A stretch of 37,685 nucleotides of DNA from an uncultured Bacilli bacterium (GTDB lineage Bacteria; Bacillota_I; Bacilli_A; RFN20; CAG-826). Shown here piece after piece: positions 1 to 37,685 of the stretch. Under the pieces are notes generated by a model. The model saw only the letters and a program-made list of their open reading frames with translations, made no database searches and was not told the DNA's origin. The position numbers and the translations under genes were made by a program. The number at the start of each line of letters is the position of its first letter. The first letter of the stretch is position 1. The stretch is taken from NCBI GenBank assembly GCA_944372115.1, contig CALVYH010000010.1, positions 1 through 37,685 of the forward strand, read 5' to 3'.

Positions 1-173
1 TTTTATCGAGAATTTTTGTAATATCTATTGTTCAAAGTCTAAATTTTAAGGTGTTCAAAATCTAAAAACGGGTATTATGTTTTAGCTTTTAAACATTATG
101 ATGAATCAAGGAATCATAATTTTAAAATAATTAAGGTCATTAAGAAAGTTTTAAAAAACTCTTTTATTAATTT

Positions 174-202
174 TTAAAGTTAATAACTCTTTTTGATATA
201 AT
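174..202 (+). promoter_or_regulatory. Probable extended -10 promoter for the CvpA-like gene
   Basis: A perfect TATAAT (197-202) is preceded by TGA, giving the extended -10 form TGnTATAAT. The -35 position 17 bases upstream (174-179, TTAAAG) is a poor match, as is usual for extended -10 promoters. The start codon lies 21 bases downstream, with an AGGAA ribosome-binding site in between. The rest of 1-173 shows no gene. Confidence 0.5.
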
Positions 203-223
203 AGTAGATAGGAATTTTTAACA

Positions 224-1684
224 ATGATTTTTGATATTGCAATTACTCTTTTTATAATTATCGGATTAATTATTGGTTTATTTAGAAATCCGTTAATGAG
301 TATTATTCACACTATTTTATTTGTTTGTTTTTCCTTTTTATTTTTCCCTCTTTTAAGTGCTTTAATGCCTAAAATTTTAGAGATGAATAATATTAATTTA
401 TCAGATTTTGCTTCTATGGCGGCTAATGCAATATCGATGGTTAATAATGAACTTGTTGATTTTGGGAAAAATATTGGAGTTAATTTAGCTACTCTTCCTT
501 CAATTTATACATCTCCTTCATTTTTAGAAGGCGCTTTAAAAGGAATAAGTAATTCTTTTTCTTTTTTAATTTCTTCTTTTCTTTCTTTAATTATTTCTTA
601 TATTGTTTCTTGGATAATTTATTTATTAATTAAAAGATATGTTGTTGAATTCGATAAAATTAAACATGTTAAATTTTTTAAAAGATCAATAGTTTCTTTT
701 AGCTTTACCTTCCTTTTTATCTTTTTTTCACTCTCCTTTATTTTTTCACCCTATCAAAATATAAAAAATTCTTATGATGATCTTTTTATTACCTTTAATA
801 ACATTAATTTAATGGAAAAAATTGAAAGTGAATATAATGATGTTACAAGTTTAATTAATAATATTAAAAAAACTGATAATGAATTATCGATTTTAAATGA
901 TAAATTAATAAAAATGGATAAAAAAGTTGAATCTTATTATGATTTAAATATTGATTATTTTATTAAACTAGATTCTTTAAATAATACAAAAGAAGAATTA
1001 ATAAATACTATTGATGAATCTTTATTAGATTCATCAATATCTACTAATAATAAAATTAAATTAAATGAATATAAAAATAATTTATTATCATTAGATAAAA
1101 CATTAACTACTATAAATGAACTTATATTTAAAGATGATGATATAATTTATACTTTTGATAATGAATTTTTATTATTAAATGAAAAAATAAAGATAGAAAA
1201 AGAAAAGTTTAATAATGCTTTAAATATGTTTTCGCTTTCTGTAGATAAAATTAATACTTTAGAAAGTGATTTAAATAAATATTTGAATGAACTTGATAAT
1301 ATTAATAATAAATTTATTAAAAGTAATTGGTATAATTTTTTATTTAGTATTGATTATGGATATATGAATTATTTATATAATGGAAAAATATATAATTTAA
1401 AAGAAGAAGTTAATAATTTTATTATTAATTTTAATAATACATTAAGTGAAGATATCTCTCTTTTAAAATCTTATTTTAATAAGGAAGTTAAAATTGGTAA
1501 TGATAAATTATATGAAATGGAAGAAAAGATTGATTCTTATAATGATGATATAACAAGTAAAGAATCTTCATTTAATGGTTTTATTATTAATAAAGATGAA
1601 ACTAATAATAAAATAGAAGATTTATTAAACGAAATAGAAAATACCTTAACAAAAATAAAAGAAGACGTAAGCGCTTTAGCTTAG
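224..1684 (+). CDS. CvpA-like membrane protein with long coiled-coil C-terminus
   Basis: This is a 486-residue protein. The first 175 residues hold about four hydrophobic segments (roughly 4-20, 25-50, 112-140, 150-172) in an arrangement resembling CvpA-family proteins (Ile/Asp N-terminus followed by hydrophobic pairs). Residues 190-486 are hydrophilic and rich in Asn, Lys, Glu, Asp and Leu, with heptad-like spacing typical of coiled coils. The family link rests only on topology, so the function is unknown. An AGGAA site sits 10 bases before the ATG. The stop codon overlaps the stop of the convergent CBS gene by four bases, inside a shared hairpin. A role in envelope organisation is possible, but nothing in the sequence proves it. 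Confidence 0.6.
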   Translation: MIFDIAITLFIIIGLIIGLFRNPLMSIIHTILFVCFSFLFFPLLSALMPKILEMNNINLSDFASMAANAISMVNNELVDFGKNIGVNLATLPSIYTSPSFLEGALKGISNSFSFLISSFLSLIISYIVSWIIYLLIKRYVVEFDKIKHVKFFKRSIVSFSFTFLFIFFSLSFIFSPYQNIKNSYDDLFITFNNINLMEKIESEYNDVTSLINNIKKTDNELSILNDKLIKMDKKVESYYDLNIDYFIKLDSLNNTKEELINTIDESLLDSSISTNNKIKLNEYKNNLLSLDKTLTTINELIFKDDDIIYTFDNEFLLLNEKIKIEKEKFNNALNMFSLSVDKINTLESDLNKYLNELDNINNKFIKSNWYNFLFSIDYGYMNYLYNGKIYNLKEEVNNFIINFNNTLSEDISLLKSYFNKEVKIGNDKLYEMEEKIDSYNDDITSKESSFNGFIINKDETNNKIEDLLNEIENTLTKIKEDVSALA

Positions 1685-1692
1685 TCTTCTTT
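1658..1692. terminator. Bidirectional terminator shared by two convergent genes
   Basis: The left arm AAAGAAGAC-g-TAAGC (1658-1672) pairs with GCTTA-GTCTTCTTT (1679-1692), a 14-bp stem with one bulge and a 6-base loop. The hairpin contains both overlapping stop codons. A-rich sequence on the left and T-rich sequence on the right give a U-run in either direction. Confidence 0.7.
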
Positions 1693-3099
1693 ATTTTTGT
1701 TATTAGTATTTTCTTTTATATCTTCCTTATCATTTTCATCTTCATCTTTAGGAGTAAATATTTTCATTAATGGATAAGAAGTAGGTTCATCTTTTTTTAT
1801 TTTTTCAACTAATAATTTTTCAATTGAATGGTTTTTATCAATCGCAATAACTTTCATTTTTAAATCTTTATATTCGATAACATCGTTAACTTTAGCAAAT
1901 TTATCATCTAATAGTTCAATACAGAATCCCCCAATTGTAACATATTCAGTATCTAGTTCATCATAATTTAAAGAGAATAAATTACAAAAATCTTCTAAAT
2001 TTAATCCGCCATCAATAATATATTTTCCATCTTTTCTTAAAGTATATGCGGCATTTGGATCATCTTTTTCATCCCAAATATCACCGACTAACTCTTCTAA
2101 AATATCTTCCATGGTGATTAATCCTTCAATTCCACCATATTCATCAATAATTAATCCAAAATGTTGTTTTTCTTTTCTAAAAATATTTAATATTTCATTA
2201 ATTTCAATAGAACGAGGGAAACGAAGAGGAGTAATAAGTAAATTTCTTAAATCAATATCTTTCTTTTGGAAAGAAAGAAGCATTAAGGTTTTAGTATTAA
2301 CATAACCAATAATATTATCAATTGTATCTTGATAAACTGGAACTCTAGTAAAGCGATACATTTTAGGATCTTTAATTACTTCGTTAATATCATCATCAAT
2401 ATCGATAGCATAAATATCAACTCGAGGAGTCATGATTTCATAAGCTTCGGTTTTTGTATAATAAATTGCATCATGAAGTAAATCAGCTTGTTTTTCATCA
2501 ACTCCACCTTGCGCTTCAATATCATCGACCATTTCATGAAGATCATCTTCACTTATTCTTACGTCTTCAACATTATGGGTAATTGGATAAGTGACAATTT
2601 TACCAAACGAAGAGACAATAAATGTAATAGGAATACAAATAAAATCTAAAATACGTATAATTTTTGAATAAAGAATTGAAAATTTAAAATTATAAATTTT
2701 ACCAATTGATTTAGCGATAATTTCGCCAAATATAATTTTTGTAACAAGACAAATCATTGAAGCAATTAAACCCCAATTTTCAGCAACTGCGTCAATATTT
2801 GGATATGCACTTCCTAAAATTATAAATGCTAAATTAACACCTAAAAGGGTTGAAATAGAATCTAACCCAGCATTAACTGTATCGTTTAAAAGTAAAATTG
2901 TTGAGATGGTTTTATCATAATTTTTTGCTAATTTATAAGCATATTTTACGCTTTTTTTAGGATTATCTTTTTCTCTTTCAAACCTTAAAATATCAACGCT
3001 TCCATAAGCCATATCACTAGAAGAGAAAAAGAAAGAAAGGAAAAGTAAAAGAATTAAAGATATTGAATAAACTATAATTAATATTTCACGACTATTCAT
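1681..3099 (-). CDS. CNNM/HlyC-type CBS-domain membrane protein (DUF21-CBS-CorC_HlyC)
   Basis: This 472-residue protein belongs to the CNNM/CorC/hemolysin-C family, whose members are linked to Mg2+ or Co2+ efflux. An N-terminal DUF21 membrane domain (about 1-190, with hydrophobic segments near 5-27, 65-100, 105-130 and 145-175) is followed by a CBS pair (about 215-335, including MTPRVDIYAID and a GLITMEDILEELVGDIWDE segment). A C-terminal CorC_HlyC domain (about 345-435) follows, then an acidic tail rich in Glu, Asp and Asn. It overlaps the upstream paralogue by eight bases, so the two are translationally coupled and might form a heteromer. The ion specificity cannot be read from sequence. 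Confidence 0.88.
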   Translation of the reverse strand: MNSREILIIVYSISLILLLFLSFFFSSSDMAYGSVDILRFEREKDNPKKSVKYAYKLAKNYDKTISTILLLNDTVNAGLDSISTLLGVNLAFIILGSAYPNIDAVAENWGLIASMICLVTKIIFGEIIAKSIGKIYNFKFSILYSKIIRILDFICIPITFIVSSFGKIVTYPITHNVEDVRISEDDLHEMVDDIEAQGGVDEKQADLLHDAIYYTKTEAYEIMTPRVDIYAIDIDDDINEVIKDPKMYRFTRVPVYQDTIDNIIGYVNTKTLMLLSFQKKDIDLRNLLITPLRFPRSIEINEILNIFRKEKQHFGLIIDEYGGIEGLITMEDILEELVGDIWDEKDDPNAAYTLRKDGKYIIDGGLNLEDFCNLFSLNYDELDTEYVTIGGFCIELLDDKFAKVNDVIEYKDLKMKVIAIDKNHSIEKLLVEKIKKDEPTSYPLMKIFTPKDEDENDKEDIKENTNNKNKED

Positions 3100-4222
3100 G
3101 TTTTTTCCTCCATTTCAAAGAATTTGAAGGAGTTTCATCAATATCATTAATTAAAACTTCCAAAATGTCTTCCATTGAGATGATTCCAACCATCTTATCG
3201 TTATCATAAACAATGGCTAAATGAACTTTTTCTTTATTTAATTCATTAAAAACATCATCAATTTTATCATTAACATCAACTCTAATATCATTTTCTAAAA
3301 TAGAACGAATATCAAGATGATGATCACTAGCGTATTCTTCAAAATATGTTTTTAAAACTAAAATTCCAATAATATTTTCTTTATTTTCTTCATAAATAGG
3401 AATTCTTGAATAAGGAATATCAATTAATTTTTTATTTAAAGAAGAAACAGTTAATCCATCAATATTTAAAGAAACAACTTTTTCATTTGGTGTATAAACA
3501 TTTTTTACTGTTAAAGTATCAAAAGTAAAAGCGTTAGATAAAATTTCTTTTTCATTATTTTCGAATAATTTTTCTTCATTTTCTTCATTTTCTTCAGCAT
3601 TATTTGGTTCATCATTTATTGCAATAGAAGCACTATGAATTAAATCTTCTTTTGAAAGTAAACTTTCATCTTTAATTTTAAAAATTTTATGAACAAGTAA
3701 TAAAATGCCTTTAAAAATAAAAATTACTGGATAAAGTAAAATATTTGTAAAAGTTACAGGGAAAACTAATATATAAGCCATTCTATTTGGAATTGCTTTA
3801 GATAAAATTTTTGGACATGTATCTGAAACGATATAAACTAAAGCTGCCATAACAACAGTAGAAACAATAGCTTCAAGACCATCTCCCCAACCATAAGCTT
3901 GAGACATATTATAAAAAAGCATTGCTGAAAGGAATGACATCAATGTTTGAATAATATTATTTCCAATTAAAACTGTAATTAATGTATTATCAAATTTTTC
4001 AATTAATCTAACGATTAATTTACCAACAAAAGAGCCCTTATTAGCAAGGGTTTTAAAATGATATTTATTACAATTAGTATATGCATTTTCGCTAGCAGAA
4101 TATAATCCACTAACAAATAAAAGTATAACAATGATTATCCAAACTACCCAATCTTTCATTCCTAAGACAGTAGTAGTTTGACTATTTAATTCATTTAATA
4201 CAAATAACGATCGCGGGTCCAC
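3092..4222 (-). CDS. CNNM/HlyC-type CBS-domain membrane protein lacking the CorC_HlyC domain
   Basis: This 376-residue protein is a paralogue of the downstream gene. It has a DUF21 membrane domain with about four hydrophobic segments (25-45, 65-95, 100-130, 150-180), an acidic linker rich in Glu and Asn (about 205-225) and a CBS pair ending in GIISMEDILEVLINDIDE. It stops about 20 residues later, so the CorC_HlyC domain found in its neighbour is missing. The start is GTG with GGAG about 11 bases upstream. An internal Met before the first membrane segment is an alternative start. The tandem arrangement of a full-length and a short CNNM protein with an eight-base overlap suggests a two-subunit Mg2+/metal transporter (inference). 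Confidence 0.85.
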   Translation of the reverse strand: MDPRSLFVLNELNSQTTTVLGMKDWVVWIIIVILLFVSGLYSASENAYTNCNKYHFKTLANKGSFVGKLIVRLIEKFDNTLITVLIGNNIIQTLMSFLSAMLFYNMSQAYGWGDGLEAIVSTVVMAALVYIVSDTCPKILSKAIPNRMAYILVFPVTFTNILLYPVIFIFKGILLLVHKIFKIKDESLLSKEDLIHSASIAINDEPNNAEENEENEEKLFENNEKEILSNAFTFDTLTVKNVYTPNEKVVSLNIDGLTVSSLNKKLIDIPYSRIPIYEENKENIIGILVLKTYFEEYASDHHLDIRSILENDIRVDVNDKIDDVFNELNKEKVHLAIVYDNDKMVGIISMEDILEVLINDIDETPSNSLKWRKKHE

Positions 4223-4293
4223 TTTTAAAAAATCTCCAATTAATATGGTAATAATTATATAAAATTTTTAAAAATCTTCAATATAGACTTTTA

Positions 4294-4313
4294 TTACACT
4301 ATTTATAGTGTAA
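4294..4313. promoter_or_regulatory. Palindromic operator candidate upstream of bcp (NrdR-box-like)
   Basis: A perfect 9-2-9 inverted repeat, TTACACTAT-TT-ATAGTGTAA, lies in the divergent intergenic region, 43 bases before the bcp start and about 70 bases from the CBS gene start. Its core ACACTATTTATAGTGT matches 15 of 16 positions of the NrdR box consensus ACACWATATATWGTGT as I recall it. It does not match the PerR box. It overlaps plausible -10/-35 sequences. The usual second NrdR box about 31 bases away is not seen. Confidence 0.5.
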
Positions 4314-4356
4314 AAATATGATTATAAGTTAAAAATTAATGAGGTAAAAAGAATAT

Positions 4357-4815
4357 ATGTTAAAGGTTGGTGATAAAGCAATTGATTTTATTTTAAAAGA
4401 TCAAAATGGAAACGAAGTTAGATTGTCTTCTTTTTTAAATAAAAAGGTAATTTTATATTTTTATCCAAAAGATGATACTAGTGGTTGCACTTTAGAAGCT
4501 AATGGATATAAAGAATTATATGAAGAGTTTAAAAAAGAAAATGTTGTTATTTTAGGAGTAAGTAAAGATAGTGTTTCTTCTCATAAAAAATTTGAATGTA
4601 AATATAATCTTCCATTTTTACTTTTAAGTGATGAATCTTTAGATATTTTAAAAGCTTATGATGTTTATAAAGAAAAAAGTTTGTATGGAAGAAAATATAT
4701 GGGGATAGTAAGAACTACATATTTAATCGATGAAAAAGGTATAATTTTATATATAAATAATAAAGTAAAAGCTAAAGATGATGCTAAAAATATGTATGAA
4801 TTAATTAAAAAATAA
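4357..4815 (+). CDS. bcp: Bcp/PrxQ-type thiol peroxidase (peroxiredoxin)
   Basis: This 152-residue cytosolic peroxiredoxin reduces H2O2 and organic hydroperoxides using a thiol reductant. The peroxidatic cysteine is C44 in the motif YPKDDTSGCT, with T41 completing the active-site Thr/Cys pair. Length and the C-terminal RTTYLID segment fit the AhpC-TSA/Bcp family. The position five residues after C44, where many Bcp proteins have the resolving cysteine, is Asn49 here. The enzyme is therefore likely a 1-Cys type or uses another cysteine, such as the one in the FECKYN segment. The start has GAGGT about 10 bases upstream. The thioredoxin at 22.2-22.5 kb is a plausible electron donor. Confidence 0.93.
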   Translation: MLKVGDKAIDFILKDQNGNEVRLSSFLNKKVILYFYPKDDTSGCTLEANGYKELYEEFKKENVVILGVSKDSVSSHKKFECKYNLPFLLLSDESLDILKAYDVYKEKSLYGRKYMGIVRTTYLIDEKGIILYINNKVKAKDDAKNMYELIKK

Positions 4816-4835
4816 GGCATTTGGCCTTATTTTTT
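4807..4835. terminator. Terminator between bcp and the convergent acetyltransferase gene
   Basis: A perfect 12-bp stem, AAAAAATAAGGC / GCCTTATTTTTT, with loop ATTTG. It contains the bcp stop codon and touches the stop codon of the opposite gene. A and T runs on the two sides let it act in both directions. Confidence 0.85.
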
Positions 4836-5085
4836 AACTATTTTCTTTTTTCTTTAAATAAGTAATCCCATATGAACAAATAGAATCTATTTCTAGATTA
4901 TTTTTTAAAGCATATGAATATATTTCATCCATTAATTTTCTTGCTAATCCTTTACCTTGATATTCTTTTTTTACGTTAGTAGAAATAACAATTAAAGAAT
5001 TATCATCAATAGAATATTTAATATATCCAATAACTTCATCATTTTCATAAAGGTTTAAATAGTTATTTTCATATTTAAATTCCAT
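4834..5085 (-). CDS. Small GNAT-family N-acetyltransferase (YjdJ/Acetyltransf_CG type)
   Basis: This single-domain protein of about 83 residues carries the core of a GCN5-related acetyltransferase: a beta-strand segment (NSLIVISTNV), the acetyl-CoA loop YQGKGLARKLM (Q/R-x-x-G-x-G/A type) and a following helix. The short length and the missing N-terminal strands match the small Acetyltransf_CG/YjdJ-like group. The ATG at 5085 is chosen as start. A TTG at 5100 would add five residues, and neither start has a convincing ribosome-binding site. The substrate is unknown. Confidence 0.75.
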   Translation of the reverse strand: MEFKYENNYLNLYENDEVIGYIKYSIDDNSLIVISTNVKKEYQGKGLARKLMDEIYSYALKNNLEIDSICSYGITYLKKKENS

Positions 5086-5200
5086 ATTTAAATAATACAA
5101 AATAAGTAGGAATAAGTAATAAAAATATGCTCAGAAATTTCATTAATTTAAATATTTTTATATTTATTTTTTTAAATATGCTATATAAAAGATAAGAAAA

Positions 5201-5727
5201 GTGAAAAAATCTATGAAAAAAACATTTTTATATTTAAGTTTATTAACGCAATTAATAACTCTTTTTTCATGTTCTAATTCTTCTTCAACAATTTATATTG
5301 AAATTTTAAAAAATTATGAATCAATGACTATTTCTTCAATTGGGGTTATTTATAAAGTAGATTTACCAAAACAAGATAACATTACTTATGATGTTAAATG
5401 TGATATTGGTCATATTAATAGCGATTCTACTTTATTAAAAAGAAAGATTTATGAAGAAAATGGAGAACTTATTTGGACTACACTTCCTTCTGAAGTAATT
5501 GATGAAAATGAAAATTATTATAAATATGGTTTTATTGAAGGTTTATTTTAAAAAAAGAAGTTGTTTCAGGTTACTTTTTATTAGGAATTAAAAATTATAG
5601 TGAAGATAATAATTTTTATGAATATAAAATAGAAATTATATCTAAACTTTATGATGAGTCATTAAGCTTAGATAAATTTACTTCATTAATTAATGAAAAT
5701 AAAACTAAATATATAAATAGTTTATAA
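5201..5727 (+). pseudogene. Frameshifted lipoprotein gene (about 175 residues if repaired)
   Basis: The first part (5201-5551) encodes a lipoprotein signal peptide, KKTFLYLSLLTQLITLFSC, with a lipobox Cys, followed by a soluble region that ends at a TAA at 5549-5551. The reading continues without stops in the -1 frame from 5548 to a TAA at 5725-5727, beginning LKKEVVSGYFLLGIKNY. Adding one T to the T4 run at 5546-5549 joins the two into one protein. The start may be GTG 5201 or ATG 5213. I do not recognise a family. It could be a decaying gene, a phase-variable switch or a sequencing error. Confidence 0.7.
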
Positions 5728-5752
5728 AAATAGATATATTTAGTTATTTTTA
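5703..5752 (+). terminator. Terminator candidate after the broken lipoprotein gene
   Basis: The 11-base arms AACTAAATATA (5703-5713) and TATATTTAGTT (5735-5745) are perfectly complementary and are followed by ATTTTTA. The loop of about 21 bases is long. The hairpin overlaps the last codons of the repaired reading frame, which supports 5727 as the true gene end. Confidence 0.5.
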
Positions 5753-5836
5753 TAATCGTTTCTCTTTACTAATTTTTTTTAAAAAGTATAGTATTATATG
5801 GAATTTAAAAATTTTTAAAGGAGGAAAAAGGTAAAA

Positions 5837-7204
5837 ATGTATAGTAAATGTGCATGGGAAAAGTATGAAAACTATGATGAAATTTTTTCATTTAATGAAG
5901 AATATAAACATTTTTTAACAAATGGAAAAAATGAAAGATTAGTTGTTAAAGAAACAGTAGAACTTGCTAAAAAGAAAGGTTTTAAAGATATAAATGAATT
6001 TACATCCTTAAAAAAGGGCGATAAAGTCTATGTTTTAAATAGAAATAAAAATGTTTTACTTTTTATAATTGGCGAAGAAAGTTTAACTAATGGAATCAAT
6101 ATTTTAGGAGCACACATCGATTCACCTCGACTCGATTTAAAACAAAATCCTTTATATGAAAATAGTGGATTTGCTCTTTTAGATACTCATTATTATGGTG
6201 GAATTAAAAAATATCAATGGGTTACAATTCCTCTTTCTTTAATCGGTGTAGTTATTAAAAAAGATGGTACAGTTGTTGATATTAATATTGGTGAAGATAA
6301 AAATGATCCGGTTGTTGGAATTTCAGATTTATTAATTCATTTAAGTGCTGATCAACTTCAAAAGAAAGCAGGTAGTGTTATTGAAGGAGAAAAGCTTGAT
6401 ATAACAATTGCTTCTATTCCTTTAAAAGGAAGTGAAAAAGATAGTGTTAAAGCAAACGTTTTAAAATTAATTAAAGAAAAATACGATATTGAAGAAGAAG
6501 ATTTCCTTTCAGCTGAAATTGAAGTTGTTCCACAAATGGAAACAAAAGATTATGGTTTAGATAGATCAATGGTTGCTGGATATGGACATGACGATAGAGT
6601 TTGTGCATATACTTCTTTAAGAGCAATCTTAGATATTGAAAATCCAAAAAGAACTGCTTGCTGCTATTTAGTTGATAAAGAAGAGGTTGGAAGTATTGGA
6701 GCAACTGGAGCTCAATCTCGCTTTTTTGAAAATTCATTAGCAAAAATTATTTCTTTAAAAGAAGGAAATTATAACGATTTAATGTTAAGAGATGCTTTAA
6801 GTAATACATTTATGTTATCTAGTGATGTTTCAGCTGGTGTTGATCCACTCTTTTTAGAAGTAAATGAACTTAAAAATAGTGCTTTTTTAGGAAAAGGTAT
6901 TGTTTTTAATAAATATACTGGTTCTAGAGGAAAGGGTGGATGTAATGATGCTTTCCCTGAATTTATTGCAAAATTAAGAAATATTTTAGATAAAAACAAT
7001 GTCAATTATCAAACTGCTGAACTTGGTAAAGTTGATCAAGGGGGAGGAGGCACCATCGCTTATATTTTAGGAAACTTGAATATGACTGTTATTGATGCTG
7101 GTGTAGCTGTTTTAAATATGCATTCTCCTATGGAAATTGTTTCTAAAGTCGATGTTTATGAAGCTTATTTAGCTTATAAAACATTTTTAAAAGAAATGGA
7201 ATAA
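5837..7204 (+). CDS. M18-family aminopeptidase (aminopeptidase I / aspartyl aminopeptidase type)
   Basis: This 455-residue cytosolic zinc aminopeptidase removes N-terminal residues from peptides. The M18 signatures are in order: GAHIDSPRLDLK (ligand H93), GYGHDDRVCAY (D252 region), DKEEVGSIGATG (E282/E283), SSDVSAGVDP (D330) and the C-terminal NMHSPMEIV (H429). The glycine-rich GGGGTIAYI stretch before the last ligand is also typical. The length is normal for the family. A strong AAAGGAGG site precedes the ATG. It appears monocistronic, with a terminator following. It probably recycles peptides in an organism that takes up amino acids. Confidence 0.92.
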   Translation: MYSKCAWEKYENYDEIFSFNEEYKHFLTNGKNERLVVKETVELAKKKGFKDINEFTSLKKGDKVYVLNRNKNVLLFIIGEESLTNGINILGAHIDSPRLDLKQNPLYENSGFALLDTHYYGGIKKYQWVTIPLSLIGVVIKKDGTVVDINIGEDKNDPVVGISDLLIHLSADQLQKKAGSVIEGEKLDITIASIPLKGSEKDSVKANVLKLIKEKYDIEEEDFLSAEIEVVPQMETKDYGLDRSMVAGYGHDDRVCAYTSLRAILDIENPKRTACCYLVDKEEVGSIGATGAQSRFFENSLAKIISLKEGNYNDLMLRDALSNTFMLSSDVSAGVDPLFLEVNELKNSAFLGKGIVFNKYTGSRGKGGCNDAFPEFIAKLRNILDKNNVNYQTAELGKVDQGGGGTIAYILGNLNMTVIDAGVAVLNMHSPMEIVSKVDVYEAYLAYKTFLKEME

Positions 7205-7225
7205 TATTTATTTTATTTTTTATTC

Positions 7226-7263
7226 AATAGCCATTATTTTATTAAAAAAATAAGGCTATTTTT
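7226..7263 (+). terminator. Rho-independent terminator after the M18 aminopeptidase
   Basis: The stem AATAGCC-a-TTATTTT pairs with AAAATAA-GGCTATT across a short A-rich loop with one bulge, and is followed by TTTTT. It lies 22 bases after the aminopeptidase stop codon. Confidence 0.75.
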
Positions 7264-7292
7264 AATTAAAAATAAAATATATAATAATAACC

Positions 7293-8243
7293 ATGAAAAA
7301 AATTATTTGTCCTAATTGTTCTACTGTTTTTGAAGTAGAAGATGATAGTTTAAATTTAGATATAGCTTGTCCAAATTGTAAAATGAATTTTCCTATTTTT
7401 GAAGGAAAAAAAGCATTAGAAAGAACATATAAATCTTTAACAAAAAAAGGGTTTAATTATTATACTCATTTAGAATTTAATAAAAGTAATGAATGTTATA
7501 AAGAAGTGTTAATGATAAATCCAGACGATTTTGATATTTTGACGCGTTATATATTAAATTTATGTTATTTAAATACATATAGAAAAACAAACTATGACAA
7601 GATTATTCCCGCTTTTGAAGAAAGAGAAATTATTTTAGATAGTAAAAATACTTATTTATTTTTAGCATTTTTAAAAGATTTAATTCAAAATATCCATGTT
7701 TATTTTGAAAAGATAAATAAGTTTGTTATTGTTGATAACTCTTTTATAAATGAAATATATATTAAACCATATTTAGATACTCTTTTAACTTTAAAAGATG
7801 TCTTTTCTTATCTTGATAATATTTTTTCTTTACTTAAAGAAAATGAAAAAAATGTTTATTTAGAAGATAATCCAACATTTTTAGAAAGATATAATAAATA
7901 TAAAGTTTTAGTTAATGAATCATTAACTAAAACTTATAATTTAATATCAAAAGGTGATTTTATATTTGATTTAGAAAATAAAGAAATTAAATACTTAAAT
8001 AGTAACATTAAAGAAGGCAAAGAAATAATTTTAGAAGATGAAAGAATAATTACTCCTTCTAAAGAATTTAAAAAAGAAATGAGAAATTTATATATTATTT
8101 GCTCTTCTTTAATATTAATAGGAATTATTTTAGTAATCGTTGGATTTTCAATTAATAATGATATAGTTAAATATATTGCTTTTATTCCTTTAATCTTATT
8201 AATAATTTATATGATTTATTTTTATAAAAAAATAAGTAAATAA
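7293..8243 (+). CDS. Zinc-ribbon protein with two C-terminal membrane segments
   Basis: This 316-residue protein starts with a zinc ribbon (C6-x2-C9 and C26-x2-C29, in CPNC and CPNCKMNF contexts). A mostly helical middle region (about 40-255) follows; the stretch YYTHLEFNKSNECYKEVLMINPDDF resembles one tetratricopeptide unit. Two adjacent hydrophobic segments (about 265-285 and 290-310) anchor it in the membrane, leaving the bulk in the cytoplasm. It is an uncharacterised architecture of a kind frequent in Bacilli and Mollicutes relatives. No function is assigned. It has no clear ribosome-binding site and ends in a strong terminator hairpin. Confidence 0.65.
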   Translation: MKKIICPNCSTVFEVEDDSLNLDIACPNCKMNFPIFEGKKALERTYKSLTKKGFNYYTHLEFNKSNECYKEVLMINPDDFDILTRYILNLCYLNTYRKTNYDKIIPAFEEREIILDSKNTYLFLAFLKDLIQNIHVYFEKINKFVIVDNSFINEIYIKPYLDTLLTLKDVFSYLDNIFSLLKENEKNVYLEDNPTFLERYNKYKVLVNESLTKTYNLISKGDFIFDLENKEIKYLNSNIKEGKEIILEDERIITPSKEFKKEMRNLYIICSSLILIGIILVIVGFSINNDIVKYIAFIPLILLIIYMIYFYKKISK

Positions 8244-8263
8244 CGGTAGTTATTTACTTATTT
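8230..8263. terminator. Bidirectional terminator between the zinc-ribbon gene and rdgB
   Basis: A perfect 15-bp stem, AAATAAGTAAATAAC / GTTATTTACTTATTT, with a GGTA tetraloop. It contains the stop codon of the upstream gene and lies 24 bases from the stop of the convergent rdgB. Confidence 0.8.
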
Positions 8264-8286
8264 AACTTTATAAAAATTTATAAATA

Positions 8287-8874
8287 TTAAAAAATATTCT
8301 TCTCTTTAAAAAATGATATTAAACTCATAACTGCTTTAGCTCGATGAGAGTTTTTATTTTTAATTTCCTCACTATAATAGGCATTTGGATGTTTAAATCC
8401 ATCAATAATAAATATTGGGTCATATCCAAAACCGTTTTTACCTTCAACATGTTTAGCGACACTTCCTTTAACTTCACCTAAAAAGGTATACTCTTCTTTG
8501 TTAGGTGTGATTAAAGCAAGGGCACAATAAAATGTTGCTTTACTTCCACCGATTTCTTTAGCAAGCTTAGGATTTAAAAGTTCGTTTCCACCATTTTCTA
8601 AAGCATAGCGATGAGTGTGAATTCCTGGAAAATGACTTCCTAAAGCTTCAAATTCAACTCCACTATCATCAGCTAAAATATAAAGGTTAGTTTTATTTTT
8701 TAAAGCTCTAGCTTTAATAAGAGCGTTTTCAATATAACTATTTCCATTTTCTTCAGGATCTGAAACAATATTCAAATCTTTTAAAAGATATAATTTAACC
8801 GGATAATCTTTTAATAAATCTTCATATTCTTTAATTTTTCCTTCGTTATTTGATGCAAGTAAAATTTCTATCAT
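8287..8874 (-). CDS. rdgB: XTP/dITP diphosphatase (RdgB/HAM1)
   Basis: This 195-residue enzyme of the Ham1/RdgB family hydrolyses non-canonical purine nucleoside triphosphates (XTP, dITP, ITP) to monophosphates, keeping them out of DNA. The hallmarks are present: the N-terminal LASNNEGKIKE (S/T-x-N-x-x-K phosphate site), the catalytic DDSGVEFEALGSHFPGIHTHRYA region, GFGYDPIF and the C-terminal SHRAKA. The length is typical. It stands alone and converges on the zinc-ribbon gene. The upstream region to 9052 is shared with the divergent accessory block. Confidence 0.96.
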   Translation of the reverse strand: MIEILLASNNEGKIKEYEDLLKDYPVKLYLLKDLNIVSDPEENGNSYIENALIKARALKNKTNLYILADDSGVEFEALGSHFPGIHTHRYALENGGNELLNPKLAKEIGGSKATFYCALALITPNKEEYTFLGEVKGSVAKHVEGKNGFGYDPIFIIDGFKHPNAYYSEEIKNKNSHRAKAVMSLISFFKEKNIF

Positions 8875-9052
8875 AATTAGTTTTTCCTTTTTTTAAGAAC
8901 TTATCCTTAATATTATATATAAATATAGAAAAAAACAAATTTATTTTAAAATATGTCATTTTTTGAATAATTTAGTCAAAAATGTAAATTATTTCTTGTT
9001 AATTCTTTTTAATATGTTAAAAAGAAATTAATGAGTTTTCAGGAGGCTAATT

Positions 9053-9949
9053 ATGTTGCCAAATATTTTGATGATTGCCGGAGTTTTTGCAGTTTCTTTG
9101 AACGTTTGTTCCAACAAAATGAATTCACAAAATCAACTTTTTCAACCAGATGTAGTACTGACGACAGTAAGAACACCGAATGGAACGGAAATCGAAGCTT
9201 TTAGGGTTAATAATGATATGGAAGAATATAGGAAAAGAGAATTAGAAAACGATGACTTAAATAAGTATCCAGGTATAGCACTTTTGGCTCCTGCCACCCA
9301 AAAATATAATTGCCATTCATATGCGCGGCACGACCAATCTCCAACAAATATTTATCGGATACACGATCCTAGAGAATATTGGGAAGATGGAAGTTATATA
9401 GAAAGTAACGGATCTCCTGGAGATAAAGTTGTTTATTACGAAGGTTCTAGTTTTATACATTCAGGCATAATCAGTGAAAGAATTGGATCTTATGAAGGTT
9501 CTAATAATAATCCTAATATTGGAGATCTTGACAACGTTATAATTCATTCTAAATGGGCAAATTCTGGTGTTTTTGAGCATAAAGGGTCCGTAGGACCTTA
9601 TAATAATGTTACGAAAATCAAATATTATAAAGTTCCGGAACATAATCATGATTTCACTTATGAATGGATTGATTACAAAAAACATGAAGTTTATTGTAGT
9701 TGTATGGTAAAACCGATGATTCAAGGTCATTTTGTAGCTGGTGGTAGTTTCGACTCTGGAGAAAGGTATGCAAGTTGCCTTAGATGTGGTGGTCTTGCTG
9801 AAATGGGTTTGATTATAAATCCAATGGCTAAAAATTCCGAATTTAATTATATTAATGGCCGTTATTATGTAAAAGAAACTAAATTTATTGATGGAATCTT
9901 GAACTTATCATATGAGGATTACCAATATTTTTTGAGTTCCAATCTTTAG
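9053..9949 (+). CDS. Secreted NCHSYA-domain protein, candidate papain-like hydrolase with Cys/His-rich C-terminal domain
   Basis: This 298-residue exported protein has a hydrophobic N-terminus (residues 1-18) without basic residues. The central domain (about 75-195) has KYNCHSYA (C87), then GDKVVYY, IHSGIISE (H136) and HSKWANSGVFEH. That order (Cys at a helix start, a GD-x-V strand, then His-x-Gly-hydrophobic) recalls the NlpC/P60-CHAP papain-like fold, so a peptidoglycan or peptide hydrolase is inferred. The C-terminal domain (197-298) has H197/H199, W205, H211, C215-x-C217, H226 and C242-x2-C245-GG. It matches the C-terminus of the subtilisin at 13.7 kb. A strong CAGGAGG site fixes the start. 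Codon use is visibly less A+T-biased than in neighbouring housekeeping genes, suggesting transfer. Confidence 0.6.
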   Translation: MLPNILMIAGVFAVSLNVCSNKMNSQNQLFQPDVVLTTVRTPNGTEIEAFRVNNDMEEYRKRELENDDLNKYPGIALLAPATQKYNCHSYARHDQSPTNIYRIHDPREYWEDGSYIESNGSPGDKVVYYEGSSFIHSGIISERIGSYEGSNNNPNIGDLDNVIIHSKWANSGVFEHKGSVGPYNNVTKIKYYKVPEHNHDFTYEWIDYKKHEVYCSCMVKPMIQGHFVAGGSFDSGERYASCLRCGGLAEMGLIINPMAKNSEFNYINGRYYVKETKFIDGILNLSYEDYQYFLSSNL

Positions 9950-9973
9950 TTTTGTTATAGGAGGAAAAACCAC

Positions 9974-10447
9974 ATGAAAAAATATCTTAAATTTTTATCT
10001 ATTTTTAGTTTAATCATTCTTTCGAGCTGTCAAAATAATGTTGATAATAATGTTAAACACGCTTCATTTTTTCCTACTTATCTAGGATATTTTTCTGGTT
10101 ATTTATTCGGATTTGGAATGAATGTAATAAAACAAGAAGAAATCATCAATAAACTTAATTTTATTGATGATTTAGATTTTAAAAAAGTTGAAAGAGAAGA
10201 TATTGGTGAATACTATGATGCAGTTTGGTTTATTTATCCTTCACTTCAAAGCATGTATGAATTAGGATTAACTATTGATAACTCAATATTTTATGTTGAA
10301 GAAAATAGAGAAGAAACAAAATATTATTTAGCTAAATTAAATGATTTTAAATCAGAAGAGATTATCTCATATTTAGAAAAAAACGGAGCATATCTTGACG
10401 TAAGTATGCTCTTATTAGGATACCCGATTCCAAATATTTTATTTTAG
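9974..10447 (+). CDS. Lipoprotein of unknown function (paralogue of the next gene)
   Basis: This 157-residue lipoprotein has a basic N-terminus, a hydrophobic segment and a lipobox (MKKYLKFLSIFSLIILSSC). The mature part contains EEIINKLNFIDDLDFKK and YLAKLNDFKSEEIISYLEKNG, which line up with EDLLTNLNFISPLDFKI and YLNKYTSSTIKNYIYSNGK in the next gene, so the two are diverged paralogues. ATAGGAGG lies 12 bases after the NCHSYA gene stop, making an operon likely. I do not recognise the family. A surface role or immunity to the adjacent secreted enzyme is speculative. Confidence 0.65.
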   Translation: MKKYLKFLSIFSLIILSSCQNNVDNNVKHASFFPTYLGYFSGYLFGFGMNVIKQEEIINKLNFIDDLDFKKVEREDIGEYYDAVWFIYPSLQSMYELGLTIDNSIFYVEENREETKYYLAKLNDFKSEEIISYLEKNGAYLDVSMLLLGYPIPNILF

Positions 10448-10461
10448 AAAGGAACGAAGAT

Positions 10462-10950
10462 TTGTTTATGAAGAAATTTTTTATTTATTTATCATTAATA
10501 TTATTTTCATTGACTAGCTGTTCAACAATAAAAAATAATAACGAAGAGTTAATTCCTAATTATTTAGCTGTATATGCTAATCACAATGATGGCCCTGATG
10601 ATTTTTATTGTATTGAAAAAGAAGATTTATTAACCAATTTAAATTTCATATCTCCATTAGATTTTAAAATTTGTGATGGCGAATCTCGTTTTGAAAAGGA
10701 AAGAGTTGCATATTTATATTTCATTTATCAATTGGATGAAAATCTTTATACATACTCTAGTTATATTCTTTCTAGCGATAATAAAATATTTACTAACTTT
10801 GAAGTTGATAATAACTATGCTTACTCATATTTAAATAAATATACTTCATCGACAATTAAAAATTATATTTATTCAAATGGAAAATTTAGAACTTTTAATA
10901 TAGCTACATTATCTTTTTATAATTTGCCTTATGATTTTAAATTTGAATGA
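10462..10950 (+). CDS. Lipoprotein of unknown function (paralogue of the preceding gene)
   Basis: This 162-residue lipoprotein has the signal KKFFIYLSLILFSLTSC. It shares the LNFI-x2-LDFK motif and the spacing of later motifs with the preceding gene, with low overall identity. The start is either TTG at 10462 (seven bases after AAAGGAA) or ATG at 10468 (13 bases after it). Spacing favours the TTG, while lipoprotein convention favours the ATG. It ends in TGA, which supports the standard genetic code. It is the third gene of the accessory cluster. Confidence 0.62.
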   Translation: MFMKKFFIYLSLILFSLTSCSTIKNNNEELIPNYLAVYANHNDGPDDFYCIEKEDLLTNLNFISPLDFKICDGESRFEKERVAYLYFIYQLDENLYTYSSYILSSDNKIFTNFEVDNNYAYSYLNKYTSSTIKNYIYSNGKFRTFNIATLSFYNLPYDFKFE

Positions 10951-11027
10951 TCTTTTAATAAAGGTAACCTCAATTTTCATTAATTTTTCACTTGCTTTAG
11001 TGGAATTTAAATATTACTATAAAAATC

Positions 11028-11362
11028 ATGAAAGAAAAGAGTTACATAATAATTATTATTGTTAATATATTGTTTACTTTTTTGTTTTTTATATTTGCAA
11101 TAATTAATTTTTTGACTTATTTATTTGTTTTACTTTCTCTGCAAATAACAATTAATGTTATTTATTTCTGTGTAAAGAATAAAAAAACATAAAATTATTG
11201 GCATTTTTAATTCCGTTTGTTTATGTTCATAATCAAACACCTTTTGTATCATCTCTTTTATTTAGTTTTGGTCCAGTTGGATTTGATATTGATTTTGGCC
11301 TTTCTTTTAATTCCACATATTATGCAACACCAATAACATTACCAAGCGCAATAATTATCTAA
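11028..11362 (+). pseudogene. Frameshifted small membrane-protein gene (about 112 residues if repaired)
   Basis: An ATG at 11028 opens a 54-codon frame, beginning KEKSYIIIIIVNILFTFLFF, that ends at a TAA (11190-11192). The -1 frame then continues from 11192 to a TAA at 11360-11362 with KLLAFLIPFVYVHNQTPF and a glycine/serine-rich end. Adding one A to the A7 run at 11181-11187 joins them into one protein with three hydrophobic segments. No family is recognised, and the ATG lacks a good ribosome-binding site. The rest of the 10951-11495 gap holds only A+T-rich sequence and a weak hairpin. Confidence 0.55.
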
Positions 11363-11413
11363 TTTTAAATTTAATTTCTAAATTATATTTTATTAATATA
11401 ACCTTACTTTAGA

Positions 11414-11478
11414 GAAGATAATTAAAATTTGTATTTTGTTAAAATCACCCATTTTTATATAATTTTTATCTTCTTTTT
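11414..11478 (+). terminator. Weak terminator candidate after the accessory block
   Basis: GAAGATAA (11414-11421) pairs with TTATCTTC (11466-11473), which is followed by TTTTTG. The 44-base loop makes this a weak call. Confidence 0.25.
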
Positions 11479-11495
11479 GTTAAACTAATTACCAT

Positions 11496-12710
11496 ATGAA
11501 AGAAATTTTTATTATTGGTGGAAGCTCCTCATCTTTATTTCTGACTTCTTTAATAACTTATTATAAATTAGATTATAAAGTAACAATTATTGAAAAAAAT
11601 AAAGTTTTAGGAAGAAAACTTTTAGCAACGGGAAATGGAAGATGCAATTTATTAAATAAAAAAATAAATGAATTTTCTTTTAATAATGAAGAAACTAAAA
11701 GTTTAATAACAAAGGAAGATATTGATTTTGAACTAGATTTTTTCATTAATAAATTAGGAATAGAGTTAACTAATATTAATGAGCTTGTTTATCCTTATTC
11801 ATTTAGTGCTAAATCATTTACAAACTTTTTATTAAATTATATTTCTTCTAATAAAAATATAAGGTTTTTAACTGAAACAATATTTTTAGATTATAGAAAA
11901 AATAATAATAATCAATATGAAATAATTACCTCAAAAGGTAATTATTTCTCTGATTATATTATTTTTGCTAGTGGAGGAAAAAGTTATCCATCTTTAGGAA
12001 GTGATGGAAGTATTTTTAATATATTAAAAAAACATAATTATAAAATAACTCCTATTTTTCCAGGTTTATCACCTATAAAACTAAAAGAATCAACTAAAGA
12101 AATTGAAAATGAAAGAATTAAATGTGAAGTAAGTTTATTTAATAATAAAGATGAACTTATTTATAAAGAAAATGGGGAAATAATCTTTAAAAAAGATGGA
12201 GTTAGTGGAATATGTATAATGAATATTTCTTCTTTAATACTTAGAAATAAACTAATTAATCCATATATTAAAATTAATTTTTTAAATAATATATCGTTAA
12301 ATGAATTTATTAATATTTTTAATATTTATTTAAAAAATAATAAAAATAATAATAATTTCTTATTATCTTTTTATAGTGAAAGATTAGCAATATATCTATA
12401 TAAAAATATTAATAAATCATTTAATAATAATATTAATATAAATAATATAGATAAAATTTATAATTTGTTAACAAATTATAAATTTAATTATTTATCTAAT
12501 TATGATTTTTTATCTTCTCAAGTAAGTGTTGGAGGAATTAGTTATTCTAATTTATCTATTAATGATTTATCTTCTAAAATAGATAAAAATATCTATTTTG
12601 TAGGAGAAATATTAGATAGTGATGGAATGTGTGGAGGATATAACTTAATGATCTCTTTTTTTACTTCCTTAAAAGTAGTTAAAGCATTATCTAACTATAA
12701 TAAAAAATAA
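11496..12710 (+). CDS. BaiN/HI0933-family flavoprotein (NAD(P)/FAD-dependent oxidoreductase) with altered GxGxxG motif
   Basis: This 404-residue protein carries family signatures: GRKLLATGNGRCNLLNKK (about 38-55), IIFASGGKSYPSLGSDGSIF, the middle FKKDGVSGICIMNIS block and the C-terminal FVGEILDSDGMCGGYNLMISFFTS, which normally closes the FAD site. The N-terminal dinucleotide-binding loop is IIGGSSSSLFL where GGGxxG is expected, so two of the three GxGxxG glycines are Ser (S10, S13). The acidic residue at the end of the second strand (IIEKNK) is kept. It may bind FAD weakly or have drifted. No ribosome-binding site is visible. The neighbours do not suggest a substrate. Confidence 0.82.
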   Translation: MKEIFIIGGSSSSLFLTSLITYYKLDYKVTIIEKNKVLGRKLLATGNGRCNLLNKKINEFSFNNEETKSLITKEDIDFELDFFINKLGIELTNINELVYPYSFSAKSFTNFLLNYISSNKNIRFLTETIFLDYRKNNNNQYEIITSKGNYFSDYIIFASGGKSYPSLGSDGSIFNILKKHNYKITPIFPGLSPIKLKESTKEIENERIKCEVSLFNNKDELIYKENGEIIFKKDGVSGICIMNISSLILRNKLINPYIKINFLNNISLNEFINIFNIYLKNNKNNNNFLLSFYSERLAIYLYKNINKSFNNNININNIDKIYNLLTNYKFNYLSNYDFLSSQVSVGGISYSNLSINDLSSKIDKNIYFVGEILDSDGMCGGYNLMISFFTSLKVVKALSNYNKK

Positions 12711-12722
12711 GGATATTTTTAA

Positions 12723-13676
12723 TTAATTCTTTTTATCTATATTTTTTAAATATTTAAAATCTGTTTGAATTAATAAAGAAGGAATAACTAAAAATGAGAT
12801 AATCATTATTAAACTATGAAGCAAAAAACTTATTAAGGAAATCTCATTAATATTTTCAAAAGTTAATAAAATCTCTTTTTGTGCACCAATATTTAAATCA
12901 ATAAGAAGAGTGCCAATCATTAAAGAAATAAAAATAGGAATAATTCTAAATTTAAAGATTCGATATTTAATTCCAATAATTAAAAAAGTTATAATTGAAA
13001 GCAAAAACATAATTGAAAAGAAAATAAATAAAATAAGGTTTAAGGTTGAAAAATCATAGTAAAAAGCTTTAAATTCAGGAAAATAAGCAAATCGTTTGCT
13101 GAAAAGATAAGGTATATGTAAAGTCATTGTTAAAATCATAAAAGACATTGAAAGATAAAAAAGAACTATGTAAAGAATAATTTGTTTTGTATTATTTGTT
13201 TTTAATTTATTGTTTATTAAAATTAAATTTAATTTTCTATATTCATCACTTGTTAAATCAATATTAACTTCTTTTTTATATATAAAATTAGAAGTTAATA
13301 AAAATGTAGAAATGTTATAAATAATAAAAACAAAATAGCAAGCTACATTTATTGAGTTATTCGTAAGCTGATGATATAAAGAATTGGTAATTATATTTAA
13401 AAGAAGAAAAAATATTGGATTAATGATAATAAATATTTTTAATAGTTTATTAAAATTATAGTTTTTAGAAAACTTAATTAATATTGAAATGAAATAGCAA
13501 TAAAAAATTAAAAAATAGACTATAAGTAAATATGAAAAAATATTTCCATAAATATTAAAATAATTATCATTTATAAAAAATCCATATGTCACATTCAAAA
13601 TTGAAAAAATAAGTAGTGAAATATAACTTAAAATATTAAATTTAAATAAACTATTTTCTTTAATTAATTGTCTCAT
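12723..13676 (-). CDS. Polytopic membrane protein of unknown function
   Basis: This 317-residue protein has about eight hydrophobic segments (near 12-32, 42-68, 80-97, 110-130, 165-190, 208-238, 243-262, 280-303) and a basic C-terminus. No family is recognised. Its ATG overlaps the TGA stop of the upstream subtilisin gene (ATGA), so it has no ribosome-binding site of its own and should be translated by coupling. A second, 24-codon copy of its beginning lies upstream of the subtilisin, next to a good ribosome-binding site. The gene therefore seems to have had its own promoter until the protease gene was placed in front of it. It converges on the flavoprotein gene with 12 bases between stops. 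Confidence 0.6.
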   Translation of the reverse strand: MRQLIKENSLFKFNILSYISLLIFSILNVTYGFFINDNYFNIYGNIFSYLLIVYFLIFYCYFISILIKFSKNYNFNKLLKIFIIINPIFFLLLNIITNSLYHQLTNNSINVACYFVFIIYNISTFLLTSNFIYKKEVNIDLTSDEYRKLNLILINNKLKTNNTKQIILYIVLFYLSMSFMILTMTLHIPYLFSKRFAYFPEFKAFYYDFSTLNLILFIFFSIMFLLSIITFLIIGIKYRIFKFRIIPIFISLMIGTLLIDLNIGAQKEILLTFENINEISLISFLLHSLIMIISFLVIPSLLIQTDFKYLKNIDKKN

Positions 13677-13679
13677 AAA
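13594..13679. repeat. Direct repeat copy A (5' end of the membrane-protein gene)
   Basis: These 86 bases recur at 15301-15385 with two substitutions and one single-base gap. The copy includes the start codon and first 27 codons of the intact membrane-protein gene. The last sense codon and the stop codon of the subtilisin (13673-13678) lie inside this repeat. Confidence 0.85.
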
Positions 13680-15229
13680 TTGCCATTTCCTATATCGCTA
13701 GCATTTATTTCACCATCTAAAATTTTTTGAGCAATTTCTTCATCAACGAGAATAACATTATTATCCAATGTATAATATTGATCTAAGTTTTCAATATCGT
13801 TTGCAAAAAGATTTGCTTGAGCATCACCGCCGCACAATATACATTTATAATATTGTGAACCAACTGGTTTTTCGGAAGTAATAATGTGAGACATTTGGTT
13901 TGTCTTTTCGCATCTGCAATTAGCTTGATGCTTTGTTAAATTTACCCATTTGTAATTTAAATTATAATTATGAACAGTATGAACGCTTCTTATAGCTTTA
14001 TTTACATTTAATACTCCCCCGGTCAAGCAATATTTTGACAACGAACTAACTTTTGTTACGTTATTTAAAATAGCGTTTTTTAATTCACTTGTTGATAAAT
14101 CTGGTCTTTCAGAGAGCAATAAAGCTGCCGTTCCTGAAACATGTGGAGCGGACTGCGAAGTGCCTGTATATGGAGTTTCGTAGTCATTGTTTGGATATGT
14201 GTTATAAATGTCAACGCCGGGAGCAAACAAATCTACATTATTTTTGCCATAGCAACTGTCCTCGTATTTGTTATTATTTTTATCAGAATTACCTACACAA
14301 ATTATGTTTTCCAAGTTAAAAGAGCTGGCGGTATAATCAATCAAATCCACATTCAAATTTTCGTTACCTGCAGCGCAAACAAAAAGACCATCATAATTTT
14401 CAATGGCTTGTTTTGTCGACATATCTATACCTTCAGAGCCGATTGAATAATTAACAATAGGAAGCTTCAATTCTGTAGCCTTGTTAATGGCATCTACAAT
14501 ATCATGGTACATAAATCCACTCAGTACTTTTGGAATTTTTAATGATACTAAACTTACATCCCAACAAATGCCTGCAAATCCAATGCCATTATTTCCTTTT
14601 GCACCAATAATTCCTGCGACATTTGTGCCATGGCCACTAGGATCTATGCCTGGATCACCGGTTATGAGTCCAATCCCATCGCTTAGTTCGGAAGAATAAT
14701 TTTCAGATAAATCAAAATTATTTTTGTCTATTCCTGAATCAATTATACCTACAGCTACATTTTTGCTTCCGGTTTGAATTTTCCGAGCTTCATATGCATG
14801 TACTTTTTCAAGACTCCGTTGTTTGTTGATGTAAGTATCGTTTGGAATAATTTTAGAACCTTGTGTAGTCAAAATTGCGTTATCTTTATAAAAATCAAAA
14901 TAAAAAATGTCTTTGTTGTTTTTTAAAGTTTTAAAAAAAGTTTTTAGATTACTATTTCTTGATTCTAAATTAAAAATTTTACGTTTAGTAGCTTCTTTTT
15001 TTAAGTCTTCTATGTTAATACCTGTTGATAAATCATCAAAAATTATATTTTGCGGTTTTTCGAATGGAAATGACCCATTTTCTTCATATTTTATACTGCT
15101 TTCATTTGTTAATATTAAATAACCGTTAGCTTTTTCGTTTAAAAAGGAAATACTATTAGCATAACTCGAAATGTTAGTATTAGCTAAGCAGAAAATAAAT
15201 GACCCTATTAAGTTAAATGAAAGTTTCAT
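13673..15229 (-). CDS. Secreted subtilisin-family serine protease (S8) with Cys/His-rich C-terminal domain
   Basis: This 518-residue exported protease has a signal peptide (about 1-24), a propeptide-like region (25-140) and an S8 catalytic domain (about 141-415). D164 lies in VAVGIIDSGID, H200 in GHGTNVAGIIGA, oxyanion N289 in CAAGNE and Ser358 in GTSQSAPHVSG, so the triad is complete. The C-terminal domain (about 418-518) has H420, W428, H434, C438-x-C440, H448 and C463-x2-C466-GG, matching the C-terminus of the NCHSYA protein. No ribosome-binding site precedes the ATG. The stop overlaps the next gene's start. Codon use is less A+T-biased than around it, and the gene sits between direct repeats, so recent acquisition is likely. 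It could be a surface protease or process a partner peptide. Confidence 0.9.
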   Translation of the reverse strand: MKLSFNLIGSFIFCLANTNISSYANSISFLNEKANGYLILTNESSIKYEENGSFPFEKPQNIIFDDLSTGINIEDLKKEATKRKIFNLESRNSNLKTFFKTLKNNKDIFYFDFYKDNAILTTQGSKIIPNDTYINKQRSLEKVHAYEARKIQTGSKNVAVGIIDSGIDKNNFDLSENYSSELSDGIGLITGDPGIDPSGHGTNVAGIIGAKGNNGIGFAGICWDVSLVSLKIPKVLSGFMYHDIVDAINKATELKLPIVNYSIGSEGIDMSTKQAIENYDGLFVCAAGNENLNVDLIDYTASSFNLENIICVGNSDKNNNKYEDSCYGKNNVDLFAPGVDIYNTYPNNDYETPYTGTSQSAPHVSGTAALLLSERPDLSTSELKNAILNNVTKVSSLSKYCLTGGVLNVNKAIRSVHTVHNYNLNYKWVNLTKHQANCRCEKTNQMSHIITSEKPVGSQYYKCILCGGDAQANLFANDIENLDQYYTLDNNVILVDEEIAQKILDGEINASDIGNGNL

Positions 15230-15300
15230 ATTTAATATTAATATAACAAACGCAATTATAAAAGTAAATCCAATCGGTTAAGCAATCCTATTTATACCTA

Positions 15301-15385
15301 TTTAAAATTAAAAAATAAGTAGTGAAATATAACTTAAAATATTAAATTTAAATAAACTATCTTCTTTAATTAATTGTCTCATAAA
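15301..15385. repeat. Direct repeat copy B (displaced 5' end of the membrane-protein gene)
   Basis: This is the second copy of the 86-base repeat. Together with copy A it brackets 13680-15300, which holds only the subtilisin gene and its leader. One missing base relative to copy A turns the reading frame into a stop. Confidence 0.85.
15308..15382 (-). pseudogene. 24-codon remnant of the membrane-protein gene start
   Basis: The ATG at 15382 opens MRQLIKEDSLFKFN and continues for 24 codons. It differs from the intact gene product by one residue (Asp for Asn) until a stop created by a single-base loss. An AGGAG site lies 12 bases upstream, whereas the intact copy has none. This suggests the remnant keeps the original upstream signals of the gene. 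The remaining 15230-15300 and 15386-15585 are A+T-rich and show no other gene. Confidence 0.7.
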
Positions 15386-15585
15386 ATATTTTGTCTCCTA
15401 AAATATATATAATTTTTTAATATTAATAAAATTATTATTATCTAAATAAAGTAATTAAATATTTAAATTCTATTTAAAATATAACATAGTTTTTAAAAAT
15501 GAGTATTTTTATATTACGTTATTTTAATTTTTTAGTTAAATTAATTATAATTATTTTGTTAAATAAAATTTATATAGAAATATAT

Positions 15586-16278
15586 ATGGAAGATATCAAT
15601 TTAAGAAGTAAAGCTTTATATAAAGAAAAATTTGAAAAGATAAGAAATTTAAAAGTTGCAATTATCGGTTTAGGAGGAGTGGGAAGTATTATTCCTATTT
15701 CTTTAGTAAGAAGTAATGTTAAATCTTTACTTTTAATAGATAAAGATAAAGTAGAATTATCAAATTTAAATCGACAAATAGGGTATGATAAAAATGATAT
15801 TAATAAATATAAAGGAGATGTATTAAAATATAAATTATCATTTTTAAATGATAATTTATCTATAAATATAAAAAATGAAAAAATAGATGAAAATTTTGAT
15901 TTTAATATATTTTCTTCTTATGATTATATAATTGATTGTATCGATGATATAAAAGCTAAAATATTATTAATTAAATATTCTTTAAAAAACAATAAAAAGA
16001 TTATTTCATCTTTAGGAATGGGCAAAAAATATTTCCCTTCTAAAATAGAAATCACGACTTTAAATAAAACTTATAATGATAGATTAGCTAAAAAATTACG
16101 TTATGAACTTAAAAAAGAAGAAGTTGATTTAAAAAAAGTAGTTGTTTGTTTTTCTAGTGAAATTACTAATGAAAATTTTGATAATAATGTCATTGCTTCT
16201 TCATTTTTTGTTCCTAATAGCGCTGGAATAATGATCGCTTCATATCTAATTAATGATTATTTAAATATAAAAGAATAA
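15586..16278 (+). CDS. tcdA: tRNA threonylcarbamoyladenosine dehydratase (TcdA/CsdL, ThiF-E1 superfamily)
   Basis: This enzyme of about 230 residues cyclises t6A37 in tRNA to ct6A using ATP. It has the E1-like nucleotide loop VAIIGLGGVGS near the N-terminus, the LLIDKDKVELSNLNRQ segment (Asp binding ribose, then Arg and Gln), DYIIDCIDDIKAK, and the TcdA-typical ISSLGMGKKYFPSKIEITTLNKTYNDRLAKKLRYELKK block. An in-frame ATG at 15499 would add 29 very hydrophobic residues encoded by intergenic-like sequence, so 15586 (MEDINLRSKALY) is preferred. It lies 20 bases upstream of the formate-THF ligase gene, suggesting co-transcription. Confidence 0.88.
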   Translation: MEDINLRSKALYKEKFEKIRNLKVAIIGLGGVGSIIPISLVRSNVKSLLLIDKDKVELSNLNRQIGYDKNDINKYKGDVLKYKLSFLNDNLSINIKNEKIDENFDFNIFSSYDYIIDCIDDIKAKILLIKYSLKNNKKIISSLGMGKKYFPSKIEITTLNKTYNDRLAKKLRYELKKEEVDLKKVVVCFSSEITNENFDNNVIASSFFVPNSAGIMIASYLINDYLNIKE

Positions 16279-16298
16279 GAAAAGGAGAAAGTAAAGAA

Positions 16299-17906
16299 AT
16301 GGAATTATTAAATATTGATAAAATTGCTAAAAAATTAGCTATTGAAAGTAATGATTTAATTCATTTTGGTGATTATAAAGCTAAATTAAAACAATCTTTA
16401 TATGAAAAAATTAAAAATAATGAAAATGGTAAATTAATTTTAGTAAGTGCAATTACTCCTACTAAAGCTGGAGAAGGAAAAACAACGACAACTATTGCTT
16501 TAGCTGATGCTTTAAATAAATTAAATATTAAATGTTTACCTCTTTTAAGAGAACCTTCTATGGGACCAACTTTTGGTTTAAAAGGAGGAGCAACTGGCGG
16601 AGGAAAAGCAACCATTGAACCTTCGATGGACATTAATTTGCATTTTACAGGTGATATGCACGCTTTAACTTCTTCAATAAATTTAATTAGTGCGGTTATT
16701 GATAATTCTATTTATCAAGGAAATCCATTAAATATCGATGAAAATCGTATTTTATGGAAAAGAGCCTTAGATTGTAATGATCGAGAATTAAGAGAAGTAG
16801 AAATAGGATTAGGATCAAAAGTTAATGGGATTAGAAGAAAAGAAAATTTTGTTATAACCGTTGCTAGTGAATTAATGGCAATTTTATGCATTGCTAAAGA
16901 CGACAATGATTTTATTGAAAGAGTAAATAATATTTTAATTGCTTATTCAAAAGATAATAAACCAATTTATTTAAAAGAATTACATATTGAAAATGCAATT
17001 TATCTTTTAATGAAAGAAGCACTTTTACCAAATTTAGTTCAAACTGGGGAAAATAATCCTTGTTTAGTTCATGGAGGTCCTTTTGCAAATATTGCTCATG
17101 GTTGTGCCTCTTTAATAGGAAGTAAATATGCTTTAAAACTTGCTCCGATTGTTTTAGAAGAAGCTGGTTTTGCAGCTGATTTAGGGGCTGAAAAATTTTT
17201 AGATATTAAATGTAGAGAAGGAAAGTTAAAACCATCAGCAGTAGTTTTAGTTGCAACAATTAGAGCTTTAAAAACTCATGGTGGTCAAGAATTTGAAGAT
17301 TTAGCTATTAAAAATTTAAAAGCATTAGAAATTGGGAGTGAAAATTTATTAAAACATTATGAAAATTTAAGGAAATTTAATGTTCCGGTAGTAGTAGCTT
17401 TAAATCATTTTGAAAGTGATGATAAAGAAGAAATCGAACTTTTAGAAAATATTTTAAATAAAAATAATATAAAATTTGCATTTTTAGATGGATATTTAAA
17501 GGGAAGTGAAGGATCTATTGATTTAGCAAATAAAGTTTTAGAAGCTTTAGATACAAATAACAAAGAATTAAATTATGTTTATGATTTAAATGATTCTATA
17601 AAAACTAAAATAGAAAAAATTGCTAAAAATATTTATGGGGCAAAAGAAGTTGAATACAGTGATTTAGCGCTAGAACATTTAAAAGTTTTAGAAGATGAAA
17701 AAAGAGAAAATTATTATGTTTGTATGGCAAAAACCCCTCAATCTTTATCTGACGACTCAAAATTAATTAATGTTCCTAAAGATTTTACGCTTCATATAAA
17801 AGATTTGTATGTTTCAAATGGGGCTAAATTTATAGTGGTACTTTGTGGTAATATATTAACGATGCCAGGTTTACCTAAAATTCCTCGAGCAGTTAATTTT
17901 AAATAA
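16299..17906 (+). CDS. fhs: Formate-tetrahydrofolate ligase (formyl-THF synthetase)
   Basis: This 535-residue cytosolic enzyme makes 10-formyl-THF from formate, THF and ATP, supplying one-carbon units for purines and initiator fMet-tRNA. The P-loop TPTKAGEGKTTTT (about 53-65), EPSMGPTFGLKGGATGGG, the DMHALTSSINLISA folate-site region, HGGPFANIAHGC and the C-terminal LTMPGLPKIPRAVNF are all present. The usual SAGAGF sequence near the C-terminus reads SNGAKF here, a small departure. The length is slightly below the usual 555. An AAAGGAG site precedes the ATG. It probably forms an operon with tcdA and the downstream regulator. Confidence 0.97.
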   Translation: MELLNIDKIAKKLAIESNDLIHFGDYKAKLKQSLYEKIKNNENGKLILVSAITPTKAGEGKTTTTIALADALNKLNIKCLPLLREPSMGPTFGLKGGATGGGKATIEPSMDINLHFTGDMHALTSSINLISAVIDNSIYQGNPLNIDENRILWKRALDCNDRELREVEIGLGSKVNGIRRKENFVITVASELMAILCIAKDDNDFIERVNNILIAYSKDNKPIYLKELHIENAIYLLMKEALLPNLVQTGENNPCLVHGGPFANIAHGCASLIGSKYALKLAPIVLEEAGFAADLGAEKFLDIKCREGKLKPSAVVLVATIRALKTHGGQEFEDLAIKNLKALEIGSENLLKHYENLRKFNVPVVVALNHFESDDKEEIELLENILNKNNIKFAFLDGYLKGSEGSIDLANKVLEALDTNNKELNYVYDLNDSIKTKIEKIAKNIYGAKEVEYSDLALEHLKVLEDEKRENYYVCMAKTPQSLSDDSKLINVPKDFTLHIKDLYVSNGAKFIVVLCGNILTMPGLPKIPRAVNFK

Positions 17907-17921
17907 TAATAAAATAAATAT

Positions 17922-18614
17922 ATGGAAAAATTGTTTAACAAAACTATTTTAATAATCGATGAAGACAAAATGAACCAAGTTCATTTAAAAAATGGCTTAA
18001 GCGAAAGAGGTTTAAAAGTTTTTGCTGTCGATAACGCTCAAGAAGGGATTGATTTTGTCATTAAAAATTTAGTTGATTTAATAATTTTGGATTTAAATTT
18101 ACCTGATAGAGATGGAATGAGTGTTATTGAATTTTTAAGAAGTTTTAATAACGTTATTTCGATTATTGTTTTAACTAAACGTAGTAATATTGATGATAAA
18201 GTTTTAGCTCTTGACGCTGGAGCTAATGATTATATGGTAAAACCTTATAGTTTTCTTGAACTTTTTGCCCGTGTTAAAAAAGAATTTAGATATAAAAAAG
18301 ATTTAGATGAACATATTTTAACTAATGGACCATTAAGTATTGATTATGGTTCAAAAATGGTTTTTGTTAACGGAAAAGAAATTCATCTAACTAATTTTGA
18401 ATATAAAATTTTACTTATTTTAGCTACAAATATTGGAAAAACTGTTTCTTATGAATCATTAATTAATGCTGTTTGGGGAAAAGATGGCCAAGATCAAAAT
18501 GGTTTAAGGGTTTTTATGGCTGGAATTAGAAAAAAGATTGAAAAAGATAAATCTTTACGAAAAATGATTCGTACTTGTGTAGGAATCGGCTATCGTATGG
18601 ATATTATTGAATAA
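17922..18614 (+). CDS. Orphan OmpR/PhoB-family response regulator
   Basis: This 230-residue regulator has a receiver domain (about 7-122) with the acidic pocket D13/D15, phospho-acceptor D57 (LIILDLNLPDRDG), T85 and K107 (MVKPYS), all intact. A winged-helix DNA-binding domain follows (about 130-230), with INAVWGKDGQ, the recognition-helix region and the C-terminal RTCVGIGYRMDI. No histidine kinase gene lies nearby. It sits between fhs and the small FakA-like gene, 15 and 29 bases away, so it is probably co-transcribed with them. The receiver looks competent for phosphorylation, so a kinase elsewhere in the genome is expected. Confidence 0.92.
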   Translation: MEKLFNKTILIIDEDKMNQVHLKNGLSERGLKVFAVDNAQEGIDFVIKNLVDLIILDLNLPDRDGMSVIEFLRSFNNVISIIVLTKRSNIDDKVLALDAGANDYMVKPYSFLELFARVKKEFRYKKDLDEHILTNGPLSIDYGSKMVFVNGKEIHLTNFEYKILLILATNIGKTVSYESLINAVWGKDGQDQNGLRVFMAGIRKKIEKDKSLRKMIRTCVGIGYRMDIIE

Positions 18615-18643
18615 AAATATTAAATTTAAGAAAGGAAATAACT

Positions 18644-18895
18644 ATGATTGAATTTCGCTATGACACACAACTTTTAATTGAAGGAAAAAATTTAAACGAA
18701 GAAAAAATTGAAGAATATTTTACTAAAAATTTTAAAGGCGATTGTCTTTTAGCGGTTGGTGACGAAGAATTAATAAAAATCCATTTTCATACTAATGAAC
18801 CTTGGAAAGTATTAGAATATTGTGCTTCTTTAGGTGAAATTTATGATATCGTCGTTGAAGATATGGATAGACAAGCTAGAGGATTAAAAGGTTAA
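18644..18895 (+). CDS. Stand-alone FakA/YloV C-terminal-like domain (Dak-related)
   Basis: This 83-residue protein resembles the end of the fatty-acid kinase FakA (YloV). It has FRYDTQLLIEG, then a DCLLAVGDEELIKIHFHTNEPWKVLEYCASLGEIYDIVVEDMDRQ block, matching FakA's ...LLVV-x-D-x-E-x-V-K-V-H-x-H-T...P..VL.y...G.l..i.ieNM..Q pattern. No kinase domain is attached. Small proteins of this kind are often annotated as kinase to dihydroxyacetone kinase, and their role is not established. An AAAGGAAA site precedes the ATG. Its last 22 codons are repeated 1.9 kb downstream, bracketing an inserted block. Confidence 0.78.
   Translation: MIEFRYDTQLLIEGKNLNEEKIEEYFTKNFKGDCLLAVGDEELIKIHFHTNEPWKVLEYCASLGEIYDIVVEDMDRQARGLKG
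18829..18895. repeat. Direct repeat, left copy (3' end of the FakA-like gene)
   Basis: These 67 bases recur at 20772-20838 with seven substitutions. Five of the seven are at third codon positions, and the encoded end changes only conservatively (Gly/Ala, Val/Ile, Glu/Asp). The stop codon is TAA here and TAG in the other copy. Confidence 0.8.
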
Positions 18896-18967
18896 TCCGA
18901 CTTTTTAACTAATTAAATAAAATTAGGTAATTTAAGTTAATTAAAAATTATTTATTAGGTTGTAAAT

Positions 18968-19806
18968 ATGTTTTTTGTTAATAAATCATTATTATTGTTA
19001 GGTCTTTTATTTTCTATAAGAGGATTTTTTTTGTAAATGATAACATTAATATTAAAATTACTTACTTAGGAGACATCAGAAAGGAAACATCGTGTAAAAG
19101 TATATTTAATGTAGGCAAAGTTAATAGAAGTCTGCTTTCTTTTAAGGAGGAGAAAAAAATATCTAAGATTGAGCAAGAGACGATTGTTTATATTCCTGAA
19201 AGGAAAATTGAAATAACTGGTCATTATAAAAATGCGGGAGTATCAGATACTTTTATTGAACACGAAGGATATATTAAATTTTTAACTGTTGTTTCTTTGG
19301 TCGGACATAATTCTACAGGCAATCCTAAGTTTCGAGTTTATTCTGAAGCGAATATTTTAAAGAATTTTTTCTTTAAACAAAAAGATTTTTTAGTTATAGA
19401 TTCTGATGAAAATTCTGTATATGATTCTAATAATGATGGTTTGAATGGAAAACATGAAGTATATAAAAAATATATAAATACTAATCCTCCGACATATAAA
19501 GGCTTTAAAACTACTTTAAAACCAATCTATAGTGATGTAGGCGGTGGTGTTTTATATGCCGATAATTTAGGCAATACTGTAAACGACATATTAGGAACAA
19601 CAATATACGATGAACGATTTACGGGAAGTTATTATTTTATTGCAACAAACGATACTTCAGTTCAAACAAGTTATGTTCATGATGAAAATATTTTTGGTGA
19701 TCTAAATATTTCTTTTTCAATATACGGATTAGGTTTTAGTGTTGATGGTAGCAATTCAGTATTTCATGCTGAGCCAGTAACTATAAATTATGGAGATTTT
19801 ATTTAG
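18968..19806 (+). pseudogene. Frameshifted secreted-protein gene (about 279 residues if repaired)
   Basis: The ATG at 18968 encodes a signal peptide (FFVNKSLLLLGLLFSIRGF) that runs into a TAA (19034-19036) just after a T8 run at 19025-19032. The -1 frame is open from 18985 to the TAG at 19804-19806. Adding one T joins them to give ...FFFVNDNINIKITYLGDIRKE and onward. The mature part is rich in Asn, Asp, Tyr and Thr, looks beta-rich, and ends in FHAEPVTINYGDFI. I do not recognise a family. A TTG at 19297 could give a shorter 169-residue product, but would omit the export signal. The stop overlaps the start of the following membrane protein. Confidence 0.65.
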
Positions 19807-20768
19807 TGAAAATTTTATTTAAAAAAATTGGTTGCTTCATTTTGTTTTTGTTCATAATATTGCTTTCATTTGTTCCTTTTATTTCTATTAAAGGTTGGGG
19901 AGAGGAAGAGCTAACTTTATCTTTAATAAAGACTATTTCCTTTAGTTTAAATAGCAATATACTTTTTTTTATTTTTCATATTTTTATATTTGTTTCTGTT
20001 ATTTCTTATTTTCTATTTTCTTTCCTAAAATTTAACATTAAGAAAATTTTTTTGGAAATTTCATTGATTTGCTTTTCTCTTGGTTTTCTAATTTTGCTTG
20101 TTGATTTTTTATTTTTAAAAGCAGGTCTTTTATTAGGTATTCCAAGAGAATCAATTAATTCTAGTAAAAACATATCTTTTAATCCCCTTATATTTTTTCT
20201 TTACATCGCTTTATTTATTATCTATTTTTCTCTATTATCAGATTCTTTTAAAATAAATCTAACAAAAACATCGTTTTTTTATAAACCTAATTTCTTATTT
20301 TATGTTTTTTTGTTTTTAAGCGTAGTATTTTCTTTTTCTTTTAAATTATTTGGGTTAAATGTTTTAATCAATTTTTTCCCTCTTTTATTCCCTTTTGTTA
20401 ATTTACTTTTAAGAAAAGAAGAATTGTATTTAATAACTTCTTTTTCTATGTATTCTTTAATTTGCAGTATTAATTTTAATGCTCCGCAAGAATTTTTATA
20501 TTTACTTTTGTACACATTTTATTTTTTATATATTTTTTTTAAAAAAGAACCACTACAAAAATTTTCTTCTTATTTTTTAAATAGTTCAATAGCTTGTTTT
20601 GTTCCAGTTTTTTTAAACATAATTTTAACAATATTTATTTATAATAACTTCAATATTAATTTTTATCTACTTGATTTTATAATCTACTTGTTTTTATTTA
20701 TTCTTTTTTATTGTTTAGAGTTGCCTTTTATTTATCTAATTTTGAAAAGAAAGTCTAAATTTGAATAA
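19806..20768 (+). CDS. Polytopic membrane protein of unknown function in the inserted block
   Basis: This 320-residue, extremely Phe/Leu/Ile-rich protein has about nine hydrophobic segments and short loops. It begins with GTG in a TAGTG overlap with the preceding secreted-protein gene, so the two were designed to be translated together. Its stop at 20766-20768 lies three bases before the displaced 3' fragment of the FakA-like gene. Sequence similarity to the 317-residue membrane protein next to the subtilisin is not evident by eye, but the size, topology and pairing with an exported protein are alike. No family is recognised. Confidence 0.6.
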   Translation: MKILFKKIGCFILFLFIILLSFVPFISIKGWGEEELTLSLIKTISFSLNSNILFFIFHIFIFVSVISYFLFSFLKFNIKKIFLEISLICFSLGFLILLVDFLFLKAGLLLGIPRESINSSKNISFNPLIFFLYIALFIIYFSLLSDSFKINLTKTSFFYKPNFLFYVFLFLSVVFSFSFKLFGLNVLINFFPLLFPFVNLLLRKEELYLITSFSMYSLICSINFNAPQEFLYLLLYTFYFLYIFFKKEPLQKFSSYFLNSSIACFVPVFLNIILTIFIYNNFNINFYLLDFIIYLFLFILFYCLELPFIYLILKRKSKFE

Positions 20769-20771
20769 GAA

Positions 20772-20838
20772 TTTAGCTGAAATTTATGATATTGTTATTG
20801 ATGATATGGATAGACAAGCTAGGGGATTAAAAGGTTAG
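20772..20838 (+). repeat. Direct repeat, right copy: displaced 3' end of the FakA-like gene
   Basis: In-frame remnant encoding LAEIYDIVIDDMDRQARGLKG and a TAG stop. There is no start codon or upstream gene body, so it is not expressed as a protein. It lies 19 bases before the Ogt-Tag gene. The FakA-like gene was therefore probably the direct neighbour of Ogt-Tag before the block 18896-20771 arrived. Confidence 0.8.
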
Positions 20839-20856
20839 TTATTTTTCTTTTAAAAT

Positions 20857-21951
20857 ATGAACTATTATACGATTTATCATTCCTTTATCGGAGATTTATA
20901 TTTATTTAGTGATTCTATTTATTTAATAGGTTTATATTTAAAAGATTCTAAATATTTTAAAAAAATAAATATTGGTAATTTTCTTTATAAAGAAGAATTA
21001 CCAATATTTAATCTTGTAAAAAGATATTTAGAATCTTATTTTAATAAAGAAAGACCTATATTAACTGATGATATATTAAAAAGATTAAAGTTTAACAATA
21101 ATTTATTTAATGATTTTGATAAGAAAGTATATGAAGAAACTTTAAAAATTAAGTATGGTAGAACAATCACTTATAGTGATATAGCTAAAAAAATAGATAT
21201 AAGTAATAAGAATAAATTTACTTCTTTAAGAGTAGGAACTTCCTTAGCTAAAAATCCATTTTTAATAATTATTCCTTGTCATCGAGTAATTGCTAAAAAT
21301 AACGATTTAAAAGGTTTTGCTGCAAATTTAGAAAATAAAATTAAATTATTAACATTAGAAGATACATATTTAAATGATAAATTTATTTCTTTTAGTGAAG
21401 AAAAAAATATAAAAAGAAGATGTAAATGGGCTAAAGAAAATAATTATTTATATTTACATTATCATGATTTTGAATGGGGAAGAAAAATTAAAGATGAACA
21501 TTATTTATATATGATGTTTATTTTAGAAACTTTTCAAGCAGGATTAAGTTGGGAAATAATTTTAAATAAAAGAGAAGCATTTAAAAAAGCTTATGATAAC
21601 TTTGATATTGAAAAGATTATTAAATATGATGAAAAAAAGATTGATGAATTATTAAAAAATAAGAATTTAATAAGAAATAAAGCAAAAATAAAAGCCAGTA
21701 TTACTAATTCAATAATTTATAATGAAATAGTTAAAGAATATTCTTCTTTTTATTCTTATTTAAATTCATATTTTAAAGATAAAATAATTTATGAAAACGA
21801 TAAAACAACTAATAAATATAGTGATGAAATTAGTGATGATCTAATAAAAAGAGGAATGAAATTTGTTGGTTCAACAACAATTTATTCATTCCTCCAAGCA
21901 GTCGGTTTTATTTCCTCTCATTCTAAAGATTGCTTTTTATATAATGTCTAA
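20857..21951 (+). CDS. Fusion of O6-methylguanine-DNA methyltransferase (Ogt) and 3-methyladenine DNA glycosylase I (Tag)
   Basis: This 364-residue protein has two complete DNA-alkylation repair domains. Residues 1-168 are an Ogt-type alkyltransferase with active-site C141 in IIIPCHRVIAKN, the GRTITYSDIA winged-helix segment and the RVGTSLAKNP loop. Residues 185-364 are a Tag-type glycosylase with zinc ligands C189, H203, H355 and C359, YHDFEWG (203-208) and the LETFQAGLSW pocket (E224). The linker is about 15 residues (NDKFISFSEEKN). One polypeptide would thus reverse O6-methylguanine and excise 3-methyladenine. No frame disruption is seen at the junction, so the fusion looks functional. No ribosome-binding site is evident. 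Confidence 0.93.
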   Translation: MNYYTIYHSFIGDLYLFSDSIYLIGLYLKDSKYFKKINIGNFLYKEELPIFNLVKRYLESYFNKERPILTDDILKRLKFNNNLFNDFDKKVYEETLKIKYGRTITYSDIAKKIDISNKNKFTSLRVGTSLAKNPFLIIIPCHRVIAKNNDLKGFAANLENKIKLLTLEDTYLNDKFISFSEEKNIKRRCKWAKENNYLYLHYHDFEWGRKIKDEHYLYMMFILETFQAGLSWEIILNKREAFKKAYDNFDIEKIIKYDEKKIDELLKNKNLIRNKAKIKASITNSIIYNEIVKEYSSFYSYLNSYFKDKIIYENDKTTNKYSDEISDDLIKRGMKFVGSTTIYSFLQAVGFISSHSKDCFLYNV

Positions 21952-21959
21952 TTTTTATT

Positions 21960-21990
21960 AAAAAAACCCTTTATTTAATATAAAGGGGTA
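21960..21990 (-). terminator. Terminator of the tRNA-Gly gene
   Basis: Read on the minus strand, the stem CCCTTTA / TAAAGGG with loop TATTAAA is followed by seven T. It lies 14 bases after the CCA end of the tRNA. Confidence 0.8.
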
Positions 21991-22003
21991 ATTTCACTTA
22001 TAA

Positions 22004-22077
22004 TGGAGCAGGTGACGGGAATCGAACCCGCGTAATCAGCTTGGAAGGCTGATGCTCTACCATTAAACTACACCTGC
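22004..22077 (-). tRNA. tRNA-Gly (anticodon UCC)
   Basis: A 74-nt cloverleaf including an encoded CCA end. The acceptor stem GCAGGTG pairs with CACCTGC, the D-arm contains TAGTTTAATGGTAGA, the anticodon stem is CAGC/GCTG around the loop CTTCCAA (anticodon TCC at 22043-22045), and the T-arm is CGGG-TTCGATT-CCCG. It stands alone, with its own promoter and terminator. Confidence 0.97.
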
Positions 22078-22087
22078 GTGCCTAAAT

Positions 22088-22116
22088 AATATAGCAAAGA
22101 AGTAATTTTAAATCAA
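22088..22116 (-). promoter_or_regulatory. Promoter of the tRNA-Gly gene
   Basis: On the minus strand, TTGATT (-35, 22111-22116) and TATATT (-10, 22088-22093) are separated by exactly 17 bases. The -10 ends 10 bases before the tRNA 5' end. Confidence 0.7.
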
Positions 22117-22128
22117 TACTTAAATTAA

Positions 22129-22160
22129 TAAATCTAGACTCCAAAAAGAGTCTAGATTTA
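22129..22160. terminator. Strong hairpin after trxA
   Basis: A perfect 13-bp stem, TAAATCTAGACTC / GAGTCTAGATTTA, with a 6-base loop. It lies 18 bases beyond the trxA stop. The better T-run is on the plus-strand side, so it may also shield trxA from plus-strand transcription. Confidence 0.7.
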
Positions 22161-22178
22161 TATTTTTATTTTTCTTTT

Positions 22179-22487
22179 TTATGCATTTTTAACTAATGAT
22201 AATAATGCATCTTTATCCATATATCCACTAACAGTTTTTTTATTTTCGCCATTTTTAAATACTACTAATGTAGGAACAACTGTAATATGGAAATCTCCAG
22301 CAATTTCACCAAATTTATCAACATCTACTTTAATAATGGTGATATCTTTATTTTCGCTTGCTAAATCTTCAAGTTCTGGAGTAAGCATTTTACATGGTCC
22401 ACACCAAGTAGCAAAAAAATCGACTAAAACGTCTCCTTTAGCGATTAAATCTTTAAATTCGTTAGCATTTTCTAAATGAATTAACAT
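22179..22487 (-). CDS. trxA: Thioredoxin
   Basis: This 102-residue thioredoxin has the redox motif WCGPC (C29, C32) in DFFATWCGPCKM, the cis-proline region TVVPTLVVF and the glycine of the last strand (KTVSGYMDK). It reduces disulfides in the cytoplasm and is a plausible reductant for the Bcp peroxiredoxin. An AAGGAGG site lies upstream. It is the last gene of the minus-strand group CPBP-TraX-like-trxA, with 33 bases to the gene before it. Confidence 0.97.
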   Translation of the reverse strand: MLIHLENANEFKDLIAKGDVLVDFFATWCGPCKMLTPELEDLASENKDITIIKVDVDKFGEIAGDFHITVVPTLVVFKNGENKKTVSGYMDKDALLSLVKNA

Positions 22488-22520
22488 ATATTTTATTTCC
22501 TCCTTTATATAAATTAGTTT

Positions 22521-23369
22521 TTAAAAAATAAATGTAAATATCAAAAAAATAATTACGATATGTAAAGGATAATATAAATAGAAAAAATATTGAACTAATT
22601 TGCTCTTATATCCTTTCTTATAATTATAAAAGATAATAAAAAGTACTCCTAAAATAATATAGGTTGAATAAACATTATTAGTACCTAAAGAAAAGTTAGT
22701 AAAGGTTAATAGGTAAGAAATAATTGAAAATACTGCTAAAATTATTGAATATATCGCGTTTTTACTAAATTTATAAGAACTAGTTTCCTTAAAATTTATA
22801 TCTATTTTATTAACTCTTTTATCATAAAAATAAAATGAAATTAAAGTAGTTAAAAATAATAAAAGTCCAAATAAAGAATATTGAGGGAATAATCCCCCTA
22901 AAACTTTATAAACATTAATATCTAAAGATATAACATTTATTTTTATTAAATATGTAACAATAAAATAAATAAAAATTAGCCCTATAAATATATATGAATA
23001 ATTTTTATTTATTTTTAATAAATAATAAATAAGTAAAAATAAAGATAAATCAATAAAAATATTACCAAATTGATAAATAGAAAAAGATGATAAAGAAGGA
23101 ACAAAAGAAAAGATTAATATCGCCATAAAAATAATAAAAGCTAATAAAATTAATCTTAATAAATATTTTATTAATGAAGAAGTTTTGCTCATTCCTTCAA
23201 TTAATAAAAAGATGAAAATCGGAAAAGCTAAACTACCGATACTTAAAAATAAAGTGGAAATAGTTTCATTTATATTTACTAAAAATAAACCTATATGAGA
23301 TAAACTCATTATGATAATCGCAATAATTTTTAAAGTTAAATTATTTATAAATAAAATCTTTTCTTTCAT
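22521..23369 (-). CDS. TraX-family polytopic membrane protein
   Basis: This 282-residue protein has about eight hydrophobic segments. The TraX-family pattern is visible: LTLKIIAIIIMSLSHIGLF near the N-terminus (the usual M-x-x-DHIG reads MSLSHIG here), LAFPIFIFLLIEGMSKT, and a C-terminal FFYLYYPLHIVII. TraX proteins are predicted membrane acyltransferases, first described for pilin N-acetylation. In Firmicutes the substrate is unknown and conjugation genes are usually absent, as in this window. It follows the CPBP gene by two bases, so the two are likely co-translated. Confidence 0.78.
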   Translation of the reverse strand: MKEKILFINNLTLKIIAIIIMSLSHIGLFLVNINETISTLFLSIGSLAFPIFIFLLIEGMSKTSSLIKYLLRLILLAFIIFMAILIFSFVPSLSSFSIYQFGNIFIDLSLFLLIYYLLKINKNYSYIFIGLIFIYFIVTYLIKINVISLDINVYKVLGGLFPQYSLFGLLLFLTTLISFYFYDKRVNKIDINFKETSSYKFSKNAIYSIILAVFSIISYLLTFTNFSLGTNNVYSTYIILGVLFIIFYNYKKGYKSKLVQYFFYLYYPLHIVIIFLIFTFIF

Positions 23370-23371
23370 TT

Positions 23372-24274
23372 TTAAAATAAATAAGAACTTAATAAAGTTA
23401 AAATTAAAGAAAGCATATTATTAAAAATATGAGCAATAGAAGAAACTCCAAATCCTTCTTTTTGATAAAAATAACATAACAATAATCCTGAAACTAAATA
23501 GGTTGGTAAATTAGAAAGTTCAATAATTAATGAAGATAAATCACCCGATAAAAAAGAAGTAAAATCAAAATGGATAAATCCAAAAATCAAAATTGTAATA
23601 ATGTAAGCCCATATTGGTTTTAATTTTTTAGAGATTGAAGAAAATAACCCAATTCGATATGTGATTTCTTCACAAAGCGGTCCTAAAAGTCCAAAAACAA
23701 TAATCGAAAGAAAAGGAAAGGTAACTGTTATTGAATTAATTCCACTTTCATTATTATTTACAGAAGTATTAGAAGTTAAAAAAGACATAATTGTTGAAAC
23801 AAAAGAAGAAACAATTACTAAAATTAATCCATATGCAATTCCATATAAATAAGTTCTTTTCTTTTTAAAAGGAACTAGAAATTTCAAAATATCATTAGAG
23901 TTAATTATAAAAATCATCGCTCCAAAAGTAATAAAATAAGTAGCAAAATTTAAATAAGCTAAACCTTTTGTTGAAAAAGAGGCTAAATATGGATTAAAAG
24001 CAACTAAAATAATTGATAAAAATAATGAAATAAGTTGTAAACCTAAAAAACCTACAAAAAATAAAACTAAATTCTTGTTTCTTTCTAAATAGATATCTTG
24101 TCTAGTAAAAGCAAAAACATTTGGTTTTGCATTGTTTTCAACACTTTCTATTTTTTCTTCTTTTATTACTTTGTTTTCGACAATTTCTTCTTGTTTATAT
24201 CCACAATATGGGCAAGTAGGAAGATCGCTATCGATTAATAATCCACATTTTTGACATTTTCTTTTTTCGTTCAT
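23372..24274 (-). CDS. Zinc-ribbon CPBP-family intramembrane metalloprotease
   Basis: This 300-residue protein starts with a zinc ribbon (C7-x2-C10, C21-x2-C24), then an acidic linker, then about eight hydrophobic segments. The CPBP (Abi/CAAX protease) motifs are in order: CEEITYR (E202, E203, R207), FGFIHFDF (H235) and AHIFNN (H282, N286), which form the active site of Rce1-like glutamate-type intramembrane proteases. Members act in prenyl-protein or bacteriocin/immunity processing, but the substrate here is unknown. It is divergent from yigZ, with 31 bases between starts, and heads a three-gene unit with the TraX-like gene and trxA. Confidence 0.88.
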   Translation of the reverse strand: MNEKRKCQKCGLLIDSDLPTCPYCGYKQEEIVENKVIKEEKIESVENNAKPNVFAFTRQDIYLERNKNLVLFFVGFLGLQLISLFLSIILVAFNPYLASFSTKGLAYLNFATYFITFGAMIFIINSNDILKFLVPFKKKRTYLYGIAYGLILVIVSSFVSTIMSFLTSNTSVNNNESGINSITVTFPFLSIIVFGLLGPLCEEITYRIGLFSSISKKLKPIWAYIITILIFGFIHFDFTSFLSGDLSSLIIELSNLPTYLVSGLLLCYFYQKEGFGVSSIAHIFNNMLSLILTLLSSYLF

Positions 24275-24305
24275 GTCTTAAATTATAATATAATTTATTT
24301 GATTT

Positions 24306-24911
24306 ATGAATTACACGATTTTAGAATTAGCAACAAGTGAAATAGAAGTCGAAAAATCACATTTTATTGGATATCTTTTTCCAGTCTCTTCTATTGATGA
24401 ATTTAATGAATTTTTATCTAAAATAAAAAAAGAGAATATGAAAGCACGACATTTTTGTTATGCCTACATTATTAATGATGAAAAAAGAGGAAATGATGAT
24501 GGAGAACCAAAAGGAAGCGCTGGTTTACCTTTATTAAATTCATTAATCAAAAATGAACTAAGTAATGTTGCAATAATAGTTATACGTTATTTTGGCGGCA
24601 CTCTTTTAGGAAGCGGAAGGCTTTTAAGGACTTATGTTCGTTCATTTGAAGAAACATTTTTGAAGGCAAAAAAAGTTGAACTTATTTCGATGAAAAAATA
24701 TGAAGTTTCATTAAGTTATGATTTATATGATATTTTTAAAAACTATTTAAAAATGAGCAATTTTAATATCTTAAATACGACTTTTAATGATACAATTATT
24801 ATTAGTTTTATTGCACCAGTTTCTTTTAAAAAAGAAACTATGCTCGATAAATTTTTATTTAAAATAAAGATTTTAAATGAAGAAGACTATTGTTATAGAA
24901 AGGAAATTTAA
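24306..24911 (+). CDS. YigZ/IMPACT-family protein
   Basis: This 201-residue protein has the UPF0029/IMPACT N-terminal domain: SHFIGYLFPV, ARHFCYAYII, DDGEPKGSAGLPLLN and VIRYFGGTLLGSGRLLRTY are all family signatures. The C-terminal half matches the DUF1949-like RNA-binding-type fold in length. YigZ proteins are thought to act in translation regulation or stress, but the mechanism in bacteria is not settled. It is the first gene of a six-gene unit (yigZ, mrp, M24 peptidase, zinc ribbon protein, HAD, cls) with gaps of only a few bases. Confidence 0.9.
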   Translation: MNYTILELATSEIEVEKSHFIGYLFPVSSIDEFNEFLSKIKKENMKARHFCYAYIINDEKRGNDDGEPKGSAGLPLLNSLIKNELSNVAIIVIRYFGGTLLGSGRLLRTYVRSFEETFLKAKKVELISMKKYEVSLSYDLYDIFKNYLKMSNFNILNTTFNDTIIISFIAPVSFKKETMLDKFLFKIKILNEEDYCYRKEI

Positions 24912-24917
24912 ATAATT

Positions 24918-25742
24918 ATGCCAGAATGCGATCATAACTGTGAAAATTGCAGCGAAAACTGCGAATCAAGAATACAAAAATTAGAGACTAATTCTTTAAA
25001 CAAAATTAAACATATTATTGGAGTAATTTCAGGAAAAGGCGGTGTAGGAAAGTCTTTTGTTACTTCTTTAATTGCTTCTGAACTTAATAAAAAGGGTTAT
25101 AAAGTGGGGATTTTAGATGGAGATATCACCGGTCCTTCAATTCCTAAAGCTTTTAATGTTCATGGACAATTAGAAGGTGATGGACATTCCTTAATTTTCC
25201 CTTATGTTACTAAATCAAACATTAAGATGGTTTCATCCAATCTTTTGTTAACTAACGAAAGTGATCCAATTATTTGGAGAGGTACTTTAATATCATCTCT
25301 TTTATCACAATTTTATGTTGATGTTTTATGGGGCGAATTAGACTATTTATTAATTGATATGCCTCCAGGAACAGGAGATGTTACTTTAACGGCTTTTCAA
25401 TCTATCCCTTTAGATGGAATTATCGTTGTTACCACCCCTCAAGATTTAGTTTCGCTAATCGTTGAAAAAGCGATAAATATGGCAAAAATGATGAATATTA
25501 ATATTTTAGGACTTGTTGAAAATATGTCTTATATCAAATGTCCTCATTGTAATGAAATTATTAATATTTTCGGATCAAGTAATGTTAATGAAGTTTCCAA
25601 AAAAGAAAATGTTAAACTTTTAAGTAAACTCCCACTTGTTAGTGAAAATGCTAAAAATATCGATAAAGGAAGTGTTGAAGATATTCATATTGAAGAAATT
25701 GAGCCTGTTATAAATGAAATATTAACAACATTCGGTAAATAA
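24918..25742 (+). CDS. Mrp/NBP35-family iron-sulfur cluster carrier ATPase
   Basis: This 274-residue P-loop protein assembles or transfers Fe-S clusters. The deviant Walker A is SGKGGVGKSFV (about 38-48), with DGDITGPS and DYLLIDMPPGTGD as switch and Walker B regions. The cluster-binding CxxC is C208-x2-C211 in KCPHC. A second cysteine group at the N-terminus (C4, C8, C11, C15) resembles the ferredoxin-like N-terminus of eukaryotic Nbp35 and some bacterial Mrp proteins rather than the DUF59 domain of ApbC. It follows yigZ by six bases and ends two bases before the peptidase gene. Confidence 0.93.
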   Translation: MPECDHNCENCSENCESRIQKLETNSLNKIKHIIGVISGKGGVGKSFVTSLIASELNKKGYKVGILDGDITGPSIPKAFNVHGQLEGDGHSLIFPYVTKSNIKMVSSNLLLTNESDPIIWRGTLISSLLSQFYVDVLWGELDYLLIDMPPGTGDVTLTAFQSIPLDGIIVVTTPQDLVSLIVEKAINMAKMMNINILGLVENMSYIKCPHCNEIINIFGSSNVNEVSKKENVKLLSKLPLVSENAKNIDKGSVEDIHIEEIEPVINEILTTFGK

Positions 25743-25744
25743 TT

Positions 25745-27016
25745 ATGATTAAAAAAGAAGAATTTATTGAAAGAAGAAGCAAACTTATTGAAAAAATGGA
25801 CGATGATTCAATCGCCATTATTTTTGCCGGAATACCAAAAGTAAGTAGTGCTGATGAGGATTTTCCTTTTGTTGTAAACCGTAATTTTTTATATTTAACA
25901 GACATTTATCAAGATGGTTCAATTTTATTAATTAATAAAACTGGTGGTTTAATCAGCGATACTTTATACATTCATGAATATAATGAAATATATGAAAAAT
26001 GGATTGGTAAAAGATTAACTATTGATGAAGCTAAAAAGATTTGTGGAGTTAATAACATTTTGTATTTAAATCAGTTCGAATCTGACTTAGGTATTATTTT
26101 AAAAAATAGTTCAATTAAAAAAATCTATTTAGATTTAGATGAAGAAATTAAGATTAAAGAACACTTAACAACATTAGAATTAAAACAAATTTTAGAAAAT
26201 AAATATCCTTCTATAAAGGTCGAAAATATTTATAACGACATTGTTTCTTTAAGAATGGTAAAAAGTGAAGCTGAAATTGAAGAATTTAAAAAAGCAATTC
26301 ATAAAACTGATTTAGGATTAAAAGCAATCTTAAAAAAATTAGAACCAGGTTTAAAAGAATATCAGCTTAAATCTCTTTTTTATTATACGATTCAAGATTA
26401 TGATAATAGCGAATTATCCTTTCCAACTATTGCATCTAGTGGAGTAAATGCAACATGTTTACATTATGATGAAGCAAAAGATGAAATAAAAAATAATGAT
26501 TTAATTTTATTTGATTTGGGCGCTAGAAATAATACTTATTGTGCAGATATTTCTAGAACTTATCCAGCCAATGGAAAATTTACTACTTTACAAAGAACAA
26601 TTTATGAGATTGTTTTAAATTGTAATAAAATGGTTATCGATAACGCTAAAGAAGGTATAACCATAAAAGAATTAAATGACAAAGTCGTTGAATTTCTTGC
26701 AAATAATTGTCTAAAAGCTGGTTTAATTAAAAATAAAGAAGAAATCGATAAATATTATTTTCATTCTATTTCACATCATATTGGTTTAGACACTCATGAT
26801 CCTGTTGTAAAGGAAAATGAAAATCAAAAAAGATGGGAAGTGCCTTTAAAAAAAGGAAATGTTATTAGTGATGAGCCTGGCCTATATTTTAAAGAATTAG
26901 GAATCGGGGTAAGAATCGAAGATGATTTATTAATTACTAAAGACGGTTGTATAAATTTATCAAAAGATATTATTAAAGAAATTGATGATATCGAAAAAGC
27001 TATGGAAAGGAGATAA
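25745..27016 (+). CDS. Xaa-Pro aminopeptidase (M24B)
   Basis: This 423-residue cytosolic metallopeptidase releases N-terminal residues that precede proline. An N-terminal creatinase-like domain (about 1-165) is followed by a pita-bread catalytic domain, with metal ligands D257 (LFDLGAR), D268 (ADISRTY), H344 (SHHIGLDTHD), E377 (SDEPGLY) and E392 (GVRIEDDLL). All five are present. The length fits PepP-type enzymes rather than short PepQ dipeptidases. It is translationally close to the mrp gene (two-base gap) and the zinc-ribbon gene (three-base gap). Confidence 0.94.
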   Translation: MIKKEEFIERRSKLIEKMDDDSIAIIFAGIPKVSSADEDFPFVVNRNFLYLTDIYQDGSILLINKTGGLISDTLYIHEYNEIYEKWIGKRLTIDEAKKICGVNNILYLNQFESDLGIILKNSSIKKIYLDLDEEIKIKEHLTTLELKQILENKYPSIKVENIYNDIVSLRMVKSEAEIEEFKKAIHKTDLGLKAILKKLEPGLKEYQLKSLFYYTIQDYDNSELSFPTIASSGVNATCLHYDEAKDEIKNNDLILFDLGARNNTYCADISRTYPANGKFTTLQRTIYEIVLNCNKMVIDNAKEGITIKELNDKVVEFLANNCLKAGLIKNKEEIDKYYFHSISHHIGLDTHDPVVKENENQKRWEVPLKKGNVISDEPGLYFKELGIGVRIEDDLLITKDGCINLSKDIIKEIDDIEKAMERR

Positions 27017-27019
27017 ATT

Positions 27020-28231
27020 ATGAAATATCAATGTACAGTTTGTGGCCAAATTATTGATCAAAATGATGTTTGTCCTATTTGCGGGAGCGATGGCGATAAA
27101 ATTATTGCTTTGGGCGATGAAAAAGAAGCTGTAACTTTTCGCTGTCTTTCTTGTGGAAGAGTTTTTGAAAATAAAGAAGTATGTCCTTTTTGTGGTGGCG
27201 AAGAACTTTATGATTTAACTCACGATAAAATGTTTGATCGTAATAAAAAAAAAGAAACTCAAAAAGAAGAAGTAAAAAATGAAGAAGAGACAATGGATTT
27301 ATTTTCTAACGATTTTTCAAATGAAGAAAAATTTGAAGATAAACCGGTTGATTTAACTAAAGTTACTATTGAAGAGCCTAAAAAAGAAGAAATAAAAGAA
27401 GAAGAAAAAGAAGATGATTCTTCTTTGATTAAAGATGATGATTATGATAATAGCGATATTATTGTCCATGAAGCTGAAAAAGAAGAGGAAGACACACTTT
27501 TAAATAATATTGACGAAGAAGAAAATCACGAAGCTTTATTAGATGAATCAATCTCTGATGAATCGCTTATTAATAAAAGTGAAGAAGAGAAAGTTATTGA
27601 AGAAGTTGATGATAATAATGAACCTCTTTTAAATGAAGATGATGCTGAACTCACTAATCCTTTCGATGATTTACCTTTTGAAAAAGAAGAGGAAGACACT
27701 TCTACATCTTTAAAAGATGAAGAAAAAGAAGAAATTAATGAAACTCCTTTAGATGAATTTAAAAATGAAGATGAAAAGGAAGAAGTTTTAACAGAAATTG
27801 ATAATAGTGTTAATAATGAGGAAACCATTAAAGAAGCTATTGAAGAAACAATTGATGAACCATTAATTTCTAAAAAAAATAATGATGAAGAGGAAGTAGA
27901 TAACGAAATTGAAGAATCTTCACTGACAAACTTAAAAGAGCAAAGAAATAAAATTATTAACAAAATTTTAATTCTTTCAATTTTAAATAATAAAAACGAA
28001 CTTTCTTTAGACAAACTTTCTATTTCTGATTCTTTAATCTTAAATGAGGTTTTTGATGAAATATCAAAATTAAACGATAATGAACAAGAAGATTTATTAA
28101 CATTATTTAATAAAAAATATGAGTTAGATAAAGAAATCTTCAACTTAGAAAAAACACCATTTAATGGTTATTTAGTTTTTAAAGATGAAGAATTATTAAA
28201 TGAAATAACTAAGGAAGATAAAAATGATTAA
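27020..28231 (+). CDS. Double zinc-ribbon protein with a long acidic low-complexity region
   Basis: This 403-residue protein begins with two rubredoxin-like zinc ribbons: C5-x2-C8 with C18-x2-C21, and C42-x2-C45 with C55-x2-C58. Residues 75-305 are dominated by Glu and Asp, with repeated short Glu/Asp/Leu/Leu patterns (for example EEEDTLLNN, DEPLISKK) and almost no hydrophobic core, so they are probably disordered. The last 100 residues look helical (LKEQRNKIINKILILSILNN onwards). No family is recognised for the whole. An AAAGGAG site precedes the start. The end overlaps the HAD gene by eight bases, tying it to the operon. Confidence 0.7.
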   Translation: MKYQCTVCGQIIDQNDVCPICGSDGDKIIALGDEKEAVTFRCLSCGRVFENKEVCPFCGGEELYDLTHDKMFDRNKKKETQKEEVKNEEETMDLFSNDFSNEEKFEDKPVDLTKVTIEEPKKEEIKEEEKEDDSSLIKDDDYDNSDIIVHEAEKEEEDTLLNNIDEEENHEALLDESISDESLINKSEEEKVIEEVDDNNEPLLNEDDAELTNPFDDLPFEKEEEDTSTSLKDEEKEEINETPLDEFKNEDEKEEVLTEIDNSVNNEETIKEAIEETIDEPLISKKNNDEEEVDNEIEESSLTNLKEQRNKIINKILILSILNNKNELSLDKLSISDSLILNEVFDEISKLNDNEQEDLLTLFNKKYELDKEIFNLEKTPFNGYLVFKDEELLNEITKEDKND

Positions 28232-28874
28232 TAACATTATTTTTGATTTTAACGGAACAATTATTGATGATGGCCATTTATGTTATCAAATTGAAGTTGA
28301 TTCATTACCATTAAAAAACAAAGATAGTTTTAATTATGAAACTTATCGTGATATTTTTTGTCATCCAATTACAGAATATTATAAGAAACTTGGTTTAGAT
28401 GATAAAAATTACGATTATGGAAAAATGAACGAAATTTTCTTTAACGATTATAAAAAAAGATATAAAAAAGAAGCTAAACTTTTTGATGGTGTAAAAGAAA
28501 CTTTAACTTATTTTAAAAATAAAGGGTATAAATTATATATTTTATCAGCTACGGAGATTAATCTTTTAAAAGAACAATTAGAATATTTTGATATTTTAAA
28601 ATATTTTGATGATTTTATTGCTTCAAATAAAAAAGATGCTCAAGGAAAAAAAGATTACGGAAAAGAATTTGTAAATAAGCTTAATCTTAATAAAGAAAAC
28701 GCTATATTAATAGGAGATACTGTTCATGATTTTGAAGTTGGAGAGTATTTAAATGTTAATATACTTTTATTTTCTAAAGGACATAACTCTTTAAAACAAC
28801 TTTCCTCCTTAAATGCTCCAATAGTTTCTTCTTATTTAGAAATTAGAAATTATATTGAGGATTTAAATAAGTAA
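28224..28874 (+). CDS. HAD-superfamily hydrolase (phosphoglycolate phosphatase-like), DxN variant
   Basis: This 216-residue protein has HAD motif I as IIFDFNGTIID: nucleophile D8 is present, but the usual acid/base Asp at +2 is Asn10. Motif II is LYILSAT, the motif III lysine is in the SNKKDAQGKKDYGKEF region, and motif IV is ILIGDTVHDFEVG. A helical cap lies between motifs I and II, as in class-I phosphatases of the Gph type. The DFNGT form occurs in some Firmicutes HAD proteins, and how it affects catalysis here is unknown. It overlaps the preceding gene and ends one base before cls. Confidence 0.86.
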   Translation: MINNIIFDFNGTIIDDGHLCYQIEVDSLPLKNKDSFNYETYRDIFCHPITEYYKKLGLDDKNYDYGKMNEIFFNDYKKRYKKEAKLFDGVKETLTYFKNKGYKLYILSATEINLLKEQLEYFDILKYFDDFIASNKKDAQGKKDYGKEFVNKLNLNKENAILIGDTVHDFEVGEYLNVNILLFSKGHNSLKQLSSLNAPIVSSYLEIRNYIEDLNK

Positions 28875-28875
28875 T

Positions 28876-30447
28876 ATGAAAAAGAAAATTAAAAAAAAGA
28901 AGAATTTGCATATAAGATTTTTTCTTGTTTTGTTAGCCTTTTTAATTGAAACCGGCTTATTTATCTTTTTTCTTTTTGCTTTTATTAACTATGAATCCTA
29001 TAGAACTTATTATCTTATTCCTTTAGCCGTTATTATTATTTTGAATTTTGTTTTAGGGATATTTGTATTTAATACTAAAGTAAATGTCGATTATAAATTA
29101 TCGTGGATTGTAACTATTTTAATTTTTCCATTTTTTGGTGCAATCCTTTATATTTTATTTGCTCATAAAATTACTACTAAAAGAAGAAAAAAATTAATGA
29201 ATAATAAAATTAAACAATATCTAGAAAAATATAAATTTAATGATGAAAGGTTTCTCTCTTTATTAAAAGAAGAGAATCCGGATGCTTATATGGTTTCTAG
29301 ATATTTAGATTATTGTGGTTATTCTTTATATTCAAATAGTGAGTTTAAATATTTTGAAAGTGGCGAAAAAGGTTTTCCTGTCATATTAAATGAATTAAAA
29401 AAAGCAAAGAAATTTATTTTTATGGAATATTTCATAATTGAGGAAGGTGAAATGTATAATTCAATTTATGAAATATTAAAAGAAAAGGCTAAAGAAGGTG
29501 TAAAAGTTATTTTTTTATATGATGATTTTGGTACATCAACAAAAATACCTACTTTTTATTATAAGAAGGTAAGAAAGGATGGAATTATTTGTTATCCATT
29601 TAATAGAATTTCGCCAACAATGAATATTAGACAAAACTCTCGTGATCATAAAAAAATAATAATTATTGATGGAGTTACTGGGTTTACTGGAGGAAGTAAT
29701 TTAGCTGATGAATATATTAATAAAATTCAACGCTTTGGTTATTGGAAAGACAACTTTTTAATGATTAAAGGGAATGCTGTTGATGGATTTACTTTACCTT
29801 TTATTGCTTCTTACTTTTTTGCTTCAAGAAAAGAATTAAATTTTGAAGAATATTGTTATGAAAATAATAAAGAATTATTAGAAGAAACAATTGTTCCTAA
29901 TGCATCATTACAACCTTTTACCGATATTCCTTATGATGATGAAGATATTTCAAAAAATGTCTATTTAAGAATGATAAATAGTGCAAAAAAGTATATTTAT
30001 TTATCTACTCCTTATTTAATCCCAGACACTGAATTGATTAATGCCTTAAATAATGCTGCTAAATCTGGAGTTGAAGTAATAATAGTAACTCCAGGTATAC
30101 CAGATAAAAAGTTAGTTTATCAAATGACGAGGTCTTATTATTCTGAATTTTTAGTAAAGGGGATAAAAATTTATGAATTTACTCCTGGATTTAATCATGA
30201 AAAATTAATGATAGTGGATGATAAGATGGCTTTAAGTGGGACTTGTAATTTTGAATATAGATCATTATTTTTACATTTTGAAGATTGCATATTTGTTTCT
30301 GATTCAAAAGAAATTTTAGAAATGAAGAAGTCTTTTTTAGGAATGGTTGAAAAATCTCGACTTCAAGATATTAACAAATATGTAAATGCTTCGCTTTTTA
30401 AAAGATGGATTATTTCTCTTATAAGAATTTTTGCCCCATTAGTTTAA
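28876..30447 (+). CDS. cls: Cardiolipin synthase (phospholipase D superfamily)
   Basis: This 523-residue membrane enzyme condenses phosphatidylglycerol into cardiolipin. The N-terminal hydrophobic segments (about 13-36, 44-66, 76-96) anchor it. Two HxK(x)4D motifs follow: H258/K260/D265 in NSRDHKKIIIIDG, with the typical GFTGGSNLADEY, and H440/K442/D447 in FNHEKLMIVDD, with SGTCNFEYRS. The order and length match bacterial ClsA. It is the last gene of the yigZ-cls unit and is followed by a strong terminator. Confidence 0.96.
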   Translation: MKKKIKKKKNLHIRFFLVLLAFLIETGLFIFFLFAFINYESYRTYYLIPLAVIIILNFVLGIFVFNTKVNVDYKLSWIVTILIFPFFGAILYILFAHKITTKRRKKLMNNKIKQYLEKYKFNDERFLSLLKEENPDAYMVSRYLDYCGYSLYSNSEFKYFESGEKGFPVILNELKKAKKFIFMEYFIIEEGEMYNSIYEILKEKAKEGVKVIFLYDDFGTSTKIPTFYYKKVRKDGIICYPFNRISPTMNIRQNSRDHKKIIIIDGVTGFTGGSNLADEYINKIQRFGYWKDNFLMIKGNAVDGFTLPFIASYFFASRKELNFEEYCYENNKELLEETIVPNASLQPFTDIPYDDEDISKNVYLRMINSAKKYIYLSTPYLIPDTELINALNNAAKSGVEVIIVTPGIPDKKLVYQMTRSYYSEFLVKGIKIYEFTPGFNHEKLMIVDDKMALSGTCNFEYRSLFLHFEDCIFVSDSKEILEMKKSFLGMVEKSRLQDINKYVNASLFKRWIISLIRIFAPLV

Positions 30448-30455
30448 TAATAAGA

Positions 30456-30485
30456 AAATGCCAAACGTTAATTCGTTTGGCATTT
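30456..30485. terminator. Bidirectional terminator between cls and typA
   Basis: A perfect 12-bp stem, AAATGCCAAACG / CGTTTGGCATTT, with loop TTAATT. It lies nine bases after the cls stop and seven before the convergent typA stop. Confidence 0.85.
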
Positions 30486-30492
30486 ATGTTAA

Positions 30493-32328
30493 TTACTTAT
30501 TTTCTCCTTCAAGAATTCTCATTTTTGCTTCATATTTTTTTCTTTCAGCATCGTTTAGGATTTTCTTTCTCATACGATATGTTTTAGGAGTAATTTCAAC
30601 TAATTCATCCATATTTATATAATCTAAACATGCTTCAAGTGTAAGTTTACGAGGAGTTTTTAAAACAACTGTTTGGTCTTTATTTGAAGAACGTTGGTTA
30701 GTTAAATTTTTAGTTTGACAAACATTAACACTTAAATCAGTATCATATTTATTTTCACCAACTATCATACCTTCATAAACTTCAATACCGGGACCAATAA
30801 ACATAACACCTCTATCTTCAACATGTTGTAATGCATAAGGAGTTGATTGACCAGTAGAAGTTGCGACTAATACTCCAATTTGTCTTTCACCTATTTTACC
30901 TTTGGATACTTCGCGATACTCCCTATAAGTATGAGCGATAATTCCATAACCTCTAGTTAATGTTAAGAAATTAGTAACGAAACCAATTAAGCCACGAGAT
31001 GGAATAATGTAATTAATTTTTGTATTTACATCATTAGCATCCATATTTATTAATTCAGCATCTCTTTCTCCAAGAGAAGTCATAATATCGCCAACATATT
31101 CATTTGGAACTTCAATCGATAAATCCTCATAAGGTTCCATCTTTTTTCCATCAATTTCTTTAATAATAACTTGAGGACGAGATACTTCGATTTCAAAGCC
31201 TTCTCTTCTCATATTTTCAATTAAAATTCCTAAGTGAAGTTCGCCTCTACCTGAAACAATCCATGATTCTTTATTTGGTACTCTACTTACTTTTAAAGAA
31301 ACATCTTTTTCTTTTTCTTTATATAATCTATCTTCAATTTGTCTTGCGGTTAAAAGTTTTCCGTCTTTTCCTGCGAATGGAGAAGAGTTAGTACCGAATG
31401 TCATTTGTAATGTTGGCTCATCAATATGAAGAAGTGGTAATGGATCAGGATTATTTAACTCACAAATTGTTTCTCCAACATTTATATCAGGTAATCCAGC
31501 GAATGCTACAATGTCACCAGCTTCACATTCGTCTATTTCAATTTTTTTTAAACCTGAATAGCCCATTAATTTTAAAATTTTGAAATTAGTAGTTGAACCA
31601 TCGGTTCTACAACATGTAACTTGTTGTCCAACTTTAATTTTTCCTCTTTGAATTCTTCCAATTCCCATTCTTCCAACATAATCATTATAGTCAAGTAAGG
31701 CAGCTTGGACTTGTAATGGACCTTCAATATTTACAGGAGGTTCAGGGATTTCATTGATAATTAAATCGAATATAGCATTCATCCCAGGTTTTTGGCTTGA
31801 TAAAGATGGATCTAAAGAGGATGTTCCATTTAAAGCAGAGGTATATGCAACCTTAAAATCTAATAAATCTTCTGGAGCGTCAAGTTCCATGAAAAGTTGT
31901 AATACTTCATCAACAGCTTTTGTTGGATTTGCATTAGGTCTATCAACTTTATTAATGATAACAACAGGTTTAACATGTGCTTCTAAGGCTTTTTTTAAAA
32001 CGAATCTAGTTTGAGGCATTGTTCCTTCAAAAGCATCAACTAAAAGAAGACATCCATCGACCATATGCATGATTCTTTCTACTTCGCCACCAAAATCAGC
32101 ATGTCCTGGAGTATCTAAAATATTAATTTTGTAATCTTTATATCTAACGGAAGTAGTTTTAGCTAATATTGTAATTCCTCTTTCTCTTTCGATATCGTTA
32201 CTATCCATGGCTCTATCTTCAATTTTTTCATTTTCTCTTAATGTTGAAGAGTATTTTAATAATTGGTTAACAAGTGTTGTTTTTCCATGGTCAACGTGAG
32301 CAATAATTGCAACATTTCTTAGCTTCAT
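30493..32328 (-). CDS. typA: Ribosome-associated GTPase TypA/BipA
   Basis: This 611-residue translational GTPase is related to EF-G and binds ribosomes in stress and assembly. G motifs: [10 protein letters not shown] (G1), ERGITI (G2), [14 protein letters not shown] (G3), NKVDR (G4) and TSALNG (G5). Domains II, III, V and the TypA-specific C-terminal domain follow, with [28 protein letters not shown] and [12 protein letters not shown]. The length is normal. A strong AAGGAGG site precedes the ATG. It is divergent from malQ. Confidence 0.98.
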
Positions 32329-32460
32329 TTAAAAAACCTCCTTAATTTTCAAAACCTTAACTAATATACACTTATTTATTTTATAAATAAATAAATTTTG
32401 TCAAGAAATCTTTATTTTATATTGAAAATCATCAATAAAAAATAATAAAATTATGCACGT

Positions 32461-33912
32461 ATGAGAACGAATGGTATTTTAATGGCACTATCATCATTGC
32501 CTAGTGATACTGGTATTGGTGACTTTTATAAAAGTGCATATGAGTTTATTGATATTTTAAATGAAGCAGGTATTAAAATTTGGCAATTATTACCTCTTAA
32601 TCCTGTTGGATATGCTGCTTCTCCTTATCAAAGCGAATGTGGGGAAGCCCTTGATCCAATCTATATTTCTTTAGATTATTTGAAGGGAAATGGCTATATT
32701 AAACAATTTAAAAAATATAGTGAAGTTCCAGAAAAACGCGTAGATTTCGATAAAGTTAGAGAATATAAGGAAAAATATTTTAAAGAAGCTTTTAAGAAGC
32801 AAAAAGATACCGAAACAAAAGAATTTAAAAAGTTTTTGAAGGATAATCCTTGGTGTTATGATTATGCTTTATTTCATACTTTATTCTTAAAAAATAATTA
32901 TTTAGATTGGAATAAATGGCCAGAAGAAGAAAAATATGCCGCATATAACTGTAAGAAATTCGATGATTCAGTATATAAGGAAGAAATTTTATATATCGAA
33001 TGGCTTCAATATATCGCATATAAGGAATTTAATCTTTTAAAAGAATACGCTCATTCTAAAGGTATTCAACTTATGGGGGATATTCCTTTTTATGTCGGAT
33101 ACAATTCTTCTGATTGTTGGGCAAATCAAGATGATTTCCTTTTAGGAAATGATGATTATCCAACTCATATCGCTGGTGTTCCGCCTGATTACTTTTCTGA
33201 AGTTGGTCAAAGATGGGGAAATCCTATTTATGATTGGTATTTTATTAAAGAAGATAATTATGATTTTTGGTATAAAAGAATTTTAGCTGCAAAAAAACTT
33301 TATGATATTTTAAGAATTGATCATTTTAGAGCGTTTGATACATATTATATGATTCCTTCTCAATATCAAGATGCAAAAATTGGTGAATGGAAACAAGCTC
33401 CTGGTGATGAATTTTTCTCATTTTTAAAAGAAAAAAAAGTCGGCTTACCAATTGTCGCAGAAGATTTAGGCGATTTATTTCCATCCGTTTTAGAATTAAG
33501 AGACAAATACAAACTTCCTGGAATGAATGTTTTAGAATTTACTCTTATGGATAAAGATATCGACGTTGTTGAAAACCAAGTTTTATATACTGGGACACAT
33601 GATAACGATACACTTTTAGGATGGTATGATTCTTTAAATGATAAAGAAAAAGAAATTCTCGATATAGTAATGAGATATAAAAAAATGGAAGGTAAAGATT
33701 TCTTAGATAAAATTTTAAATTATGCATTTAGTACGGTAGCTAAATATGTAATTATTCCTGCTCAAGATTATTTAGGTCTTCCAAGTTTTTATAGAATGAA
33801 TACTCCAGGAACATGTGGTGCTCCAGATTGGCAATTTAAATTGGAAAACTTTGATGAATTTAAAAAGAAAATTCCATACATCAAAGAGTTAGTTGAAAAA
33901 TATAAACGTTAA
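32461..33912 (+). CDS. malQ: 4-alpha-glucanotransferase (amylomaltase, GH77)
   Basis: This 483-residue GH77 enzyme transfers maltosyl or longer alpha-1,4-glucan units, as in glycogen or maltodextrin turnover. Family signatures: LPSDTGIGDFYKSAYEFID, WQLLPLNP, ASPYQSECGEALDPIYIS, the nucleophile region LRIDHFRAF, the acid/base VAEDLGDLF, and TGTHDNDTLLGW with the third carboxylate. The start ATG has no clear ribosome-binding site. No maltose transporter or other amylolytic gene is in the window. Its end lies one base before the rimO ATG, so the two are co-transcribed despite unrelated roles. Confidence 0.97.
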   Translation: MRTNGILMALSSLPSDTGIGDFYKSAYEFIDILNEAGIKIWQLLPLNPVGYAASPYQSECGEALDPIYISLDYLKGNGYIKQFKKYSEVPEKRVDFDKVREYKEKYFKEAFKKQKDTETKEFKKFLKDNPWCYDYALFHTLFLKNNYLDWNKWPEEEKYAAYNCKKFDDSVYKEEILYIEWLQYIAYKEFNLLKEYAHSKGIQLMGDIPFYVGYNSSDCWANQDDFLLGNDDYPTHIAGVPPDYFSEVGQRWGNPIYDWYFIKEDNYDFWYKRILAAKKLYDILRIDHFRAFDTYYMIPSQYQDAKIGEWKQAPGDEFFSFLKEKKVGLPIVAEDLGDLFPSVLELRDKYKLPGMNVLEFTLMDKDIDVVENQVLYTGTHDNDTLLGWYDSLNDKEKEILDIVMRYKKMEGKDFLDKILNYAFSTVAKYVIIPAQDYLGLPSFYRMNTPGTCGAPDWQFKLENFDEFKKKIPYIKELVEKYKR

Positions 33913-33913
33913 G

Positions 33914-35206
33914 ATGATTAATATTGGTTTAATTTCACTTGGTTGTAGTAAAAATACAGTTGATAGCGAAGCAATTTTAGCATTGTTTAAAAATGATAAC
34001 TTCAATGTTGTTAATAAATTAGAGGATTGCGATTGTATTATAGTAAATACTTGTGGTTTTATTTTGGATGCAAAAAAAGAAGCAATTGAAACTATTTTAG
34101 AAGTTTTAAGTTATAAGAAAGCTAAAATTGTAGTTTGTGGTTGCTTGGTTGAAAGATATTTTGATGAATTAAAAAAAGAAATTCCAGAAGTTTCTTTATG
34201 GATTCCTTTTAAAGATTATCCTCGTTTTGCTTCTTTAGTATCTAATTTATTTGATATTAAAAATAGTTCTAATTTTGACATTTTTAATCGCGTTTTATCA
34301 ACAAAGCCTTATACTGCTTTTTTAAAAATTAGTGAAGGCTGTTCGAATTTTTGTGGATTTTGTGCTATACCATATATTAGAGGACGCTTTCATTCATTTG
34401 ACTTTGATTCTTTAATTAATGAAGCGAAAGAAATGGCTTTAAAAGGTGTTAAAGAATTAGTTGTTGTCTCTCAAGACACGGGAAAATACGGTTACGATTT
34501 TAAAGATAAAAATATTAATTTATTAACTCTTTTAAAAGAATTAGTAAAAATTGATGGAATAGAATTCATACGTCTTTTGTATTTATATCCTGATGAAGTT
34601 AGTGACGAATTGATTGACTTTATTAATAATTCTCCTAAAATGACTCATTATTTTGATATCCCTATTCAACATATTTCTAATAAAGTTTTAAAGTTAATGA
34701 ATAGAAGAGATTCAAGAGAATCGATAACTAATTTATTTAATAAAATCAAAGAAAAAGTAAAAGATCCTATTTTTAGAACGACAATTATTGTTGGTTATCC
34801 AGGAGAGACGAAAGATGACATTGTAGAATTAAAGGATTTTTTAAATGAATATCATTTTAATCATTTAGGAGTCTTTACTTATTCTAAAGAAGAAGGAACG
34901 TATGGCGCAAAACTTCCTAACCAAATTGATGAGGATGAAAAAATAAAAAGAAAAGATGAAATTATGCAAGAGCAGGTTTCAATTTCTTATATTGAAAATA
35001 AAAAACTTATTGGTAAACGATTTAAGGCTATAATTACTGACTCATTAAATAATAATGAATATTATGTAAGATGTGGATATAATGCCCCTGATGAAATAGA
35101 TGGAAATATTATTTTAAAAACCGTTAAAGAACACAAAGAGGGAGATATTATAAATATCGAAATTACTCATGCTTTTGTATATGATTTATTTGCTAAAGAG
35201 GTATAA
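33914..35206 (+). CDS. rimO: Ribosomal protein uS12 methylthiotransferase RimO
   Basis: This radical-SAM methylthiotransferase modifies the conserved Asp of ribosomal protein uS12. The UPF0004 domain starts with ISLGCSKNTVDSE (cluster Cys), NTCGF and VCGCLVERY. The radical SAM core has SEGCSNFCGFCAIPYIRGRFHS (CxxxCxxC), IRLLYLYPDEV and HYFDIPIQHISNKVLKLMNRR. A TRAM-like C-terminus follows. The RimO-type SLGCSKNTVDSE sequence separates it from MiaB. ATG 33914 (430 residues) is chosen. A TTG at 33893 inside malQ would add seven residues. Confidence 0.96.
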   Translation: MINIGLISLGCSKNTVDSEAILALFKNDNFNVVNKLEDCDCIIVNTCGFILDAKKEAIETILEVLSYKKAKIVVCGCLVERYFDELKKEIPEVSLWIPFKDYPRFASLVSNLFDIKNSSNFDIFNRVLSTKPYTAFLKISEGCSNFCGFCAIPYIRGRFHSFDFDSLINEAKEMALKGVKELVVVSQDTGKYGYDFKDKNINLLTLLKELVKIDGIEFIRLLYLYPDEVSDELIDFINNSPKMTHYFDIPIQHISNKVLKLMNRRDSRESITNLFNKIKEKVKDPIFRTTIIVGYPGETKDDIVELKDFLNEYHFNHLGVFTYSKEEGTYGAKLPNQIDEDEKIKRKDEIMQEQVSISYIENKKLIGKRFKAIITDSLNNNEYYVRCGYNAPDEIDGNIILKTVKEHKEGDIINIEITHAFVYDLFAKEV

Positions 35207-35229
35207 TAAGTTAATGGAGGAAAAGAAGT

Positions 35230-35475
35230 ATGGTTAAATGGTTTGATGGATTAGATCAAGTTGTAAAAATTATTCTTTTGATTCCTATTTGGGGATGGCT
35301 TATTTCAGCTTTATATAGAATATTTAAATATGTTGAGGGTGAAAATAAGAATAATATAACATTAGTTATTGGAATTCTTTGCTTATTACCTTTCTTATGT
35401 ATTGGTTTTGTATTTTCTATTATTGATTTAGTAATGGTTATTACCACAAATAAAATTTCGTTGTTAGCAGATTAA
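35230..35475 (+). CDS. Small two-helix membrane protein of unknown function
   Basis: This 81-residue protein has two hydrophobic segments (about 12-30 and 43-72) separated by YRIFKYVEGENKNN. A strong ATGGAGG site lies eight bases upstream, so it is a real gene despite its size. It follows rimO by 23 bases. Small proteins of this general appearance are common in Bacilli, but I cannot name a family with certainty. Confidence 0.65.
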   Translation: MVKWFDGLDQVVKIILLIPIWGWLISALYRIFKYVEGENKNNITLVIGILCLLPFLCIGFVFSIIDLVMVITTNKISLLAD

Positions 35476-35502
35476 TATAAATATTTTTAGTAGCGTTCAA
35501 AT

Positions 35503-36312
35503 ATGAATGAATATTTATTTTCAGCAATATGCTTGATTGTTCCGGCAATTGCTACAGTTTTAGGTAGTGCATTTGTTTATTTTTTTAAGAAAAAAACTAC
35601 TGATGGAAAAATAGATCAAGTATTTAATGGCTTTGCTGCAGGTGTTATGCTCGCCGCTGCAATATTTGGCTTAATTATGCCTTCAATGGAAGCAGAAGTT
35701 AGTTATATGCCTGCTATAATTGTAACTATCTTAGGTTTTTTGCTAGGTATTGGGCTTATTTTATTAATTGACCATATTGTACCTCATATGCATGCTTCAC
35801 AAGATTTAGAGGAAGGCATTAAAACCGAAAAAATATCTAGAGCTAACAAGATGTTTTTAGCTGTTACTATACATAATATCCCAGAAGGCTTATCTGTTGG
35901 AGTTGCTTTAGGCGTTGCACTTGCTTCTTTTAATAGTGGTGGAGGAGATTTATTAACTGTTATGGGACCTGCATTAATGATTTCAATTGGTATTGCAATT
36001 CAAAATGTCCCGGAAGGTGCCGCAATTTCTTTACCATTAAAAGAAACCACAAACTCTTCTACTAAAGCTTTTTTATATGGAACTTTTAGCGGAATAGTTG
36101 AGCCTATTGCTGGAATTATTGGATTATTCCTTGCTTATTATATTAAATTCCTTATGCCTTGGGCCCTAGCTTTGGCAGGCGGATGCATGATCTATGTTAT
36201 TATTGATGATTTAGTTCCTTCTGCAATGAAAAATTCGTCTAATCACATTGGTCTTTTGTCATTTGTCGGTGGATTTATCGTGATGATGATACTAGAGGCA
36301 ACGTTAGGCTAA
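35503..36312 (+). CDS. ZIP-family divalent metal transporter (GufA/ZIP11-like)
   Basis: This 269-residue membrane protein with about eight hydrophobic segments belongs to the ZIP zinc/iron permease family. The metal-site motifs are VTIHNIPEGLSVGVALG in helix 4 and IAIQNVPEGAAISLPL in helix 5. Gln in place of His in the second motif is typical of the GufA-like branch. The loop after helix 3 has the His-containing DHIVPHMHASQD metal-binding segment. The substrate is probably Zn2+, possibly with broader divalent specificity. A terminator follows. Confidence 0.94.
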   Translation: MNEYLFSAICLIVPAIATVLGSAFVYFFKKKTTDGKIDQVFNGFAAGVMLAAAIFGLIMPSMEAEVSYMPAIIVTILGFLLGIGLILLIDHIVPHMHASQDLEEGIKTEKISRANKMFLAVTIHNIPEGLSVGVALGVALASFNSGGGDLLTVMGPALMISIGIAIQNVPEGAAISLPLKETTNSSTKAFLYGTFSGIVEPIAGIIGLFLAYYIKFLMPWALALAGGCMIYVIIDDLVPSAMKNSSNHIGLLSFVGGFIVMMILEATLG

Positions 36313-36317
36313 AATTT

Positions 36318-36341
36318 AAGAGCTTTAAGCTCTTTTTATTT
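36318..36341 (+). terminator. Terminator after the ZIP transporter gene
   Basis: AAGAGCT pairs with AGCTCTT across a TTA loop, followed by TTTATTTT. It lies six bases after the stop codon. Confidence 0.75.
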
Positions 36342-36372
36342 TGATATATTAATTTTTATCTTCATATTATAA

Positions 36373-36415
36373 GGGAATAAGTTTAATTATTCCCCCCCAC
36401 AACCTACGTCGACGT
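36373..36415. other. Hairpin, C7 run and 10-bp palindrome in the gap after the ZIP gene
   Basis: GGGAATAA / TTATTCCC (36373-36394) forms a perfect 8-bp hairpin that runs directly into a seven-C run. A few bases on lies the perfect palindrome ACGTCGACGT (36406-36415). This is a sharp local change in base composition in an otherwise A+T-rich region. The 36342-36685 gap holds no intact gene. Confidence 0.4.
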
Positions 36416-36544
36416 TTACTAGACAAGAATGCCTCGAAAAAGAAAAAATATTCATTTTTTTGGATAAATTTTTATCAAAAATGAATAAAATTTAATTATA
36501 ATTTTTATTCGTAAATTTAAATATTTCGAATGAAAATATATAAC

Positions 36545-36628
36545 CTAAAAGATAAATATTAGACTTGTTCCAACAAATAATAAAATTATTCCTAATATTG
36601 CATATTTTAAATACATTCCATAAGTCAT
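36545..36628 (-). CDS. Possible 27-residue membrane peptide or gene remnant
   Basis: A short open frame, MTYGMYLKYAILGIILLFVG and onward, consists mainly of one hydrophobic segment. In-frame codons continue upstream without a stop to about 36660 (reading IFIRICKENNVK), and no ribosome-binding site is seen. A remnant of a longer membrane gene downstream of the broken XRE gene is more likely than a real peptide. Confidence 0.25.
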   Translation of the reverse strand: MTYGMYLKYAILGIILLFVGTSLIFIF

Positions 36629-36685
36629 CTTTACGTTATTTTCTTTACAAATTCTAATAAATATTAGTTAGTTTTAAATAAAATT

Positions 36686-37414
36686 TTAGGTTTTTTTTCG
36701 ATAAAGAATTATATTAATTAATGAAAGTATTATATAAATAGCCAAGAAAATTAATATAAATAAAGCTCCTGATTTTAAAGTCAAAGGATTATTGAAAGGT
36801 TCATTTGTAAGGTTTCCTATTTCAAGAATTATTAAATTTGGAGAAAAGAAAATATTTATAAAAGCAAATATGGGAATTATAAAAGCAAATATATTAAAAA
36901 TCTTTGCTTTTGAAATATAAAAAGATTCAAAAATTGATAGAATTACTATAATAAGCAAGATAAATATAATAGCAATCATTGTTAGTAAACTTTGATTAGC
37001 AAACATTGAAATCGCTCGAAAGCCATTATAGTTAATAGTTATTTGATAACAAGCAAACTCGAGTCCACTAAACTAATAAATGGAGCAAAAAGTAAGAAAA
37101 ATGTAATAAAAATAATTAAAAGTTTAATATATGAAATTAGTTTTGTTTCGGTTAAACAATAAATGAATCTCCTCTTGCTTTTTATTGTTTTAGTTTGTTG
37201 ACCTTCGACATTTTCATCAATTCTATCTTTTAATAAATAATCGATAGAACAATTAAAAATTTGACTTAATCTTATTAATTTATCTGTTCCGGCAAAGCTG
37301 AATTGTTTTCGTATTTAGAAATAGATTGTCTTGAAACGTTTAATAAATCAGCTAATTGTTCTTGAGTAATATTTTATTTTTTCTTAATTTTGCAATTTTA
37401 TAACTTGTTTTCAT
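36686..37414 (-). pseudogene. Decayed XRE-family regulator with C-terminal membrane domain
   Basis: The ATG at 37414, with AAGGAA upstream, starts MKTSYKIAKLRKNK. Three single-base repairs then give one protein of about 245 residues: an extra T (plus strand) in 37372-37375, an extra T in 37287-37288 and an extra A in 37070-37072. The repaired N-terminus is a Cro/C1-type helix-turn-helix (ITQEQLADLLNVSRQSISKYEN, then LPETDKLIRLSQIFNCSIDYLL). The C-terminal part has about four hydrophobic segments, beginning SYIKLLIIFITFFLLFAPFI. The last 106 residues (36686-37006) remain an open frame. The order of parts is that of membrane-bound XRE regulators in Firmicutes. Three frameshifts make it non-functional as it stands, unless the window edge is poorly sequenced. 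Confidence 0.68.
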
Positions 37415-37543
37415 TATTCTTTATTCCTTTTTAAATTATATGTTGGATAAAAATTTAATTGAATAAAGTTTTGGTTTCTTTATGTAAACTTGTAGTTGCT
37501 TTTTTGCTATTTTAAAATTTAATTACTATAAAAAATAAAATTT

Positions 37544-37667
37544 GTTGCCGATGATAATAATTATTTTCCGCGTGTAAATAAAAAAACACGATAATCATCG
37601 CGCTATTTTGGTACTCCGACATTTTACGGGGCAACGAAATTATTATTTTTTGCCATATTTTATGGGG
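37544..37667. other. Structured, less A+T-rich segment at the window edge
   Basis: Nested complementary arms: GTTGCC (37544-37549) with GGCAAC (37630-37635), CGATGAT (37549-37555) with ATCATCG (37594-37600), and CGTGT (37571-37575) with ACACG (37586-37590). Two related small hairpins follow, CCGACATTTTACGGGG (37616-37631) and CCATATTTTATGGGG (37653-37667). No open frame of note crosses the segment. It could be a structured RNA, a repeat family member, or the end of a feature beyond the window. Confidence 0.35.
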
Positions 37668-37685
37668 TCTTTTTTGCTAAAAATA

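Follow-up and report, generated by a model that had tools for sequence, protein, structure and literature searches.

A gene for a secreted subtilase stands, in the 37,685-nucleotide window analysed here (the whole stretch of DNA, from an uncultured, very AT-rich member of the Bacilli), between two near-identical copies of the 5' end of the membrane-protein gene that follows it, and we lean towards the view that the protease arrived by duplicative insertion at this 5' end. Insertion is the most likely of several readings; it is of a kind already known, and a new mobile element is not indicated. We infer that the event was an insertion and neither a deletion nor a duplication, that it took a single-crossover route from a donor as described below, and that the two genes are coupled.

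Read along the minus strand, the locus consists of an AT-rich upstream region, an AGGAG motif, a 24-codon stub, a 70-nt leader, the protease gene and, joined to it by an ATGA overlap, the gene of the membrane protein (Table 1). The two repeat copies are 96.6% identical (two substitutions and one gap, E = 9e-34; longest exact match 50 bp), and their score of 156 was not approached in any of 200 dinucleotide shuffles, the maximum there being 48. A search of the bacterium's own genome with the repeat sequence returned these two copies as the only strong matches. A sequence-only reading had described them as 86-base segments with the same differences, which is right to within one base, and its account of an outer copy that keeps an AGGAG site and is cut to 24 codons agreed with our check of the minus strand. 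This copy encodes MRQLIKEDSLFKFNILSYISLLIF*; compared with the intact start it carries one amino-acid difference (N8D) and one further substitution near its end, and the loss of a C leads to the stop after codon 24. An AGGAG in the range seen here, 12 nt before the ATG, precedes 11 of the 1305 ATGs of the window (0.8%). The takeover of the target gene's expression proposed in the same reading is conjectural: the old upstream region and its AGGAG now serve the stub, and the protease has no visible Shine-Dalgarno site of its own. The inner copy is intact and opens the complete protein. The first reading had it lose its own ribosome-binding site; a weaker purine stretch (AGGA) is found 11 nt before the inner start, inside the 3' end of the protease gene. 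The protease ends in ...GNGNL*, and its last sense codon (TTA) and stop (TGA) do come from the repeat, where the stop overlaps the start of the membrane-protein gene (ATGA). Such an overlap suggests that protease and membrane protein may be translationally coupled.

Table 1. Positions of the features of the protease locus in the window.
Feature	Position	Strand	Evidence
Species-specific block as a whole, separating the HI0933-like gene from the ThiF gene; missing in G013 and G021	12711..15520	.	
Gene of the polytopic membrane protein (317 aa with about 8 hydrophobic segments); first 84 nt inside the inner repeat copy	12723..13676	-	ORF, hydrophobic segments
Inner repeat copy, 87 nt; begins 3 nt before the membrane-gene ATG	13593..13679	-	
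Secreted subtilase (peptidase S8), 518 aa, signal peptide, C-terminal Cys/His-rich domain	13673..15229	-	Pfam PF00082 3e-44
Unique segment between the repeats: 70-nt leader and protease gene	13680..15299	-	
Outer repeat copy, 86 nt: cut-off 24-codon membrane-gene start, AGGAG 12 nt upstream	15300..15385	-	

With its signal peptide and a catalytic domain carrying the D/H/S motifs (D164, H200, S358), the protease resembles known members of peptidase S8 such as deseasin MCP-01, its closest solved relative, but it adds the Cys/His-rich C-terminal domain that is common to other secreted proteins of the genus. Within the family, its nearest relatives share about 39-43% identity with it. No Shine-Dalgarno site is visible before its ATG, whereas GGAGG precedes its paralogue on contig C5 of the same genome (G000:C5) and the relative of that paralogue in G009. 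An extended -10-like site ends 11 nt upstream of the protease ATG; promoter-like sites in this region are no commoner than in shuffles. The membrane protein had no match in Pfam, NCBIfam, PADLOC or PHROG, and searches of 224 family genomes, the GTDB contigs and IMG/VR gave no full-length homologue of significance. An AlphaFold model made without an alignment consisted of helices throughout (pLDDT 57) and was too weak for a structure search, and a comparison of the two membrane proteins of the window gave no homology. Viral, phage and plasmid collections held no close relative of either the protease or the membrane gene.

Base composition shifts abruptly where the outer copy ends: G+C is 8.6% in the region upstream of it, 22.5% in the leader, 31% in the protease gene and 17% in the membrane-protein gene. 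The unusual codon bias of the protease had been read as a sign of the insertion, and the difference from its neighbour is real (GC 31.3% and GC3 22.2% versus 16.7% and 11.9%). Sequences homologous to the protease or to its C-terminal domain (in G000, G002, G009, G013, G021 and G023), however, also have GC contents of 28-32% and GC3 of 15-21% wherever they are located. Because the protease family shares this composition within the genus, it is weak evidence of recent arrival; judged from these sequences, the bias is a family trait throughout the genus and does not date the event.

An indication of age comes from two congeneric species, G013 and G021, which are syntenic with the window over the stretches compared, mostly at 84-94% DNA identity (about 90%). 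In both, the HI0933-like and ThiF genes adjoin, and protease and membrane gene are absent together: window positions 12677-15536 correspond to 53 bp in G013 and positions 12706-15521 to 35 bp in G021, as against about 2.8 kb in the window. Since the two flanking genes lie close together without the block in both of these closely related species, the block is recent. In a third, more distant species (L129), even the HI0933-like gene is missing at this place. A relative or strain with an uninterrupted membrane gene was found in none of the collections searched, the 224 family genomes and the GTDB contigs among them, and for this reason insertion into a pre-existing membrane gene is a conclusion drawn from anatomy. 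The proposal of a precise insertion that rebuilt its target thus holds for the structure, in which duplicated target flanks the cargo and no second full-length paralogue accompanies it; the single-copy ancestor was not among the genomes searched. A possible target duplication around the whole block (12713-12772 and 15420-15481, score 41) was rejected as AT-rich chance similarity, one of 200 shuffles having reached this score in what was one of nine tests. Nearby, at 10958-11442, a 484-bp stretch that has no convincing gene and no Rfam match lies between the second lipoprotein gene and the HI0933-like gene; G021 lacks it.

According to the insertion model, the native order would have been promoter, AGGAG and membrane gene. 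A donor fragment consisting of leader, protease and ~84 nt from the start of this membrane gene (or of one of its alleles) would have recombined with the resident copy via the short homology, most simply by a single crossover of a circularised or sister-joined (mis-joined) fragment. The product would be a truncated copy upstream, under the old promoter, and a complete copy downstream that overlaps the protease stop. The repeat would begin at the start codon because there the donor, with protease upstream, and the recipient, with promoter upstream, stop being alike. Three facts favour this direction of events, namely the AGGAG before the outer copy, the sharp change in composition and the lack of convincing remnants on either side. 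Uptake of DNA by this bacterium is possible, since the genome contains a DprA gene as well as a 677-aa ORF whose match to ComEC is weak and falls short of the curated cut-off. Against the model counts that near-identical flanking repeats are not a habit of the protease family, 40 other loci or regions examined showing none and the module on contig C5 having been inserted without one. The model also shifts to the donor the question of how the protease came to stand before this membrane gene. A donor with the order protease - membrane gene is plausible, as the secreted enzyme of this family is usually the first gene of a pair.

The same habit provides the strongest rival explanation, a tandem duplication in a protease operon followed by a deletion, which we nevertheless regard as unlikely. 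Here, protease and membrane gene would already have formed a coupled operon, a 1.7-kb unit (leader, protease and first 84 nt of the membrane gene) would have been duplicated, and the first protease would then have been deleted. In most homologues within the genus the stop overlaps the start of the gene that follows, so that coupling of the protease to a second gene would be the default order of the family, and the repeat would be explained without a foreign donor. Two events are required, however, nothing convincing of a first protease and no trace of its 70-nt leader is present upstream of the outer copy, and the end point of the deletion would have to coincide with the AGGAG 12 nt in front of the outer ATG. 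Still less credit is due to simple decay, in which the protease once lay between two paralogues of the membrane gene and a single deletion removed codons 25-317 of the outer one. The outer copy is indeed a 5' fragment, cleanly cut and preceded by a ribosome-binding site of its own, but neither the genome itself nor the 224 family genomes contain a second full-length paralogue, the insert between the repeats holds no convincing remnant of codons 29-317, and the region upstream of the outer copy gives only weak, AT-rich and scattered matches to the membrane gene; moreover, 96.6% identity would require a recent duplication together with a clean deletion. A small site-specific mobile cassette with the membrane-gene 5' end as its attachment site would suit a compact, gene-sized unit (1.7 kb) whose boundary lies precisely at a start codon, and yet is most improbable, as neither the insert nor its immediate surroundings contain an integrase or transposase, the repeat does not recur in the genome, and other homologue loci are without such repeats. 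Equally improbable is a strain chimera joined at the repeat during assembly: the draft genome is divided into 24 contigs, of which the window is one, but the copies differ at three positions, they match exactly over 50 bp at most, and where the outer copy ends the junction has no sequence in common with the continuation of the inner one, so that a collision of k-mers does not make this junction.

Duplicative insertion, the reading that we prefer, has precedents. Insertion with long target duplication was described for restriction-modification genes in Helicobacter pylori (Nobusato et al., 2000, as reported in PMC1643837 and PMC3031569). As far as these reports describe it, the likeness lies in a gene-sized insert that has no visible recombinase and is bordered on both sides by a long direct duplication of its target, recognised by comparing close relatives; at the protease locus, the direct repeat flanking the insert (86/87 bp, 96.6%) falls within the tens to hundreds of bp of this pattern. 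Measured against the same reports, the cargo here is a secreted protease instead of a restriction-modification system, the duplication spans the 5' end of a gene that stays intact and overlaps the cargo gene, and an empty target is seen for another, 66-bp repeat pair of the window (see below) but not for the protease pair. We consequently file the locus with the structural pattern only and not with the restriction-modification examples. Foreign DNA beside a duplicated homologous stretch of the target also results from single-crossover integration of circularised fragments of partial homology in Escherichia coli, although the duplications there measured 109-950 bp and were made in the laboratory (PMC3240628), whereas the present one is natural and has 86-87 bp. 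Homology-facilitated illegitimate recombination in transformable bacteria likewise anchors gene-sized foreign DNA by one short homologous end, but as a rule a similar length of chromosomal DNA is lost in the process (PMC3240628), while DNA was duplicated at the protease locus. Transposons and insertion sequences fit poorly, as the insert has no transposase and the duplication far exceeds 2-14 bp, and the block contains no integrase gene that would place it among integrase-driven islands.

The second direct repeat (18829-18894 and 20772-20837; 66 bp, 91%) surrounds a species-specific insertion at 18895-20771 that encodes a secreted ORF and a membrane protein. Its first copy is the 3' end of a FakA-like middle-domain gene; in G013 the repeat is single-copy and the insert absent, and in G021 the membrane gene is present while the secreted gene and the second repeat copy are absent. 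The secreted ORF (18970-19806) shows an apparent frameshift in a T run near 19026-19033, after a signal-peptide-like start, and its last codons and stop lie inside the 5' region of the membrane gene (TAGTG overlap). The two pairs, of 86/87 nt and 66 bp, are the window's only direct repeats of this kind, and a survey of 266 kb of G013 and G021 revealed no such pair, the two pairs above the threshold having gaps of only 87 and 120 bp. Repeat-flanked insertion is thus real in the window but not frequent. Long-target-duplicating insertions with single cargo genes are rarely seen so fresh, and here two occur within 37 kb.

In the genus and its family, secreted enzymes that end in the Cys/His-rich domain are usually encoded by the first of two genes, its stop overlapping or abutting the start of a lipoprotein-like gene (G000:C5, G009, G013 twice, G002, G023, G006 and G181); in the window, the orphan membrane protein takes the second place. 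Two-gene modules made of a secreted protein (a subtilase or another enzyme-like domain) with the shared C-terminus, followed by a variable lipoprotein-like gene, recur across genus and family (window 9053-10950; L013, L008, L005, L004, L106, L014, L009, L107; L083 10320-11757), and by analogy they are reminiscent of effector and immunity pairs. It seems doubtful, though it merits a mention, that a recombinase-free capture route in the genus drops secreted-enzyme genes before the start codons of resident membrane-protein genes, swapping the usual lipoprotein partner and rebuilding the target. If so, the stop/start-coupled pair at 19297-19806 and 19806-20768 would be another product, G021 having its membrane gene without the secreted gene. 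In any case, the reduced genome of this uncultured bacterium, in which DprA and possibly ComEC are present, would lend itself to studying the capture of gene-sized DNA without a mobile element, and its two repeat-flanked insertions to studying how a newly acquired gene comes to be coupled to one already resident.

We also rejected the idea of a general mobile cassette recognisable by its flanking repeats, as none of 40 other protease-family loci or regions had near-identical flanking repeats. Three of these loci had diverged repeats only (66-77%, one 37-nt piece 89%), and these look like repeats that lie inside the ORFs of the locus or are shared among them. The paralogous subtilase and lipoprotein module of 2.2 kb on contig C5 (L077 6761-8984) is 90% identical to L079 4396-6608 (G009:C3). 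The flanks of the two are unrelated, the site in our genome is empty in G013 and G021, and no flanking repeat of this kind marks the insertion. The comparison speaks for horizontal movement of the module, in which no recombinase was seen. The motif GGTAATGTCAATAT (up to 2 mismatches) occurs at the edges of two modules (L083 10149-10164 and 11852-11867; L077 6756-6771) and adjoins an IstB (IS21) remnant in G021; its copies are possibly relics of IS21-type ends that once moved modules. A 68-bp repeat in G021, considered as a third case of repeat-flanked insertion, turned out to be a tRNA-Gly 3' end with its terminator, an ordinary island attachment site accompanied by IstB (IS21) relics. The island at this 3' end occupies L083 9907-12702, and the same site is empty in G013 and in the window, where the tRNA-Gly gene lies at 22004-22077.
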